Shown here piece after piece: positions 1 to 64,000 of a stretch of 64,000 bases of DNA. The notes below the pieces were generated by a model. It saw only the letters and a list, made by a program, of their open reading frames with translations. It was not told the origin of the DNA and did not search any database. Made by a program: the position numbers and the translations under genes. Every line of letters begins with the position of its first letter. The stretch's first letter is position 1. Origin of the DNA: Alphaproteobacteria bacterium (lineage in GTDB: Bacteria; Pseudomonadota; Alphaproteobacteria; UBA8366); contig JANQKC010000021.1 of NCBI GenBank assembly GCA_028281325.1, positions 186,001 to 250,000 on the forward strand, given 5' to 3'.

Positions 1-60
1 AAATCATCGATCGACACGCGTGCGATGTTCTCGGGCCTGGGCGCACAGCATCACGGTTGA
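1..60 (+). CDS. C-terminal end of an unidentified gene (partial)
   Basis: Frame 1 is open from the first base to a TGA at 58-60, giving 19 codons that end in GAQHHG. It would converge on tctC, and a strong hairpin lies between the two ends, which fits the tail of a real gene. The piece is too short to identify, and an open frame of this length can arise by chance. Confidence 0.3.
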   Translation, partial: KSSIDTRAMFSGLGAQHHG

Positions 61-100
61 CCCCCGGCCTCAAGGGCCGGCGGCAAGGCCCCCTAAGATA

Positions 101-137
101 TCGGCGGAAGGGGCAGGTAGCTGCCCCCTTCCGCCGA
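101..137. terminator. Strong hairpin between convergent ends
   Basis: The arms TCGGCGGAAGGGGCAG (101-116) and CTGCCCCCTTCCGCCGA (121-137) pair along their whole length with one bulged base and a 4-nt GTAG loop. It lies 54 bases past the tctC stop and 40 bases past the TGA at 60, where a bidirectional terminator is expected. Neither side has a clear T-run, so factor-independent termination is not certain. Confidence 0.5.
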
Positions 138-191
138 CATGACCAGGCCTGGGCGATTGGCCGTTCACACCGCCGACCGCCGTGTGCGGCG

Positions 192-1178
192 TCACGTTCG
201 CCGCGCCCCCGTTCCCCGCACGACCGGAATCCAGATGTCCCGTTGCCGTTTATAGTAGGCGTCGACCTCGGCCGGCGTCATCGCGGCGGGAACGATGGAC
301 CCGAGGTTCACCAGCCGGCTGCGAATCGCGTCGGACTGCACGACGGCGTTCACGGTCTTGTTCAATTCGGAAACAATCTCGTCGGGCGTTCCCGTCGGCG
401 CGGAAATGGTGTTCCAGGTCTGCGACACGAAATCGGGAAGGCCGGCCTCGGAGATTGTCGGAACATCCGGAACCGCCTCCAGACGCGCCGCTCCCGACAC
501 GCCCAGCGGGCGCACGGCGTCCGCGCGCACCTGTTTCACCGCGGTCAGCGACGGATTGAACACGAAGCTGAGGCGACCGGCGATGAGATCGCGCATCGCT
601 TCGCCGCTTTTCGGGTACGGAACGTGGACGACGTTCTCCCCGATCCGCGACAGGAATAACGCGCCGGTGATGTGGGTGGTCGTGCCCGAAGGGCCGGAGC
701 CGTACTGGAACGCGCCGGGATCGGCTTTGATGCGTGCGATCATTTCCTTCAGGTTCTGCGCCGGGTCCTCCTTGTTGATGCACATGATCATCGGCACCTC
801 GTTCATCATGGCGACGCCCCGCAGTGTCTTCTTGATGTCCACGGGAAGCGGTTCGAACAACGCGATGTTGTGCACCAACTGCGAGGACGTCCCGACCAAC
901 AGGGTATACCCGTCCGCGTCCGCCTTGCTGACCGCTTCGGTCGCCTGCATGCCCGACGCCTTGGACAGGTTTTCGACCAGAATACGCTGACCGAGACGCG
1001 GTTCGAGTTCCGCCGCGACAATCCGCGCCACCACGTCGGCGTTGCCGCCGGCGCCCGATGCGACGACAAGACGGATCGGGCCCGCCTTGGGCCAGTCTGC
1101 GGCGATTGCGGGCCGGGCGGCAACCGAAACGAACGGCGCCGCCAACGCGGCGGCAATGAACGTACGTCGCTTTATCAT
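192..1178 (-). CDS. tctC: Tripartite tricarboxylate transporter substrate-binding protein (TctC/Bug family)
   Basis: A 328-residue periplasmic binding protein of the Bug/TctC family, which captures carboxylates such as citrate and hands them to TctAB. The N-terminus KRRTFIAAALAAP followed by a likely AIA-AD cleavage near residue 26 is a signal peptide with a twin-arginine look. The mature part has the family start (PIRLVVASGAGGNADVVAR), the central YGSGPSGTTTHITG stretch, and the VPTISEAGLPDF region typical of Bug proteins. It is transcribed away from tctB and tctA, with the shared control region at 1179-1362. The true ligand cannot be read from sequence. The Fur-like site nearby raises the possibility of iron-linked substrates. 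Confidence 0.93.
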   Translation of the reverse strand: MIKRRTFIAAALAAPFVSVAARPAIAADWPKAGPIRLVVASGAGGNADVVARIVAAELEPRLGQRILVENLSKASGMQATEAVSKADADGYTLLVGTSSQLVHNIALFEPLPVDIKKTLRGVAMMNEVPMIMCINKEDPAQNLKEMIARIKADPGAFQYGSGPSGTTTHITGALFLSRIGENVVHVPYPKSGEAMRDLIAGRLSFVFNPSLTAVKQVRADAVRPLGVSGAARLEAVPDVPTISEAGLPDFVSQTWNTISAPTGTPDEIVSELNKTVNAVVQSDAIRSRLVNLGSIVPAAMTPAEVDAYYKRQRDIWIPVVRGTGARRT

Positions 1179-1291
1179 GGATGGTATCCTCTCATGCTCT
1201 CTGCGGCGAAGGGGCCGTGATGACGCCGAACCGGACTTCTGCTACGGCCTCCGCGGGTTTCCGTGAATTAGGGACTTGCACAGACATTAGT

Positions 1292-1310
1292 GAAAACGAT
1301 AATCATTATC
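1292..1310. promoter_or_regulatory. Candidate Fur box in the tctC / tctBA divergent promoter region
   Basis: The 19-mer GAAAACGATAATCATTATC matches the classical Fur consensus (GATAATGATAATCATTATC) at 17 of 19 positions, including the whole right-hand inverted repeat. It sits 52 bases upstream of the tctB start and 113 bases upstream of the tctC start, so bound repressor could control both directions. In many alphaproteobacteria Fur paralogues sense manganese, or iron control passes to Irr and RirA, so which regulator binds here is inference. Confidence 0.55.
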
Positions 1311-1362
1311 AATCGTATCGATATTCCAAGTATCCGCAACAACAATTCGATGGCCTAGACCG

Positions 1363-1872
1363 TTGCGCGCCCCCGACCCCGCCATAACCACCGGAACCGT
1401 CGCCGCCGCCCTGGCGCCGCCCGCGATCATCTGCGCCGTCGGCGTCTTGCTGCTGGTCCTCGGCCATACGCAACCCGCCTGGCTCGATGGCAGGGTCGGG
1501 CCGGGTTTGTTTGCACAATGGCTGTCCAAAGGCGTCATCGGATTGTCGATGATCTGGGCCATCGTTTCGCTGATCGAAGTCCGGCGGCCGCCAAGCCGAC
1601 CCGCCGGTCCGGCGGATAGCGTCCGTTTCCGCGGCCCGCTCGGCCACGGCATCATGCTTCTGGCGGCGGTTTCTCTCTTCGCCGTGCTGCTGCCGCTTAT
1701 GGGCCTCGTGACCGCCTGTGCGGTTGCCGGCGGCGTGGCGGGATGGGCCGCAGGCGACCGCAGTCCGCGCGCCCTCGCCTTTTCGGCCGTGATTTGCGGG
1801 ACGATTGCCGCGGGCATCGGGTTGACGCTGTTACCGCCCACGACCCAGATTTGGCCCTGGGGTCCGTTCTGA
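1363..1872 (+). CDS. tctB: Tripartite tricarboxylate transporter small membrane subunit (TctB)
   Basis: About 169 residues with four hydrophobic segments, beginning near IICAVGVLLLVLGH, VIGLSMIWAIVSL, GIMLLAAVSLFAVLLPL and LAFSAVICGTIAAG. This matches the four-helix TctB subunit that partners the large TctA permease. The stop is one base before the tctA GTG, so the two are co-translated. The assigned start is TTG at 1363 with no convincing ribosome-binding site, so the first residues are uncertain. The identity rests on topology and the adjacent tctA, since TctB sequences are poorly conserved. Confidence 0.85.
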   Translation: MRAPDPAITTGTVAAALAPPAIICAVGVLLLVLGHTQPAWLDGRVGPGLFAQWLSKGVIGLSMIWAIVSLIEVRRPPSRPAGPADSVRFRGPLGHGIMLLAAVSLFAVLLPLMGLVTACAVAGGVAGWAAGDRSPRALAFSAVICGTIAAGIGLTLLPPTTQIWPWGPF

Positions 1873-1873
1873 G

Positions 1874-3349
1874 GTGGCGGACGTCTCCGCATGGTTCGGA
1901 CAATTCGCCGCGGTTCTGACGGTCGAGAACGTCCTGTATTGTTTCACCGGCGCGCTGATCGGCACGGTAATCGGCGTCTTGCCGGGCATCGGGCCGGCGG
2001 CCACCTTGGCGCTGCTGCTGCCGGTCACCTTCACGCTCGATCCGGCCGGCGCGCTGATCATGCTGGCGGCGATCTACTATGGCGCGCAATACGGCAGCTC
2101 GACGACGGCGATCCTGCTCAATCTACCGGGCGAAACGTCGGGCATCGTCACGGCGCTCGACGGTCACCGCCTCGCGCTGTCGGGACGCGCCGGCCCGGCC
2201 ATCGCGATCGCCGCCCTGTCCTCCCTGTTCGCCGGGCTGGCGACGGCGGTCTTCATCGCCCTTGCCGCGGGTCCGGTGGCGCAATGGTCGCTGCTGATCT
2301 CGCCGGCTGGTCTTGCGGGGTTGATCGCGCTGGGTTTGTTCGCCGCGGCGGTGATCGCGCCGGGCAGACCGTTGCCGGCTGTGATCTTGATTTTGGTCGG
2401 CGCCTGCCTCGGTCTGGTCGGCACGGATTCCGGGGGCGGCATGCCGCGCTTCACGCTCGGCATCACGGAACTGAGGGACGGCATCGGATTCGTGCCGCTG
2501 GTGATGGGCTTGTTCGGCATTTCCGAACTGATCCGCGCGCTCGAAACCGGAAGCCGGCCCGACCGCATACCGCCCATCGGCTGGCCATGGCCGACCCGAA
2601 AGGACCTGCGCGCGAGTGTCGGCCCCACGCTGCGCGGCACGGCCATGGGCGCGATCCTCGGCGCCATCCCCGGCGTCAGCACGGTAATGGCCGCCCTGGC
2701 CGCGCGCGGCGTGGAACGCGCGTTCAAGACACCCGACCGGCCGCTCGGCGACGGCGCCATCGCCGGCGTATCGGCGCCCGAAGCCGCCAACAACGCGTCG
2801 GCGCAAAGCGCGCTGATTCCGCTGCTGACCCTCGGATTGCCCGGGAACCCGGTCATCGCCGTACTTGCGGGGGCCCTCATGATCCACGGCATGGCGCCGG
2901 GGCCGGGCTTCATCTCGGAAAATCCGGACGTGTTCAACGCGCTTATCGCCAGTTTCGTGATCGGGAACGTCATCCTCGTGATCCTCAACCTGCCGCTTGC
3001 GGGACTCTGGGCTTCGCTGTTGCGCGTGCCATTCCGGAAACTCGTTCCGATGATCATCGTGCTCAGCGTCATCGGGGTGCACTCGGTGCACAGTTCGATG
3101 TTCGACGTCTGGACGATGCTCGCGTTCGGGCTGTTCGGCTGGCTGCTCGTCCGCCTCGGTTTGCAGCCGACCCCGATCGTGCTGGGCTATATCCTCGGAC
3201 CTGCGTTCGAGGAATACCTGCGCCGCACCCTGTTGTTTTCGCGCGGCGACACGACGGTGTTCCTGACCGATCCTTTCAGCCTCGCCAGCCTGCTGCTGAT
3301 CGGGGGCGGGTCGGCTTTCCTGCTGTTTCGCCGCCTGCGCCGGGCATGA
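1874..3349 (+). CDS. tctA: Tripartite tricarboxylate transporter large permease (TctA)
   Basis: The 491-residue inner-membrane permease of the TTT family, which uses the ion gradient to import the ligand delivered by TctC. The family signatures are clear: GTVIGVLPGIGPAATLALLLP near residue 30, YYGAQYGSSTTAILLNLPGE near residue 68, and a second inverted-repeat half with GAIPGVSTVMAALAARG in the middle. About twelve membrane segments are evident and the length is normal. The start is GTG at 1874, one base after the tctB stop. With the divergent tctC this makes a complete transporter. Confidence 0.95.
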   Translation: MADVSAWFGQFAAVLTVENVLYCFTGALIGTVIGVLPGIGPAATLALLLPVTFTLDPAGALIMLAAIYYGAQYGSSTTAILLNLPGETSGIVTALDGHRLALSGRAGPAIAIAALSSLFAGLATAVFIALAAGPVAQWSLLISPAGLAGLIALGLFAAAVIAPGRPLPAVILILVGACLGLVGTDSGGGMPRFTLGITELRDGIGFVPLVMGLFGISELIRALETGSRPDRIPPIGWPWPTRKDLRASVGPTLRGTAMGAILGAIPGVSTVMAALAARGVERAFKTPDRPLGDGAIAGVSAPEAANNASAQSALIPLLTLGLPGNPVIAVLAGALMIHGMAPGPGFISENPDVFNALIASFVIGNVILVILNLPLAGLWASLLRVPFRKLVPMIIVLSVIGVHSVHSSMFDVWTMLAFGLFGWLLVRLGLQPTPIVLGYILGPAFEEYLRRTLLFSRGDTTVFLTDPFSLASLLLIGGGSAFLLFRRLRRA

Positions 3350-3762
3350 CGCCTTTTCGGAAACCGCGCTTACGCGGCGACGATCGACCGGCATGTTCCG
3401 TTCGTCGTAGAAAGCAATCATCCGACCGGCAATGGGCCGCGTGTTTTCTTCTTGGATTTAGCGTGCCCGCCCCGACCATCAATCGAGATGACGGAACGAT
3501 ACGTCAAGGCGTCCGGCGGCCATCGGGCGCGTTGCGAAAATCCGTGGGGCGTTGCCCGGTTAAGGCGAATCATCCGGCAAAACACCCGAAATCGCAATGC
3601 CAAGGCGGCCGGGCGACGTCCCTATCCCTTGAAGCGATAGAACGTCGCCGCCCCAGTCGAATCGGTTTGGTTCGACACGGCCGGTGCGACAGATTGATTT
3701 GGGTCAGTGCAATTGCGCCGTAGACTCACAATTTAAGAAAGGGTGCGGCTTTAAAATGGGGG
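3350..3762. other. Intergenic stretch, no gene recognised
   Basis: About 410 bases between tctA and the acyl-ligase fusion. Short open frames exist on both strands but none has a recognisable product or a convincing ribosome-binding site. No clear terminator with a T-run was seen after tctA, and no confident -35/-10 pair before the next gene. Confidence 0.5.
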
Positions 3763-3790
3763 CAACTGGTCCCGGTTTCGGGACCAGTTG
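3763..3790 (+). promoter_or_regulatory. Perfect 12-bp inverted repeat in the leader of the acyl-ligase fusion gene
   Basis: CAACTGGTCCCG and CGGGACCAGTTG are exact complements around a GTTT loop. The repeat ends seven bases before an AGGGAG ribosome-binding site (3797-3802) serving the GTG at 3811. It could be an operator or an RNA hairpin that modulates translation. No T-run follows, so a simple terminator is unlikely. The inner TGGTC...GACCA half-sites recall GntR/FadR operators, but their spacing is much wider than in known FadR sites. Confidence 0.5.
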
Positions 3791-3810
3791 CGATGCAGGG
3801 AGTGCCCAAC

Positions 3811-6666
3811 GTGACGTCACCTAAGCAGTCTAGCGGCTCGGTCGATACGCAGGAAACGCCGTCGCCACGCGACGCCGCCATCGACCAAGAAGAATCCACG
3901 TCGCCGAGCGAAGACGTGCTCGCGGTCGTACGCCAATTCGCGCAGAGCTTGGGGTCGCGTCGGCCGCTATCGCGTAAAGTCGATTTGGATAGCGCGCTGG
4001 ACGCCGATCTCGGCATCGACAGCCTCGGTCGCGCCGAGCTTCTGCATCGCTTGGAATTGGCATTCCGCATTCATCTTCCGGAAGATCTCCTTGCCCGCGC
4101 GGAAACCGTCCGGGATCTTCACACGGCGATCGAACAGGCCGCGCCCGCGGGGGCCCGGCTCGACATCCGGCAGGTCCAACACATTGCAACGGCGGAATCC
4201 GCCGAAGCAGCCGACGCCGACACGCTGATCGACACCTTGGAATGGCATGCCGCCACGCATCCGTCGCAGACACACTGCATTCTCCTGGACGCGACCGAAA
4301 ACGCGAAGACGATCACCTATGAAGAGCTCGCCACCGGCGCCAAACGCGTGGCGGCGGGCCTGCGGCAATCCGGTCTTCAAAAAGGCGACCGGGTCGCGAT
4401 CATGCTGTCGACGGAGGCCGATTTCCTCTATGCCTTCTTCGGGACCTTGTATGCTGGCGGCGTCCCGGTTCCGCTGTACCCGCCGGTCCGGATGTCGCAT
4501 ATCGAGGAACATCTGCACCGTCAGACCGGCATCCTGAAAAACGCCGGCGCGACGGTATTCATCACGCTCCCCGCTGGGCTGCGGCTGATGACCCTCATCA
4601 AACCGCTCGTCCCCACCTTGCGGTTGGTCACGACCGTGGAATCGGTCCGCAGCGACCACCCCGAACCGCCCGTGCGCGCCAAAGCCGACGATCCCGCGGT
4701 CATCCAATACACATCGGGGAGCACCGGGGACCCGAAAGGCGTCGTGCTGAGCCACGCGAATATTCTGGCCAACATCCGCGCCATGGGCACGGCCATGTCG
4801 ATCATATCGGATGACGTCTTCATCAGTTGGCTGCCCCTGTATCACGACATGGGCCTGATCGGCGCGTGGCTGGGCAGCATCTATTTCGGCACGCCGATCG
4901 TGATGATGTCGCCGTTGCAATTCATCGTCCGCCCGGAGTCATGGCTTTGGGCGATCCATCGGTACCGCGGCACGGTGACCGCGGCGCCGAATTTCGCCTA
5001 CGAACTCTGCCTGCAGAGTATCGATGACGCCACGATCGAAGGCTTGGACCTGTCGTCGCTTCGGCTGGCGGTCAGCGGGGCGGAACCGGTCAGCCCGTCG
5101 ACGCTTCGCCGCTTCAGCGCTCGGTACGCGGCCTACGGCTTCGATGCAAATGCGCTCGCGCCGAGTTACGGCCTGGCGGAAAACACCGTCGCGGTGTCCT
5201 GCCCGCCGCCGGGCCGCGGCATGATCGTCGACCGGATCGACCGTACTGTGCTGGATCGGGACGGAAAGGCGGTTCCGGTATCCGCGACGGACCCAAACGC
5301 GGTCGAGATCGTCGCCTGCGGCCGGCCGCTGCCGGGCCATCAGGTTCGCATCCTCGACGCGACCGGCCTCGAAGCGCCGGACCGGCAGGAGGGCAGCCTG
5401 CAGTTTCGGGGCCCTTCGGCCACCCGAGGCTATCTGAACAGCGAAGCGCAGACCCGTTCGCTGTTCGACGGCTCTTGGCTCAACACCGGCGATCTCGGCT
5501 ATTTCGCCGACGGCGACGTTTTCATCACCGGCCGGAACAAGGACTTGATCATCCGCGCCGGCCGCAACATCCACCCCCACGAAATCGAAGACCTCATCGG
5601 CGACATCGACGACGTCCACAAAGGCGGCGTCGTCGTCTTCGGCAGCACCGAGAAAGACTCCGGCACGGAACGGATCGTCATCGCCGCCGAAACGGCGGTC
5701 ACCGATCCGGCGGCATTGGAAAATCTGCGGCGCGACATTGGCACCGCCGCGAATGACGTGCTGGGCATGCCGCCGGACACGATCGTCTTCGTCGCGCCGG
5801 AAACCGTCCCCAAAACGCCCAGCGGCAAAATCCGCCGCGCGGAGACGCGCGAGCTTTTCGAGTCCAATCGCCTCGGAAGCGAAAAACGGACGCACCGGAC
5901 GCAGCTTCTACGGTTCTGGCTGCGCGGCCTCAAGGAACGGATGGGGCGACGGACCCAGATCGTGACACGGTCGCTCTACGCCGCCTATTGGTGGCTCGTG
6001 CTGGTCCTGTTGGGCGGCGTCTGCTGGCTGCTCGTCTTGACGATGCCGACGCGGAAACTGCGTTGGTCGATCATTCACGGATGCGCGCGGCTTGTCCTAT
6101 GGGTAACCGGGCTTTCGCCGAAGATCCGCAACGAGAACCGCCACATGCCGTCGGGATGCGTCGTCGTCGCCAACCATGCCAGCTATCTGGATAGCCTCGT
6201 GATGGTGGCGGCATTGCGGGGAAACCTCACATTCATCGTAAAGGACGAACTCGCGTCGCAATTCGTGGCGGGGTCCTTTCTGCGCCGCATCGGCGCCTTG
6301 TTCGTGAACCGTCAGGATCCGGAAGCGGGCGTGAAGGAAACGGATGTGGCGATCGCGCGAGCGAAAGCAGGGGAAACCTTGGTGTTCTTCCCGGAGGGCA
6401 CCTTCACGCGTGCGCCGGGTTTGGCGCCCTTCCGTCTCGGGGCGTTCGTCGCCGCGGCCCAGGCGCAGGCGGCAGTCGTCCCCTTGGCGATTCGCGGCAC
6501 CCGGTCCATTTTACGGGACCGCCAGTGGTTTCCGTCCCACGGCCCGATCGAGCTGACGATCGGGCCGCCATTGGACTCGACCAAGGCCGACTTTGACGCG
6601 GCCGTCGACCTACGGGACGAGGCGCGCCGCTTTATCCTGGACCATTGCGGCGAACCCAGCCTCTAG
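3811..6666 (+). CDS. Acyl carrier / fatty-acyl-AMP ligase / PlsC acyltransferase fusion
   Basis: A roughly 950-residue three-domain protein. Counting from the possible ATG at 3793, residues 40-117 are an acyl carrier domain with the phosphopantetheine site DLGIDSLG (Ser77). Residues about 150-690 are an AMP-binding ligase with TSGSTGDPKG at 307-316 and the PLYPP element typical of fatty-acyl-AMP ligases. A hydrophobic segment lies near 722-750. A PlsC-type 1-acylglycerol-phosphate acyltransferase domain follows, with NHASYLD (794-800) and FPEGTF (about 866). It probably activates a fatty acid, loads it on its own carrier and transfers it to a membrane acceptor. Domain order differs from E. 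coli Aas (PlsC then ligase, no carrier). GTG 3811 is preferred because AGGGAG lies 8 bases upstream. Confidence 0.9.
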   Translation: MTSPKQSSGSVDTQETPSPRDAAIDQEESTSPSEDVLAVVRQFAQSLGSRRPLSRKVDLDSALDADLGIDSLGRAELLHRLELAFRIHLPEDLLARAETVRDLHTAIEQAAPAGARLDIRQVQHIATAESAEAADADTLIDTLEWHAATHPSQTHCILLDATENAKTITYEELATGAKRVAAGLRQSGLQKGDRVAIMLSTEADFLYAFFGTLYAGGVPVPLYPPVRMSHIEEHLHRQTGILKNAGATVFITLPAGLRLMTLIKPLVPTLRLVTTVESVRSDHPEPPVRAKADDPAVIQYTSGSTGDPKGVVLSHANILANIRAMGTAMSIISDDVFISWLPLYHDMGLIGAWLGSIYFGTPIVMMSPLQFIVRPESWLWAIHRYRGTVTAAPNFAYELCLQSIDDATIEGLDLSSLRLAVSGAEPVSPSTLRRFSARYAAYGFDANALAPSYGLAENTVAVSCPPPGRGMIVDRIDRTVLDRDGKAVPVSATDPNAVEIVACGRPLPGHQVRILDATGLEAPDRQEGSLQFRGPSATRGYLNSEAQTRSLFDGSWLNTGDLGYFADGDVFITGRNKDLIIRAGRNIHPHEIEDLIGDIDDVHKGGVVVFGSTEKDSGTERIVIAAETAVTDPAALENLRRDIGTAANDVLGMPPDTIVFVAPETVPKTPSGKIRRAETRELFESNRLGSEKRTHRTQLLRFWLRGLKERMGRRTQIVTRSLYAAYWWLVLVLLGGVCWLLVLTMPTRKLRWSIIHGCARLVLWVTGLSPKIRNENRHMPSGCVVVANHASYLDSLVMVAALRGNLTFIVKDELASQFVAGSFLRRIGALFVNRQDPEAGVKETDVAIARAKAGETLVFFPEGTFTRAPGLAPFRLGAFVAAAQAQAAVVPLAIRGTRSILRDRQWFPSHGPIELTIGPPLDSTKADFDAAVDLRDEARRFILDHCGEPSL

Positions 6667-6744
6667 CGGGCGCGGCGAAAACCGATCGCTCGTGCACAAG
6701 GTGTAGGGGACCGACGCTATCGGGAAACCGATCTCATGACCTGC

Positions 6745-7443
6745 CTAATCGCCGTCACCCGCTTCGTACCGCCGGCGGTTCTCTTCATTGGGCGGGTAGA
6801 GCCCGAAAACCGATGCGCCGCCACGGACCTTGTCCAGAACATACGCCTCGTATTTCTCCATTTCGGCGACGTCCGCCGCCAACTCGTCGGCCATCTCGGC
6901 GGGAAGGATGACGACGCCATCGCCGTCGCCGACGGCGATATCGCCGGGAAAGACCGCGACACCGCCGCATCCGATCGGAACGTCGATATCGATCGCCTGA
7001 TGTCTCGTCAGGTTCGTCGGCGCCGATGGGCCGGCGCAATAGGACGGCATGTCCAGGCCGGAAATCTCCTCCGCGTCGCGCAAACCGCCATCCGTAACGA
7101 TACCGGCACAGCCGCGCACCATTAACCGGGTCGCCAAGATCGCACCTGCCGACGCGGCGCTTGCATCGCGGCGGCAATCCATCACCAGGACATGGCCGGC
7201 CGGAATGGTCTCAACCGCCTTGCGCTGGGGATGGTCCAGATCCTTGAACACTTCGATCCCGTTCAGGTCTTCGCGAGCGGGAATATGCCGAAGCGTAAAT
7301 GCCGGGCCGACCAGGTTTTCGCCTGAAGATTTGAGACGGCCCACGCCCTGAACGAACTGGTTTCTAAGCCCCCGCTTGAACAACAATGTGGTCAGCGATG
7401 CCGTCGATGCGTTCGACAGGATCTTTCGTGTCTGCTCTTTCAT
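6745..7443 (-). CDS. RraA / 4-hydroxy-4-methyl-2-oxoglutarate aldolase family protein
   Basis: A 232-residue member of the RraA-like family, which includes HMG/CHA aldolases of aromatic ring degradation and the RNase E inhibitor RraA. The core GIVTDGGLRDAEEI (the Arg-Asp pair that binds substrate and metal in aldolases) and GGVAVFPGDIAVGDGDGVVILP are intact. The upstream glycine-rich GDG motif has become DCRRDASAASAGAIL. The start is ATG at 7443 with GGAAGG five to six bases upstream; a longer open frame to 7605 has no such support. It follows the glycan genes on the same strand after a gap of about 190 bases and may be separate from them. Substrate unknown. Confidence 0.85.
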   Translation of the reverse strand: MKEQTRKILSNASTASLTTLLFKRGLRNQFVQGVGRLKSSGENLVGPAFTLRHIPAREDLNGIEVFKDLDHPQRKAVETIPAGHVLVMDCRRDASAASAGAILATRLMVRGCAGIVTDGGLRDAEEISGLDMPSYCAGPSAPTNLTRHQAIDIDVPIGCGGVAVFPGDIAVGDGDGVVILPAEMADELAADVAEMEKYEAYVLDKVRGGASVFGLYPPNEENRRRYEAGDGD

Positions 7444-7630
7444 GTCTGCCCTTCCATCTGTGTCGCCGCCGGCGATAGGGTTGCAAGTGAATTGCGAGTG
7501 GATTTCTCTAGCTGTGATCCATTCCGAAGAAAAAGTCATCATGCCCATCGGCGACGGCGGTATAGCATCGATACCGGCGGATCGCCCCGGCGTCTTTGAC
7601 GGCAAGGTGGCCAGCTACGCCGCACATGGC

Positions 7631-8593
7631 TTAGCCCGTGGTCGTTCCCGAACCGGCAACTTGCCTAAGATAGAAGTCGTAAGTTTGCGCCAGCCCATCG
7701 TGTAGCGGCGTTTTCGATGTCCACCCCAAGGAGCGCAGACGGTGTACATCGAGCAGCTTTCGCGGCGCGCCGTCCGGCTTCGACGCGTCGTATTCGAGCC
7801 GTCCCGAAAATCCGACGACGTCGCAGATCAACTGCGCGAGTTCGGCAATCGAAACGTCCTGACCGGTGCCCACGTTCACATGCGGCTCGTCCGAATATAC
7901 CTTCATCAAATGCACCAGCGCGTCGGCAAGATCGTCCACGAACATCAGCTCCCGACGCGGCTTGCCGCTGCCCCATACCATCATTTCCGGCGCGCCGGCC
8001 TGCTTCGCGGCGTGCGCCTTGACCATCAAGGCCGGCGCTACGTGACTGGACTCCAGATCGAAATTGTCGTGCGCTCCATAGAGGTTAGTCGGCATGGCCG
8101 AAATGAAATCACAACCGAATTGCCGACGATAAGCGCGGCACATTTCAATGCCGGCGATCTTGGCAATCGCGTAGCTCTGATTGGTCGGTTCGAGCGGTCC
8201 GGCCAGCAAGGCATCCTCCGCCATCGGCTGCGGCGCCAACCGGGGATAGATGCAGGAAGAACCAAGAAACAGGAGTTTCTTCACCCCAATGGTCTTTGCA
8301 GCCTGAATGACGTTGGTTTCGATGGCGAGGTTCTCATAGATGAATTCTGCCGGGCGCGTATCATTCGCCTGAATCCCACCGACCCTAGCCGCAGCCAGGA
8401 AAACCACATCCGGGCGCTCCGCCGCCATCCATGCTTCGGTATCCGCTTGACGCCGCAGATCCACTTGGCGGCGTGGGACCGTCAGAACGTCACAGTCCTC
8501 CGAGTCCAGCCGGCGACAGATCGCAGAACCCACCATGCCAGTATGGCCGGCGACCCAAACGCGCAGCCCGTTCAAGGGAAATACATCAGTCAC
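7631..8593 (-). CDS. fcl: GDP-L-fucose synthase
   Basis: A 320-residue extended SDR that epimerises and reduces GDP-4-keto-6-deoxymannose to GDP-L-fucose using NADPH. The Rossmann motif [14 protein letters not shown] begins near residue 12, [20 protein letters not shown] is the family signature around the catalytic Ser, and YAIAK gives the Tyr-Lys pair. It lies directly after gmd and overlaps its stop by 8 bases if the GTG at 8593 is the start, which favours translational coupling. Together the two genes give GDP-fucose for a fucosyltransferase in the locus. Confidence 0.95.
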
Positions 8594-9656
8594 GCCGATT
8601 CTTACGCGCTTTTTCCGCGCGCATCCCTTCAAGGTCGGACTCCACCATTTCAGCCACCATCTCCTCGAAGCTGGTCGTCGCCTGCCAGTCGAGTTTCTTC
8701 CGTGCCTTGGATGGGTCGCCGACCAGACACTCTACCTCGGCCGGCCGGAAGTATCGGGGATCGACTCTCACCAGCGTCTCGCCCGTCTCCGTATCGACCC
8801 CAACCTCGTCGGCGCCGGCGCCGTGCCACTCCACTGATTTGCCCGTGTGCGCAAAGGCCAGTTCCACCAACGTCCGAACGGAATGCTTTTCTCCCGTTGC
8901 CAGCACGTAGTCGTCCGGCTCGTCCTGCTGCAGCATCTTCCACATGCCAGCCACATAGTCACGTGCATGGCCCCAATCTCTCTCCGCGTCGAGATTGCCC
9001 AGATAAACACATTCCTGAAGCCCGAGCGCGATCGCCGCCACACCCCGCGAGATCTTGCGCGTCACGAAGGTCTCGCCCCGCGTCGGACCCTCATGGTTGA
9101 ACAGAATGCCGTTGGACGCGTGCATAGCATATGCCTCACGATAATTTACCGTGATCCAGTAGGCATACAGCTTTGCCGCGCCGTAAGGGCTGCGCGGGTA
9201 GAACGGCGTATCCTCCTTCTGTGGCGTCTCACGGACTTTGCCGTACAGCTCCGACGTGGAAGCCTGATAGAAGCGCGTGGTCTCCTCCAAGCCGAGAATG
9301 CGCATGGCTTCAAGAAGACGAAGCGTTCCGAGGGCGTCCGCATTCGCTGTGTATTCCGGCGTCTCGAAGCTGACCATCACATGGCTTTGTGCAGCAAGGT
9401 TGTAGATTTCCGTCGGCTGCACATGCTGTACGAGACGAAGCAGATTCGTCGCGTCCGTCATATCGCCGTAGTGCAGAAAGAAGCGCAACTCCTCTTCATG
9501 CGGATCCTGATAGAGATGATCGACCCGTTCGGTATTGAACGACGACGAGCGCCGCTTGACGCCATGGACTTCATAGCCCTTGCCGAGCAAGAACTCGGCA
9601 AGATACGCGCCATCCTGTCCTGTGACGCCCGTGATGAGTGCGGCTTTCCTCGGCAT
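8586..9656 (-). CDS. gmd: GDP-mannose 4,6-dehydratase
   Basis: A 356-residue SDR that converts GDP-D-mannose to GDP-4-keto-6-deoxy-D-mannose. It has the invariant start [19 protein letters not shown], the NADP-loop [24 protein letters not shown] with the catalytic Thr/Ser, [12 protein letters not shown] (Tyr-x3-Lys), and a near-full-length C-terminus including [20 protein letters not shown]. The length is normal. It is upstream of fcl in the same direction and is the committed step to GDP-fucose. Confidence 0.97.
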
Positions 9657-9691
9657 GGTTGCGTTCCTCTTCAGTATCTGGCCGAAACAGC

Positions 9692-10837
9692 CTAATCGCC
9701 CTCAGACGATCGCGTCGTCAACCGGTCGAGCAACTCTTCTGTCCGATCGATGAGCCGATCGACAGAGAAATTTTCGACGATCCGCGCCCGCGCACTGGCG
9801 CGAACGTCTTCGGGCGCCCGCTCGAGACGGCGCAGCAACCGGTCCAAGGCATCCGACAGTGCGCGGGGATCACCGGGCGTGACGATTTCACCGGTATCGC
9901 CAACGATTTCCCGCGAATCGCCTATATCGGTCGCGACGCATGGCGTCCCGGCCGCCATCGCTTCACCCAAGACGTTCGGAAACCCCTCTCCGAAGGCAGA
10001 CGACAGACAGAGGATATCAAGTCCCGCCATGACCGCGGGCATATCATGCCGCTGCCCAAGAAGAAGAACTCGGCCCGATAGCCCGTTCATCCGTATCAAT
10101 TCCGTCAGGCGCGCGGTCCCCTCGTCAACGCCGTTCCCGGCAAGGACGAAAAGCAGATTCGGCCGCGAGCGAAAAACCGACGCCGCTGCCGCGAAAAAGG
10201 TGGCGTGGTCCTTCATCGGATCGAAGCGCCCGATCATGCCGACCACGTGCACGCCGTCGTCCACGGCCCAGGCATCGCGCACCTGCCGCCGCGCCGCCTC
10301 GTCCGGCGCGAATACGGCGGTATCGATCCCATTCGGCACGACAGCGCTTCGGCCGACCGCCATGCCATGCGCCGCGGCGAACCGATACCCGCTTCGCGCG
10401 TTGAAGATGATGAGGTCGGCCCGAGAGGAAAGGTCGCGTTCCACGGCGTAACTCAGCCGCGCCAACCAGTCATAGTGGCCGTGCTCCATGTTCGACACGC
10501 GAATACCCCAGACGCGGCGCATCCCCGCGACACGCGGCGTCGCGCAATAGGCGATTATGTTGGCTGGCGGCAAAAGGCTGTAGAGAATGTCCGGCCGTTC
10601 TTGTCTAAGCAGGCCGCGTAAGCGCAACAAGAAGCCTACAACGTCCCAACGGCCGGCCTTTTCCAAACTGACATGCCGGGCGCTGGCCGACGTGACCATC
10701 TCACGAAAGGTCCCGCCGGGATAAAAGGTCGCGACGATCACATCGTGACCGCGCCGCTGCAGACCCGCGGCCATCAACGCCAACTGCCGTTCCGCGCCAC
10801 CGGGCCCAAGCGCGCGTGCCAGAAAAACGATCCTCAT
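9692..10837 (-). CDS. Glycosyltransferase family 4 (GT-B)
   Basis: A 381-residue retaining glycosyltransferase. The N-terminal domain starts [22 protein letters not shown], typical of GT4 enzymes, and the C-terminal nucleotide-sugar domain contains [27 protein letters not shown] and the E-x7-E element [16 protein letters not shown]. It acts at the cytoplasmic face of the membrane on a lipid-linked or protein acceptor. The donor is unknown. GDP-mannose or GDP-fucose is possible given the neighbouring gmd and fcl, but this is inference. It ends 35 bases before gmd. Confidence 0.92.
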
Positions 10838-10859
10838 CCGCGATTTCGTAATCTAGGAC

Positions 10860-11975
10860 TCAATCGGCGGCAGCATCGTGCAGGACATCGTCCCAGAGCG
10901 CCAACACACGCGAGACGGAAAAACGGTCAATAATGGTGCGCGCCGCATCCCCCAGCCGACTGCGTGCCAAAGGGTCGCTCATCAGGGAACCCATGGCTTG
11001 CGCCAGCTCTTTCGCATTCTCCGTCGGCACCAAAACGCCATCGGCACCGTCGCGAACGATATGTCTTGGGCCGCTTGGGCAGTCGGTCGCGATAGAGGCG
11101 AGCCCACAGGCCATCGCCTCGCAGAGCGCATTGGGGAACCCTTCTACCCGGGATGGCAGCACGAACAGCGACGCGTCTCTCATCAAGGTCGCTACGTCAC
11201 TGACTTCGCCGAGAAAGCAACACCGTCCGGAAATCCCGAGTTCACGGGCATGTTTCTCCAGCATCTCCCGTTCGGGTCCTGAGCCTGCGACGACCAGCGA
11301 CCAATCGGGGAACCGCGACGCTACCTCGGTGAAAGCCCCCAACAATAGATCAATCCCCTTCTCGCGCGAGAGACGGCTGACCGCCAGGACGTACGGCGTC
11401 GGAAGGTCAGGCCGGTCGGCACCATCCGGCCTGGGTGGCGGGTAAACCGGGTTTGGGATCGTCGCCACCGAACGCAAGCGCCAATTGGCGTACTGCGCCG
11501 CGATCTCCGACGTCTGGACGACGAGGCTGCGTGACAACGGATACGTCAGGCGCGTGAGAAGGTTCCACATCCTACCGCTCTGCGACTGACTGGGATCTGT
11601 ACGCTCCGACACGATAACGGGAATTTCCGTTCCGGCAGCCGCCAAGAGCGTGACGACGTTGCTTTGATCGATAAAAGAAACGACGACATCTGGTCGAAGC
11701 GCCCGAAGCGCGCGGCGGAGTGCGCGGACGCGCCCGACGTTCCGCCACAGCTTGCCGACGGCGCCCGTGCGCCCGACAGGAAGTGCCAAATGCTGAACAT
11801 GTACGGCCGGTGCGACGGCGTAGAAATCCTGATCCGGCCCGCCATGGAGCGGTAGCAGATGCACACCGTTCCCCTGGGTGGACCATGCACCGGCAAGAGA
11901 GGTGAGCACGCGCTGCGCCCCGCCCGGGCCGAGGTCGCTGATCACCAACGCGATCCGCATTTCAGGAACCGACAC
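10860..11975 (-). CDS. Glycosyltransferase family 4 (GT-B)
   Basis: About 371 residues with RIALVISDLGPGGAQRVLTSL at the N-terminus, VLAVSRLSREKGIDLLLGAF in the middle, and the donor-site EGFPNALCEAMACGLASIATD. It is a near neighbour in type to the previous GT4 gene and probably arose by duplication or assembly within the locus. The start is either GTG at 11975, overlapping the upstream GT2 gene by 14 bases, or ATG at 11960, one base after that gene's stop. Both give almost the same protein. Donor and acceptor unknown. Confidence 0.92.
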   Translation of the reverse strand: MSVPEMRIALVISDLGPGGAQRVLTSLAGAWSTQGNGVHLLPLHGGPDQDFYAVAPAVHVQHLALPVGRTGAVGKLWRNVGRVRALRRALRALRPDVVVSFIDQSNVVTLLAAAGTEIPVIVSERTDPSQSQSGRMWNLLTRLTYPLSRSLVVQTSEIAAQYANWRLRSVATIPNPVYPPPRPDGADRPDLPTPYVLAVSRLSREKGIDLLLGAFTEVASRFPDWSLVVAGSGPEREMLEKHARELGISGRCCFLGEVSDVATLMRDASLFVLPSRVEGFPNALCEAMACGLASIATDCPSGPRHIVRDGADGVLVPTENAKELAQAMGSLMSDPLARSRLGDAARTIIDRFSVSRVLALWDDVLHDAAAD

Positions 11976-13029
11976 TCGCCATCGACAGCTCGACGGGTTG
12001 CCCCGCCTTCATTCGTTGCGCAATCCGAAAAGCCGCCAGGCGAATAAGATGGAGTGGCAACGCCGGATCGATCCGCAGACTGCGGCGCCAAAGTCCGAGG
12101 CCACCCTTTGGCATGGCCGGGAAAAGGACCATCTGCGCGACCCGCGTGCAGGCGCGGCGCCGGCACTCCGATCCGTAGCCATCGGGCTCCTGGGCGAGAA
12201 AGGCATCGAGCAGATCATAGTAGCGATGAGCCGCGACGACCCGGTCGACACCGCTCGCCTTAGCCTCCCGGCGGCCTGCGAAGATCGCATCGAAAATCGC
12301 GCAGCGGTCAGCGCCACTGACTATCTCGGCGCCGAACCTCTGTTCAATCGCCGTGCCGATTAACGCAATTGTATTGCGGCGCTGAATATCCGACCGTCGG
12401 CCGGAGATGCTGGCACCGTGAACGCGGAAGAGAACTGTCGGCTCGGCAAGATTGGCAGCATCAGCGTGGCCCAGACATCTCAGCCACAGATCGTAATCTT
12501 GTGTCGTCATCAGCCGCGGGTCGTAGCGGAGCGCGTTCTTCTCCAGAATTCTGCGCCGTATCATGACCGTCGAGTGTATGAAGGGGTTTTGCAGCAAACT
12601 GGTCCAACGCACAGCGAGCGGACTCCGGGGGTAATCGCTTTGGTCGACGCGGCATCCCTCGGCGTCAATTGAGATCACGTTCGAACCAAGCAGGCCGATC
12701 TCTGGGTGCCGGTCGAGATAGTCCGCTTGTTTCGCCAACCGGTCCGGCAGGGCGATATCGTCGGCATCGAGCCGCGCAATGTACTCGCCGCGCGCTTCCG
12801 CCAGTCCCGTGTTGAGGGATGCGGCAAGGCCCTGGTTCGTGTCATGGCGTATCAACCTGATCCGGGAATCCTTGAACCGCTCGACGGTCGCGACGCTGTC
12901 ATCGGTCGAGCCGTCATCGACGATCAGGAATTCGAACCGCTCTTCGCTCTGGCGGAGAATGCTATCGATTGCCGATCCCAGGTATCCACCGCCGTTGTAG
13001 ACCGCCATGAGAATACTAATGCGAGGCAT
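11962..13029 (-). CDS. Glycosyltransferase family 2 (GT-A)
   Basis: A 355-residue inverting glycosyltransferase. The GT-A core is clear: RISILMAVYNGGGYLGSAID, LIVDDGSTDDSVATVERF, and the metal-binding LDADD near residue 90. The C-terminal 130 residues are a variable extension usual in polysaccharide-locus enzymes. It overlaps the upstream methyltransferase by 14 bases and is overlapped by the following GT4, so it belongs to a tightly packed transcription unit. Sugar specificity cannot be deduced. Confidence 0.93.
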   Translation of the reverse strand: MPRISILMAVYNGGGYLGSAIDSILRQSEERFEFLIVDDGSTDDSVATVERFKDSRIRLIRHDTNQGLAASLNTGLAEARGEYIARLDADDIALPDRLAKQADYLDRHPEIGLLGSNVISIDAEGCRVDQSDYPRSPLAVRWTSLLQNPFIHSTVMIRRRILEKNALRYDPRLMTTQDYDLWLRCLGHADAANLAEPTVLFRVHGASISGRRSDIQRRNTIALIGTAIEQRFGAEIVSGADRCAIFDAIFAGRREAKASGVDRVVAAHRYYDLLDAFLAQEPDGYGSECRRRACTRVAQMVLFPAMPKGGLGLWRRSLRIDPALPLHLIRLAAFRIAQRMKAGQPVELSMASVGS

Positions 13030-13774
13030 TTCTCGCCTTCACGACGGCCCATATCTCGCCCCACCGATTCTGCATCTCGCTGACTGTGAAGTCGGCCGCC
13101 TCGAGCTCCTCCAGGAAACTCTCCTGCGTGTATTCGGTTTCATGAGTCGTATCGAGGCGCCATTCGACGCCGAGCTCGCGGCGCAACGGTACGCGCCAGT
13201 CGCGCTCGAAGAGCGGCACCCGGATTAGAATTCGATTCGGTTTCAGCTGTTCACAAACACGTCTCAGGAAAGCCGGCCGACCAGGAAGATGCTCAAGCAC
13301 ATTGGACAGCACCACCACATCACACGCCTCGTCGGGCAAGGCCTGCAACGCGTCGCTCGCAGAGAAACGCAAATTCGGATGACTATAACGCTGCTCCGCG
13401 GTAACAATGTTCTTCGCATCGAGATCGAAGCCATGCACCGTCGCGCCAGTGATCGCCACTATGTCATTGGCAAGCGCGCCGTTCCCACAACCGATATCGA
13501 TCACACGCTCCCCCGGATTGATATTCTCGACAAAGAAATCGTGATAGCGCGTCAAACGGTGCTTTGCATGAACGCCGGAATCGTACTCAACAGCCTTCTG
13601 TCCGGTCAGATGATAGAGCGTCGAATCGAGCCGGAAGATCAGCCTCAAACTGTCGTCCGCCGCCATCGACGAAAGTTTGGCCGTCAATAACCGTTCACAC
13701 ACCGGTATCAGGATCCTGGTCGGGATCGTACGCGCCATGAATCGCACGGCGGATTTGGCAATTCGTTTCAGCAA
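13016..13774 (-). CDS. SAM-dependent methyltransferase (class I)
   Basis: A 252-residue Rossmann-fold methyltransferase. Motif I is VIDIGCGNGA at residues 91-100, followed by the acidic strand end VHGFDLDA, and motif IV-like DVVVLSNVLEHLPGRP. It resembles methyltransferases that O- or C-methylate sugars, or chain ends, in glycan clusters. An unrelated role cannot be excluded. It sits 11 bases after the upstream GT4 gene and overlaps the GT2 start, so it is co-expressed with them. Confidence 0.88.
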   Translation of the reverse strand: MLKRIAKSAVRFMARTIPTRILIPVCERLLTAKLSSMAADDSLRLIFRLDSTLYHLTGQKAVEYDSGVHAKHRLTRYHDFFVENINPGERVIDIGCGNGALANDIVAITGATVHGFDLDAKNIVTAEQRYSHPNLRFSASDALQALPDEACDVVVLSNVLEHLPGRPAFLRRVCEQLKPNRILIRVPLFERDWRVPLRRELGVEWRLDTTHETEYTQESFLEELEAADFTVSEMQNRWGEIWAVVKARNASH

Positions 13775-13785
13775 CTGGGTTTCCG

Positions 13786-14940
13786 CTAAGAGGCTATTGG
13801 GTCCCGAGTCCGCAGCAAGTCGCGATAGAGCGCGATTTCGCGATCGGCAATCCGATCCAGAGCATAGTGATCGAGCACGAACCGCCGGGCTTGCGTCCCA
13901 AGGCGCTTGCGAAGGTCCGCATCGCTCAGAAGTCGCCGCAAACCATCGCCAACGCTTGTCGAATCTGTTTCCGTCAGGTATCCGGTCTCATCGTGTTGGA
14001 CCACTTCGGCGCTGCCGCGCACTTTGGTCGCCAACACCGGCACGCCGCTGGCCATCGCCTCAATGAGCGCCTTCGGATGCCCCTCATACAGAGACGGCAG
14101 CGCAAAGACGGTACAACTGTTGACGAAAGCCGGCAGTTCATGATGCGGGAAGTTGCCATGGAAGCATATGTCGACGGACCGGGCGTCGGCCAAGGCCTGC
14201 AGCATGCCGCGCAAGGGGCCTTCGCCAACCAGGGCAAGCTCCACGTCGAGACCCGTGCACGCCTCGATCAGGGCCGGCAGGTTCTTCTGCTCCACAAGCC
14301 GCCCGACAAAGCCGATCCGCGGCCGCCGGAGCGACCCATTGCCCGACATCGGTCGCCAAACATCTGTTAAGACATAGTTGGGAATCACCTGCACCTTCTC
14401 AGCGTCGAGCCCATGCCGCTCGATCGCCTGTTGGCGTAATCGTTCGGTCGTCAGGATTACCCGGTCGGCATTGCGGTAGGCCTGCGCCTCCAACGCGAGC
14501 GCCTGTTTCGCCACGTCCGAGTCCGCACCGAACTCCTCCGCAACATGGTCGAAACGACCGTAGCCGGCGCGCGCTATCACCGGCTTGCCCAGTCGCCGGC
14601 CCGCACGGACCGCCCATTGAGCGCCGGAAATTTGATTGCTCTTGAAAAGATCGCAGCGTGCGAGTGTGTTCGCGTGGAGAAAGCCGGCAATGCGACCGTA
14701 CAACCCAGCCGGTAGACGCCAACGGTTAGGCAGGACTGTCAGGAACGGAAAGTCTGCGGCAGCCGCCGCATCGTCAGCCGCGCCCCAAGATACAACGGTG
14801 ACCCCGACGCCCCGATCGTTCAACGCCTGATACAGCCCGAGTTCACGCGCCAGCGTCCCGCCGCTTTCCCATGCGGAGAGCGACATACCTTCGGTGAGGA
14901 ACAGCGCCAGGCGAAGCGCGCCGGATTGCGCAACCGTCAC
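13786..14940 (-). CDS. Glycosyltransferase family 4 (GT-B)
   Basis: About 384 residues. The N-terminal domain (LALFLTEGMSLSAWESGGTL) is divergent. The C-terminal domain carries RIGFVGRLVEQKNLPALIEA, GEGPLRGMLQAL, HGNFPHHELP, and the donor element EGHPKALIEAMASGVPVLAT, all GT4 hallmarks. The start is GTG at 14940, overlapping the upstream gene's stop as GTGA, so the two are translationally coupled. Donor unknown. Confidence 0.91.
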   Translation of the reverse strand: MTVAQSGALRLALFLTEGMSLSAWESGGTLARELGLYQALNDRGVGVTVVSWGAADDAAAAADFPFLTVLPNRWRLPAGLYGRIAGFLHANTLARCDLFKSNQISGAQWAVRAGRRLGKPVIARAGYGRFDHVAEEFGADSDVAKQALALEAQAYRNADRVILTTERLRQQAIERHGLDAEKVQVIPNYVLTDVWRPMSGNGSLRRPRIGFVGRLVEQKNLPALIEACTGLDVELALVGEGPLRGMLQALADARSVDICFHGNFPHHELPAFVNSCTVFALPSLYEGHPKALIEAMASGVPVLATKVRGSAEVVQHDETGYLTETDSTSVGDGLRRLLSDADLRKRLGTQARRFVLDHYALDRIADREIALYRDLLRTRDPIAS

Positions 14941-15923
14941 GATCGGGCCGGTCGTTGCGAATCCAACATGGACCGGAAGAGCGTCAGGTAGCGATCGGCG
15001 ACCAGCGAGATACGGTAGGGATTGTCCGGGATGCGTTTCACATAATCGCGATAGCGATGCTTGATCCCGGCGACCGCCGCAAAGATGTCGCCCTTGTATT
15101 CCACGCCATAAGGGTCAGCACATTCCCGATTCGCACCGGAATCGAGATATATGACCGGTAGTCCGCAGTTCAGACCTTCGAGTAGGGCATTGGAGCAAGT
15201 TTCCTTGCGCGCGAGCGTCAGCAACGCATGCTGTCGCTTCAGAAACCGCGCCAGCTTCCGGTGCGGCTGCGGCGGAACAACACGGATGTTGCGGAACCGG
15301 CAACCATCGGGAATGTTACCGACAAAAGTGATCTGCACATCATCCCGGCCGCCGAGCAAGCTATCGATCCGCTCATACTCGGGAAATCCCTTGTTCACAT
15401 CGCTGGACCAGCTCGATATCACAAGGCGAAACGGCTCGATGCCGTCCCACAGCGGTCTCGGGCGCCGGACCGTTCCGAGAAATCGCCGTTCCTGCATGTT
15501 GAACAGCGTTTCATCCACGCCGTTGCGAATGACGGTAAACGGCCCTTCGAAACCTTCGGCAAGATATGTGTCGCGGCTGTACTCGCTCTGGAAGATCGAG
15601 TGCTCAATATACGGAGCAAAATCGATCTGCAGCTTGTCGCCCCAAACAACACCATCATGAACGCGGCGCATCTCCGGGCCCCCGCTCACCGCGTAGCCTA
15701 CCTTACGATGAACAATCGGCCGGCCAAGCTTGGCGACCTCCCGCACATCTTCGATCGTCAGACGCTCACTTAGGGCATTCAATAGACACAAATCGACCGA
15801 TCGGTCAGCGGTATTCGTAAAGGAAACACCCTCGCACCTGAGCACACGCATCAGACTGCGCATGAAGGCGTTCGCTCCGCCAAATGGTCCCCTGCGGACC
15901 CGGACATTGGTGTAGATACGCAT
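14937..15923 (-). CDS. Glycosyltransferase (GT4-like)
   Basis: About 328 residues from ATG 15923 (MRIYTNVRVRRGPFGGANAF). Upstream in-frame codons to 16019 overlap the previous gene and read like shadow sequence. GT-B features include VIRNGVDETLFN, LVISSWSSDVNKGF, and ETCSNALLEGLNCGLPVIYLD with the E-x7-E donor-binding element. It ends in the GTGA overlap with the next GT4 gene. The N-terminal FGGANAF loop is the acceptor-side loop found in many GT4 enzymes. Function beyond sugar transfer is unknown. Confidence 0.86.
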   Translation of the reverse strand: MRIYTNVRVRRGPFGGANAFMRSLMRVLRCEGVSFTNTADRSVDLCLLNALSERLTIEDVREVAKLGRPIVHRKVGYAVSGGPEMRRVHDGVVWGDKLQIDFAPYIEHSIFQSEYSRDTYLAEGFEGPFTVIRNGVDETLFNMQERRFLGTVRRPRPLWDGIEPFRLVISSWSSDVNKGFPEYERIDSLLGGRDDVQITFVGNIPDGCRFRNIRVVPPQPHRKLARFLKRQHALLTLARKETCSNALLEGLNCGLPVIYLDSGANRECADPYGVEYKGDIFAAVAGIKHRYRDYVKRIPDNPYRISLVADRYLTLFRSMLDSQRPARS

Positions 15924-15939
15924 GCGAAAGGTCGGGGTT

Positions 15940-17070
15940 CTATCGGGCGATATCACCAATGCCAAGGCGCCGCCCCAACCGCCTGAACAACGATGCCGAC
16001 GGCACGGCCGGTGAAACATAGGCCGCTAATTCCGTCTCGAAGCTGCTGTCGCCAAAGTCGACCGGCTGCCCCTTCGGGCGCGCCTGACACGCGTCGACAA
16101 ACTTCGCGATTTGGGCGTCGTACAGTGCGTCAACGCGCTTGCGCAAATTTTCCGCGCATCGCTGCCGAAGATCCGGATCCTCGGCCAGCCGCGACAGCGC
16201 CTCGAACCATCCGACCGGCGAACCGGCCAGAAAACCGCTCTCGCCATCCTGCACGACCTCGACGCTCGACGGGGTGAAATCCGCAACGACGGGAATACCG
16301 AGCCGGGCAAAGACATAGAGGCGACCGGGATTGCTAGAACCCTTGAAGCGCGTGAGGAAATCGAATGGCTCATAATTGACATTCAGCCCCGCAACCTCCG
16401 CGGTGCGGAGCGTATCAACCTTCTCAGCGATGGGCAGCAAGTTGGGCGCGATTCCGATATCAACGGTGGCGAGTTTGGAAAAATAACTATCCCACGACCA
16501 TTGGACATGCTCGGTCGGTATCAGCGCTGGGTCCGGTAGGCCAACGCTTGCCTTTCCCAATCCGGCGACGTTGTACATGGCGAGAAAGCGGCAGGATCGA
16601 GCGCGCCCCAACGCGTTGAGTGCCGGTGTCACATGTTGGCACATCGCCTCGAGATGTACTTTGTTGCCATGATACCCGATGACCAATGGGTCGCGGTCGG
16701 AATGCGACCGATCAATCGCGCGCATGGTCGGGAACATGTAATGGATCAGGATGTTTCGGTTGAAGCGTAGGAACGATTCGCGTTGCTCAACCGAACTGAC
16801 CAGAAGCAGGTCGGCTTTCCGGGCAGCCTCGGCCACGGAACGGCTGGACTGTTTCGGATCGCCGAGGACTATCTTGATGTCAGAATTCTGCCGGCGGGCC
16901 TTCTCCATTTCATGATCGACCGCCATGAATACAGCCACGTCGTACCGGCTATAGTCGTCGAAGTCATTCAGGGACGCTTCGAAACCCGCGTCGCTGAGCC
17001 GCGCCTGCAAATCATGTATGCAGACCTGGCTTCCCATGTTTTCGACATGGGTATTCAGTACGAAGCGCAT
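15940..17070 (-). CDS. Putative glycosyltransferase (GT-B, divergent)
   Basis: A 376-residue protein with a C-terminal half resembling GT-B donor domains: VDIGIAPNLLPIAEKVDTLRT, GRLYVFARLGIPVVADFTPS, VVQDGESGFLAGS. The N-terminal half (MRFVLNTHVENMGSQVCIHDL) is not diagnostic. It precedes another glycosyltransferase by 16 bases. The usual E-x7-E element is not clear, so donor binding may differ from standard GT4 enzymes. I am confident that it is part of the glycan unit, less so of its exact chemistry. Confidence 0.75.
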   Translation of the reverse strand: MRFVLNTHVENMGSQVCIHDLQARLSDAGFEASLNDFDDYSRYDVAVFMAVDHEMEKARRQNSDIKIVLGDPKQSSRSVAEAARKADLLLVSSVEQRESFLRFNRNILIHYMFPTMRAIDRSHSDRDPLVIGYHGNKVHLEAMCQHVTPALNALGRARSCRFLAMYNVAGLGKASVGLPDPALIPTEHVQWSWDSYFSKLATVDIGIAPNLLPIAEKVDTLRTAEVAGLNVNYEPFDFLTRFKGSSNPGRLYVFARLGIPVVADFTPSSVEVVQDGESGFLAGSPVGWFEALSRLAEDPDLRQRCAENLRKRVDALYDAQIAKFVDACQARPKGQPVDFGDSSFETELAAYVSPAVPSASLFRRLGRRLGIGDIAR

Positions 17071-17200
17071 GGCGCGTTACCAGTCGAAGAGTTCATACTA
17101 GGTCGTGGATTTACGGCGCGACCGTCACACCGGTCGCCAGCCACGGATTTGAAGGATGCGCGGTTCGGATACAATCGACCGGCGACTGCGATGCGGCAAG

Positions 17201-18244
17201 TCAACACGTAAGAACACTATCGCCGCGAATGAGACCTTCGGCGGCCGCCGATATTCGCTCTAGCGCCCTTCCGTCGACCAAACGCCGACCAGCCTTACTG
17301 AAGCGCGTTCGGGTGGCTGCGTCATCGGCGAGCGCCACGACGCGTTTGGCTAACGCTACCGGATCGCAGTCCAGAATCGAACCGCCATAGTCCGAAATCC
17401 CCTCCTCCATGAACATGCCGCCGAAGCGGTGCTGATGATCCACAAGGCTGACGAGCACCGCGGGAACGCCAGCGGCTGCCAACTCAAAGCGCATGTATCC
17501 CGCGGCTGTCAGCGCCAGGTCCGACGTCGCCAGAAACTGTGCGATATCATCTGTCCCATCTACGAGTGCGAACGGCTGAAGTCGACGGCGTAGAGCCTCG
17601 TCGATTTCGAAGTCGCGGTCGTAGCCGAGAAGGAAGACACCTTCAAAACCAAACGCCGCCAGATGCTCGAGCACGGCGACGGTATTCGCGAAGACGCGAC
17701 TCGATACGCTTCCCCCCATATTGACGAACAATCGACGACCGCGGAGCGGCTCCGGCTCGCGTGCGCGACCGGCGGATATGAGTTCATCGGAAACGATGAC
17801 GAAGCCAAGGCCGCCGATCATCCGCTCGTTTCGCGTCTCGGCCCAGACATCCTCGGCGTTGGGGCAAATGATAAGGTCGGCATCCGCATGCGGTATGGCG
17901 GTATCGCTGAACACGAGCACCTTGCAGCCCATCCTGCGATAGCTCGCGAGAAAGTCGGGCGATGGATCCAGCATATCGATGATGACCAGATCCGGCGGGT
18001 CGACATCGAGCAAACCCGGCTCCACGTCGTCGTTCGGTGCGAGCACCGGGGCGTCTGCCCAACCGCGCCCGTCGAGGAACGCGCGCGATTCGGGCTCGCC
18101 CTCCACTGCGTAGCTTACTTTCCAGGTATCGGGGCGTGCGCGCAGATGGGCGGCAAGTGTCGACGAGCGCACTAGATGACCCCAGCCATAGCTGAGCCCA
18201 GCCTTGCAACGCACATGACATCGGTAAGGCAGCACTGACGGCAT
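17201..18244 (-). CDS. pseG: PseG-like UDP-sugar hydrolase (nonulosonate pathway)
   Basis: A 347-residue GT-B-fold hydrolase related to PseG, which removes UDP from UDP-2,4-diacetamido-2,4,6-trideoxy-L-altrose before condensation with pyruvate. The N-terminal GWGHLVRSSTLA carries the catalytic His (His23), and LVIIDMLDPSP, RRLFVNMGGSV and DLALTAAGYMRFELAAAGVP follow the PseG pattern. A good ribosome-binding site (GGAG) precedes ATG 18244, 3 bases after the neuB-type stop, so PseG- and PseI-like steps are made together. The exact stereochemistry of its substrate is not provable from sequence. Confidence 0.82.
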   Translation of the reverse strand: MPSVLPYRCHVRCKAGLSYGWGHLVRSSTLAAHLRARPDTWKVSYAVEGEPESRAFLDGRGWADAPVLAPNDDVEPGLLDVDPPDLVIIDMLDPSPDFLASYRRMGCKVLVFSDTAIPHADADLIICPNAEDVWAETRNERMIGGLGFVIVSDELISAGRAREPEPLRGRRLFVNMGGSVSSRVFANTVAVLEHLAAFGFEGVFLLGYDRDFEIDEALRRRLQPFALVDGTDDIAQFLATSDLALTAAGYMRFELAAAGVPAVLVSLVDHQHRFGGMFMEEGISDYGGSILDCDPVALAKRVVALADDAATRTRFSKAGRRLVDGRALERISAAAEGLIRGDSVLTC

Positions 18245-18247
18245 GAA

Positions 18248-19294
18248 CTACTCCAAAAACATGTCCCACACGAACGGCTCGTCGGCCGCGACGGCGCGGC
18301 GCACTTTCCGCCCGACGATGACGTCCGCGAGATATGGCTCGATCCCGCTTCCGGGACGCTTGACCGCAATCATGTCGTCCGTAACTTCGCCGCCGGCCGG
18401 AATCTCCTGTTTCGCAACCAGGCTGCGGCGGCCCAACACCGCCATCTCATGCTCGCTGTCGAGGCGCCGCTTCCGCGGGCTGCCGAGCATCGCCTCCACC
18501 GCGCGAATTGCCTCGATCATTGCGGTCAGTTCGGCCGGATCGACGGAAAAGGAATGATCGGGCCCCGGCAATGACTGATCGGTTGTTATGTGCTTCTCGA
18601 TCATGTCGGCACCGGCCGCGACAGAAATCTTCGGCATCTCGATCCCGGGGGTGTGGTCGGATACGCCGACAGGAAGGTCAAAGGTGGCCTTCAGGCTCTG
18701 CACAACCCGAAGATTATAGTCTTCGGGTTTGGCCGGGTAGTTGCTGACGCAATGCAGCAGCACGACTTCGTCGTTGCCGGCCGACGAAAGCGTGTTGAGC
18801 GCGCGCTCGATATCGCACAGTGTCGCCATCCCCGTCGACAAGACGATCGGTTTCCCGGTCCGCGCGACCTCGCGCAGAAGCGGCAGATGGCCGATCTCGA
18901 AAGACGCGATCTTGTAAGCCGGCACCTTCAGTTCCTCAAGCAGCGCCACGCCTTCCTCGTAAAAGACCGACGACATGAAGGGGATACCGCGCTGATGGCA
19001 ATGTTCGGCGATCGGCTTGTGAAATTCCGTCGGCAGCTCCAACTCGCGGAACAGGTCGGTGATCGATTTGCCGCTGCCGCCGCTGATATGCTCCATCGCC
19101 GCCGCTTTGGACGATACGATCGTATCCGCCGTGAACGTCTGGAACTTGACCGCGTCCGACTTCGCATCGGCCGACATGTCGACAAGCTGCTTCGCCAGAT
19201 CGAGCGACTTATTGTGGTTACAGCCGGCCTCGGCGATGACATAGCATGGATGTCCGTCGCCGACGGGCGCTCCGCCGATCTCGATTGTCCTCAT
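18248..19294 (-). CDS. pseI: NeuB/PseI-type nonulosonic acid synthase
   Basis: A 348-residue enzyme that condenses a 6-carbon amino sugar with phosphoenolpyruvate to give a nine-carbon nonulosonic acid. The TIM-barrel domain starts CYVIAEAGCNHNKSLDLAKQL, continues with VKFQTFTADTIV, YKIASFEIGHLPLL, VLSTGMATLCDI and GVSDHTPGIEMP, and binds substrate through MIEKHITTD. Residues about 285-348 are the C-terminal SAF (antifreeze-like) domain (RRSLVAKQEIPAGG). Placement next to the PseG-like gene argues for a pseudaminate-type rather than sialate-type product. Legionaminate remains possible. Confidence 0.93.
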   Translation of the reverse strand: MRTIEIGGAPVGDGHPCYVIAEAGCNHNKSLDLAKQLVDMSADAKSDAVKFQTFTADTIVSSKAAAMEHISGGSGKSITDLFRELELPTEFHKPIAEHCHQRGIPFMSSVFYEEGVALLEELKVPAYKIASFEIGHLPLLREVARTGKPIVLSTGMATLCDIERALNTLSSAGNDEVVLLHCVSNYPAKPEDYNLRVVQSLKATFDLPVGVSDHTPGIEMPKISVAAGADMIEKHITTDQSLPGPDHSFSVDPAELTAMIEAIRAVEAMLGSPRKRRLDSEHEMAVLGRRSLVAKQEIPAGGEVTDDMIAVKRPGSGIEPYLADVIVGRKVRRAVAADEPFVWDMFLE

Positions 19295-19319
19295 ACCTTA
19301 CGCTCCCCAAAAAAAGAGG

Positions 19320-20255
19320 TCAGCGGGCCCATCCGGAACGGATGTCGCTGCTCTCTACAATTGACAGTAGACCACTGTCGAGGTCGACCCGCGGCTCATA
19401 CGCGATCCGTTCACGCGCCTTGCCGATTTCCGGGATACGGTAATATATCTCCCGCGACGCATGCCGGTCGCTGCCCTCGAAGGGTATCAGGTTTACTTCG
19501 GAGTCCGATGCGGCCACGGCGATCACCCGACGCGCTAGATCGAGAATGGTCACCGGCTCTCGATCGTTGCCGATGTTGAATGCTTCACCTCTCGTGGCGT
19601 CGGACAACAGTACGTCGATCGTCGCGCGCGCCGCATCGGCGATATGACAGAAGGAGCGAATTTGTTGCCCGTCCCCGTAAACCGTAATCGGTTCACCATT
19701 CAACGCTAGCTTAACGAATTTGGGCACGACAAACTCGTCGACCTGTCCAGGTCCATAAACGTTGAAGAAACGCACGACCTTGCTCGTAACGCCGTATTCC
19801 TTGGAAAAAGCGAGGGCGTATTGCTCCATCGCCAGTTTGGAGACGGCATAGCCTGACTTGGGATTGAACGGCGACGATTCGTTATACTTCTCACGCTCGA
19901 TGTCGCCGAATATCTCCGACGAAGACGTGACCAGCACCTGCTCAATGTCGGCCATTACCGCCGCCTGCAGGACTTTCAAGCTGCCGACGATGTTGACGTT
20001 GAGGCAATTCAACAACTCGACATCGGCGCGTTTAACGCCGAGAACGGCGGCGAGATGCAGCACGCCATCACACCCGCGCATATGCGCCGCCATATTGAAC
20101 TCATCGAGGATCGTGCCGGTAACGTATTTTACGCCGGCCAGTTTCTGGCGCGGATGGACGATATCATAGGAGATAATCTCAACGTCGCGGCTGAGCAATT
20201 CCTGCACCATCCATTCGCCGATGAAACCACTGCCACCCGTCACGAAAATCTTCAT
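19320..20255 (-). CDS. NAD-dependent sugar epimerase/dehydratase (extended SDR)
   Basis: A 311-residue extended SDR. Rossmann motif IFVTGGSGFIGEW at residues 3-15, VLHLAAVLG, catalytic SSSEIFGD and YAVSK (Tyr-x3-Lys), RFFNVYGPGQ, and the C-terminal EAFNIGNDREPVTI are all present. It probably acts on a UDP- or other nucleotide-linked hexose as a 4-epimerase or 4,6-dehydratase. It sits directly upstream of the nonulosonate synthase (25-base gap) and 69 bases after the deacetylase, so the product may feed the same glycan. It is not a PseB/FnlA-type dehydratase. Confidence 0.88.
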   Translation of the reverse strand: MKIFVTGGSGFIGEWMVQELLSRDVEIISYDIVHPRQKLAGVKYVTGTILDEFNMAAHMRGCDGVLHLAAVLGVKRADVELLNCLNVNIVGSLKVLQAAVMADIEQVLVTSSSEIFGDIEREKYNESSPFNPKSGYAVSKLAMEQYALAFSKEYGVTSKVVRFFNVYGPGQVDEFVVPKFVKLALNGEPITVYGDGQQIRSFCHIADAARATIDVLLSDATRGEAFNIGNDREPVTILDLARRVIAVAASDSEVNLIPFEGSDRHASREIYYRIPEIGKARERIAYEPRVDLDSGLLSIVESSDIRSGWAR

Positions 20256-20324
20256 TCAACTTCCCTCAATCGCGGATACTGCGACGTTATCGGTTGACGC
20301 CGCCGATGCTTCCTTCAACGCGGA

Positions 20325-21026
20325 TCAAGCGAACGTGCGGTGAATCATGAAAGCTTCGGCAAACATCATGCCCGCCTCCGAACCCCGGACCTTGGCGAGC
20401 GAGCGCAACACTTCAGGCGATCTTGGATGCGGATCTGGGCGCGCCTCGCCCCCGTAGGCCTGCATCGCCTTCACCTTTGCATCGAGGTCCGCATCGCTGA
20501 TCTCGACATAGAAATTCGGTTCCCACTCCGCCGGCCTCAGATAGCCGGTACTGCTCGGGACTTCGCCGCAGACAAGCGGGATGCGCGCGCCGACGGACGG
20601 CCGCGTCGCTACGGCAGCGGCCTCGTGGCAATATTGATGGTCGATATTCGTGCAGCGGCGGTGATGGGTGAAGACGGCAGCCGGTTTGGCGTCCGCGATT
20701 ACCCCCTCCAACCACTGTATGAGTTCGAGGCGCGGTCGACTGTCCATCGCATTATCGGGAAAATCCCCGAATACAAGATCCTCAGCGGCGACGCCAAGAA
20801 CCCCGACGGCCTTTTCACAATCGCGTCGAAGCTCGGCGAAAGCGGCATCCATCTCCACCTGTGTCATCGACGCGCTGCGCGAATAAATGCCCGTCGCGGG
20901 AATGGCGACGGTAACCCGCACACCATGCCGGACCAGCTTCGCGATGGTACCACCCGCGGCAAGCGTCTCGTCGTCCGGGTGCGCGAAGAACGCCAGGACA
21001 TGGTCCAGTGCCCCGAGGTCGATCAT
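20325..21026 (-). CDS. PIG-L/LmbE family N-deacetylase
   Basis: A 233-residue zinc-dependent amidohydrolase. AHPDDE at residues 15-20 and the later NIDHQYCHEAA supply the His/Asp zinc ligands of the PIG-L fold. Family members deacetylate GlcNAc-PI, mycothiol and bacillithiol precursors, antibiotics, and nonulosonate or UDP-sugar intermediates. The start ATG (21026) follows the TAG of the formyltransferase gene with no base between them, so the two proteins are made together. The likely job (inference) is to free an amino group of a sugar so that it can be re-acylated. Confidence 0.9.
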   Translation of the reverse strand: MIDLGALDHVLAFFAHPDDETLAAGGTIAKLVRHGVRVTVAIPATGIYSRSASMTQVEMDAAFAELRRDCEKAVGVLGVAAEDLVFGDFPDNAMDSRPRLELIQWLEGVIADAKPAAVFTHHRRCTNIDHQYCHEAAAVATRPSVGARIPLVCGEVPSSTGYLRPAEWEPNFYVEISDADLDAKVKAMQAYGGEARPDPHPRSPEVLRSLAKVRGSEAGMMFAEAFMIHRTFA

Positions 21027-21722
21027 CTATTCTTCATCTCCAGTCGTGATCGTAACGGCGGCCTCAATGCGGTCTGTGCGCCGTTGCGCGTGCGAGAATC
21101 GCACGACGAAGGGCCCCACCCGCAAGAATGCCCTTGGATATTCGGCGGCGTCGAGCATTCGAATGTGATCATATAGCTGATCGAGATCGGCGATGTCTTC
21201 GGTGATTTCGGATTGCGCCGGCTTGCGGCGCTTGAAGACAACAGCATCCCCCGTCTGCGACACCGGTACAGGCTCGGTTTCCACAATTCGCGCAATCATC
21301 TCGCCCACAGTCCGGGCGGCCCGTAGAAAAATCTCTTCCGCGGCACCCTGTAGAGATAACGGTTCGCGAAGATACACATCCCCAGCATCCATTTCCTCGG
21401 TGATCCGGAACGCGCAAATGACGGTTTCGCGATGCCCGCGCGCGATCAGGTTTTGCAGCGGGCTGCCGCCTCGGCCATATGGAAGGTCGGTTTCGTGAAA
21501 CCCGATACATTCGTGGTTGTGGAAGATCTCGGGCGGTATCTTCCAGCTCCAGTGCGGAAAAAAAACGAAACGCGGCGCCAGTCGCGCAACGGCCTCGGCG
21601 GTAAGGTCGCCGGAATCGGAAATCAGATGCCAATCGCCCGGCAGCACTGACAAAACCTTCTCATAGACCTCGAGGTTCCATGGGCGAATTGTCGCGACGA
21701 CATAAGTGTTGCGGTTTTCCAA
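21027..21722 (-). CDS. Sugar N-formyltransferase-like protein
   Basis: A 231-residue protein related to the catalytic domain of methionyl-tRNA formyltransferase, of the short type found in sugar-amine pathways. GFHETDLPYGRGGSPLQN (residues 74-91) aligns with the N-x-H...LLP...G region of the family: the His is kept (His76), the Asn two residues earlier is Gly, and the Asp appears in MDAGDVY. The C-terminal 50 residues (LYDHIRMLDAAEYPRAF) resemble the small terminal part of these enzymes. The likely reaction is transfer of formyl from N10-formyl-tetrahydrofolate to a sugar amine. It is coupled stop-to-start to the deacetylase. Confidence 0.8.
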   Translation of the reverse strand: MENRNTYVVATIRPWNLEVYEKVLSVLPGDWHLISDSGDLTAEAVARLAPRFVFFPHWSWKIPPEIFHNHECIGFHETDLPYGRGGSPLQNLIARGHRETVICAFRITEEMDAGDVYLREPLSLQGAAEEIFLRAARTVGEMIARIVETEPVPVSQTGDAVVFKRRKPAQSEITEDIADLDQLYDHIRMLDAAEYPRAFLRVGPFVVRFSHAQRRTDRIEAAVTITTGDEE

Positions 21723-21759
21723 GATTATGTGACCTGTCTTTGTCGGAAGGGTCGCACCA

Positions 21760-22497
21760 TCACCCCGGGCGTTCGGCGATCATTATCAAGCGTGCGCGCA
21801 ACGCCGACCATTTCATCAAGCCACTTCCGGTTGCCATTTCGCCCACATAGGATCTCATGACAACGCGCAGATCGGCGGCGCGCAACGCACGGGCCAACGC
21901 ATCCGGCGAATAGTAGCGCAGTATGGTTGGATCCGGCCGGTATCCGTTTACCAGATTGGGGAGGATCATCCAAAGTTTGTACCAGCGATTGGGCGTGAGC
22001 ACGGCAAGCCGTCCGGTAGGGCGCAAAACCCGTCGGACTTCTTCCAAAGCCTGGCGCGGCTGGCGCAGATGGCCGATGACATGGCTCAGCACGACCGCAT
22101 CGAAATGGGCATCGGGATAGGGCAACCGTTCGTCATCCGAAACGTCGAAGCGCACCGCGGAATGCGCGGCGCGTGCAATCGCAAGTGCTTCCCGATTGTG
22201 ATCGATGCCGTAGACCTCGCAACCGGCCTGTTCTCGCAGCCGGGACACCAGCCGCCCGGTATTGCAGCCGAAGTCCAGCACACGGCTGTCGTTGGAGAGG
22301 CCCAGATGCCCGATCATCATGTCCTGTTCACGGCCCCAGCTTTCCGACCGGGCGAACCGATCCGTGCGTTCCGCATAGGCACGGTCGTAGGAATCGCGAA
22401 CCGCATCGAATTCCACCGGCACGAAACAGCGCCGAGCCTCACGGAGCCAAAGCTTCACAGCACGTACCAACGCAAATCGTCGAAGAGCACCCGGCAT
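21760..22497 (-). CDS. SAM-dependent methyltransferase (class I)
   Basis: A 245-residue methyltransferase. Motif I VLDFGCNTGRL at residues 73-83, YGIDHNREAL, RFDVSDDERLPYPDAHFD and VVLSHVIGHLRQPRQAL fit UbiE/Methyltransf_11-type enzymes. The C-terminal region resembles glycan-locus methyltransferases. Its 5' end overlaps a decayed formyltransferase fragment on the same strand by about 60 bases, which suggests that the gene was joined to its present upstream neighbourhood by a deletion. Substrate unknown, probably a sugar or sugar-chain terminus. Confidence 0.86.
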   Translation of the reverse strand: MPGALRRFALVRAVKLWLREARRCFVPVEFDAVRDSYDRAYAERTDRFARSESWGREQDMMIGHLGLSNDSRVLDFGCNTGRLVSRLREQAGCEVYGIDHNREALAIARAAHSAVRFDVSDDERLPYPDAHFDAVVLSHVIGHLRQPRQALEEVRRVLRPTGRLAVLTPNRWYKLWMILPNLVNGYRPDPTILRYYSPDALARALRAADLRVVMRSYVGEMATGSGLMKWSALRARLIMIAERPG

Positions 22498-22741
22498 ACG
22501 ATTTCGCCGGTCCCCGCGGCTTCTTCCATTTCGTCACGCCGCGGTTCAATTGCAACGTCATGGATATCTTTTTGCCGGCCTCATCGATGAAATAACATCC
22601 CTCGTAAGGCGGAAACGAAAATGCCCGCAGCTGATTGAGTAGCCCACCTCCGGAACAAGTTTGATCAAGATGGCTTCGGCACAGATTGTCGGCGGCGCGG
22701 TCGATTTCTTGAAAGTCGATCATTTTGCCGTTTGACGACAT
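22439..22741 (-). pseudogene. C-terminal remnant of a sugar formyltransferase
   Basis: The first 60 codons read MIDFQEIDRAAD...LLNQLRAFSFPPYEGCYF..AGKKI, the pattern of the C-terminal segment of Fmt-like sugar formyltransferases. The intact enzyme at 31300-32088 has the matching IRASFFPPYEPAYV near its own C-terminus. No N-terminal catalytic domain precedes it, because the upstream 95 bases are AT-rich and non-coding. The tail runs into the start of the downstream methyltransferase in another frame. A genuine short protein is possible but less likely. Confidence 0.6.
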
Positions 22742-22835
22742 GACTTACACTCATTTGGAAAAATCCTTAGTCTTGTCAGACGGTCATCTATTTTGGTCTT
22801 CCAGAATAGACATAATGCAAAAGTAATTGTGGTTC

Positions 22836-24068
22836 TCACTTTTTGCTTTCGAACAATCGTGCCGGTTGACCATAAAACCGCGCACCTGATGGGACATCGC
22901 TTCTGACCAGTGAAAACGCGCCAATTATCGCACCATCCCCAATAGTCACACCTGCTTCGATAACTGCGTTGGGACCCAAATATACTCCATTCCCAATATT
23001 CGTTGATCTATAGATCAATGATGATTTTCTATTCACTCGCAACTCGGGACACGGGCTTAGATCACGAACATGTGTATATATCTGTACTCCCGCGCTTATA
23101 TCACAATTGTTTCCAATAGTTAGCCCGCCATATCCGTCCAAATGAACATTCGGTCCAACCCAAACATTATCGCCAATATTTATGTCACCGCCCAAGTATA
23201 CACTATCAAATATAGTAGTATTGCGCCCAGACCTGCACAGCGACGCCTTGTTCTCCGAGCTGAACAAGACTGCGCCGGTTGGCAAGACGATGTTTTTTGA
23301 TTTCATTCGAAGTAGCCTTGCGAAGTCGAGGACCTCAACAAAGTCGCGATATTGGCTCACCTTTGCGCAAAAATGGCTGTCTGAGAGTCGATCCGCCACT
23401 TCAATAACTGCTTCGACGCTGAATTCTGTTCCGCAGCCTTGAAGAAGCAGCCAACAAAGCAGCTCGATTCTTTCAAAATCTTCTTGTGTATCGACTGTGA
23501 CGACAATGTCTGGTCGGGCCAAGTTTCTTGGCGCTTCTAGGTAACGAGTCCGTGTCTTTGGGTCGCGGAGCATGATCGGCTCGACGTGTTCACGATCCTC
23601 TGGCGCAGTTGCCATCGCCGCTGCCCGATTTAGCGTGGCCCGAGTAAAGGCAGCGCAACCTACACCGTATGGATAGCTGGGCCGCGCAAATGTTGAGACA
23701 TGATCAACGGACCGATCGTCCAGCGCGTCGACGACGCGGTCGACGATGTCCGGATCGATGAGCGGATTGTCGGCTGAAATCCGAACGACGATGGAAGCCT
23801 CATGTGCATCGGCCGCCGCCGCGAAGCGCCCGAGAACATCGTCCTCGCTACCCCGGAAACTGGCTACGTCGTGCTGCGTTGCCACCTCGACGACGGCATC
23901 GTCCTCGCCTTTTTCCGTGGTCGCTACGACGATCTTGTCCAGACGCCTGGACAGCTTCAGCCGGTCGATGAGAAATCCCAGCATCGACTTGCCGCAGAAA
24001 GACCGCAGCACCTTGCGCGGCAGACGGGAGGATCCGCTGCGTGCCTGAATAATGGCAACGACTGTCAT
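22836..24068 (-). CDS. SpsF-type CMP-sugar cytidylyltransferase fused to a left-handed beta-helix acyltransferase
   Basis: A 410-residue two-domain protein. Residues 1 to about 240 are an SpsF/CMP-KDO-synthetase-like cytidylyltransferase (AIIQARSGSSRLPRKVL, VVRISADNPLIDPDIVD, VTVDTQEDFERI). Residues about 260-410 are hexapeptide repeats (IGDNVWVGPNVHLDG, IGNNCDISAGVQIY, IGNGVYLGPNAVIEAG, ARFYGQPARL) of a sugar O/N-acetyltransferase. It probably activates the nonulosonate with CMP and acetylates a sugar in the same path. The 3' half is clearly more AT-rich than neighbouring genes, pointing to a junction between domains of different origin. Such a fusion is uncommon, and its real substrates are inferred from the pseI-, pseG- and pseC-like neighbours. 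Confidence 0.87.
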   Translation of the reverse strand: MTVVAIIQARSGSSRLPRKVLRSFCGKSMLGFLIDRLKLSRRLDKIVVATTEKGEDDAVVEVATQHDVASFRGSEDDVLGRFAAAADAHEASIVVRISADNPLIDPDIVDRVVDALDDRSVDHVSTFARPSYPYGVGCAAFTRATLNRAAAMATAPEDREHVEPIMLRDPKTRTRYLEAPRNLARPDIVVTVDTQEDFERIELLCWLLLQGCGTEFSVEAVIEVADRLSDSHFCAKVSQYRDFVEVLDFARLLRMKSKNIVLPTGAVLFSSENKASLCRSGRNTTIFDSVYLGGDINIGDNVWVGPNVHLDGYGGLTIGNNCDISAGVQIYTHVRDLSPCPELRVNRKSSLIYRSTNIGNGVYLGPNAVIEAGVTIGDGAIIGAFSLVRSDVPSGARFYGQPARLFESKK

Positions 24069-24104
24069 GAAAGTTCCTTCCTATTCATGGGCTTGGCTGC
24101 CGCC

Positions 24105-24495
24105 TTAGTCCACCGCCTCGCGCCGAGGAGGATAGAAAGGTACCTGCTCGGCCAACAATGACTTGGGGTTGTAAACCGAGACCCCACGCCCCTGAGCGGC
24201 GAGAAGCTGGCGCCACTTGGCCACATGCTCGATGACGCCGTTCTTGATGGTATTGTGCACGATATCAACGCCTTGCTCCGCGTCCGACCCGCGGGCCAAG
24301 CGCCCGGCCGACGTCGGCAACGGGATCGTCCGCCGCTTCCGTGCTGGTCGCAAGAATGATCTCATCGATGCGCCGGGCATGCTTCAATCGCTCGATTTGG
24401 AAGGCTAGCATGGGCCGACCGAGGAAATCGGCCAACACCTTGCCCGGGAGCCGCGACGAGTTATGCCGCGCCTGGATGATAATAGTGGTCTTCAC
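24105..24495 (-). pseudogene. Chimeric remnant: SpsF 5' end joined to a DUF115/GT42-like 3' end
   Basis: From ATG 24495 about 60 codons match the start of an SpsF cytidylyltransferase (IIIQARHNSSRLPGKVLADF, EIILATSTEAADD). The frame then dies at 24265. In another frame, about 24300 down to 24105, the sequence reads VDIVHNTIKNGVIEHV...GVSVYNPKSLLAEQVPFY. This parallels the C-terminus of the intact gene at 25783-26697 (HNTVRNNIVDYI...MFVYNPRSLLSAVLPVF). An internal deletion between two formerly separate genes explains both halves. Neither half can make a full domain. Confidence 0.72.
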
Positions 24496-24505
24496 GACAT
24501 TACCT

Positions 24506-25732
24506 TCATCGTTTTGCCGCGACGAACTGGACGTCCGTCGCCAGGAGGTCGGCTAATGTAATCTCGGCGCAGGTCTCCTGAGCGTCAGCCAACACGTCCG
24601 GCGTTAAATGCGCCGCCGGATCCAGCTTGCCGCTACTCTCCTCCCAACTCAGGATGCAAAATCCGGCTTCCGTCAGCGACCGCTGCATCGCTGCAATCGT
24701 CAAATTCCGGTTCAATGCCCCGGACACCCATCGCCGGGCGGTTGCCGCCTCGAAAGGCCGGAGCTGATCGAAATAGCGCAGGTAGTCGGCTTCGCTCAAA
24801 CGGGCGTGCCCCCAGGGTGTATCGAGAATACCCAGCGCATGACCGCCGTTGAGCGAAAAGAACGGGTTGTAGCCGTGGATCATGAACCCGCCGTCTGCGA
24901 GCAGACGGTGCATCTCAGCCAACGCGGCGGGCAAATCCCCGACATGCTCCAGCACACTGGTGGAAAGGATAATGTCGAAAGACCCGGCGTCGTCGCAAAT
25001 CCCCTTCGTGATATCGCCGAGCCGGAGGTCCAATGCCGTGCCGGCCATCTCGCGCAAAATCCGCCAGGTACCGCCGCCGCTGTCGAAATTGTCGTGATAA
25101 TTGTTGTCGATTCCGACCGCCCGAAAGGAGAGCCGTGCCAGGGCCGCGCTCGCGAGGCCGCGGCCGCAGCCGACTTCAATCGTCCGCATCCCGGCACGGG
25201 GCACGAAATGGCCGCTTTCCTCCAACTTACGGAACCGGTAACGAAATTGCGCCATCTGGGCGTCCACGTCGCGCCGAAGCGCCGCCGCATCCGGCGTCGG
25301 CACTGGGAATCGGCCGGGCTCGACCGTACCAGGCTCCCAAAGGGTCGCGTGCCGCGCGATGACGGGTTGCGCGACCGCGTCAATTTCGTCCAACGCACGG
25401 GTGAGCGTACGATGGCCGATGCTCTCGCTCAGAAAGGTCTCCTCCTGCGGGCCAAGCAGTCCACGCGCGCGCAAGTGCCGTAGGCCGCGGAGCGACGGAT
25501 ACATGAGCCATCCCTGTTTCAAGCCGTAGCGGTAGCCGCGCTCAACGGCCAGGCGTTTGCCAGCTTCGGTGGTGAACCAGGTTTCGACCTCCTCGGTCGG
25601 CGGCTCGTAACGCGACGGGACCGCGCGATAGCGCAGTCCGGAATAAGCCTCATGCCGATCGGGCGCGACGCCGAGTACACGACGGCCGGCGGCCCGCGCG
25701 AGCTGCCTCGCGGCCCCTCTCAAATCACGCAT
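24506..25732 (-). CDS. Large SAM-dependent methyltransferase
   Basis: About 408 residues. The C-terminal two-thirds contain a class I methyltransferase: TIEVGCGRGLASAALARL (motif I), AVGIDNNYHDNF, LRLGDITKGICDDAGSFD, IILSTSVLEHVGDLPAAL. The N-terminal 180 residues are a family-specific helical extension with no motif that I recognise. The start is ATG 25732 (AGAGGG about 10 bases upstream) or GTG 25759. It lies between the GT42-like gene and the spsF remnant and probably modifies a sugar or glycan in the same locus. Confidence 0.85.
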   Translation of the reverse strand: MRDLRGAARQLARAAGRRVLGVAPDRHEAYSGLRYRAVPSRYEPPTEEVETWFTTEAGKRLAVERGYRYGLKQGWLMYPSLRGLRHLRARGLLGPQEETFLSESIGHRTLTRALDEIDAVAQPVIARHATLWEPGTVEPGRFPVPTPDAAALRRDVDAQMAQFRYRFRKLEESGHFVPRAGMRTIEVGCGRGLASAALARLSFRAVGIDNNYHDNFDSGGGTWRILREMAGTALDLRLGDITKGICDDAGSFDIILSTSVLEHVGDLPAALAEMHRLLADGGFMIHGYNPFFSLNGGHALGILDTPWGHARLSEADYLRYFDQLRPFEAATARRWVSGALNRNLTIAAMQRSLTEAGFCILSWEESSGKLDPAAHLTPDVLADAQETCAEITLADLLATDVQFVAAKR

Positions 25733-25782
25733 GCCGCGCCAGCCCTCTTTCCTCTCCACGGCATATCATGGAAGACTCGGCG

Positions 25783-26697
25783 CTATCCCCACGCTCGTTC
25801 CGGCATCTCGAAAACCGGCAGCACCGCGGACAGCAAGGAACGGGGATTGTAAACGAACATCGATTTGCCTTCTGCCTTCAGCAATACCTGCCAGGCGTCG
25901 ATGTAATCCACGATGTTGTTTCGAACCGTGTTGTGAGGCGCCCGCACCCCAAGCGCGGCGTCTTCCCGGCCACGGTTACCCTCGTCGGGTCCAAGCCAGA
26001 AATACCGGCGATCGTATAGATCGACCCCGACGAGTACGATCCTCTTCCATCCACCGATAATGGCCAGATTGATGGTATCGATCAGCGTCCCCGGGCCATG
26101 CACCAACCCTTCCTCGATAGACCGTGACGGCGCCGCATAGCGGCCACGCACCTTGGTCCTGAAACGGCAAATCGGCCGGTCGTCCGGGAGAAGCCCTTCG
26201 CCGACGATAAGGTTGCCCGTCGATGCCCGCCATTCCTTCTGGACTACGAACTTCGTTCCGTCGTATTGCCGGTTTCCGACGATACTGTCGCAATAGTGCC
26301 GGGCAACCGGACGAAGATGCGCCAACGTATTGACCAGATAGGATTCACGCACGACGTGATAATCCATGCGTACGGCACGCTGATAGTGAAACCAGTTGAA
26401 CCCCATCGTGTCGTGCTGTGCGATTGCCTGCCATTCCGCCGCGATCATTTCCTTGATCGAATAGCCGGATCCGAAGATGAAAACGGTGTCCGACCGTTTG
26501 TCCGCGAACAAGACATCCGGGCCAATAATATTGCGTCTGCGCTCGTTCATCATGTCCGCGGCATAGGGATAGGCATGCATCTCGAACCGGCGGAGGCGCT
26601 CGAAGCGCGGCGTCACGCCGCGCAGGTCACCGAACAGAGACGTGTAATTCTCGGCAACACGCCAGACGTCCGGGTCGGAAGCTCCCCGTTCTGCCAC
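25783..26697 (-). CDS. DUF115 / GT42-like protein, candidate nonulosonate transferase
   Basis: About 304 residues from GTG 26697, four bases after the pseC-like gene's stop; an earlier in-frame start would lie inside that gene. VFIFGSGYSIKEM is the nucleotide-binding start of DUF115 and GT42 sialyltransferase-like folds. GTLIDTINLAIIGGWKRIVLVG then VDLYDRRYFW, and a C-terminal FVYNPRSLLSAVLPV, recall CstII-type sialyltransferases and the Maf/MptE (DUF115) fold. Placement directly after a PseC-like gene and near pseI, pseG and spsF suggests transfer of the CMP-nonulosonate to a glycan or flagellin. The fold call is by motif eye-matching, so function is tentative. A decayed 3' copy is at about 24105-24300. 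Confidence 0.7.
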   Translation of the reverse strand: MAERGASDPDVWRVAENYTSLFGDLRGVTPRFERLRRFEMHAYPYAADMMNERRRNIIGPDVLFADKRSDTVFIFGSGYSIKEMIAAEWQAIAQHDTMGFNWFHYQRAVRMDYHVVRESYLVNTLAHLRPVARHYCDSIVGNRQYDGTKFVVQKEWRASTGNLIVGEGLLPDDRPICRFRTKVRGRYAAPSRSIEEGLVHGPGTLIDTINLAIIGGWKRIVLVGVDLYDRRYFWLGPDEGNRGREDAALGVRAPHNTVRNNIVDYIDAWQVLLKAEGKSMFVYNPRSLLSAVLPVFEMPERAWG

Positions 26698-26701
26698 GAC
26701 T

Positions 26702-27904
26702 TCAGGGCGCAATGATCTTGCCGATCTCTTCGATGACACGGTCGATATCGTCGTCGCCGAGCCCGTTATAGTAAGGCAAGGCAAGACTGCTGCCGTAAAA
26801 GGCCGCCGCTCCGGGCAAATCCGGATCGCCATACCGGTCGCGATAGTAAGGTTGCCACGCGACCGGCGTGTACAGCACCTGCGTCCCGATGCCCCTCTCC
26901 CGCAACCGGTTCATCAGCGTCGCGCGATCCATCCCGATCGCCGGGAAATCGATATGCACGAGATAGAGATGCAGGACCGTATCCGTGTTGCCCTGCTCCA
27001 TGATCGTCCGCAGCTTCGGGTGCAGCGGGGCCAGCCCTTCGTCGTACCGCGCCCGCATTTCCCTGCGGCGTTCGGCGATGCGCTCCAGCTTGAGCACCTG
27101 GGAGCGCGCTAACGCGCATTGAATCTCGCTAAGGCGGTAGTTGTATCCGATTTCCTGCATTTCGTAGTACCAGGGGTTGGGATCCCCATTGCCGTCAAAC
27201 GCCTGTTCGGTATTGGCAAAGCCGCTGCGCGTCATACCGTGGTTGCGCAGCAACAGCATGCGATCGCGCACGGCCGCATCCTTGCACGTCGTCACGCCGC
27301 CCTCGCCGCTGGCGATCGTCTTGGTCGGGTGAAAGGAAAAGGTTGCAGCGTCCGAATAGCGGCAGTCGCCGACCCAACCCTCACCGCTATCCGCATACCG
27401 ATAGCGGCCACCCAGCGCATGGCAGGAATCCTCGACGACGGACCAACCCCGCTCCAACGCCATCTCCGACAGCGCCGGCATGTCCACGAGGCGTCCGGCC
27501 ATATGGACCGGATAAACGGCCTTGACCCCGGAACCGGCACCGGCGGCCGCTTTTTCCAGATGTTCCAGTTCCATCAATCCGGTCGTCGGATCGACATCGG
27601 CGAAGACGACCTCGCCGCCCGCCATGCGCACAGCATTCGCCGTCGCCAGGAAGGTCATCGTCGGCACGATCACCTTGTCGCCAGGCCCGATACCGAGCGC
27701 CATCGTCGCAAGATGCAGCGCCGCCGTGCCGCTGCTGCACGAAACGGCATACGGCGCCGACGTCGCGTCGGCGAAAGCTTGCTCGAAGGCTCCAACCTGC
27801 GGCCCCATTGTCAGGAAGTCGCTTTCGAGCACCTCGGTCACGGCTTCGATATCATCCCGTTCGAGAACCGGTTTGCCGTAGGGTAGAAAAGGTAGATCAG
27901 CCAA
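26702..27904 (-). CDS. pseC: PseC-like UDP-4-amino-sugar aminotransferase
   Basis: A 400-residue DegT/DnrJ/EryC1 aminotransferase. The N-terminal FLPYGKPVLERDDIEAVTEVL and SDFLTMGPQVGAFEQAFA are characteristic of PseC, which adds the C4 amino group to UDP-2-acetamido-2,6-dideoxy-L-arabino-hexos-4-ulose. The PLP lysine is Lys195 in SFHPTKTIASGEGG, and EDSCHALGGRY supplies the cofactor-binding Asp. It follows the ABC flippase by 41 bases and precedes the GT42-like gene by 4. The nearest source of its 4-keto substrate in the window is the FnlA-type dehydratase at 32851-33885. Confidence 0.88.
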   Translation of the reverse strand: MADLPFLPYGKPVLERDDIEAVTEVLESDFLTMGPQVGAFEQAFADATSAPYAVSCSSGTAALHLATMALGIGPGDKVIVPTMTFLATANAVRMAGGEVVFADVDPTTGLMELEHLEKAAAGAGSGVKAVYPVHMAGRLVDMPALSEMALERGWSVVEDSCHALGGRYRYADSGEGWVGDCRYSDAATFSFHPTKTIASGEGGVTTCKDAAVRDRMLLLRNHGMTRSGFANTEQAFDGNGDPNPWYYEMQEIGYNYRLSEIQCALARSQVLKLERIAERRREMRARYDEGLAPLHPKLRTIMEQGNTDTVLHLYLVHIDFPAIGMDRATLMNRLRERGIGTQVLYTPVAWQPYYRDRYGDPDLPGAAAFYGSSLALPYYNGLGDDDIDRVIEEIGKIIAP

Positions 27905-27945
27905 TTCGATTGCTCCGTTACAGTCGGATGCCGGTGAAGGTCAAC

Positions 27946-29859
27946 CTATCGCGCATCGGCGCGGGCCGGCGGCGTATCCAGCGACTGCAAGTCGAACAGG
28001 CGGCGGAAGACACCGTCGCCGCGACTCAAGGTTTGCCAGTCGCCGGTCTCCGCAACACGCCCGTCCTGCAGCACGATGATGAGTTCGGCCTCGCGAATGG
28101 CCGAGAAGCGGTGCGCGACGGTGACGATGGTCGTATCCGAAAACTCTTGCTTGAGGGTTCGCAAAAGCTCGTCCTCGGCGATGGCGTCCTGAGCGCTGGT
28201 CGCTTCGTCGAGTATCAAAACGTCAGGCTTGACCAGAAAGGCGCGCGCGATCTGGAGCCGTTGCCTCTGGCCGCCGGAAAGTGGCGTATCCGGACCACCG
28301 AGCGGCGTGTCGAATCCCTTAGGCGCGGCGCGAACGAAATCCAGGAGGTTGGCACGCGCCGCCGCCTCTTCGATATCGGCCATGTCGACCTCGTCATGGA
28401 ACATCGAAATGTTCTCCGCGATCGTGCCGTAGAAGATGTGGCCATGTTGGTGAATCGCGGCGATCCGTCGCCGCCAATCGGAGTCATCGATTTTGGCCAG
28501 CGGCGTGCCGCCGATGCGAATCTCGCCCGACGCAGGGTTGCGGAGCTTCGTCAAAAGATCGATCACCGTGCTCTTCCCCGCCCCGGACGGCCCCACGATA
28601 GCGGCGGTAGATCCGGCGGGTATCGTGAAGGTCAGGTCCTCCACCGCAGGAACGTCCGCGCTCCGGTACCGGTAGGATACTCGATCGTAGACGATGTCCC
28701 CGACGCCCGTCTCCGACACGGGCGGCGGCGTATCGGCGGCGGTCGCACCCCCATCATCGAGGAAATCAAGCAACGTCTCGGTCGTGTCCAGCCGCATCAT
28801 CAACGCGGACCGAACGGTATTGAGCTGCGCGACGGGACCGTACATGCGCAGCAACAGGAAGATCACAACCAGCAGCCCCTGGAACCCGGCGAGCGGAGTC
28901 CGGTCGTCCGACAGCATGACGAAGAGCATCAAACCGAGCCCGCACAGCGCGAGGGCAATACCGCGCTGAACGGGCGTAATCGCGCTCAACAACAGGACGG
29001 ACCGACGGCGCGTACGCCAGAGCGTCCGCATAAGTTTTTCGGCCATTGCCAGGAAGATCGCCCGGCGCCCCGCGATGGTGATGTCGCGAAGCCCGTGCAC
29101 GCTGTCCTGCAGCTGGTCGTGATAGGCGATCTGGATATCCCGCAACACCGCCCCGATCCGCTGTTGGCGGAGGACCATGCGGTTGGTGACGACGACGAGT
29201 ATCAACATGATGGCCCCCACGGCGATGAAGGCGACAGGCTCGACGACAAAGGCGCTGGCGGCGTAGAAGGCCAGGACGACACACAAACTGCCGAGCTGTA
29301 CCAGTTCCGAGGCAAATGCCGCAGTGCTCGGAGCAAAATTCACGCCATAGACGATCAGGTCGTTGCGCTTCGATCCAGCGACCTTTTCGAACGGCACCGA
29401 TAAGATGGACTTCGAGATTTCCGTTTTAAGGTGGATTTCAACATCCACGCCCAGCCTTTTCGATATCAGTTCATTGGTGAACAGAACCGCTTCCCGTAGA
29501 AGCTGAAGCACGATAATGCCGCCAATGCTCGCCAACGCCGCATTCTTCGCGCTCAGGCCGTGGAGCGGGTTCGCGATATCGCCGATAGCCGGAATCGCGA
29601 TGGTCGCCGTGCCGTCGAGGACCAGCACGAGGGCGGCGACCGCGGCGGCGCTCAACAAATCGAGCACGACGACAAACACGCTGAACAGGCCCACCAATAC
29701 AAGACGCCCGCGATAAGGTCTCAGAATCGCCAGCACGCGCGCGGAGACTTCCGCGAACTGCCGCGAGAAGGCAATGCTGATGAGCCGAATGAGTATTCTC
29801 TTCATCGATGAGATCGCGATCAGAAAATATCGCCGACGATCGTCAAAGTGCCGGGACAC
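27946..29859 (-). CDS. ABC transporter, fused permease-ATPase (PglK/MsbA-type flippase)
   Basis: A 637-residue half-transporter. Residues about 40-330 hold six membrane segments. The ATPase domain (about 385-630) has Walker A GPSGAGKST near 424, signature LSGGQRQR near 525, Walker B VLILDEATS near 550 and the switch His in VTVAHRFSAI. By analogy to PglK and MsbA it would flip lipid-linked glycan across the inner membrane. It is the only transporter in the glycan locus, and no Wzx or Wzy gene was seen. The start may be GTG 29859 or ATG 29805. It lies 43 bases after the upstream glycosyltransferase. Confidence 0.93.
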   Translation of the reverse strand: MSRHFDDRRRYFLIAISSMKRILIRLISIAFSRQFAEVSARVLAILRPYRGRLVLVGLFSVFVVVLDLLSAAAVAALVLVLDGTATIAIPAIGDIANPLHGLSAKNAALASIGGIIVLQLLREAVLFTNELISKRLGVDVEIHLKTEISKSILSVPFEKVAGSKRNDLIVYGVNFAPSTAAFASELVQLGSLCVVLAFYAASAFVVEPVAFIAVGAIMLILVVVTNRMVLRQQRIGAVLRDIQIAYHDQLQDSVHGLRDITIAGRRAIFLAMAEKLMRTLWRTRRRSVLLLSAITPVQRGIALALCGLGLMLFVMLSDDRTPLAGFQGLLVVIFLLLRMYGPVAQLNTVRSALMMRLDTTETLLDFLDDGGATAADTPPPVSETGVGDIVYDRVSYRYRSADVPAVEDLTFTIPAGSTAAIVGPSGAGKSTVIDLLTKLRNPASGEIRIGGTPLAKIDDSDWRRRIAAIHQHGHIFYGTIAENISMFHDEVDMADIEEAAARANLLDFVRAAPKGFDTPLGGPDTPLSGGQRQRLQIARAFLVKPDVLILDEATSAQDAIAEDELLRTLKQEFSDTTIVTVAHRFSAIREAELIIVLQDGRVAETGDWQTLSRGDGVFRRLFDLQSLDTPPARADAR

Positions 29860-29902
29860 GGAACCCGCTCGCCAATGCTTGGGTTCAAGTCACAGACGGC
29901 CA

Positions 29903-30994
29903 CTATAGGTTTGCCAACACGTTATCAATGAGCTTGCCGAACCGAAAATTCTCGAGCACTACCTGATAGCTGGCCTCGACAAGACGGGCGCAGTAGGTTG
30001 GGTCAGACAACTTGTCGAACGCGTCGTCAAGATTGCTGTGATCGAGGGCGATAGGGATGTAGTGCTCATCCGGTCGAATGAATCCTTCGTAGAAACCTTC
30101 ATACAGCATCAGGACTGTTTTGCAGGCGGCGCTTTCGACGACGCGGCCGGTGATCAGACGAAGCCGCACCTCTTCGCTTTCACGGAACGGCGCCATCGTC
30201 TCGCGATAGACGCCGTCGAAACTCGCACCGGGGTTCGCCGCCATGTAGGCATTGACACGGTGTCGGGTCTTATCTTCCACGCTAAAGAAATCCGTGCCGG
30301 CTTCGGTCCCGAGCTGGGCCTTGCACCTTTGCAGAAATGCGGCCCATTCGGTCGGACTGAAGCGGTCCTCCGGTCGCATGGAAAAGTCCACCATCAATCC
30401 CCGTTCGCGAGCCGGCGGTTCAACCGCGGCCATGATCGCGGCCCGTTCCTGGTGTCCGAAATAGTATGGCTCCCGCTCGCCGCGGAAACCGATATCGATT
30501 GGACGCTTCTCCAACGACGGACCTGGATTGAAAAGGCGTTCATCGAGTCCACCTGCATGACACGGTACGACCGCAACGCCTGGCAGACGTCGTCGGTAGA
30601 TTTCAGCGATCTCTTCGCTAGATCCCAGCTGTGCCAGCACATTGACGCCAATCCGCTCGCAGAAAGACATTTTCTCCGGCATGTTCTTGTAGATGTTGGT
30701 GAGGAAAAAGATCTTCCGGGCATCGAGATCCGCAACCGTATCGACGAGATAGTCGGGCATTACCAGGCCATTGGCGAACGCGGAATGCAGGATAACCACA
30801 ACATCGGGCCGAAATACCCTGCTCATGTAGAAGGCCTTACCTCTCATCAATCTGCCATGCCGATTCAGATTGATCGGGTATACGGTCAAACCGGGATGGT
30901 TAGCGAAAGCCTTTGGCCATAGCGCGTGGTAAGAAAACGTCGTCTCGGGCGGCGCATTAAATATCAGGGCCACACGTAGCCTCGAGGAACTCAA
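29903..30994 (-). CDS. CgeB-like glycosyltransferase
   Basis: A 363-residue protein. The N-terminal VALIFNAPPETTFSYHALWPKAF and the C-terminal GRVVESAACKTVLMLYEGFY...FIRPDEHYIPI match CgeB-like GT-B proteins, in which the ESA...P element lies at the donor site. The middle contains DIGFRGEREPYYFGHQER. It probably transfers a sugar in the glycan path. Donor unknown. It precedes the ABC flippase gene, separated by 43 bases. Confidence 0.82.
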   Translation of the reverse strand: MSSSRLRVALIFNAPPETTFSYHALWPKAFANHPGLTVYPINLNRHGRLMRGKAFYMSRVFRPDVVVILHSAFANGLVMPDYLVDTVADLDARKIFFLTNIYKNMPEKMSFCERIGVNVLAQLGSSEEIAEIYRRRLPGVAVVPCHAGGLDERLFNPGPSLEKRPIDIGFRGEREPYYFGHQERAAIMAAVEPPARERGLMVDFSMRPEDRFSPTEWAAFLQRCKAQLGTEAGTDFFSVEDKTRHRVNAYMAANPGASFDGVYRETMAPFRESEEVRLRLITGRVVESAACKTVLMLYEGFYEGFIRPDEHYIPIALDHSNLDDAFDKLSDPTYCARLVEASYQVVLENFRFGKLIDNVLANL

Positions 30995-31299
30995 AACGCG
31001 TCTCCGAACAACATCACGTCACAACAGAGGTCAAGCAAAGTGTAATTTTTCATACGACGAGAGCAGAAAGCCGCGCTTCGGATTCAGGGAAAGCTGCTGT
31101 CAGACAACCCCAGCGTGCGTCGGCATAGTACTGACTTCGATGTGAAGATCGCCGGCGACTTGTCTCTTGGCACCACCAAAGTGGCCAAATCCATATTCGG
31201 GAAGGTCCGTAGTCACCTAGTTTGGTGGCGAAGACCTCAGCGACGAAGACCCATTTGAATTGTGTATTTGGCAATGCGGGATCGTCGCATGGTCGTCCA
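30995..31299. other. Intergenic gap inside the glycan locus
   Basis: About 305 bases between the CgeB-like gene and the formyltransferase. The only longer open frame (31050-31523, minus) runs antiphase through the formyltransferase 3' end and has no recognisable content. It may hold a promoter for the downstream genes, but no clear pair of boxes was seen. The sequence is more AT-rich than the rest of the locus. Confidence 0.4.
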
Positions 31300-32088
31300 T
31301 CAGCAGAGATCATGAAGATTGTACGGACGATCATAGTACGTGAGGAATGCGGAATAGTTCTCCGGAAGCAAATAGTGTTTGCGCGAACCACATCGAACAT
31401 ATGCAGGTTCATAAGGCGGAAAAAAGGAGGCCCGAATGCGCCTGTCTTTCTCATCCGCGTCCGGCACATTTGTAACATCGCGTAAAATTTGCACCGAGTT
31501 CCTTTTGTAAAACGTTCCCTCACCCATCATCGGTCGCCGCGGCACACGATTGTTTAATACATCGTCAAAGACTTGAGCCAGCTTTCGACTCGTGGCTTGC
31601 ACAGTCCTTTGGTAGAGACTAATTGCAGTCTCATCTTGACGAACAGGGAGCTTGAATTCGTACGCGAGATCACCGGAATCTACCTGCTCAGCCATCCAAT
31701 GTATCGTAGTCGCGTAGCTGTCATCTTTATTAACAATTGCATGGCATATCGAGTTGTAACCTTTATACCTAGGCAATGGAGAGTTATGTAAATTCAAAGC
31801 TCGCCAGTTTACCAATTCAAGAATTTCTTTAGGTAACTTCCAAATGTGTTGTATTGACAATATAAAGTCGACATCTTTTGTGTTCACGGCCTCTTTTATT
31901 AGGGCAGTATTGCGCTGAGCATTGGAAATAAAGATTGGTTGATTTGAGCTGTGAGGCTTCACCACATCTTCAAAAAACTCTTCGCTTGTCACCACGCCTT
32001 TCACGTCGATCACATGCGCAAAATCCTCAGAAAGGATTTTATATGCAGCTTGTGCAAAACGACGATCGCCAAGAAATAAAATTTTCAA
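31300..32088 (-). CDS. Sugar N-formyltransferase
   Basis: A 262-residue Fmt-like enzyme. LNLHNSPLPRYKGYNS gives the N-x-H pair (Asn99, His101) and VDSGD the catalytic Asp137, so the formyl-transfer triad is complete. The C-terminal IRASFFPPYEPAYV is the small terminal subdomain. Family members formylate the amino group of dTDP- or UDP-4-amino-4,6-dideoxy sugars using N10-formyl-tetrahydrofolate. The start is ATG 32088, 15 bases after the preceding methyltransferase stop. Both genes are AT-rich compared with flanking genes, which suggests recent joint acquisition. folD elsewhere in the window helps supply the folate donor. Confidence 0.9.
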   Translation of the reverse strand: MKILFLGDRRFAQAAYKILSEDFAHVIDVKGVVTSEEFFEDVVKPHSSNQPIFISNAQRNTALIKEAVNTKDVDFILSIQHIWKLPKEILELVNWRALNLHNSPLPRYKGYNSICHAIVNKDDSYATTIHWMAEQVDSGDLAYEFKLPVRQDETAISLYQRTVQATSRKLAQVFDDVLNNRVPRRPMMGEGTFYKRNSVQILRDVTNVPDADEKDRRIRASFFPPYEPAYVRCGSRKHYLLPENYSAFLTYYDRPYNLHDLC

Positions 32089-32103
32089 GATCCAAATCTC
32101 TTC

Positions 32104-32823
32104 CTAGAACCGAATGTCTACTCGCGCGACTGTCCGCCCATTCGGATACAGCGAGCTATCGTCCTGCAAGAGACCAGCGCTCAACTCAACAGGGACCTCA
32201 ACTCCGCAATTCTGAAGGCAGTTGATTAAGTGACTCCCGTTCCATGCCAAAAACCAGAGTTGTTCATCGGCATCCAGTCTTTTTGTTCGGTAGCTTCGAA
32301 CTTTGTTATAGACAGTAACTATTAGCCGTAGAAATTTTGCGCGCCGAGAGGCCCAATCAAGAAACAGCTCTAACCTCTGATCTACATTTGGAAATATGTC
32401 ATTCGCAATAACGAGATCAACATGGTCTGGCGCCGTCTCGTACCAGTCTTTGCGCAGAGCACAGAAGGTCGGTGAGTTTCTTTCTGCCGCAAGTATTGAA
32501 TTGTCATCATCATGTACAAGAGGATCAATAAGTGTATAGCGCGTCTGCGTGGCCAATCTTCGCGTGAGACAGGTTAGACCTCCTCCAACATCAATCACTT
32601 TCGTGTTTCGGTTTTCATGCTTGGAGAACAAGAGATCTCCGTAAAGGTCATCGAAGATCATCCTTTTCGCGGGCATGTTCTCCAACCATTGCTGGCAAAC
32701 TAGGCGTGTGTCTTGTGGGTCGGAGCATTCCCCCATCAATGATTTAATTCGATCTCCTTGCATATATTCTTGAAGGTCTTCCGGGCTATAGACCTTAAAC
32801 TCTACATTTTTGAAATTCAGCAT
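32104..32823 (-). CDS. Putative SAM-dependent methyltransferase, AT-rich
   Basis: About 239 residues. KVIDVGGGLTCLTRRLA (from residue 75) is a motif-I-like SAM-binding loop, and DLVIANDIFPNVDQRLELF resembles the post-II/IV region of class I methyltransferases. The rest is not recognised. It is paired with the formyltransferase (15-base gap) and shares its AT-rich composition and codon use. A sugar methyltransferase is the most likely role. Confidence 0.7.
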   Translation of the reverse strand: MLNFKNVEFKVYSPEDLQEYMQGDRIKSLMGECSDPQDTRLVCQQWLENMPAKRMIFDDLYGDLLFSKHENRNTKVIDVGGGLTCLTRRLATQTRYTLIDPLVHDDDNSILAAERNSPTFCALRKDWYETAPDHVDLVIANDIFPNVDQRLELFLDWASRRAKFLRLIVTVYNKVRSYRTKRLDADEQLWFLAWNGSHLINCLQNCGVEVPVELSAGLLQDDSSLYPNGRTVARVDIRF

Positions 32824-32850
32824 CCGATATCTCGCAGCGCTCTTCAGCCC

Positions 32851-33885
32851 CTAGACTCGCAAATCTATTTTCGATGTCACCGCAACTATCTCAGGCAGAC
32901 TGGCTAACAGCCGTACAATCTCAGGGACATCGAGCCCTTCTGCATTCTCCGACGTAAAGGCATCGATCTCGGCCGTCCTGGCCTCACCGTCCGTGAAAAA
33001 CCGTTCGAATTCCTGTCCGACCTGGCAGGGAATGCGCCAATAGTCGCCCTGATCCTCGGCGCGCGACAATTCTTCGGCGGTCGCCAACGTCTCATGCATC
33101 TTCTCGCCGGCGCGGATACCGATTATCTCGACTGGGTTTTTTGCCTCCATCAGGTCCAGACAGGCCTGTGCCATATCAGCCAGCGTTGCCGCCTTCGCCT
33201 TGCGGATGAACAGGTCGCCGTTGCCGCCACCCTTGAGCGCATGGAGCACGAGATCGACCGCATCGGAGAGCGGCAACAGGAAGCGCGTCATCCCCGGATG
33301 CGTCACCGTCAGCGGCGCATCCTGCCGGATCTGATCGATGAACAGCGGCAACACCGAGCCGCGCGAGAACATCACGTTGCCGTACCGGACGCCGCACAGC
33401 ACCGTCTTGTCGCCCGGCTGCTGGGCCTGCGCGCGCGCGATCATGATCTTTTCCATCATCATCTTGCTGCAGCCCATCGCGTTCACCGGATAGGCCGCCT
33501 TGTCCGTGCTCAGCACGACGAGTTTGTCCACACCATGATGCAGCGCGGCATCGATCACGTTGTCGGTGCCGATGATGTTCGTCTTGACCGCCTCCATCGG
33601 AAAGAACTCGCAGGACGGAACATGCTTGAGCGCGGCGGCATGGAATACCAGATCGGCGTCCTTCATGGCCCGTGCGATGCGCGCCGGGTCACGGACATCG
33701 CCGATCTCGAACCGAAGCCGATCATCTGCGAACGCAAGGCGCATGTCGTGCTGTTTCTTCTCGTCGCGGCTGAACACAACGATGCCCGCCACCTCGCCTT
33801 CGTCGAGCAGCCGCCGCGCCACGGTCTTGCCGAACGAGCCGGTGCCGCCCGTGATCAATACTGTCTTGTCCGTCAGACTCGTCAT
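32851..33885 (-). CDS. fnlA: UDP-GlcNAc 4,6-dehydratase/5-epimerase (FnlA/CapE type)
   Basis: About 344 residues. LITGGTGSFGKTVARRL, HAAALKHVPSCEFFPMEA, KTNIIGTDNV, LSTDKAAYPVNAMG and YGNVMFSRGSVLPLF follow FnlA/WbjB/CapE closely, and the C-terminal EDQGDYWRIP and SENAEGLDV are family features absent from PseB. It makes UDP-2-acetamido-2,6-dideoxy-beta-L-arabino-hexos-4-ulose. This is the first intermediate of UDP-L-FucNAc synthesis and also the known substrate of PseC. ATG 33885 is preferred over an in-frame TTG (33894) that overlaps the cupin stop. Confidence 0.93.
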   Translation of the reverse strand: MTSLTDKTVLITGGTGSFGKTVARRLLDEGEVAGIVVFSRDEKKQHDMRLAFADDRLRFEIGDVRDPARIARAMKDADLVFHAAALKHVPSCEFFPMEAVKTNIIGTDNVIDAALHHGVDKLVVLSTDKAAYPVNAMGCSKMMMEKIMIARAQAQQPGDKTVLCGVRYGNVMFSRGSVLPLFIDQIRQDAPLTVTHPGMTRFLLPLSDAVDLVLHALKGGGNGDLFIRKAKAATLADMAQACLDLMEAKNPVEIIGIRAGEKMHETLATAEELSRAEDQGDYWRIPCQVGQEFERFFTDGEARTAEIDAFTSENAEGLDVPEIVRLLASLPEIVAVTSKIDLRV

Positions 33886-33890
33886 TCCGC

Positions 33891-34307
33891 TCAACCCGCC
33901 AGTTTCGGGACCGTGTCGGGATCCGCCGGGTCGAATTCCTTGGACCCATAGGCCACGATGACCGCCGGTGCGTCACTTTCATTGACCAAGGCGTGCGACG
34001 TGCCGGGCCCGGCATGAACCAGCCGCGGGGCAGACGCATCGAGCGTTTCATCAACCACGCGACCGTCCGGCGTAGTCATCAACAGGCGCACGACGCCCGC
34101 CGCGCAGAAGAACCATTCGCCCTTCTTTTCGTGGTAGTGGTCGCCCCGGCGCATTCCCGGCTCGACGCTATATACGTAAATCTGCCCGCCGGACGGGACG
34201 CCCTGCGTCGTAAATCTCAACGCCTCGTAGAGCACGCCACGCTCATCGCTGTGGAGCGTTAAATCGTCAATCCGATACGGTGCGGACCAGTCCGTTGTCT
34301 TTGCCAT
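33891..34307 (-). CDS. Stand-alone CapF-type cupin (sugar 3-epimerase domain)
   Basis: A 138-residue cupin. PGMRRGDHYHEKKGEWFF and the C-terminal KEFDPADPDTVP closely follow the C-terminal cupin domain of CapF, which epimerises C3 of the FnlA/CapE product. In CapF this domain is fused to an N-terminal SDR reductase. Here the cupin is alone, and no matching reductase half was found in the window. It sits between fnlA and the 2-epimerase, where capF/fnlB would be expected. A WxcM/FdtA-like ketoisomerase is a weaker alternative. Confidence 0.82.
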   Translation of the reverse strand: MAKTTDWSAPYRIDDLTLHSDERGVLYEALRFTTQGVPSGGQIYVYSVEPGMRRGDHYHEKKGEWFFCAAGVVRLLMTTPDGRVVDETLDASAPRLVHAGPGTSHALVNESDAPAVIVAYGSKEFDPADPDTVPKLAG

Positions 34308-34317
34308 GACCGATTCC

Positions 34318-35457
34318 CTAGACGAATTTCTGTTCGGGCGGACCCCAAACCTGCTCGTCGACGACGCGCGTCATGCCCAGCACGATACGCACGACCTTTT
34401 TTGACACCTCGGCCTGACGGTAGGCTTCGGGCGCCGGCGATCTGTCCCTGTCGACCGGATCTTCGATCACCAGCTTGACCGCGCGAAGCACGTCGTCTTT
34501 CTGCAAGCCGGTGATCGGGCAATACCCGGCCTCCAGCGATTCCTGTTTTTCCGTCGATTTGCGGATCGCGACCGCCGGGAAGCCGAGGATGCTCGAATCC
34601 TCATGTATCGTGCCGCTGTCGGAGATAACGCATTTCGATTCCGTCTGCAGCCTGATGTAGTCGATCAGCCCGAACGGCTCATGCCACACGATTTCGGGGC
34701 TGCTGCTTTCGAGTAGGCCCAACTGCTCGAGGCGACGGCGCGTGCGCGGATGCGTGCTCACGACGATCGGACATTCGTATTCGTCGGCCAAGGCATTGAA
34801 AGTCTCGACCATCGTCGCGAGCGCGCCGCCCTTGTCGACATTCTCTTCGCGGTGAATGCTGGCCGCGATGTAGGCGCCCGGCGTCAGGCCGAGCGTCCCG
34901 AGAATCTCACTGGCAGCGAATTTGTCGGCCATGCCCTGATAGACCTCGTAAACCGGGCTGCCGACCACGAACACGTTGCGCGGATGAATGCCCTCGCGCA
35001 GGAGGTTCCGTCGGCTATGCTCCGTATAGGCCAGGTTGACGTCGGCGGTGTGATCGATAATGCGGCGATTGAGTTCCTCGGGCACATCGTTGTCGAAAGA
35101 CCGGTCCCCGGCTTCGATATGGAAGATCGGAATCTTCTTCCGCTTCGCCGGAATTGCCGAAAGGCCCGAGTTGGTGTCCCCGAGGATCACGATCGCGTCC
35201 GGTTTCTCGCGATCCATGATGTCGCCCGTCTGCTCGATGATCGCCGCCATTTGTCCCTGGATGCTATCGGACCGGGCGTTCAGCACATGGTCCGGAAGCC
35301 GGAGATCGAGGTCCTGAAAGAACACATCGTTCAGCGTGGGATCCCAGTTCTGACCGGTATGCACGAGCACATGGTCGCAATGCGCATCGAACATCTTGAT
35401 GATGCTGGCCAAGCGGATGATCTCCGGGCGCGTGCCCAGAATGGTCATGACTTTCAT
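34318..35457 (-). CDS. fnlC: UDP-N-acetylglucosamine 2-epimerase family (FnlC/CapG/WecB)
   Basis: About 379 residues from ATG 35457. TILGTRPEIIRLASIIKMFD, VHTGQNWDPTLND, IVILGDTNSGLSAIPAKRK, IEAGDRSFDNDVPEELNRR, SIHREENVD and CVISDSGTIHEDSSILG match the GT-B-fold C2-epimerases. In the context of fnlA and the CapF-like cupin it is most like FnlC/CapG (UDP-L-FucNAc formation) rather than WecB. It is joined to the upstream aminotransferase by an ATGA overlap (35454-35457). An in-frame extension to 35523 overlaps that gene and is rejected. Confidence 0.92.
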   Translation of the reverse strand: MKVMTILGTRPEIIRLASIIKMFDAHCDHVLVHTGQNWDPTLNDVFFQDLDLRLPDHVLNARSDSIQGQMAAIIEQTGDIMDREKPDAIVILGDTNSGLSAIPAKRKKIPIFHIEAGDRSFDNDVPEELNRRIIDHTADVNLAYTEHSRRNLLREGIHPRNVFVVGSPVYEVYQGMADKFAASEILGTLGLTPGAYIAASIHREENVDKGGALATMVETFNALADEYECPIVVSTHPRTRRRLEQLGLLESSSPEIVWHEPFGLIDYIRLQTESKCVISDSGTIHEDSSILGFPAVAIRKSTEKQESLEAGYCPITGLQKDDVLRAVKLVIEDPVDRDRSPAPEAYRQAEVSKKVVRIVLGMTRVVDEQVWGPPEQKFV

Positions 35458-36569
35458 TGCACGGCCTTTTTCAAGGTCTCGACGATACGGTCCTGCTCCG
35501 ACGGCCCGACCCACCAGCCACAAGGCAGCGACACTTCCCGAGCGTCGAACCAGTCGGTGTTCGGAAGCGGCCGCCGTTCCGCCTCAAACATCGAGTAGAT
35601 GTCGTTGCGGACGTGAATTTGTGCAGCGGCGATCCCTGCCTGCGCGAGCCGGTCGATCACCGCCGCGCGATTCTCCACTAGTATCGTATAGCCCCAATAT
35701 GTCTGGAAATCCGCCGGATCGCGCTTCAGCGTGACAACGCCGGGTACATCCGCGAGCGCGGCGTCATACCGCCGGCCGTTCTCGTGGAACCGCTGCAGAA
35801 TCCAATCGATATGCGCCATCTGCGACAATCCGAGGGTGCCGGCGATATCGTTCATGTTGCCCTTGAAGCCCCAGTCGGAAATATCGTCGTGCCAAACATC
35901 CCGTCCCTCGCGCATGTCGCGGTCAATGCCGAACCATTTCGCCTTGCGGGCACGGCGATAGTCTTCCTCGTCGCCGCAGAACAGCGCGCCGCCGTCGCCG
36001 GTCGTCACATGCTTGATCGCCTGAAAGGAAAAGCACACGAAATCGCCCTTGGAACCGATCTTCCAATCGCGCCGCTTCGCACCGAACGCGTGCGCGGCGT
36101 CTTCGATGACCTTCACCCCCTTTGTCTTCGCGAGCGCATAGATGTCCTCGATCGCCGCCGGCGCGCCCTCCTTGTGCAACACGTAGATTGCGCGCGTGCG
36201 GGGGGTGATCAGCGGTTCGATCGTCTCGGCGGTCACCATACCGGTCTCGCGGTCCACATCGGCCCATACCGCCTTACCGCCCAGCATCGCGATCGGCTCG
36301 TTACCCGCGACACACGTAAGCGCCGTGGTCACGACCTCGGTCCCGGGCCCGACGCCGGCGAGCTTGAATGCAATCGTCAGACTCATGGTGCACGAACTGA
36401 CAGCGACCGCGCGCGGATTGCCGATAAAGTCGGCAATGGACTCGGTAAAGGCTCTGACCCTCGCCCCTTCGGCAAGAAAACCGCTTTGCAGCGTTTCCGC
36501 CATGCGCGCCTCGGTCTCGGGCGGCATGAAGACCTTAAAAAGAGGAATTAGTTCAGATGATGCGGACAA
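35454..36569 (-). CDS. DegT/DnrJ/EryC1/StrS sugar aminotransferase
   Basis: About 371 residues, PLP-dependent. FSFQAIKHVTTGDGG places the Schiff-base lysine at Lys186. VIEDAAHAFGAKR gives the cofactor-binding Asp, and SSCTMSLTIAFKLAGVGPG the N-terminal substrate loop. It transaminates a 3- or 4-keto nucleotide sugar. It is the first gene of the minus-strand glycan run and is translationally coupled to the 2-epimerase. The apparent start is TTG 36569, since an in-frame TAG lies just upstream. Which ketosugar it uses is unknown. The FnlA product, after the cupin, is one candidate. Confidence 0.9.
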   Translation of the reverse strand: MSASSELIPLFKVFMPPETEARMAETLQSGFLAEGARVRAFTESIADFIGNPRAVAVSSCTMSLTIAFKLAGVGPGTEVVTTALTCVAGNEPIAMLGGKAVWADVDRETGMVTAETIEPLITPRTRAIYVLHKEGAPAAIEDIYALAKTKGVKVIEDAAHAFGAKRRDWKIGSKGDFVCFSFQAIKHVTTGDGGALFCGDEEDYRRARKAKWFGIDRDMREGRDVWHDDISDWGFKGNMNDIAGTLGLSQMAHIDWILQRFHENGRRYDAALADVPGVVTLKRDPADFQTYWGYTILVENRAAVIDRLAQAGIAAAQIHVRNDIYSMFEAERRPLPNTDWFDAREVSLPCGWWVGPSEQDRIVETLKKAVQ

Positions 36570-36606
36570 TATCTATGTGTCTCCATGCAGACTGCGCAGG
36601 ATTGCC

Positions 36607-36628
36607 CCGGATGATCAGGATCATCCGG
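36607..36628. promoter_or_regulatory. Perfect 22-bp palindrome upstream of the glycan locus
   Basis: CCGGATGATC, AG, GATCATCCGG: two exact 10-base arms around a 2-base centre, 38 bases upstream of the first codon of the 29-kb minus-strand run. The position and symmetry suit a repressor or activator site. No known regulator is recognised from the sequence. Confidence 0.4.
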
Positions 36629-37440
36629 AAATGGGGTCGCAAGACTTAGCAAAGAAGCAAATTTGCAAGAAAGCTGATTTTGGTGCGGCCCTGTCCATCA
36701 TGAAGGACAATTATGCGCAAGTTAAACACATTGTAGGCACGCTACCGCAGACCGGGTGAAAGGACTCCGGCCGAACAGACGAAGGTCTCTAGCACGTTCA
36801 CACCATGAACGTCAAACAATGAGATGCACCCGTACGCCGACGCCATACCGCCTCGACCATTTGCATGTGGTTCCATTTCAAGCATTGAGAAATCAGCTCT
36901 CCACGATCTTCGACCCCGGGCTATCTAATGTGTCTGTATGTCAAATTTGACCAACGCAATACTGTTCATCCAACAGCAAATGTACCGGTCGTTCCGAGCA
37001 CCGCGTCATGGGCAAAGGACGCCGACGGCCACTCAATGCCCCAGGTGAATGGTGTCGACCGAAGCTGCTGCCAGGGCTGTCTCGCGAATCAGCTTCTGTT
37101 CGAAAAGAGTTGATCCGCTAATAGAGAGGTTGAGCGCGGGTCGCCCAAGCGCTTCCTGCGACAACTGTTGGTGAAAAATCTGCATGGTTGATGAGCCGGT
37201 CAGGACGACAGACGCTGTGACTATTGCTGAATATCATTAATTTGCTTTACCCAATATCGTTTTCCGCCAGACGTGATCCGGAATTCAATCTAGCTGTAAA
37301 TTACGTTCAAACTTGGCCTGCGTAAGATCAAATAGCTGTTTGCCGAAGGTGGCGGATCGGCTCGGCCGGATGACCAAGGCAAGAAAACCCAACAACGATA
37401 GCTGCGCGGCGGCGTTCCCGATGCATCAGAATCACCAACG
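36629..37440. other. Gene-poor region between the glycan locus and the recombinase remnant
   Basis: About 800 bases with only short, mutually inconsistent open frames. No product is recognised, and composition is more mixed than in the flanks. It probably holds the promoter of the minus-strand glycan run and debris of an old insertion. Confidence 0.45.
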
Positions 37441-37899
37441 CAATGGCTTACTTGGCTCGAGGTTCCGATGCAGCTTCGCCGGCAAGGTGCCGAGCTCAAA
37501 CTAATTGTCGCCGATGAACACGGAAATGCATGCACGGCGGGTTCAAATCTCATGGCCACCATCGTGCAAGACCGTTGATGGTTTGTGGGACTACGCAGCG
37601 GTGTCTCGAGGTCCGACGCGGAATTCACCCGCCGCTAAGGAATCAAGCAAGCAGACGTCAGCCGCGTCCTGCCGCTGGCGTTCCTTGCGTCCACCGTTGT
37701 CGAGGCCATTCTCGACGGCCGGCAGTCGATCGCGCCGAAATCATCGGAAAATTTATGGATACTGGAACCGACCGACAGAGACGGAGGGCCGCTTGCACGT
37801 GGAGACCGCCTTGTTTCGCGTTTCCGTGCCATGAGACCGGGCCGCGAACCACGCCAAAGACACGGTATCTGCGGCACTCGTAGTATCTCAAGAAATTGA
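37441..37899 (+). pseudogene. Decayed large serine recombinase (C-terminal part)
   Basis: One reading frame gives VPMQLRRQGAELKLIVADEH, then TGA (37576) and TAA (37636), then GIKQADVSRVLPLAFLASTV and VEAILDGRQSIAP, ending at TGA 37897. These blocks match the C-terminal region of site-specific serine recombinases common in alphaproteobacteria (RRGVEMRLV; GVTRxYVSRLLxLAFLAPDI; VEAILxGRQP). The N-terminal resolvase domain is missing and two stops interrupt the frame. It points toward, and ends 87 bases from, the 3' end of the tRNA-Ala gene, the usual place for an integrase beside its attachment site. Confidence 0.72.
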
Positions 37900-37919
37900 T
37901 ATACAACAATAAATGAAGG

Positions 37920-37929
37920 TGGTGGAGCC
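37920..37929. repeat. Short direct repeat of the tRNA-Ala 3' end (possible attachment-site scar)
   Basis: TGGTGGAGCC here repeats, in the same orientation, the first ten plus-strand bases of the tRNA-Ala gene (37986-37995, i.e. its CCA end). It is followed by a near-palindrome (CGAACTAAGTTCG). Ten bases is short, but the location between a recombinase remnant and the tRNA end is suggestive. Confidence 0.35.
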
Positions 37930-37985
37930 CCGCGAACTAAGTTCGAACCCAACAGTCCGAGGCGGAACTGAATTTTATCGAAATT

Positions 37986-38061
<76 letters not shown>

Positions 38062-38218
38062 GACACTGGGAACGACAGCGTGAAACACGCCGAAGCGTGC
38101 GGAATATGTGAAGGGATCAGGGTCATGTCAAGCGCCGCGTCAACGCGGGGCCTTGCCACGCTTCCGGTGTTGCGGCTAGGGTGCGCCGTTCGGACAACCG
38201 GGGACAGGTTCTACACCT

Positions 38219-38500
38219 ATGAACTCATTGCTGTTGTTGATCATTACCATCATCGACATCTTCGTCTGGATCATCATCATCCAGGTGATCATGAGCTGGC
38301 TGATCGCCTTCAACGTGATCAACACCAGCAACCGATTCGTCTATCTGGTGGGCGATTTCCTGTATCGCATAACCGAGCCTGCGATGCGGCCAATCCGCCG
38401 AATCCTGCCGAATCTCGGCGGGATCGACCTGTCGCCGCTGGTCGTCCTGCTGCTGCTGTTCTTCGCCAAGAACCTGTTGATCGAATACTGGCCCCGGTAG
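38219..38500 (+). CDS. YggT family membrane protein
   Basis: A 93-residue inner-membrane protein of the YggT family with two hydrophobic segments (residues about 2-32 and 72-88) flanking a short loop with RITEPAMRPIRRILPNLGGID, the family signature. In proteobacteria it is linked to osmotic tolerance and to cell-division or proline-synthesis neighbours, and it often precedes a DUF167 gene and folD, as here. Biochemical role unknown. Confidence 0.93.
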   Translation: MNSLLLLIITIIDIFVWIIIIQVIMSWLIAFNVINTSNRFVYLVGDFLYRITEPAMRPIRRILPNLGGIDLSPLVVLLLLFFAKNLLIEYWPR

Positions 38501-38512
38501 GGATGCACGCGG

Positions 38513-38717
38513 ATGTCGGCGCTTCCGGTCGCTGCGCGGGATGACGGCGTCGCCGTTGCGGTCCGGCTGACGTCGAAGGCGTCGTCCGACCGACTCGACG
38601 GTCTCGGGGCGACCGAAAGGGGCCAAGGACCGGCGCAAGACCATCCACGTCGCCGGCGATCCCGGTATCCTGTTGCCGCACCTCCAACACGGGTCCGAGG
38701 CCCATCAAAATGACTGA
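38513..38717 (+). pseudogene. DUF167 (YggU) gene with internal deletion and frameshift
   Basis: ATG 38513 opens with [20 protein letters not shown], the N-terminal strand of DUF167 proteins, but that frame then loses similarity. The C-terminal part ([20 protein letters not shown]) appears in another frame and ends at TGA 38715-38717, overlapping the folD start. The central helix-rich part (the APPVDGKANAAL region, perhaps 35-45 codons) is absent. A normal DUF167 protein is about 95-100 residues. The preserved place between yggT and folD shows that this was a standard gene. Confidence 0.72.
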
Positions 38718-39603
38718 TTCGACCATCATCGACGGTAAGGGTTTCGCCGCGGATCTGCGGAAACGGATCGGCGCGGCGGTGGCCGATGTGACGAAAACGC
38801 ACGGGCTGGTCCCCGGCCTGGCCGTGGTGCTGGTGGGCGAAGACCCGGCAAGCCAGGTCTATGTCCGCAACAAGCGCAAGCAGACCGTCGAGGCGGGCAT
38901 GCGGAGCTTCGAGCATACACTGCCGGCGGATACCGGCGAGGCGGACCTGCTGGCGTTGGTCGACCAACTCAACCGCGACGAGACGGTGCATGGCATCCTG
39001 GTGCAATTGCCGCTGCCCGAGCAGATCGACGCCGACAAGGTGATCGCCGCCATCGACCCAGACAAGGACGTGGACGGTTTCCACGTGATCAACGCCGGGC
39101 GGCTGGCGACCGGCGGCCAGGGGATGGTGCCCTGTACGCCGCTCGGCTGCCTGATGATGCTGAAGGACCGGTTCGGCGACCTGTCCGGCCTGGAGGCGGT
39201 GGTGGTCGGCCGCTCGAATATCGTCGGCAAGCCGATGGCGGCGCTGCTGCTGGGCGAAAGCTGCACGGTGACCGTGGCCCATTCGCGCACCCGCGACCTG
39301 CCCGCGGTCTGCCGCCGCGCCGATATCCTGGTAGCGGCGGTCGGGCGGCCCGAGATGATCCGCGGCGACTGGATCAAACCCGGCGCCGCGGTGATCGACG
39401 TCGGCATCAACCGGGTGCCGAAGGAAGGCGAGGACGGAAAATACCGGCTGGTCGGCGATGTGTGCTTTTCGGAAGCGCAGGACGTCGCGGGCGCGATCAC
39501 GCCGGTGCCGGGCGGCGTCGGGCCGATGACCATCGCCTGCCTGTTGCGCAACGCGCTGGTCGCCGCCTGCCGACAGGCCGGCATCGCGCCGCCCGCGCTC
39601 TAG
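38710..39603 (+). CDS. folD: Bifunctional methylene-tetrahydrofolate dehydrogenase/methenyl-THF cyclohydrolase
   Basis: A 297-residue cytosolic FolD that interconverts 5,10-methylene-, 5,10-methenyl- and 10-formyl-tetrahydrofolate with NADP. Both signatures are present: the substrate site with [14 protein letters not shown] (catalytic Lys) and [14 protein letters not shown], and the cofactor site [18 protein letters not shown] and VGINRVP-like [25 protein letters not shown] closes the fold. The 10-formyl-THF that it makes is the donor for the sugar formyltransferases in the adjacent locus. Confidence 0.98.
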
Positions 39604-39615
39604 CCGCGTCGCGAT

Positions 39616-39921
39616 CTACCCTTTGGCGGGCAGACGCAACCGCACAATGCCCTTGAAATTGTTGGGGTCCACGGGCTTGCCCTTGCGCGTGATCTCGATC
39701 CGCCCTTGCCGGGCAAGATGCACCGCCTGCTGGCGCACCGCGTTCATGTAGCGCCGCCAGAGTTCCGGGCCGTCGCCGGGCCGTCGACGCGCCTCGGCCA
39801 CCGCCCGCGCCGCATCCATCGGACTGATCGACTGTTCCGGCGGCAAGTCGTCAAGCAGGCCCAGGATCGCTTCGGCCACGGGATCGTCGACGCGTGGCGC
39901 ATCGGCATCGGAGTCGGACAT
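39616..39921 (-). CDS. DUF3253 family protein
   Basis: A 101-residue protein. The core VAEAILGLLDDLPPEQSISPMDAARAVAE followed by LWRRYMNAVRQQAVHLARQGRIEI and KGKPVDPNNFKGIVRLRL is the DUF3253 winged-helix-like fold. ATG 39921 is chosen for the AAAGGA ribosome-binding site 7 bases upstream. The longer frame to 40080 is antisense to the next gene. Function unknown, possibly nucleic-acid binding. It converges on folD. Confidence 0.87.
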   Translation of the reverse strand: MSDSDADAPRVDDPVAEAILGLLDDLPPEQSISPMDAARAVAEARRRPGDGPELWRRYMNAVRQQAVHLARQGRIEITRKGKPVDPNNFKGIVRLRLPAKG

Positions 39922-39982
39922 TGTCGGTTCCTTTGCGCCGTTCCATCTGGACGGCGCGGGTTGAGGTGCGAATAATGCGCGC

Positions 39983-40678
39983 ATGATCGGAACGATTGAA
40001 GCGCTGTTGTTGGCCGTCGCGGTATTCGTCGGCGGGCATTTCTTCCTGTCGAGCGTAACGGTGCGCGGGCCCCTCATCAAGGCGTTGGGCGAGGCCGGTT
40101 TCCGGGTGTCCTACTCGGTCCTGTCCCTCGCGGCAATAGCCTGGGCGATCGCCGCCTACAACGCCGCCCCCCGCGTGGAGCTGTGGGAGCCGACGCCCGG
40201 CCTGTTGGCGATCCCGCTGCTGCTGATGCCCTTCGCCTGCATCCTGCTGGTGGCCAGCCTGTCGACGCCGAACATCACCATGGTCGCGGGCGAGCGCCAC
40301 GCCGACCAGCCGCATCCCGCGCCCGGCATCATGACGATCACCCGCCATCCGGGCCTGTGGGGCATCGGGATTTGGAGCGTGGCGCATCTGCTCGCCAACG
40401 GCGACGACGCGAGCCTCGCCTTGTTCGGCGGCATCGCGGTGCTGTGCTTTGGCGGCATGTGGCATATCGACCAGCGCCGCCGCGCCAGCCTCGGCTCGGC
40501 TTGGGGACCGGTGGCGCTGACCACGTCCGTCGTCCCGTTCGTGGCGGCGATCCAAGGGCGCACCAAAGTCGATTGGCCCGGCATCGGGCTCGCCCGCATC
40601 GCGACGGGATTGGCGCTTTACGTGGCCCTGTTGCTGACCCACGACTGGGCCATCGGGGTATCGGTGCTGCCGAGCTAG
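39983..40678 (+). CDS. NnrU family membrane protein
   Basis: A 231-residue integral membrane protein with about six hydrophobic segments. TPNITMVAGER, MTITRHPGLWGIGIWSVAHLL and GGMWHIDQRRRASLGSAW are typical of NnrU/MAPEG-like proteins, some of which are needed for nitric-oxide or nitrite reduction in denitrifiers; related plant proteins (15-cis-zeta-carotene isomerase) bind heme. No denitrification genes are near, so the role is open. Divergent from the DUF3253 gene. Confidence 0.9.
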   Translation: MIGTIEALLLAVAVFVGGHFFLSSVTVRGPLIKALGEAGFRVSYSVLSLAAIAWAIAAYNAAPRVELWEPTPGLLAIPLLLMPFACILLVASLSTPNITMVAGERHADQPHPAPGIMTITRHPGLWGIGIWSVAHLLANGDDASLALFGGIAVLCFGGMWHIDQRRRASLGSAWGPVALTTSVVPFVAAIQGRTKVDWPGIGLARIATGLALYVALLLTHDWAIGVSVLPS

Positions 40679-40703
40679 GATCGCCCACTCGGAGGCGAAT
40701 GAC

Positions 40704-41177
40704 ATGAGTTTCGCAATTCGCCGAATGTCGCCGGACGATGCGGACGGCATGCACCGCGTGCACACACAGGCGGTGACGGATGTTTGCGCCGCGTTCTTGA
40801 AGCCCGCTGCGGTGACGGCGTGGCTTCACGGCCGGACGCCGGAGAAGTATGTGCAGGCGGCCGACACGGGCGGCGAGGCATTCTGGATCGCGGCCCTGGA
40901 AGACGGTTCGGTGATCGGATTCGCGTCCTGGCGGAAGGACGAACTGGCCAGCCTCTTCGTCGACCCGGCCTGGCATGGGCAAGGCGTCGGCCGCGCGTTG
41001 TTCGACGCCTGCGAGGCGGAGGCGGCGAAAAGCGGCCACGCGCTCCGCCGGCTGGTCGCCGCCGTGAATGCCGTCACCTATTACGAAGCGCTCGGCTTCC
41101 ATGCGGTCCGCGAAACCTATCGCGTTAAAAACGGGCATAGGATTCCGCAGATCGAGATGACGCGCGACCGGCGCTAG
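40704..41177 (+). CDS. GNAT family N-acetyltransferase
   Basis: A 157-residue GNAT protein. The acetyl-CoA loop is LFVDPAWHGQGVGRALFDAC (Q-x-x-G-x-G/A motif A), and YYEALGFHAV is motif B. The N-terminal IRRMSPDDADGMHRVHTQAV is common in this family. Acceptor unknown. It lies 25 bases after nnrU and may be co-transcribed. Confidence 0.92.
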   Translation: MSFAIRRMSPDDADGMHRVHTQAVTDVCAAFLKPAAVTAWLHGRTPEKYVQAADTGGEAFWIAALEDGSVIGFASWRKDELASLFVDPAWHGQGVGRALFDACEAEAAKSGHALRRLVAAVNAVTYYEALGFHAVRETYRVKNGHRIPQIEMTRDRR

Positions 41178-41299
41178 GCGTTAACACATCAAACCGGCCG
41201 CCGAACCGGATCGCAAGAACCGGGTGGCGGCCGCCTGGTCGCCCCGATATCTGTCCCCGCGAAACCAATCCGTTTCAACAACACCGCGGGGCATCACCA

Positions 41300-42064
41300 A
41301 TGCAATCGTTGAAGGGAAAAGTCGCCATCGTCACGGGCGCGAGTTCGGGCATCGGCCGCGCGGCCGCAACCCTGTTCGCGCGCGAGGGCGCACACGTCGT
41401 GGCCACGGCACGGCGACGCCGGGAACTCGACCACCTGATCGCCGGGATCGCGGCGGACGGGGGCACGGCGGCCGCGCATGCAGGCGACATTCGGGACGAG
41501 GCGTGCGCCAAGGCGGTCGTCACGCTGGCTGTGGAACGGTTCGGCGGTCTCGATATCGCCTTTAACAACGCCGGCACGCTGGGCGAAACGGGGCCAGCCG
41601 CCCAGCTATCGATAGACGGATGGCGCGACACACTCGACACGAACCTGACGAGCGCTTTCCTCTGCGCGAAACATCAGCTGCCGGCGATGATCGCGCGCGG
41701 CGGCGGGTCGCTGATCTTCAATTCGACCTTCGTCGGATATACCGCCGGGATGCCGGGCATGGCCGCCTACGCAGCGAGCAAGGCCGGTTTAATCGGCCTG
41801 ACCCAGGTCCTCGCCGCCGAGTTCGGCGCGGACGGCATTCGCGTGAACGCGATCCTGCCCGGCGGCACGGACACGCCGATGGGCCGCGCCGCCGCCGACA
41901 CACCGGAAGCGGCCGCCTTCGTGGAAAGCCTGCACGCCCTGAAGCGCATCGCGACGCCGGAAGAGATCGCCCGGTCCGTACTGCATTTGGCGTCGGACGC
42001 GTCGAGTTTCATGACAGGCGCGGCGATCCTGGTCGACGGCGGCCTTTCGATCAATCGGACCTGA
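41300..42064 (+). CDS. Short-chain dehydrogenase/reductase
   Basis: A 254-residue classical SDR. TGASSGIGRAAATLF binds the cofactor, NNAG is present, catalytic Ser lies in FNSTFVG and YAASKAGLIGL gives Tyr-x3-Lys, and PGGTDTPMG plus FMTGAAILVDGGLS close the fold. The substrate cannot be deduced. Its 3' end overlaps the BLUF gene's 3' end by 14 bases in convergent orientation. Confidence 0.94.
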   Translation: MQSLKGKVAIVTGASSGIGRAAATLFAREGAHVVATARRRRELDHLIAGIAADGGTAAAHAGDIRDEACAKAVVTLAVERFGGLDIAFNNAGTLGETGPAAQLSIDGWRDTLDTNLTSAFLCAKHQLPAMIARGGGSLIFNSTFVGYTAGMPGMAAYAASKAGLIGLTQVLAAEFGADGIRVNAILPGGTDTPMGRAAADTPEAAAFVESLHALKRIATPEEIARSVLHLASDASSFMTGAAILVDGGLSINRT

Positions 42065-42584
42065 ACCCGACCGGTGAGTCGGGCGGCCGCGGCGCCGCGT
42101 CCGGCGCGCTCGGCCGCCACGGTCCGTCGATGCTGCGCAGAAACGTGCGCATGAAAATCGCCACCATTTCGTCCCGTTGGACTTGGGTCATCTTGCCGGC
42201 ATGCCTCAACCTGCAAAGGTCCATGAAATCCGACCGGTCGCAAGGGGGAATATCGGTGATGGAGATAAAGCCCATATCCCAACTCGCAAAGATGCGGGAA
42301 TCGACCGGACCCGACTCGAGGACAACGCAGCCGCGGTGCCGCGCATCGTATCTGACACGGTCGAAGCACGCGGTGACCTTGTCCTGCGCGCCCTCCAGAA
42401 CCTGGATATAGGTGCCGTCGTGATAAAACAGCGCGCCGGTAATCCCGTCCGCGCCGTTGTTGCGCCGGGAGCTATCGAGGATGTCGGTAAGCGTCGCCTT
42501 GTCTGGGTCGCCGACGGACATGCTGAGGTAAACGAGACGGTGCGGCACCGGGATTTCTCTATGATAGAAAGGACCGGCATCCAC
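42051..42584 (-). CDS. BLUF-domain blue-light sensor
   Basis: A 177-residue single-domain flavin photoreceptor. RLVYLSMS holds the key Tyr (Tyr19), RRNNGADGITGALFY the flavin-binding Asn, YIQVLEG the Gln (Gln61) whose switching signals light, and FASWDMGF the conserved Trp (Trp102). All four sensing residues are therefore retained. Residues about 115-177 are a short helical cap and a Pro-rich tail without an enzymatic output domain, so it would signal through a partner protein. The start is GTG 42584. It lies 64 bases downstream of argG on the same strand. Confidence 0.93.
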   Translation of the reverse strand: MDAGPFYHREIPVPHRLVYLSMSVGDPDKATLTDILDSSRRNNGADGITGALFYHDGTYIQVLEGAQDKVTACFDRVRYDARHRGCVVLESGPVDSRIFASWDMGFISITDIPPCDRSDFMDLCRLRHAGKMTQVQRDEMVAIFMRTFLRSIDGPWRPSAPDAAPRPPDSPVGFRSD

Positions 42585-42596
42585 CCTAGCGTTACA

Positions 42597-42617
42597 CGCT
42601 TAAGGTTTAATTAAGCG
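42597..42617. terminator. Weak hairpin between argG and the BLUF gene
   Basis: CGCTTAA, seven loop bases, TTAAGCG, with ATTTTC on the plus side. It may partly separate argG from the BLUF gene. The stem is short and AT-rich, so its effect is uncertain. Confidence 0.25.
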
Positions 42618-42648
42618 ATTTTCTAACGGTTTAGTAGCAATCCCGATT

Positions 42649-43857
42649 TCAGCCGTTCCGCCGGGTGGCGAGGCGCAGGCGCAAGGCGTTCAGCTTGATG
42701 AAGCCTTCGGCGTCGCGCTGGTCGTAGACCGAGTCTTCCTCGAAGGTGACATGCTCCAGGCTGTACAGGCTGTTCGGGCTTTCGCGGCCGATCACGATGA
42801 CGTTGCCCTTGTACAGCTTCAGCCGGACGCGCCCGCTCACCGGCTCCTGGCTCTTGTCGATCAGCGCCTGCAGCATCTCGCGCTCCGGCGCGAACCAGAA
42901 GCCGTTGTAGATCAGCTTGGCGTAGCGCGGCATCATCTCGTCCTTGAGATGCGTCGCCTCGCGGTCGAGGGTGATCGACTCCATCGCCCGGTGCGCCGCG
43001 AGCAACACGGTCCCGCCGGGCGTTTCGTAGACGCCGCGCGATTTCATGCCGACGAAGCGGTTCTCCACCAGGTCGACCCGGCCGATGCCGTTGGCCCCGC
43101 CCAGTTCGTTCAGCCGGGTCAGCAAGGCCGCCGGCCCCAACTTTTTGCCGTCGACGGCGACCGGGTCGCCCCGCTCGAAGTCGATCTCGACGACGGTCGG
43201 CGTGTCCGGCGCCTTCTCCGGGTCGACCGTGCGGGAATAGACATAGTCCGGCGCCTCCTCGGCCGGGTTCTCCAGCACCTTCCCCTCGGCGGAGATATGC
43301 AGCAGGTTGGCGTCGACCGAGAACGGCGCCTCGCCGCGCTTGTCCTTCGGCACCGGGATCTGGTGTTTCTCCGCATAGTCGATCAGCACGGTGCGGCTGT
43401 TCAGGTCCCATTCGCGCCAGGGCGAGATGACCTTGATGTCCGGGTTGAGCGCGTAATAGGCCAACTCGAACCGGACCTGGTCGTTGCCCTTGCCGGTCGC
43501 GCCATGGGCCACCGCGTCGGCCCCGGTCTCGCGGGCGATCTCGATCTGGCGCTTGGCGATCAGCGGCCGGGCGATCGACGTGCCCAACAGATACACGCCC
43601 TCGTACAACGCATTGGCGCGGAACATCGGGAAGACGTAATCGCGCACGAATTCGTCGCGCAGGTCGTCGACATAGATCTCCTCGATGCCGAACATCTCGG
43701 CCTTCTTGCGCGCGGGCTCCAGCTCCTCGCCCTGGCCGAGATCGGCGGTGAAGGTCACCACCTCGCAGTCGTAGACTTCGCGCAGCCATTTCAGAATGAC
43801 CGACGTGTCGAGCCCGCCGGAATAGGCCAGCACCAGCTTCTTGATCTTATCGCCCAT
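42649..43857 (-). CDS. argG: Argininosuccinate synthase
   Basis: A 402-residue cytosolic enzyme that joins citrulline and aspartate with ATP to give argininosuccinate, the penultimate step of arginine synthesis. The PP-loop [11 protein letters not shown] is at residues 9-19. [32 protein letters not shown] and [11 protein letters not shown] form the aspartate/citrulline site. The length is normal. No argH or other arginine genes are nearby. Confidence 0.98.
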
Positions 43858-43938
43858 CGCCGGGCCCTCCGCGCACGTAACCGTTGGAAATCGCGGCGGA
43901 GTATAGGGAAAGAACGCTTGGCCGCAAGCAGCGCGGCG

Positions 43939-44169
43939 CTACAACGACGGCGGATTCGGGGGAAGCTTGCTCCCTTGATACGCTTCGGCTTCTCTTTCGA
44001 TGGGCCACGGCCGGAAGGCGAACATCCAAACCGCGACGACGTTGAGCAAAGGGACAGCCATGATCAACGTCCAAGCAGCAGAATACCCAACGCGACGGAG
44101 AATCACAGCCGACGGCCACAAGAACATAACGACCATGAGAAGCATGAAAGTGATGAAATCCGCCATCAC
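43939..44169 (-). CDS. Small membrane protein, two-helix
   Basis: A 76-residue protein with two hydrophobic segments and GYSAAWTLIMAVPLLNVVAVWMF followed by FRPWPIE, the layout of small proteobacterial membrane proteins of unknown function. Its start overlaps the stop of the preceding small gene by the four bases ATGA, and the two resemble one another in layout. Probably an operon. Confidence 0.65.
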   Translation of the reverse strand: MMADFITFMLLMVVMFLWPSAVILRRVGYSAAWTLIMAVPLLNVVAVWMFAFRPWPIEREAEAYQGSKLPPNPPSL

Positions 44170-44378
44170 GTTTCCCTCTTTGCTAAACGTTCGTCAAACT
44201 TGCGCCAACGACAATACGCCACAATCCAAAGAAACAGCGCCGAGCCGAAGATCGGCAAAAGCAAAAGTAACACCAACGCCTGTGGCAATCCGACGCGAAG
44301 ACAAAATCGAAGTGCCGGCATACTTAAAACAATGAAAGTGATCATCGTCTTAAACGCCAGGGTACTCGGATCAAGCAT
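44166..44378 (-). CDS. Small membrane protein, two-helix
   Basis: A 70-residue protein with two hydrophobic segments (FKTMITFIVLSMPALRFCL and ALVLLLLLPIFGSALFLWIV). RVGLPQALVLLLLLPIFG matches the position of RVGYSAAWTLIMAVPLLN in the next protein, so they look like a diverged tandem pair. Translationally coupled to it by ATGA. Function unknown. Confidence 0.6.
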   Translation of the reverse strand: MLDPSTLAFKTMITFIVLSMPALRFCLRVGLPQALVLLLLLPIFGSALFLWIVAYCRWRKFDERLAKRET

Positions 44379-44645
44379 GATCCTACTCTTCCTTCCGAAA
44401 TCCTTGGAAAATCAGCCTGCTTAAAACTAGTTCTGCATAGTCTCAATTTCAACCTTCGATTATTTTTACCCGATTCCGTCTTCCGCTTACGCCATCACTC
44501 TTGCGCTGGCCGCAGACTGTGCAGCGGTAAGCCAAGCTTAGAGGTGCAATCACAATTCATCTCCGACCGTTGCCTAGCCACGCACTCGATCTAGCCTCAT
44601 AGCGGTCCGCCTAACCATACCGATTTGCCATGAAGGAGAATCTGC

Positions 44646-45392
44646 ATGGCCAGACGAGCCGATTCTTTTTTCACCCGCACCCTCGCCTGCGTGGCGGTCC
44701 TTGCCCTCGGCGGATGCCTAACCGCGCAGTATCCGGTGACCAAACGCGCGCCGGGCGCGGAGGCGCTGATCACCTTCGAGGATGCCGCCTTGCGCAACGC
44801 CAAGGTGGTGCGCATCCATCATCTCGACGCCTTCGAACATGTCGCCTATGCGCGGTTCGAGACCGACCGACTCACCCTGGAGGCGGTGTATGACACGGCG
44901 CTGGGCGAGGGTCTGGCGCTGCAATACGACTATTGGATGTCGCGGATGGCCGATACGTGGAACGCCCTGCGCGGCCGAGAAAAGGCCTGGGGCGCGAAGG
45001 TGACCCTGGCGGCGCGGCACAGCGGCGTCGACTTCCAGCCCTTCCGTCTCGCCGACGGGCGGCAATGCGCCGGGTTCAATTCGGAATGGGATTTCGATGT
45101 CCGCGACTCGTTCGGGCGGCCGACCCGCGTCTTCTTCGGTTATGTCTGCGCCAAGCCCGGCGCCACGGTGTCGGAACGGCGTCTCGCCGAAATTCTGGCG
45201 GGCGTGCGCATCGATCCGCGGGCGGGCGAAACATACGTGCCGGTGCGCACGCAGCGCAGCGTCGACCAGATCGCCTTCAACACCGCGGTCGGCGCGGACG
45301 GCTCCGCCACCGGGAACCAGGAATTCCCGTTCAATTTCGGCACGACAATCGACGAGAATGACGGCGACGACGGCGGCGATTACAGCGGCTGA
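44646..45392 (+). CDS. Hypothetical lipoprotein
   Basis: A 248-residue secreted protein. A basic N-terminus and hydrophobic stretch lead to the lipobox LALGGC, with the acylated Cys at position 24, so it is predicted to be outer- or inner-membrane anchored. The mature part has no domain that I recognise, and the tail is rich in acidic residues and glycine. The ribosome-binding site AAGGAG lies upstream of ATG 44646. It converges on rlmN. Confidence 0.8.
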   Translation: MARRADSFFTRTLACVAVLALGGCLTAQYPVTKRAPGAEALITFEDAALRNAKVVRIHHLDAFEHVAYARFETDRLTLEAVYDTALGEGLALQYDYWMSRMADTWNALRGREKAWGAKVTLAARHSGVDFQPFRLADGRQCAGFNSEWDFDVRDSFGRPTRVFFGYVCAKPGATVSERRLAEILAGVRIDPRAGETYVPVRTQRSVDQIAFNTAVGADGSATGNQEFPFNFGTTIDENDGDDGGDYSG

Positions 45393-45406
45393 TACGGACT
45401 TAAGGG

Positions 45407-46564
45407 CTAGAGCGCGCCCGCCATGCCGGTCTTCTGGCCCTTGGCGCGCACGCTGTCGCTCTTGAGCTGGCCGCAGGCGGCGAGGATGTCGCGGCCGCGC
45501 GGGGTGCGCACGGTCACGAAATAGCCGGCGCGCTGCACGATATCGGAAAAACGGTCGATCGCGGCCTGCTCCGAACAGTCATAGGCCACGCCGGGCCACG
45601 GGTTGAACGGGATCAGGTTGATCTTGGCCGGGATGCCCTGGATCAGCCGCGCCAGTTCGCGCGCATCCGCCGCTGAATCGTTCACGCCCTTCAGCATCAC
45701 GTATTCGAAGGTGATGCGCCGCGCGTTGCTGAGCCCGGTATAGGCGCGGCAGGCGTCCAGCAGGTCGGCGATCGGGTATTTGCGGTTGATCGGCACCAAC
45801 TCATCGCGCAGGTCGTCGCGCACCGCGTGCAGCGAAATCGCCAGCATGACGCCGATCTCCGCCCCGCAGCGGTGGATCATCGGCACCACGCCCGAGGTGG
45901 ACAGCGTGATCTTGCGCCGCGAGATCGCCAGCCCTTCCGGGTCCATCGCGATCTTGAGCGCCTTCTTCACATTCTCGAAATTGTACAGCGGCTCGCCCAT
46001 CCCCATCATCACGATGTTGGTGAGCTGCCGGTCTTCCGACGGCGACGGCCATTCGCCGAAGGCGTCGCGCGCCAGCATGATCTGGCCGACGATTTCCCGC
46101 GCCTCCAGATTGCGCACCAGTTTCTGCGTGCCGGTGTGGCAGAAGCTGCAGGTCAGCGTGCAGCCGACCTGGCTGGAAACGCAGAGCGTGCCGCGGTCGG
46201 TCTCCGGGATATGGACGGTTTCCGCTTCCTGCGCGTCGTCGAACCGGACCAGCCACTTGCGGGTGCCGTCGGTCGAGCGCTGCTCGGTGTTCACGCCCAG
46301 ACGGTCGATCCGGAAGCGGTCGGCCAGGTCGGCGCGCAGCCCCTTCGACAGGTTGGTCATGGCGTCGAAATCGGTGACGCCCCGGTTATAAATCCATTGG
46401 AAGACCTGCCGGGCGCGGAACGGCTTCACGTCCAGCGGCGCCAGCGCATCCGCCAGATCCTCGCGGTCCATTCCCATCAGGTTCGCACGGGAATCCGCCG
46501 GCGCACCCGCCGCGGCCGGGCCGCCGGGCATGAAATCCTGCAACGTGGGGACGGTTTCGCTCAT
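45407..46564 (-). CDS. rlmN: 23S rRNA (adenine-C2)-methyltransferase, dual rRNA/tRNA
   Basis: A 385-residue radical-SAM enzyme that methylates C2 of A2503 in 23S rRNA and A37 of some tRNAs. The 4Fe-4S cluster cysteines lie in [12 protein letters not shown] (Cys135, 139, 142), and the C-terminal AACGQL carries the Cys that is methylated during catalysis. [10 protein letters not shown] and [10 protein letters not shown] are family motifs. The N-terminal region has the usual RNA-binding extension. Length normal. Confidence 0.97.
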
Positions 46565-46655
46565 ACCGCGATGATATAGGCGGGAAAGGGCCCGCCGCCA
46601 ATGGTTTATCGCGACGCGTGCGGATCGTTCCGGCTAGTCCGTCCGATACATTCCG

Positions 46656-47915
46656 TTAGAAACGGTCGATCCGGTAGGGGGTCATGTCGACGTCGAGCGT
46701 CTCGCCCGCGATCAGCCCAGCCAGGATTTCCCCGGTCTTGGGCGCCATCGTCAGCCCCGTGTGGCCGTGGCCGAAGGCGGCGTAGAGGTTCTCGAATCCG
46801 GGGATGTCGCCGAGGAAGGGCACCGAGTCCGGCGTCGACGGCCGGGGCCCCATCCATTCGACCGTGTCGTCGACGTTGATATCGGGGAACATCCGTTTTA
46901 CGAGCCGCGCGAAGACCTGCGCCCGGCGATAGTCCGGCGGGGCGTCGACGCCCGCGAATTCGGCGGTGCCCGCGCAGCGCACCCCGGCATTCATCGAGCT
47001 GACGACGAACTTGCCGTCCACATTCATGATCGCGTTGTTCAGGACCACGCCGGGGTCGCGGAACACCAGATGATAACCGCGCTCGGCTTCGAGCGCGCAG
47101 GTGACGCCCAGCCCGGACAGCAGCTTACCCGACCAGGCGCCCATCGCGACGACCACCCGCTTTGCCGGGACCGCCCCGGCATCGGTCTCGATCCGCCACG
47201 CACCATCGGCTTCGGGCGCCAGCCGGTCGATGGAACAGCGGCGGAAGTCGACGCCCATCGACTGCGCCTTCTCCGCCAGCGCCTTGCCGATCCCGCCGGG
47301 ATCGAGCGCGCGCCCCTGCTGCTTGATCAGGACCGCCGCCTCGAATTCCGGCGACAGGGCCGGTTCCACCTCGCGCAGCGCATCGCCCTTCACCACCTCG
47401 AGGGGGACCTGACGGTCGCGCCGCATGCGCCAGCCCAGCGCCGAGAGGTCCGCGTCCGCCGCGTTCTTGTAAACATGCACATAGACGCCGTCGCGGATCA
47501 GGTCTTCGCGGCCGGTCCCCGCGATATGCCGCCGGTAGATATCCAACGTCGGGCGGGTCAACGCCATCATGGCATCGGCGATCGCGTCCAACCCGTCGCG
47601 CCGGGCCGCGCGCAGGAAGCGCACGCCCCACGGCAGGAAGGTCGGCAGATAGCCGAGGCGGAGGGCGATCGGCCCCTCCGGGTCGATCAGCCATTTCGGC
47701 ACGCTTTTCCACAATCCCGGCATCGATTGCGGCACGCAGGACCAGGGCGACAGCGACCCGGCATTGCCGTAACTCGCGCCTTCCGCCGGCGGGTTGCGGT
47801 CGAGCAGCGCCACCGTGAAGCCGCGCTCCCGTAGCGACAGGGCGGTACAGATGCCAACGATGCCGGCCCCCAGCACCGTCACGTCGGCAGGTTCACTCGA
47901 CTCGTTTTCCGTCAT
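46656..47915 (-). CDS. dadA: FAD-dependent D-amino acid dehydrogenase-like protein
   Basis: A 419-residue flavoprotein of the DAO family. VTVLGAGIVGICTALSLRE is the FAD dinucleotide motif, and YGNAGSLSPWSCVPQSMPG, PTLDIYRRHI, RVVVAMGAWSGKLLSGLG and HGHTGLTMAPKTGEIL follow DadA. It would oxidise a D-amino acid and pass electrons to the respiratory chain. A candidate promoter lies just upstream (47953-47981), and a GGGGAG ribosome-binding site precedes ATG 47915. The substrate may not be D-alanine. Confidence 0.88.
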   Translation of the reverse strand: MTENESSEPADVTVLGAGIVGICTALSLRERGFTVALLDRNPPAEGASYGNAGSLSPWSCVPQSMPGLWKSVPKWLIDPEGPIALRLGYLPTFLPWGVRFLRAARRDGLDAIADAMMALTRPTLDIYRRHIAGTGREDLIRDGVYVHVYKNAADADLSALGWRMRRDRQVPLEVVKGDALREVEPALSPEFEAAVLIKQQGRALDPGGIGKALAEKAQSMGVDFRRCSIDRLAPEADGAWRIETDAGAVPAKRVVVAMGAWSGKLLSGLGVTCALEAERGYHLVFRDPGVVLNNAIMNVDGKFVVSSMNAGVRCAGTAEFAGVDAPPDYRRAQVFARLVKRMFPDINVDDTVEWMGPRPSTPDSVPFLGDIPGFENLYAAFGHGHTGLTMAPKTGEILAGLIAGETLDVDMTPYRIDRF

Positions 47916-47952
47916 CGCGGCCGCTCCCCCTCAAACATCAGCATTAACCTCA

Positions 47953-47981
47953 ATTGTTCGCTTTTGCGGACGCGTTGACAA
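47953..47981 (-). promoter_or_regulatory. Candidate sigma70-type promoter of the dadA-like gene
   Basis: On the minus strand TTGTCA (47981-47976) is followed after exactly 17 bases by AACAAT (47958-47953), 37 bases before the ATG at 47915. Matches to consensus are 5 of 6 and 4 of 6. Confidence 0.4.
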
Positions 47982-48363
47982 ATCCGCCGCATGGATCGCA
48001 CCGCCCATCGGCTGCCGGTTGAACTCAGAGGAGCTGCTTGTTACCTTTCACCCTGATCCCGAGGGTGGCAGCCTGGCTTATCGGCCGGATGGGAACAATA
48101 AACGCCGTCCCGGTGGTGGATGTGTTGCGGTGGGACGCGCCGTACTTGCCGGATGATCATAGTCCGGTCCTGGAACACGTCTCTTGGATGCCGATGCGCT
48201 TGTCGCAGGACGATTGTCCCGGATCCCTTAAACCGCCAAAAATCTAACTTAATCGACACGGGCGCGATCCGCGCGCGGTGTCGTTGTTCGGCGGGCCTTC
48301 ATCCGAAAGTGCGCTGGCCGAGCATTACGACGGTGAACAATAAGAGCCCGAGGAGGCAAACCT
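47982..48363. other. Intergenic region between dadA-like and betaine-synthesis genes
   Basis: About 380 bases with no recognisable gene. It should carry the promoter for the plus-strand GSMT/SDMT genes. A strong AGGAGG ribosome-binding site ends the region before GTG 48364. Short frames (for example 48038-48247) match nothing that I know. Confidence 0.45.
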
Positions 48364-49170
48364 GTGGAAACCACGACCAACGATAGCGAAACCCTGGCGG
48401 TTGCCGCGGATCAGCGTGGGACGGACCTGTATCAAGAGCAGTATGTCCAATCCTTCGTCGAAAAATGGGATGAATTGATCGACTGGGAGGCCCGGGCCGA
48501 GGGAGAAGGACAGTTTTTCATCGATATCTTGAAAGCGCGCGGGAAGGAAAAGATTCTCGACGTCGCCACCGGCACCGGTTTCCACTCGATCCAATTGCTA
48601 AAGGCGGGGTTCGACGTCACCAGCGCCGACGGCAATGCGGAAATGCTTTCCAAGGCGTTCGAGAACGCCCGCGACCGCAACATGGTCCTTCATACCGCGC
48701 ATGCCGATTGGCGGTGGCTCAACAAGGATATCCACGGCAAATACGACGCCATTATCTGCCTCGGCAACTCGTTCACGCATTTGTTCGACGAACAAGACCG
48801 TCGACGGGCGCTTGCCGAATTCTACGCCGCGTTGCGCTGGGACGGCATCCTGATCATCGATCAACGCAATTACGACGGCATCCTGGACAACGGCTTCTCC
48901 TCGAAGCACAAATACTATTATTGCGGCGATAAGGTTTCCGCCGAACCCGAATCCATCGACGAAAAACTCGCCCGCTTCCGTTACTCGTTTCCCGACGGGT
49001 CGCAATATCACCTGAACTTGTTTCCGTTGCGGAAGGCCTACATGCGCAAGTTGATCTCGGAAGTCGGGTTCCAGCGAACCAAGACATACGGGGATTTTCA
49101 GGAAACCTATCAAGAGAACGAGCCGGACTTTTTCGTCCACGTCGCAGAGAAGACGCATCGTGTCCCGTAG
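48364..49170 (+). CDS. gsmt: Glycine/sarcosine N-methyltransferase
   Basis: A 268-residue SAM-dependent enzyme that methylates glycine to sarcosine and sarcosine to dimethylglycine, the first two steps of glycine-betaine synthesis from glycine. The N-terminal YQEQYVQSFVEKWDELIDW and motif I ILDVATGTGFHS (64-75) follow the Ectothiorhodospira-type GSMT, as does the length. The start is GTG 48364 with AGGAGG in front. It overlaps SDMT by 11 bases. Product: an osmoprotectant, so expression is probably salt-responsive (inference). Confidence 0.92.
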   Translation: METTTNDSETLAVAADQRGTDLYQEQYVQSFVEKWDELIDWEARAEGEGQFFIDILKARGKEKILDVATGTGFHSIQLLKAGFDVTSADGNAEMLSKAFENARDRNMVLHTAHADWRWLNKDIHGKYDAIICLGNSFTHLFDEQDRRRALAEFYAALRWDGILIIDQRNYDGILDNGFSSKHKYYYCGDKVSAEPESIDEKLARFRYSFPDGSQYHLNLFPLRKAYMRKLISEVGFQRTKTYGDFQETYQENEPDFFVHVAEKTHRVP

Positions 49171-49996
49171 ATCGCGCGCCGTCGCGGAAGCCGAGACCTA
49201 TTACGACAGCGCGGCGGCCGACGCCTTCTATCGAAACATCTGGGGCGGCGAAGACCTCCACCTCGGCATCTATGCCCGCCCCGACGAGGACATCGGCACG
49301 GCGAGCCGCCGAACCGTGGATACGATGGCGGGGCAATTGCCAGACCTGGGGCCGAAGCGCACCGTGATCGACCTGGGGTCCGGGTATGGCGGCTCGGCGC
49401 GCGTTCTGGCGGCGCAGCATCGCGCCCGCGTAACCTGCCTGAACCTCAGCGAGACGCAAAACGAACTGAACCGCGCCCGCAACGACGCGGCCGGTCTGTC
49501 GGACCTCGTCACGGTCGTCCACGGCAGTTTCGAGGATATTCCCGAACCGGCGGCGACATTCGATGTGGCGTGGTCGCAGGACGCCATCCTGCACAGCGGC
49601 AACCGGACCCGGGTCTTGGACGAGGTCCGCCGTGTCTTGAAACCGGGCGGACGGTTCATCTTTACCGATCCGATGCAGGCCGACGATTGTCCGCCCGGCG
49701 TCCTGCAGCCGATCCTCGAGAGAATTCACCTCGACTCGTTTGCGTCCTTTTCCTTTTACCGCGAGGAATTGTCCAAACGTGGGTTCACGGAGATTTCCGT
49801 TACGCCGCTGACCTCCCACCTACGGACGCATTATGCCCGGGTCGGCGAGGATCTGAGAGCGCGTTACGACGAGATCGTCGGCCTATCGGGACGCGACTAC
49901 GTCGACGCCATGCTCGCCGGCCTGGCGCGCTGGGTCGATGGGGCGGACAAGGGGTATCTCACCTGGGGAATCCTGCATTTCATGAAAGCGGCTTAA
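49160..49996 (+). CDS. sdmt: Sarcosine/dimethylglycine N-methyltransferase
   Basis: A 278-residue SAM-dependent enzyme that carries out the later methylations to glycine betaine. FYRNIWGGEDLHLGIY, VIDLGSGYGGSARVLA (69-84), AWSQDAILHSGNR, FTDPMQADDCPPGVLQPIL and YLTWGILHF match SDMT enzymes of halophiles closely. The start is GTG 49160, inside the end of the GSMT gene, giving tight coupling. The pair is complete for betaine synthesis de novo. Confidence 0.94.
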   Translation: MSRRSRAVAEAETYYDSAAADAFYRNIWGGEDLHLGIYARPDEDIGTASRRTVDTMAGQLPDLGPKRTVIDLGSGYGGSARVLAAQHRARVTCLNLSETQNELNRARNDAAGLSDLVTVVHGSFEDIPEPAATFDVAWSQDAILHSGNRTRVLDEVRRVLKPGGRFIFTDPMQADDCPPGVLQPILERIHLDSFASFSFYREELSKRGFTEISVTPLTSHLRTHYARVGEDLRARYDEIVGLSGRDYVDAMLAGLARWVDGADKGYLTWGILHFMKAA

Positions 49997-50044
49997 CCGG
50001 GCACGCTCGCGGCTCCCCAACCATGTTGGCCGGGCAAAGCCCTG

Positions 50045-50950
50045 GTGGCGCACCACCGAGCAATCGAACCGATGCCAAGCTACGCCCTCCGAAAAGCCGC
50101 GTGCCACGTCTTGCCGGACCGCTGGTTCGCCATGTTGATGTATCTGAAACATCACGGCCGCCTGCCGCGCACGCCGCCCGTGTCCTTTACCGAACGCGTC
50201 GCCGCACGCCTCGGATCGCCGGAGATGGCGCGGGTTCAGGACTATTGCGACAAACGGGCCGTCCGCGACCTCGTGGCCCCGAAGATCGGCGCGAACCATC
50301 TCGTGCCCTTGCACGCGACCGCCGACCGGCTGACACGGGATGTCTGGGACCGCCTGCCCGACGCCTTCATGATGAAGCCCAATCACGGCAGCGGCTGGTT
50401 CCGCATGGTGCGCGACAAATCGGCGGAGGACTTCGACGCCCTCGTGGCGTTGTCCGACGGCTGGCTAAGCCAGAACTTCTATTACATCCGCCGCGAAACG
50501 CAGTACCGGCATATCGAGCCCTGTTTATTGTTCGAGAAAGCGTTGTTCTGGGACGGCGGCGACCGGTTGGTGGACTACAAGTTTCACTGCTTCCACGGCA
50601 AGATCGCCTATATCCAGGTCGTGATGCGTACACCGCACAAGTCCCGGCTGCTGTTCGACGCCGACTGGAACCGGCTTAACGTCCGCAACAAGTACCCGAA
50701 CGAAGCCGCCTTCCCGCGGCCGCCGCAACTTGGCGAGATGCGGTCGATCGCGGAGACCCTATCGGCCGGTTTCGACTATGTCAGGGTCGATCTGTTCAAC
50801 GTGCCGGAGGGTGTGTTTTTCGCCGAACTGACCTTCACCCCCGATGTCGGCGCGGACGGCTTCGACCCGATGGCATTCGACGACTTCCTCGGCGCGCTGT
50901 GGGCCGGAACGGTGGAGGCTTCAGTGTCGGAAATGGCGGCGTGGCGGTGA
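50045..50950 (+). CDS. TupA-like ATP-grasp protein
   Basis: About 301 residues. DAFMMKPNHGSGWFRMV is the ATP-grasp nucleotide loop, and VDYKFHCFHGKIAYIQV and RVDLFNVPEGVFFAELTF give the metal/ligand-binding strands of the TupA-like family, found in capsule and teichuronopeptide loci, where members are thought to ligate amino acids to sugars or peptides. The start is GTG 50045 or ATG 50072. It follows SDMT by 48 bases, but a functional link to betaine is not evident. Confidence 0.85.
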   Translation: MAHHRAIEPMPSYALRKAACHVLPDRWFAMLMYLKHHGRLPRTPPVSFTERVAARLGSPEMARVQDYCDKRAVRDLVAPKIGANHLVPLHATADRLTRDVWDRLPDAFMMKPNHGSGWFRMVRDKSAEDFDALVALSDGWLSQNFYYIRRETQYRHIEPCLLFEKALFWDGGDRLVDYKFHCFHGKIAYIQVVMRTPHKSRLLFDADWNRLNVRNKYPNEAAFPRPPQLGEMRSIAETLSAGFDYVRVDLFNVPEGVFFAELTFTPDVGADGFDPMAFDDFLGALWAGTVEASVSEMAAWR

Positions 50951-50972
50951 AACCCGCCGCTCAACTGCGCGT

Positions 50973-51497
50973 CTAATTGACCTTACAGGCCTTGCCAATC
51001 GCCTGATACGCCTTGGTGAAGCCTTGCAGCGAGTAGGTGTCGGTCGTGCGGGTACCGCGCGAGGAGACGCCGGAAATGATCATCGTCGCGCCTCGCTTCA
51101 TCGCGCCGACGATTTCCTCGTCGTCCTTGGCCGACCGGCTCCACGCGGTGCCGCCGTCGGTGAACAGCGTGAACCGCTGACCGCCGATGCGCATCTGCAC
51201 CGTGCTGTCCTTCTTGAAGGTGTAGCCGGCGGCGAGGCTGACTTCGTTTATCCGTTTGTCCCACGGCCGGTGGGTCACGTAGGCGTAGATCGCGCCGCGT
51301 CGCGTGTAATTGCCTTCGTCCCGGATCGGCTGGCTCCAGATTGAACAGCCCACTTGGCCGTCCTCGGCGAAGGTCTGCGCGCCCCAATCGTTGTAGAGGC
51401 CCAACACCTTGTCCGCCGCGAAGGCCACCGCGGCCAGGGACGAGACGAAGACGACTACGAGAATGACAACCAAACTATGTCGACGCATTTCTTTCAT
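50973..51497 (-). CDS. Invasion-associated locus B (IalB)-like periplasmic protein
   Basis: About 174 residues with a signal peptide (hydrophobic VVILVVVFVSSLAAVAFA, cleavage about residue 27). The mature part has CSIWSQPIRDEGNYTRRG, INEVSLAAGYTFK, and FTDGGTAWSR, the pattern of IalB-family proteins, with Cys near the N- and C-terminus (GKACKVN). Many free-living alphaproteobacteria have several. The role outside pathogens is unknown. Confidence 0.88.
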   Translation of the reverse strand: MKEMRRHSLVVILVVVFVSSLAAVAFAADKVLGLYNDWGAQTFAEDGQVGCSIWSQPIRDEGNYTRRGAIYAYVTHRPWDKRINEVSLAAGYTFKKDSTVQMRIGGQRFTLFTDGGTAWSRSAKDDEEIVGAMKRGATMIISGVSSRGTRTTDTYSLQGFTKAYQAIGKACKVN

Positions 51498-51552
51498 GGC
51501 CTCTCATATAAGGAGTGCAACGGCGCTGCCAAGATGTTGATCTGTGGTTATT

Positions 51553-52089
51553 TCAAGGCGTCTCGTCGCGGCGCAGGATTTGGCCGCCGTGGACATGCGG
51601 CGGCAGGTCCTCCACGGGACCGCCGGGCGACGGCGGACGCGGCGGAAACCGGCCGAGCGTGAGCAGCCGGTCGTACATCAGGATCGCCCCCGCGACCCCC
51701 ACGTTGACGCAGAACTTCATCGGAATCTTCACCACATGGGAGCAGCGCGCGACCAACGGCGCCGACAGCGACCCCCGCTCCGGCCCCAGGACATAGGCCG
51801 CGCGCTTCGGATGGGTGAAACTGGGCAGGTCGATCGACTCGTCCAGCAGTTCGACGCCGACCAGCTCACAGCCGTGCGGCAGCTTTAACTCGGAAACCGA
51901 AGCGAACTCGTAAAGCGGCACGTGTTTCGCGGTGCCGGAGGTGTCGGATTTCTGGATTTCCCGCAGGTCCACGGCGGGCGCGATGGCGAATACGAAATCG
52001 GCCCCGAAGGCGTGCGCCGACCGGAACAGATTCCCCACATTCATCGGCTTGGAAATGCCTTCCACGCCCAATCCGAAAAAACCCCGCAT
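51553..52089 (-). CDS. SpoU/TrmH-family RNA 2'-O-methyltransferase
   Basis: About 178 residues from ATG 52089. Motif 1 PMNVGNLFRSAHAFGA, motif 2 AAYVLGPERGSLSAPL and motif 3 FCVNVGVAGAILMYDRL define the knotted SPOUT fold of SpoU enzymes. It lacks the N-terminal RNA-binding extension of RlmB and is closer to TrmL/TrmH size. Target rRNA or tRNA position unknown. The C-terminal tail is Pro-rich. Confidence 0.93.
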   Translation of the reverse strand: MRGFFGLGVEGISKPMNVGNLFRSAHAFGADFVFAIAPAVDLREIQKSDTSGTAKHVPLYEFASVSELKLPHGCELVGVELLDESIDLPSFTHPKRAAYVLGPERGSLSAPLVARCSHVVKIPMKFCVNVGVAGAILMYDRLLTLGRFPPRPPSPGGPVEDLPPHVHGGQILRRDETP

Positions 52090-52191
52090 AGCGCGCAAAC
52101 TTGCATAGCAGGAAGCGGCAAGGCAAGGTCTGCCGCGCGACCCATCCGATAAGACACGTCAAATTTTTGCGAGAAAAAGGAGCCCGCCGCG

Positions 52192-53172
52192 ATGCGCGCG
52201 ATGCGAATTCATGAATTGACCGGAATCGATGCCCTGCGCCTGGAAGAGGTTCCTTCGCCCACGCCGGGGCCGGGCGAGCTGCATGTGGCGATTCACGCCG
52301 CCGGGGTGAATTTCGCGGATACGCTGGTCGTCAAAGGGCAGTATCAGCACAAGGCCGAATTGCCCTTTACGCCGGGCATGGAGGCGGCAGGAGAAGTGCT
52401 CGCGGTCGGCGATGGCGTAACCGGTTTCGCCCCCGGCGACCGCGTGCTGGCGCCGATGCGCATCGGGGCCTATGCGGAGGAAGCGCTGCTCGACGCGCGC
52501 CACGCGGTGCGCATGCCCGACGGCATGGACTACGCCGCCGGCGCGGCCTTCCCGATCGCCTACGGGACCAGCCATCTGGCGCTGACCCACCGCACCAAAT
52601 TGCAGGCCGGGCAGGTTCTCCTCGTGCTGGGCGCGTCCGGCGGGGTCGGGCTGACCGCCGTGGAAGTGGGCAAGGCGTTGGGCGCCACGGTCATCGCCTG
52701 CGCCAGCAGCGCCGAAAAACTCGCCATCGCCGAGGCGCATGGCGCGGATCACCTGATCAACTACACGACCGAGGACATCCGGGCTCGCGTCAACGACCTG
52801 ACCGGCGGCGTCGATACGGTCTACGACCCGGTCGGCGGCGATGCCGCCGCGGCCGCGCTGCGCTGCCTGAACTATGAGGGCAACTTCATCACGCTCGGCT
52901 TCGCCAGCGGCACGATCCCGCAGTTCGCCGCCAATTACCTGTTGGTCAAGAACATCTCGGCCGTGGGCTATTCCTTCAGCACCTACCGCTTCGAGCAACC
53001 GGAAACCATGCGCCGCACGCTGGATGAAATCTGCGCCTGGTACATGGACGGCAAACTGAAGCCGCATATCAGCTTCACCTTCCCGCTGGAAGAAACCCCG
53101 GCGGCGCTGCAGGCGCTGGTCGACCGGAAGTCGACCGGTAAGGTCATCGTGGCGGTGCGCGACGGCGGCTAG
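52192..53172 (+). CDS. NADPH:quinone oxidoreductase family protein
   Basis: A 326-residue MDR-superfamily enzyme without the zinc ligands of alcohol dehydrogenases. PGPGELHVAIHAAGVNFADTL, PGMEAAGEVLAVG, LLVLGASGGVGLTAVEVGKALGA-type NADPH loop and DTVYDPVGGDAA follow QorA-like proteins. It reduces quinones or enoyl compounds in the cytosol. A GGAG box lies 9 bases before ATG 52192. Confidence 0.93.
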   Translation: MRAMRIHELTGIDALRLEEVPSPTPGPGELHVAIHAAGVNFADTLVVKGQYQHKAELPFTPGMEAAGEVLAVGDGVTGFAPGDRVLAPMRIGAYAEEALLDARHAVRMPDGMDYAAGAAFPIAYGTSHLALTHRTKLQAGQVLLVLGASGGVGLTAVEVGKALGATVIACASSAEKLAIAEAHGADHLINYTTEDIRARVNDLTGGVDTVYDPVGGDAAAAALRCLNYEGNFITLGFASGTIPQFAANYLLVKNISAVGYSFSTYRFEQPETMRRTLDEICAWYMDGKLKPHISFTFPLEETPAALQALVDRKSTGKVIVAVRDGG

Positions 53173-53189
53173 CGTCTTACTTCAACCCA

Positions 53190-54356
53190 TTATTTTAGGA
53201 GCGGCGTCAGGCGGTCGACCGCCTCTTCCAGCGTTTCCGGCGCGCGGGCGAAACACAGCCGCAGCCAGCCCTCGCCCTCGGGCCCGAAGGCGGTCCCCGG
53301 CGCCAGACCCACCTTCGCCTCGTGCACCAGCCGCTTGGCGAAGTCGAGGCTGTTATCCATCCCATCGACCGCGAAGAAGGCGTAGAAGGCCGCGTCCGGA
53401 GAGCGGTAGCGCACCCGCGGCAGCGCCGACAGGCAATCGCCGATCACCGTCCGGCCTTGCCGGCAGCGCTCGACCATCGAGGCGACGAAGGGCTCGCCAT
53501 CGCGCAACGCGGTGACCGCCGCGTGCTGCAGGAAGGTCGGGGTGCCGCTGGTGTTGTACTCAATCAGGTTGCCGATGAAGGGCGCGAGACGTTCCGGATG
53601 GGTCAGCCAACCGAGCCGCCAGCCGGTCATCGCCCAGGACTTGGAAAAACTGTTGATCACGACCACCGGGTCGTCCGGCCCGGCAACCTCCAAAAAGGAC
53701 GGCGCGGCCGGGCGGTCGTACACGATGCGGGCGTAGACCTCGTCGGCGACGATCCAGATGCCGTTTTCCCGGCAATGGTCGAGCAACGCCTGCTGTTCCT
53801 CGCGGCGCATCATCCAGCCAGTCGGATTGCCCGGCGAGTTAACGAAGACCACCCGCGTTCGGTCGTCGCACTGCGCGGTCACCGCCTCCAGGTCGAAGGT
53901 CCATCCGTCGTTGCCGAAGCGCAGCGGCGCGTTGCGCGGCGCACCGCCCATGATCTCGACCGTCGCCTGCGCGTTCGGCCAGACCGGCCCGACCAGCACC
54001 GCGTTGTCCCCGGCGTCGACCAGCATCTGCATCAGCATCATGATGCCGGTCATGCCGGACGACGTGACGGTGATCCGCTCCATCGGCATGTCGACGCCGT
54101 ACAGCCCCGACGTGTACCGGGCGAGCGCCGCGCGCAGCTCGGGAATGCCGTGCTTGTGGGTGTAGAAGGTATGGCCCGCCGCCAGCGCGGCGTCCACGGC
54201 CGCCTTGATGAAGTCCGGCGTGGTCACGTCCGATTCGCCGTACCACAATGGAATGACCGACGGATCGTCCAACGCCAGACGCGACACCTGCAGGATCTGC
54301 TGGGTTTCGAGATCGCGGATTTGCGGGCGAATCTCCGCCGGAAAATCTGGGCTCAT
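53190..54356 (-). CDS. Class I/II pyridoxal-phosphate aminotransferase
   Basis: A 388-residue AspC-like aminotransferase. [34 protein letters not shown] and the PLP lysine in [16 protein letters not shown] are clear. The start is ATG 54356, overlapping the acetoacetyl-CoA synthetase stop as ATGA; a much longer frame upstream is a shadow of that gene. The amino donor is unknown. The coupling suggests a role in catabolism feeding acetoacetate metabolism, which is inference. Confidence 0.93.
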
Positions 54357-56353
54357 GGCGTCTGCAACTCCGCGATATCGGCGAACAGCGCCAAGGCGTC
54401 CGGATTGGCCAGCGCTTCCTGGTTCTTGACGGGGCGGCCGTGAATGATGTCGCGCACCGCCAGCTCTGTGATCTTGCCCGACTTGGTGCGGGGAATATCG
54501 GCGACGGCGATGACCTTGGCCGGCATGTGCCGGGGCGAGCAGTTGGCGCGCACGCGCTTGCGGATCGCGTCGATCAACGCGTCGTCCAGCGCGTGCCCGC
54601 CGCGCATGCGGACGAACAGCACGACGCGCGTGTCGTTGTCCCACTCCTGGCCGACACAGATCGCTTCGGCGACCGATTCGAAGGCTTCGACCTGGCGGTA
54701 GATTTCCGCCGTGCCGATCCGCACCCCGCCCGGGTTCAACGTCGCGTCCGACCGGCCGTAGATGACCAGGCCGCCGTGCTCGGTGAGTTCGACGAAATCG
54801 CCATGACACCAGACATTCGGGAATTTCTCGAAATAGGCGGCGCGGTACTTCGACCCGTCCGCGTCCCGCCAAAAGCCGAGCGGCATCGACGGGAACGGGC
54901 GGGTGCACACCAACTCGCCCTTTTCGCCGACAAGGCTTTCTCCGTATTCGTCGAAGACCGCGACGTCCATGCCGAGCATGCGTTTTTGGATTTCCCCGCG
55001 CCAGACCGGCCCCGTCGGGTTGCCGCCGACGAAACAGCCGATGATGTCCGTGCCGCCCGCGATCGACGACAGGCAGACATCGCGCTTCACATTCGCATAA
55101 ATGTAGTCGAAGCTCTCCGGGACCAACGGCGATCCTGTCGACGCGATCGTCCGGACGGTGCCCAGGTCGTGGGTATCCATCGGCGTCAACCCTTCCTTCG
55201 CCAAGGCGTCGATGTACTTCGCCGAGGTGCCGAAGAAGGTCACGCCCGCCGCATCCGCATAATCGAACAACACCGAAGGCGACGGCGCGAAAGGCGACCC
55301 GTCATAGAGGACCAACGTCGCCTCGCAGGCCAGCGCCGAGACCATCCAGTTCCACATCATCCAGCCGCAGGTCGTGAAATAGAACACGCGGTCGTCGCGC
55401 CTGATGTCGCATTGCAGCCGCTGTTCCTCGAGATGCTTCAACAGCGTGCCGCCGACGCCATGCACGATGCATTTCGGGACGCCGGTCGTGCCAGAGGAAT
55501 ACATGATGTAGAGCGGGTGCCCGAAGGGCAGATGGGCGAAATCGATCTCGCCCGCGTCTTGATTGCCGATGAACTCATCCCAGGTCACCGCGCCCGGAAT
55601 GCCCGACAGGTCGGACGCCTCGCCGCGGATCGAGAAGATCACGACCCGCTCGACCGAGCGCAGGCCGTGGACGATCTCAGCGACCCGATCCAACGTGTCC
55701 TGCCAGACGCCGTTGTAGTAATAGCCGTCACACGCGAACAGCACGGTCGGCTCGACCTGGCCGAACCGGTCGAGCACGCCCTGCGTGCCGAAATCCGGCG
55801 AACAGGAAGTCCAAACCCCGCCAATCGCCGTCGCCCCCAACATCCCGATGACCGCTTCGGGCGCGTTCGGCACGAATCCCGCGCAGCGGTCCCCGGGCTT
55901 CAGTCCCAACGCCGTGAGCGCCCGCGCGACGCGTGAGACATCATCATAAAGCGCTTTCCATGTCAGGGAGCGCTCGATCTTGTCTTCGGCCCGAAAGACA
56001 AGCGCGGCGCCGTCGTCACGCCGGCGCAGAAGATTCTCGGCAAAGTTGAGGGTTGCATCGGGGAAGAAACGGGCGCCCGGCATCTTGTCGGCATTGATGA
56101 GCACCGCCTCGCCGCGGTTCTTCGCAATGATGCCGCAGTAATCCCAGACCGCGGTCCAGAATTCCTCCATCCGGTCGATCGAAAACCGGTACAGCGCGTC
56201 GTAGTCGAGCGGCGCACCGTCAATTTGATCCTTCAGACTTTCCTGAAAAGCGCGCAGGTTCGTTGCGGCCACGCGGTCGGCGGAAGGTTGCCATAAAGGT
56301 TTTTCCACGAATCCTCCGCTTGCGGGTTCAGGACGCAGGCCCTGACCGTTCAT
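54353..56353 (-). CDS. aacS: Acetoacetyl-CoA synthetase
   Basis: A 666-residue adenylate-forming enzyme that activates acetoacetate to acetoacetyl-CoA with ATP and CoA. The N-terminal ACAS-like segment ([23 protein letters not shown]), the AMP-binding core [19 protein letters not shown] and [33 protein letters not shown]-like and the C-terminal [20 protein letters not shown] (catalytic Lys) follow AacS. It supports use of ketone bodies or polyhydroxybutyrate breakdown. The 4-base overlap couples it to the aminotransferase. Confidence 0.95.
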
Positions 56354-56532
56354 ATAACCGAATCATCGATCCCGAGCCAGAACTACACCACGAAATCCTG
56401 CAGCTTTGGTTGAAAGACAACCCCAGAATGCAATTCCCTTATAAATCTAGGTATGGTATGTCCCCGGACACTTCCGGACATGCTGATCGTTTATTAACAG
56501 CGCATTCATTCCAAGGGGCTATCTTTTCCACC

Positions 56533-57435
56533 ATGGATTCCATTTCCGCCAAGCTGGTGGCCCTGCCAGGAAACGTTCGCGGCGCTATCTGGATATTGGT
56601 AAGCGCTCTCATCTTCACGTTGACGAACTCGCTCATCAAATATGTCGGAAGCTCGCTCGACCCCTTTCAAATGGTCTTTTTCCGGGGCCTGTTCGGCACG
56701 ATGTTCCTATTGCCGATCGTGTGGCATGCCGGCGGCATGGCGGTTCTCAAGACGCAACGGATGAATTTTCATCTGGCGCGCGGCATCACGGGATCGCTCG
56801 CCCTGATGACGATCTTCTATGCGCTGACCAACATGCCGCTCGCCGACGTAACCGGTATCAGTTTCTCGCGCTCGCTTTGGGTGATCATCCTGGCGGTGAT
56901 CTTCCTCGGCGAAAGCATCCGCTGGCGGCGTTGGACCGCCACCCTGCTCGGGTTCTGCGGCGTGCTGGTGATGGTGCGGCCCGGCCCCGAGGCGAACCCC
57001 GCCGCGATCGCCGCGGTGCTCAACGCCCTGTTCGTGGCGATGAGCGTGGTCCTGATCAAGCGTATGACGGTGACCGAGAAACCCCTGACCATCCTGTTCT
57101 GGGGAACGCTGATCCCGACTTTCGTGACGCTGCCGCCCGCGCTCGTGGTGTGGCAAACGCCGACGAATGCCGAACTGATGCTGATGGCGGCGATCGGCGC
57201 CGGGCTTAGCGTCGGCCATACCTGCCTGATCCACGGGCTAAGGGTCGGCGAAGCAACCGCGGTGATGCCATTCGACTATACGCGGCTGATCTTCGCCGGC
57301 ATCGCGGGATACATCTTCTTCGTCGAGATTCCCGACCCGTATACGATCGCGGGCGCGATCCTGATCATCTGCGCGACGCTCTATATCGCCCGGCGCGAAG
57401 CCAAGGAAGGCCGGGCGGCGACCCCGGAACCGTGA
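56533..57435 (+). CDS. DMT-superfamily (EamA) membrane transporter
   Basis: About 300 residues with ten hydrophobic segments and two EamA repeats (AIWILVSALIFTLTNSLIKY; the second half begins near AIAAVLNALFVAMSVVL). It resembles inner-membrane drug/metabolite or S-adenosylmethionine-type exporters or importers. The start is taken at ATG 56533. An in-frame upstream stretch to 56263 is antisense to aacS and unlikely. Substrate unknown. Confidence 0.93.
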   Translation: MDSISAKLVALPGNVRGAIWILVSALIFTLTNSLIKYVGSSLDPFQMVFFRGLFGTMFLLPIVWHAGGMAVLKTQRMNFHLARGITGSLALMTIFYALTNMPLADVTGISFSRSLWVIILAVIFLGESIRWRRWTATLLGFCGVLVMVRPGPEANPAAIAAVLNALFVAMSVVLIKRMTVTEKPLTILFWGTLIPTFVTLPPALVVWQTPTNAELMLMAAIGAGLSVGHTCLIHGLRVGEATAVMPFDYTRLIFAGIAGYIFFVEIPDPYTIAGAILIICATLYIARREAKEGRAATPEP

Positions 57436-57453
57436 GCCCCTAAGGGCGCGGGC

Positions 57454-57834
57454 TTAGTCGGTCGTGTCCGGTGACAGCTTTCCGTCCTGCAACACCGCTT
57501 TGGCCCGGTCACGGTGCCGGTCCTGGATATGCGGCTCGACCGCCCGCCACGCGGCGAACAGCACCGCCGCGTCGTCGGTAAAGCCCAATCCCGCGATGAT
57601 GTCCGGCACGAGATCGACAGGCGCGATGAAGTACGCCAACGCCGCCAACAGGATACCCTTTGTCCGTGCCGGCGTTTGCGGATCGATGGCGCAGAAATAG
57701 GCGGCCACCCCTTCGCGGGCGAAAGAGATGCGGCCCAGCGACCGGCGCAGCTTCGGCCAAAACCCGCGGCGAACCCGGTTTTCCTGCGATTCTTCCTCGC
57801 CGGCCATCGCCGGAGACTCGGATGAATTTTGCAT
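57454..57834 (-). CDS. YkvA/DUF1232 family membrane protein
   Basis: About 126 residues. The family core is DPQTPARTKGILLAALAYFI, APVDLVPDIIAGLGFTDDAAVL: a short hydrophobic stretch with the P-x-D-x-x-P-D signature. A charged N-terminal tail precedes it. ATG 57834 or ATG 57807 is the start. The function of YkvA proteins is not settled. It is divergent to the following SDR. Confidence 0.9.
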   Translation of the reverse strand: MQNSSESPAMAGEEESQENRVRRGFWPKLRRSLGRISFAREGVAAYFCAIDPQTPARTKGILLAALAYFIAPVDLVPDIIAGLGFTDDAAVLFAAWRAVEPHIQDRHRDRAKAVLQDGKLSPDTTD

Positions 57835-57925
57835 CACCCCAAGGATATGGGCAGTCCGCGACGGTTTTGCTATATCCACGGTCAATTCATCCATCCTCTC
57901 CATCAACCGCAAAGGCGATTTCAGC

Positions 57926-58687
57926 ATGACACCGGACGGCATCCCCGCGATCGTAACCGGCGGCGGATCGGGGCTCGGCGCCGCGACCGCCCGCGCCCTC
58001 GCCGCCGCCGGCGCCAAGGTCGCCGTGCTCGACCGTAATGGCGAAACGGCCCAGGCCATCGCGGCGGAAATCGGCGGGCTGGCGCTGACCTGCGACGTCA
58101 CCGATCCGGCCGACGGCGAAGCCGCAATCGCGGCGGCGGCCGACCGGTTCGGGCCCGCCGGCATCTGCGTGAACTGCGCCGGCATCGGCCCGGCCGGCCG
58201 CATCGTCGGCCGCGAGGGGCCCATGCCGCTCGACGAGTTCGCCAAGGTCATCCAGGTCAACCTGATCGGGACGTTCAACATCCTGCGCCTGGCCGCCGCC
58301 GGCATGGCCGACCGCGCTCCCAACGCCGACGGCGAACGCGGCGTGATCATCAACACCGCCTCGATCGCCGCCTTCGAAGGCCAGATCGGTCAGGCCGCCT
58401 ACGCCGCGTCCAAGGGCGGCGTCGCGGCGCTGACATTGCCGGCGGCGCGCGAATTCGCCCGCATCGGCGTGCGGGTGCTGACCATCGCGCCCGGCCTGTT
58501 CGAAACGCCGATGCTGCAATCGCTGCCGCAATCCGTGCAGGACAGCCTGGCGGCGACGCTGCCGTTCCCGTCCCGCCTCGGCCGGCCCGAGGAATACGCC
58601 CGGCTGGCGTTGAGCATGATCGACAACCCGGTCATGAACGGCGAGGTCGTCAGGCTCGACAGCGCGTTGCGCATGCAACCGCGGTAG
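57926..58687 (+). CDS. SDR, 3-hydroxyacyl-CoA dehydrogenase type-2-like
   Basis: A 253-residue classical SDR. GGGSGLGAATARALAAAGA binds NAD, NCAGIGPAGRIVGREGPMPL is the feature of type-2 3-hydroxyacyl-CoA dehydrogenases (HSD17B10-like), NTASIAAFEGQIGQAAYAAS and YAASKGGVAAL hold the Ser-Tyr-Lys set, and APGLFETPML closes the site. It probably oxidises short 3-hydroxyacyl-CoAs in beta-oxidation. Start ATG 57926. Confidence 0.94.
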   Translation: MTPDGIPAIVTGGGSGLGAATARALAAAGAKVAVLDRNGETAQAIAAEIGGLALTCDVTDPADGEAAIAAAADRFGPAGICVNCAGIGPAGRIVGREGPMPLDEFAKVIQVNLIGTFNILRLAAAGMADRAPNADGERGVIINTASIAAFEGQIGQAAYAASKGGVAALTLPAAREFARIGVRVLTIAPGLFETPMLQSLPQSVQDSLAATLPFPSRLGRPEEYARLALSMIDNPVMNGEVVRLDSALRMQPR

Positions 58688-58705
58688 CTTAGGTAGGATT
58701 TTCGG

Positions 58706-59314
58706 CTAGCCGGCGCGCTTCTTCCGCCAATCGGCAACCCGGCGCTTGGCGTCCGCAAGCTGTTCGGGCGTGAGTTCCTCTTCGATGACCCGGCGGTTCC
58801 CGAGCACCAGTTCGCGCGCCTGGCCCTTCAGGCGGTCCGCCGACAAGGTGAGCCATTTCCACGCTTCCACCGAATCGCGCGGCACGCCGACGCCGGTGAA
58901 ATAAAAGGTGCTCAGGTTGTTCTGCGCCCGGCCGTGGCCTTGCTCCGCCGCCTGCCGCAGCAACCCGGCCGCGATCGCCGAGTCCTTCTCGACCCCTTTC
59001 CCGAACTGGTAGAAGACGCCGAGATTGTATTGCGCCGACGCGTTGCCGCCATCCGCCGCCATGCGATACCACCGGGCCGCGGCGCGCAAATCCTTGTCGA
59101 CGCCGAGACCCTGCTCGAAGATCGTGCCCATCATGAATTGCGCGCGCACGTTCCCCGCCTCGGCGAGGCTGCCGAAGATGCGACGCGACTCGGCGTAGCG
59201 TTTGTCGAGATGCGCCGTCATACCGGCGGCGAAATCCTGCGCCAGGGCCGGCCCGGCCGATATCAAGGCCAAGATCGCGACCAGCCGGAGGAAGACTCTG
59301 ATCGAAATCCGCAC
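58706..59314 (-). CDS. Secreted Sel1-repeat protein
   Basis: About 202 residues from GTG 59314. A signal peptide (LVAILALISAGPALA) precedes at least three Sel1-type helix-turn-helix repeats (AQFMMGTIFEQGLGVDKDLR, AQYNLGVFYQFGKGVEKDSA, AQNNLSTFYFTGVGVPRDSV). Such periplasmic solenoids scaffold protein-protein contacts in envelope processes. A longer TTG start at 59353 would overlap phhB. Confidence 0.9.
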   Translation of the reverse strand: MRISIRVFLRLVAILALISAGPALAQDFAAGMTAHLDKRYAESRRIFGSLAEAGNVRAQFMMGTIFEQGLGVDKDLRAAARWYRMAADGGNASAQYNLGVFYQFGKGVEKDSAIAAGLLRQAAEQGHGRAQNNLSTFYFTGVGVPRDSVEAWKWLTLSADRLKGQARELVLGNRRVIEEELTPEQLADAKRRVADWRKKRAG

Positions 59315-59333
59315 CGCGGGATCGCGCCGGCGG

Positions 59334-59624
59334 TCAGCCGGCCACCTCGTCAATAAAGGTGGCGAGCGCTATATCTCTCTCACTCAGGCCGTTGCAGTCA
59401 TGGGTCGACAACGTTATTTCGACGGTGGAATAGACATTGAACCATTCAGGATGATGATCCATTTGTTCGGCACGCAACGCGATACGGGTCATGAATCCCC
59501 AGGCGTCATTGAAATCGACGAACTTGAAAACCCGGGTAATGGCATCGCGACCTTCCACGACACGCCACTGCGGCACGCTGGCCAGCGCCGTTTCGCGCGC
59601 TGCGCCGCTCAGTTTTTCGACCAT
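59334..59624 (-). CDS. phhB: 4a-hydroxytetrahydrobiopterin dehydratase (pterin-4a-carbinolamine dehydratase)
   Basis: A 96-residue enzyme. [42 protein letters not shown] and [13 protein letters not shown] are family motifs, with the catalytic His pair in MDHHPEW. It regenerates pterin cofactor for aromatic-amino-acid hydroxylases. ATG 59624 is supported by AGAGGG 8 bases upstream. No phenylalanine hydroxylase gene is visible nearby. Confidence 0.94.
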
Positions 59625-59711
59625 GTCGACGTCCCTCTCGTTACGAAAAGCCCCTTGTCTATTGTGGCGCTTAACACGGCGGAAGGCCATGACAACTTGC
59701 GGTGACCTTTC

Positions 59712-60104
59712 ATGACCATCGACAGACGCGCGGATCTGGCGGTGATCGAGGAGATGGCGCAGGCCGCGTTCAAGACGATTCCCGAGGCCATGCGCGACCA
59801 AGTCAAGTCGGTGGTGTTCCAGGTCGTCGAACTGCCGGACGCGGAGACCTGCGATGAACTGGGATTGGAATCGCCGTTCGACCTGCTCGGCCTGTACCGC
59901 GGCGTGCCGATCAGCGAACAGAGCGCATGGGATACGCCGCAGGACCTGGACCGGATCTTCCTCTACCGCATGCCAATCCTACGCTACGCGGAAGCCACGG
60001 GGGAAGACCTGGCCTATGTGGTGCGGCATGTCTTGATCCATGAGATCGGCCATCATTTCGGCCTGTCGGACGACGACATGGAAGCGATCGAAAACGACGC
60101 CTGA
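59712..60104 (+). CDS. Minimal zincin-like metallopeptidase (DUF1025)
   Basis: A 130-residue cytosolic protein. The zinc motif [11 protein letters not shown] (His110, Glu111, His114) and preceding IFLYRMPIL strand are typical of this small metallopeptidase family; the third ligand is expected in the downstream GLSDDDM Asp region. Substrate unknown. It ends 2 bases before the convergent UDG-like gene. Confidence 0.93.
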
Positions 60105-60106
60105 CG

Positions 60107-60694
60107 TCAGGTCACCAAGTCCCGCACGCGCGCCCGCAGCACCGGCAACACATCTTCCTCGAACCAGGGGTTCTTACGCAGCCATCCGGTATTGCGCCAG
60201 CTCGGATGCGGCAGCGGCAAAAAAGCCGGCATGTAGTCGCGCCACCGGGCGACCGTTTCCGTCATCGTCCGGCAGCGCCGCTTGCCGAGATATTCCTTTT
60301 GAGCGTAAGCGCCGACCAACAACGTCAACTCGACATTGCCGAGAAGAGGCAGCAACCGGGGATGCCAAGCCGGGGCGCATTCCCGGCGCGGCGGCTTGTC
60401 GCCCCCATTGCGGTCGACGCCCGGATAACAGAATCCCATGGGCACGATGGCGATCTGACTCTCGTCATAGAATTGCGCGCGGTCGAGCTGCATCCAGTCG
60501 CGCAGCCGGTTGCCGCTCGCGTCGTTCCAGGAAAGGCCGGTTTCGTGCACCCGCGTGCTGGGCGCCTGACCGATAATCATCAGCCGCGCCGTCGTGGACG
60601 CCCGCACCACCGGGCGCGGTCCCCGCGGCAGTTCGGCGGCGCACAGCTCGCAGGCCCGAATTTCGGACAACAGTGAATCAAGATCTTGCGTCAC
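60107..60694 (-). CDS. Uracil-DNA glycosylase superfamily protein
   Basis: About 195 residues from GTG 60694. An N-terminal CELC pair, IIGQAPSTRVHETGLSWNDASG (the glycosylase water-activating loop position), FCYPGVDRNGGDKPPRREC and LPLPHPSWRN (the leucine-loop/His region) match a UDG-like family that is common in proteobacteria. Whether it excises uracil is not established for this family. GAGGAG precedes the start. Confidence 0.85.
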   Translation of the reverse strand: MTQDLDSLLSEIRACELCAAELPRGPRPVVRASTTARLMIIGQAPSTRVHETGLSWNDASGNRLRDWMQLDRAQFYDESQIAIVPMGFCYPGVDRNGGDKPPRRECAPAWHPRLLPLLGNVELTLLVGAYAQKEYLGKRRCRTMTETVARWRDYMPAFLPLPHPSWRNTGWLRKNPWFEEDVLPVLRARVRDLVT

Positions 60695-60813
60695 AGACTC
60701 CTCGGCCCTTCCCGTGCTTATCCGCCCACCATACATGTCGGCTGTCGCCATCGAAGACTATCTCTGTAACAATAGAATCCGACGTCGGTGGAAACGACAT
60801 GAACCGTTGAACC

Positions 60814-61287
60814 ATGTACTGCGTTCTCTTCGTCTGCACGGGAAATATATGCCGTTCGCCCACGGCGGAAGGGGTGTTTCGCCAATTCGTGACCGAAGCG
60901 GACCTCGCCGACCGGATCGGCTCCGATTCCGTAGGGCTGCATGATTACCACGTGGGCGAACCGCCGGACCGCCGCGCCCACCAGGCCGCCCGCAACCGCG
61001 GCTACGAGATCGGCCACCTGCGCGCCCGCCAGATGACGATGCAGGACTTCGCTGATTTCCATCTGATCATCGCGATGGATATCGGCCATTACCAGCAACT
61101 CGCCCGCACCGGCCCGCCGGGCAGCCTGGAGAAACTCGCCATGTTCCTCGACTCCGCGCCGCAGTTCGGCCGCATGGACGTGCCGGACCCTTACTACGGC
61201 GGCGTGCGCGACTTCGACTACGCCCTGGACCTGATCGAGGCCGGCGCGAAGGGCTGGCTCCATAAGATCCGCGATCAGATTCTGTGA
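60814..61287 (+). CDS. Low-molecular-weight protein-tyrosine phosphatase
   Basis: A 157-residue enzyme. CTGNICRS gives the P-loop (Cys8, Arg14) at the N-terminus and VPDPYYGG the general-acid Asp near the C-terminus. It dephosphorylates tyrosine residues. In other bacteria relatives pair with tyrosine kinases of exopolysaccharide synthesis, but no such kinase is in the window. Its stop overlaps the next gene's GTG. Confidence 0.96.
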   Translation: MYCVLFVCTGNICRSPTAEGVFRQFVTEADLADRIGSDSVGLHDYHVGEPPDRRAHQAARNRGYEIGHLRARQMTMQDFADFHLIIAMDIGHYQQLARTGPPGSLEKLAMFLDSAPQFGRMDVPDPYYGGVRDFDYALDLIEAGAKGWLHKIRDQIL

Positions 61288-62135
61288 GCCCGGACCAGCG
61301 CCGCCGAGTCGAAGCGGCCACCGGGGCCGCGATCGCCGCGGCGACCCCGCTGCACGGCGGCAGCATCGCGACGGTCCATCGACTCGACCTGACGGACGGA
61401 AGCGCCGTGGTCGCGAAATCGGCCGCCGCGCCCGCCGGATTCGAGATCGAAGGCTATATGCTTCGCTATCTTCGCGAGGCCAGCGCCCTGCCGGTCCCCG
61501 ACGTCCTGCTGGCGGAAGACGATCTGCTGCTGATGACCCATGTCGAGGCGGGCGACCCGCTCGATACAGGGGCGGAAAGCCACGCCGCCGACCTGCTGGC
61601 CGCCCTGCACGGAATCGAAGGCCCCGCCTTCGGCCATGAACGCGACACGCTGATCGGACCGTTGCCGCAGCCGAACCCGTGGACCGCGTCGTGGCGGGAC
61701 TTCTTCCGCGATCATCGCCTGCTGGCGATGGGCCGGGTCGCCCATGACGCCGGCCGCCTGCCCGCCGACACGCTGAACGCGCTGGAAACGCTGTGTGGCC
61801 GGCTCGACCGGTTCATCCCGGCCGACGGCACGCCGTCCTTGATCCACGGCGACATGTGGGGCGGCAACGTCCTTTGCCGGCGGGGCCGAATCGCGGGATT
61901 CGTCGACCCGGCGATCTATCACGCGGATGCGGAAATCGAGCTGGCCTTTTCCACATTGTTCGGCACCTTCGGCGACAGCTTCTTTCGCCGCTATGCGGAA
62001 CACCGCCCGATCGACCCCGCCTTCTTCAGCGACCGCCGCGACCTCTACAACCTCTATCCGTTGCTTGTGCATACGGCGCTGTTCGGCGGCGGCTACGCCC
62101 GGTCGGCCGCGCAAACGATCCGGCGGTTTCTCTAG
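61284..62135 (+). CDS. Fructosamine kinase family protein
   Basis: A 283-residue protein-kinase-fold enzyme. HGDMWGGNVLC (catalytic HxDxxxxN) and VDPAIYHADAEIELAF are typical of fructosamine/ketosamine kinases, which phosphorylate glycated amines for deglycation. The start is GTG 61284, in a GTGA overlap with the phosphatase gene, so the pair is translationally coupled. Confidence 0.94.
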   Translation: MSPDQRRRVEAATGAAIAAATPLHGGSIATVHRLDLTDGSAVVAKSAAAPAGFEIEGYMLRYLREASALPVPDVLLAEDDLLLMTHVEAGDPLDTGAESHAADLLAALHGIEGPAFGHERDTLIGPLPQPNPWTASWRDFFRDHRLLAMGRVAHDAGRLPADTLNALETLCGRLDRFIPADGTPSLIHGDMWGGNVLCRRGRIAGFVDPAIYHADAEIELAFSTLFGTFGDSFFRRYAEHRPIDPAFFSDRRDLYNLYPLLVHTALFGGGYARSAAQTIRRFL

Positions 62136-62144
62136 TCTGGACGA

Positions 62145-62693
62145 TCAAGGGTTGGGTGGATCGAGCGGATAGTCGGCCTCGGCCCGGTAGATCGGTCCGG
62201 CGGTTCCGCGAAAGCTGGAATAGAGCGTGAAACGATCGACCCGGATCGGACCGGACAGGAACGCCGCATGGTCGGCGACGAAGTCCCGTACCCGGCCGGC
62301 CGGCGCGCGGCGCATTCGGGCCAGCGTGACGTGCGGGGCGAACTTGCGTTCCTCGACCGGCACGCCGGCGTCCCACAACGCCGTCTCGACCTTCGCCTGA
62401 AGGCGGAGCAGCGGCTCGGAGCGTCGGACCCCGGCCCATAACGCGCGCGCGGCGGACGGCTTGCCGAAAAATCCCACCCCATCGAGTTCGATGTCGAAGC
62501 CCGACGCGTGGAGTTTGGCCAGCGCCGTGTCGATATCCTGGGCGAGCCCGTTCTCGACCTCGCCGATGAAACGGAGGGTCAGGTGCATATTCTCCGCCGG
62601 CACCCAGCGCGCATTCGGCACGCCGCCGCCCAACGCGGCAAGACGGTCGCAAACGGGTTCCGGTAGATCGAGGGCAACGAACAGACGAATCAC
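62145..62693 (-). CDS. thpR: RNA 2',3'-cyclic phosphodiesterase
   Basis: A 182-residue 2H phosphoesterase. The two catalytic H-x-T motifs are NMHLTLRF (His37, Thr39) and APHVTLARM (His121, Thr123). LFVALDLPEPV is the family start. It opens 2',3'-cyclic phosphates of RNA ends. It lies 35 bases after the FIST gene on the same strand. Confidence 0.95.
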   Translation of the reverse strand: MIRLFVALDLPEPVCDRLAALGGGVPNARWVPAENMHLTLRFIGEVENGLAQDIDTALAKLHASGFDIELDGVGFFGKPSAARALWAGVRRSEPLLRLQAKVETALWDAGVPVEERKFAPHVTLARMRRAPAGRVRDFVADHAAFLSGPIRVDRFTLYSSFRGTAGPIYRAEADYPLDPPNP

Positions 62694-62728
62694 GGCGGAT
62701 CACCCCGGCATCAGTCAGGAAACACCGA

Positions 62729-63859
62729 TTAGAGGAAGAGGGTCAGCACCCCGGTGTAGCCGTAGAGGCGGTTGTTGCTGATCTCGCCGTTGGCGAAGAA
62801 TCCCACAAGGGGAAAATCGCCCAGTTCTTCGGAGAGCAGCTTGAGTTCCGCGTCATCCGGTCCGAATTGATTGGGCCCCCGCGCACAGCAGGAGAAATAC
62901 AGCCCGCCCCGGATCGGCGACGCGCCGATGCGTTTCTTCAGGTCCACCAACATGCGCCGCATATCCTGGACCGCGGTGTCGTGATCGCGGCGGCAGAACA
63001 TGATGCGATCCCCCGGCGCCACCTGCTCGCCGATGGCGATCGCACCCGACTCCGGATCGATGCCGACGAGATTGCGCACCATGTAGTCGCCCGTGTCGGA
63101 CCCCGACACCGGAATCGCCGCGAAGATGTAACCGGCGACCCGCCGCAGATCCTGCGCCAGCACGTCGCCGATATCGTCCTTGAACACGTCGAGCGCCGGC
63201 TTGTCGTTCAACTCGAACAGGATATTCTCCTGCGCCTGCGTGACCTCATGAACCATCCCGATCGGCGAACAGCCCTGCGTCAGGCCCGCTTGCACCGGCA
63301 CCGCGTCGAGCGAGATCATCACGCCGGACAGGCCGCCGTCCTCGACCCCGTCGGCAAGCTGCGGGAAGCTGTCATTCGCCGCCGTCAGACCGCCGACCAG
63401 GAAACCGTTGGTCGCGTTGGAGAATTGCTCGATCAATTCGGGCAGCTTCTCGTTGCGGGGATCGCCATGCACCACGGTGAGCGGCGGCGCCGGACCGTCG
63501 ATCCAGGCGCGGTGTTCGGTCACCACCGAGTCGACGCTGTCCGACACGCCAGAGAAAACCCGAAAGGCGTCTTCCGCGATCGGCGCCAGCATGACCGCCA
63601 TGGCGGGCTCGTTGAAATATTCCTTGCCGGTGCCGCAGACGCCGAAGCCGGCGGTCCCGACCCAATGCGGCACGCCGGTGGTTTGCCGCAGAAAAACCGA
63701 TATATCCTTGAGGTCCGCCGCATAGTCGTCGGTGACATAGACGAACCCGAGGCGATGCTGCGCGGTCACCGGATCCAATTCGAGGATGATTTTTCCGGCG
63801 GCGTCACGCCAATGGTCGCCGGTCGCGTGCGCGGCCAGGAAAGGGACAGCGGTGTTCAT
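62729..63859 (-). CDS. FIST domain sensory protein
   Basis: A 376-residue cytosolic protein with the FIST N-terminal (about 30-215) and FIST C-terminal (about 220-360) domains, both of the kind that binds small ligands such as amino acids in signalling. GTAGFGVCGTGKEY, GLTAANDSFPQLADG, GCSPIGMVHEVT and ISNNRLYGYTGVLTLFL are family features. No kinase or GGDEF partner is in view. It begins 2 bases after the upstream esterase stop, so the two are likely co-transcribed. Confidence 0.93.
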   Translation of the reverse strand: MNTAVPFLAAHATGDHWRDAAGKIILELDPVTAQHRLGFVYVTDDYAADLKDISVFLRQTTGVPHWVGTAGFGVCGTGKEYFNEPAMAVMLAPIAEDAFRVFSGVSDSVDSVVTEHRAWIDGPAPPLTVVHGDPRNEKLPELIEQFSNATNGFLVGGLTAANDSFPQLADGVEDGGLSGVMISLDAVPVQAGLTQGCSPIGMVHEVTQAQENILFELNDKPALDVFKDDIGDVLAQDLRRVAGYIFAAIPVSGSDTGDYMVRNLVGIDPESGAIAIGEQVAPGDRIMFCRRDHDTAVQDMRRMLVDLKKRIGASPIRGGLYFSCCARGPNQFGPDDAELKLLSEELGDFPLVGFFANGEISNNRLYGYTGVLTLFL

Positions 63860-63861
63860 TA

Positions 63862-64000
63862 TTATTCTCCTAGCGCCCGCATCACGTAGGGCAAAATACG
63901 CTCGACGATGACCTTAATGCCTTTTTCGTTCGGGTGTATGCCGTCCGCCAGATTGAGGTCGGGACGCGCGGCGACACCGTCGAGAAAGAATGGGTATAAC
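63862..64000 (-). CDS. tesA: GDSL-type arylesterase/lysophospholipase, C-terminal end (partial)
   Basis: The minus strand encodes the last 45 residues of a TesA/arylesterase-like SGNH hydrolase. YPFFLDGVAARPDLNLADG leads into the catalytic Asp-x-x-His motif DGIHPNEKGIKVI. The gene continues beyond the window, so its start and nucleophile region are not visible. Confidence 0.9.
   Translation of the reverse strand, partial: LYPFFLDGVAARPDLNLADGIHPNEKGIKVIVERILPYVMRALGE

Follow-up and report, generated by a model that had tools for sequence, protein, structure and literature searches.

The gene pair and its nonulosonate cluster

The window, by which we mean the whole stretch analysed (64,000 nucleotides of contig JANQKC010000021.1 from an alphaproteobacterium), holds a formyltransferase gene (FT1) and a PIG-L deacetylase gene that lie end to end within a nonulosonate-type cluster, with the following features.

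17201-18244, minus strand: PseG-like UDP-sugar hydrolase (68.3 bits against a PseG cut-off of 153.55)
18248-19294, minus strand: divergent NeuB-family nonulosonate synthase (NnaB 370.9 bits of 399.65; PseI 308.5 of 340.25)
19320-20255, minus strand: NAD-dependent epimerase/dehydratase between PIG-L and NeuB (domain and family profile matches)
20325-21026, minus strand: PIG-L/LmbE-type de-N-acetylase, 233 aa, with a complete metal site (H16-D18-D19...D129-H130) and the signature N-[IV]-D-H
21024-21029, minus strand: FT1/PIG-L junction, TAG directly abutting ATG with 0 intergenic bases; a GGAG motif lies 11 bases ahead of the deacetylase start codon
21027-21722, minus strand: FT1, atypical sugar N-formyltransferase (Formyl_trans_N + Formyl_trans_C_2), 231 aa, TTG start, Pfam and 1zgh matches
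22836-24068, minus strand: CMP-nonulosonate cytidylyltransferase fused to a hexapeptide acyltransferase domain, a possible C4-N-acylase
26702-27904, minus strand: PseC aminotransferase (430.8 bits against a cut-off of 423.5)
31300-32088, minus strand: FT2, a second formyltransferase with a canonical N-x-H...D site, candidate C4-N-formyltransferase or an enzyme of another sugar
32851-33894, minus strand: inverting UDP-GlcNAc 4,6-dehydratase of the PseB/FnlA type, below both curated cut-offs (PseB 306.3 of 407.75)

FT1 is the upstream and PIG-L the downstream gene in the direction of transcription, and both reading frames lie on the minus strand exactly where the initial annotation had placed them, with the FT1 stop codon ending at 21027 and the deacetylase start codon beginning at 21026 (GGA GAT GAA GAA TAG followed at once by ATG ATC GAC CTC). 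The weight given there to the stop-to-start junction was misplaced, however; the commonest arrangement in related loci is a 4-base overlap, and a zero gap is normal operon packing and uninformative alone, so that the evidence lies in the conservation of the pairing and not in the gap.

Pfam assigned the PIG-L domain to the downstream product with 85.2 bits (cut-off 28.2) and Formyl_trans_C_2 to the upstream product with 69.2 bits (cut-off 27), while the Formyl_trans_N match of FT1 was weak and just under threshold (21.3 against 26.1). The window deacetylase is the sole PIG-L match in its source genome. Its metal ligands, which correspond to the HxDD...DH site with a general-base Asp in the LmbE superfamily (PMC4101496), are essentially invariant in 103 family members, and the family has an invariant Asn (Asn127 in the window) at the position that the HxDH His occupies in BshB. 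In an alignment of 110 FT1 members, His76 and Asp112 are invariant, as are Gln90 and Asn91, and the canonical Asn of the N-H-D triad is gone in 108, the site being occupied by Cys (82), Val (10), Gly (3; Gly74 in the window), Leu, Ile or Ala, with Asn in only 2. FTb, a further formyltransferase family met in related clusters, and the Leg-type formyltransferases likewise keep His and Asp without the canonical Asn, which FT2 retains. Because FT1 lacks this Asn, 10-formyl-tetrahydrofolate is a presumed rather than a certain donor. The nearest solved structure to FT1 is 1zgh (E 2.6e-63, nearly full length), presumably from Clostridium thermocellum.

The missing Asn would also suit an enzyme of the formyltransferase fold that attaches a different small acyl group, such as lactoyl, where PIG-L has exposed the amine. 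The invariance of His and Asp in FT1 argues against such an enzyme, and those enzymes with this fold that are known to act on sugars are formyltransferases. Psychrobacter marincola makes Pse5(R-lactoyl)7Ac (PMC7281560), so that a non-acetyl group at N5 of pseudaminic acid (Pse) does occur in nature, and Psychrobacter glacincola carries an FT1-NeuB-PIGL locus (L109). On balance we regard transfer of a group other than formyl as improbable.

The NeuB/PseI- and PseG-like neighbours pointed out in the initial annotation are real genes, but the synthase falls under both the PseI and the NnaB cut-offs, leaving the designation 'pseudaminic' unproven. The PseG-like protein scores 335 bits against the PseG profile of the module, a profile that includes this protein, and the module synthases of eight relatives exceed the PseI cut-off. 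Since NeuB, PseG and PseB of the window score below their cut-offs and PseC above, the product is best called a Pse-like nonulosonate. The profile models found neither a GNAT acyltransferase nor a true FTb in the window cluster, in which FT2 or the hexapeptide domain at 22836-24068 may serve for C4 acylation. The window PIG-L belongs to a 13-row clade (99% SH-aLRT) with relatives from Magnetovibrio, Zavarzinella, Desulfotignum, Zixiibacteriota, Prochlorococcus and Pelagibacter. The window represents a divergent subtype of the module, and its exact sugar and stereochemistry are uncertain.

Two further observations concern this island. An FnlA-like dehydratase, a cupin, a UDP-GlcNAc 2-epimerase (34318) and a second DegT aminotransferase (35454) stand in a row at 32851-36569, which suggests that another amino sugar is made in the same island. 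The longest open reading frame at 25783-26832 gave no hit in Pfam or NCBIfam and shares 131 bases with the PseC gene (26702-27904); its real start codon probably lies further downstream.

Linkage of formyltransferase and deacetylase across genomes

FT1 homologues came from genomes sharing the window's phylum, from others sharing its family and from 80 named GTDB contigs (the best 80 of 517 matching relatives), and 89 loci were picked by FT1 similarity. PIG-L was adjacent to FT1 in 60 of them, separated from it by a single gene in 23 and by about 1.6 kb in 2, the intervening gene, when present, usually being PseI; the four loci without PIG-L all stop at a contig edge, and all 85 assessable loci have the deacetylase. 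The carriers span at least 15 bacterial phyla and include the cultured species Pseudoalteromonas lipolytica and Zavarzinella formosa. Because this set had been chosen by FT1 similarity, we added an unbiased sample of 61 loci centred on PseI above its curated cut-off, taken from 398 genomes sampled evenly across the window's phylum. Seven of these loci held both genes, 54 neither and none a single one (Fisher p = 2.3e-9), and chance adjacency of FT1 and PIG-L is thereby ruled out (7/7 versus 0/54). The neighbourhood search proposed in the initial annotation has therefore been carried out: FT1 essentially never occurs without a deacetylase, and the finding named there as fatal to the idea, that the homologues are never adjacent elsewhere, was not encountered.

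On the PseI tree the presence of FT1 switches state 15 times, at least eight of these switches being forced by well-supported branches, which indicates that the two genes are gained or lost jointly. A strong FT1 match was found in 8 of the 398 genomes, and all eight also have a PseI/NeuB match, versus 82 of 398 overall. Distance matrices of FT1, PIG-L, PseG and NeuB intercorrelate at 0.51-0.75 and those of PseB and PseC with FT1 at just 0.40-0.44; as physical linkage confounds these correlations, they were not used for placing the step.

It might be argued that the substrate of the pair is another amino sugar of that surface glycan and that shared glycan islands account for the clustering. The window cluster does contain genes for other sugars (the 2-epimerase and the second DegT aminotransferase), and about half of the pairs in the window's 13-row PIG-L clade are not next to nonulosonate genes. 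Against this, every pair in the random PseI sample accompanies PseI/NeuB, mostly as an immediate neighbour, and where the data sufficed the unlinked carriers too proved to have nonulosonate genes in another part of the genome, so that a different sugar seems to us a poor candidate. Overall, the pair is nearly always beside pseI/neuB or in the same genome as them. In Prochlorococcus and Pelagibacter some pairs are solitary and surrounded by housekeeping genes (L050:9989-11393, L065:9989-11391, L066:2620-3999, L075:1991-3368). Nonulosonate genes were located elsewhere in genomes with unlinked pairs from Prochlorococcus (L217, L218), Pelagibacter (L219) and Zixiibacteriota (L220) and in the genome of L085 (L221); a strong NeuB was not found in the two small single-cell genomes of L050 and L075.

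The neighbourhood data also bear on whether PIG-L could be a deacetylase of bacillithiol or mycothiol synthesis that lies beside FT1 fortuitously. It belongs to the same superfamily, and its best named NCBIfam matches are BshB2 and BshB1; the scores are nevertheless far under the BshB/MshB cut-offs, at 27-55 bits against 182-224 (BshB2 54.5 of 195.25, BshB1 53.4 of 182.5, and a third of 26.8 against 224.35). The invariant Asn in place of the HxDH His and the constant association with FT1 and pse genes point the same way. A thiol-precursor substrate, which the initial annotation had named as a possible refutation, is practically excluded, and we give it almost no credence.

The amine that is probably re-acylated

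Pseudaminic and legionaminic acids carry two amines. An aminotransferase creates the one at C4 of the hexose (C7 in the product), which PseH then acylates, and the one at C2, which becomes C5 of the nonulosonate, comes already acetylated from UDP-GlcNAc (PMC5109656). The other acylases in each cluster therefore offer a guide to the position at which FT1 and PIG-L act. Of 46 complete FT1 clusters, 43 contain a separate candidate C4 acylase, either a PseH-like GNAT or the second formyltransferase FTb (six carry both), and two of the remaining three show weak candidates. On these counts we rejected the notion that FT1 is a stand-in for PseH at C4. In seven complete clusters FTb accompanies FT1 and PIG-L with no GNAT detected, and here the only acetyl group left for PIG-L would be that at C2. 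Clusters with FTb and without FT1 lack PIG-L in nine of nine cases (one of them ending at a contig edge), a result that fits FTb working on a newly made amine; FTb thus appears to replace PseH at C4 and to formylate directly, without a deacetylase, although these C4 roles of GNAT and FTb are themselves inferred. PseG is often fused C-terminally to a PseH-like GNAT domain (L028, L061, L086, L106 and others; confirmed by Pfam in a sample).

These counts also allow the two nitrogens to be weighed against each other. PIG-L might instead strip the C4 (C7) acetyl added by PseH, with FT1 formylating the same position, and 7-N-formyl pseudaminic acid is indeed a natural compound of Pseudoalteromonas distincta, as cited in PMC7281560 and PMC3210612. 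This placement is difficult to reconcile with the seven clusters in which the sole acetyl would be at C2, and removal and replacement would be unnecessary where FTb apparently formylates C4 directly; we consider exchange at C4 unlikely, if somewhat less so than a different acyl group or a different sugar. The unmasked amine is most likely C2 of the hexose, corresponding to C5 of the nonulosonate, and the predicted products are therefore 5-N-formyl nonulosonates.

We consider it probable that FT1 and PIG-L together form a two-enzyme N-acyl exchange step in a nonulosonate pathway. In this model PIG-L would hydrolyse the N-acetyl group derived from UDP-GlcNAc, and FT1 would then formylate the freed amine, presumably from 10-formyl-tetrahydrofolate, to yield a 5-N-formyl nonulosonic acid, while acylation of the C4/C7 amine would fall to another enzyme, such as a PseH-like GNAT or FTb. 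The acyl group and its position are those that we infer, as is the intermediate acted upon, which may be the UDP-sugar, the free hexose, the nonulosonate or its CMP form. The pattern that an exchange module predicts, a deacetylase and a re-acylase always together plus an acylase for C4, is the one seen across the related clusters, nearly all complete ones having a candidate for the C4 enzyme. The acetyl-to-formyl swap on one sugar put forward in the initial annotation accordingly gains support from the acylase counts per cluster; as a genomic module the idea has strong support, and its chemistry is plausible.

Related gene combinations suggest that exchange at N5 may be of wider occurrence. 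In two genomes, Pse-type clusters carry PIG-L and FTb without FT1 (L194:4205-13784, with L204, and L197:1044-10792); the neighbours of this PIG-L are a class I/II aminotransferase and an ATP-grasp protein whose C-terminal domain is of the L-amino-acid-ligase kind, and one of the clusters adjoins flagellin genes. Such clusters may exchange the acetyl for an aminoacyl group. More distant pairs of PIG-L with a formyltransferase of about 300 aa were seen in Leg-type clusters of the UDP-GlcNAc 2-epimerase type (L210:8974-10550, L212:9092-10629, L213:1149-2731) and, without clear Leg genes, at L214:7892-9598. FT1-PIGL pairs are also carried by contigs of a viral collection (L110-L133, for example L111:7992-10945, L124:7782-9190 and L126:7992-9342), some accompanied by PseB, an aminotransferase, a CMP-synthetase and NeuB and several next to phage-like genes; if encoded by phages, a nonulosonate acyl exchange could change the glycans of the host or of the virion. 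We tentatively entertain, as possible rather than probable, a general and recurrent N5-acyl exchange in which PIG-L unmasks the amine and FT1, Leg-type formyltransferases or ATP-grasp amino-acid ligases cap it, the module moving independently of synthase phylogeny and being carried by phages. If this general view is true, phages could use the module to alter surface sugars.

Significance and comparison with known systems

Nonulosonic acids coat flagella, capsules and S-layers, where they are read by phages, hosts and antibodies. If the proposed exchange is right, N5-formyl nonulosonates would be predictable from FT1-PIGL sequence across many phyla, the database names 'methionyl-tRNA formyltransferase' and 'LmbE-like protein' would need correction, and the pair would constitute a two-enzyme system directly testable with known Pse-pathway intermediates. 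The initial annotation knew of no described two-gene module of this kind, and our search agrees: in the open-access full text covered, we found neither a deacetylase-formyltransferase pair for nonulosonates nor any account of two genes that alter the acyl group at N5. Papers on the Vibrionaceae nab cluster (PMC7371886) and on Clostridium Pse (PMC13317340) mention neither a formyl group nor a deacetylase, and the sfm cluster of Shewanella oneidensis was rejected as a functional precedent, its paper mentioning no formyl or deacetylase gene (PMC3765264).

Halorubrum sp. PV6 makes 5-N-formyl-legionaminic acid, in which the GlcNAc-derived N5 acetyl is replaced by formyl, and a candidate formyltransferase gene follows legG in the operon (PMC6137143). 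This system differs from ours in using the Leg (NeuC/LegG) route in an archaeon, its formyltransferase of about 317 aa is unlike FT1 and similar in size to the Leg-type formyltransferases, and the paper names no deacetylase. The FTb-type systems of 7-N-formyl-Pse and the flagellin islands of Geobacillus, which contain formyltransferases (PMC5109656), share with FT1 a formylation in the pseudaminic pathway, whereas the FTb-only clusters examined have no deacetylase partner. Conversely, the flagellin islands of Aeromonas place a deacetylase amid pse genes, as here, but no formyltransferase or exchange step has been described for them (PMC7874193). BshB and MshB resemble PIG-L in their HxDD...DH metal site, their GlcNAc-derived substrate and a deacetylation followed by formation of a new amide (PMC4101496); they differ in serving thiol biosynthesis, in having His at the position of Asn127 and in curated scores that PIG-L does not reach. 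The structure 1zgh, labelled a methionyl-tRNA formyltransferase, belongs to the same family as FT1, and the Met-tRNA label is unsupported by the genomic context of that family. Finally, NodB and NodA of rhizobia, although they are unrelated enzymes that act on a chitooligosaccharide and attach a fatty acyl group, follow the same order as that proposed for FT1-PIGL, with a deacetylase and then an N-acylase acting on one amino sugar.
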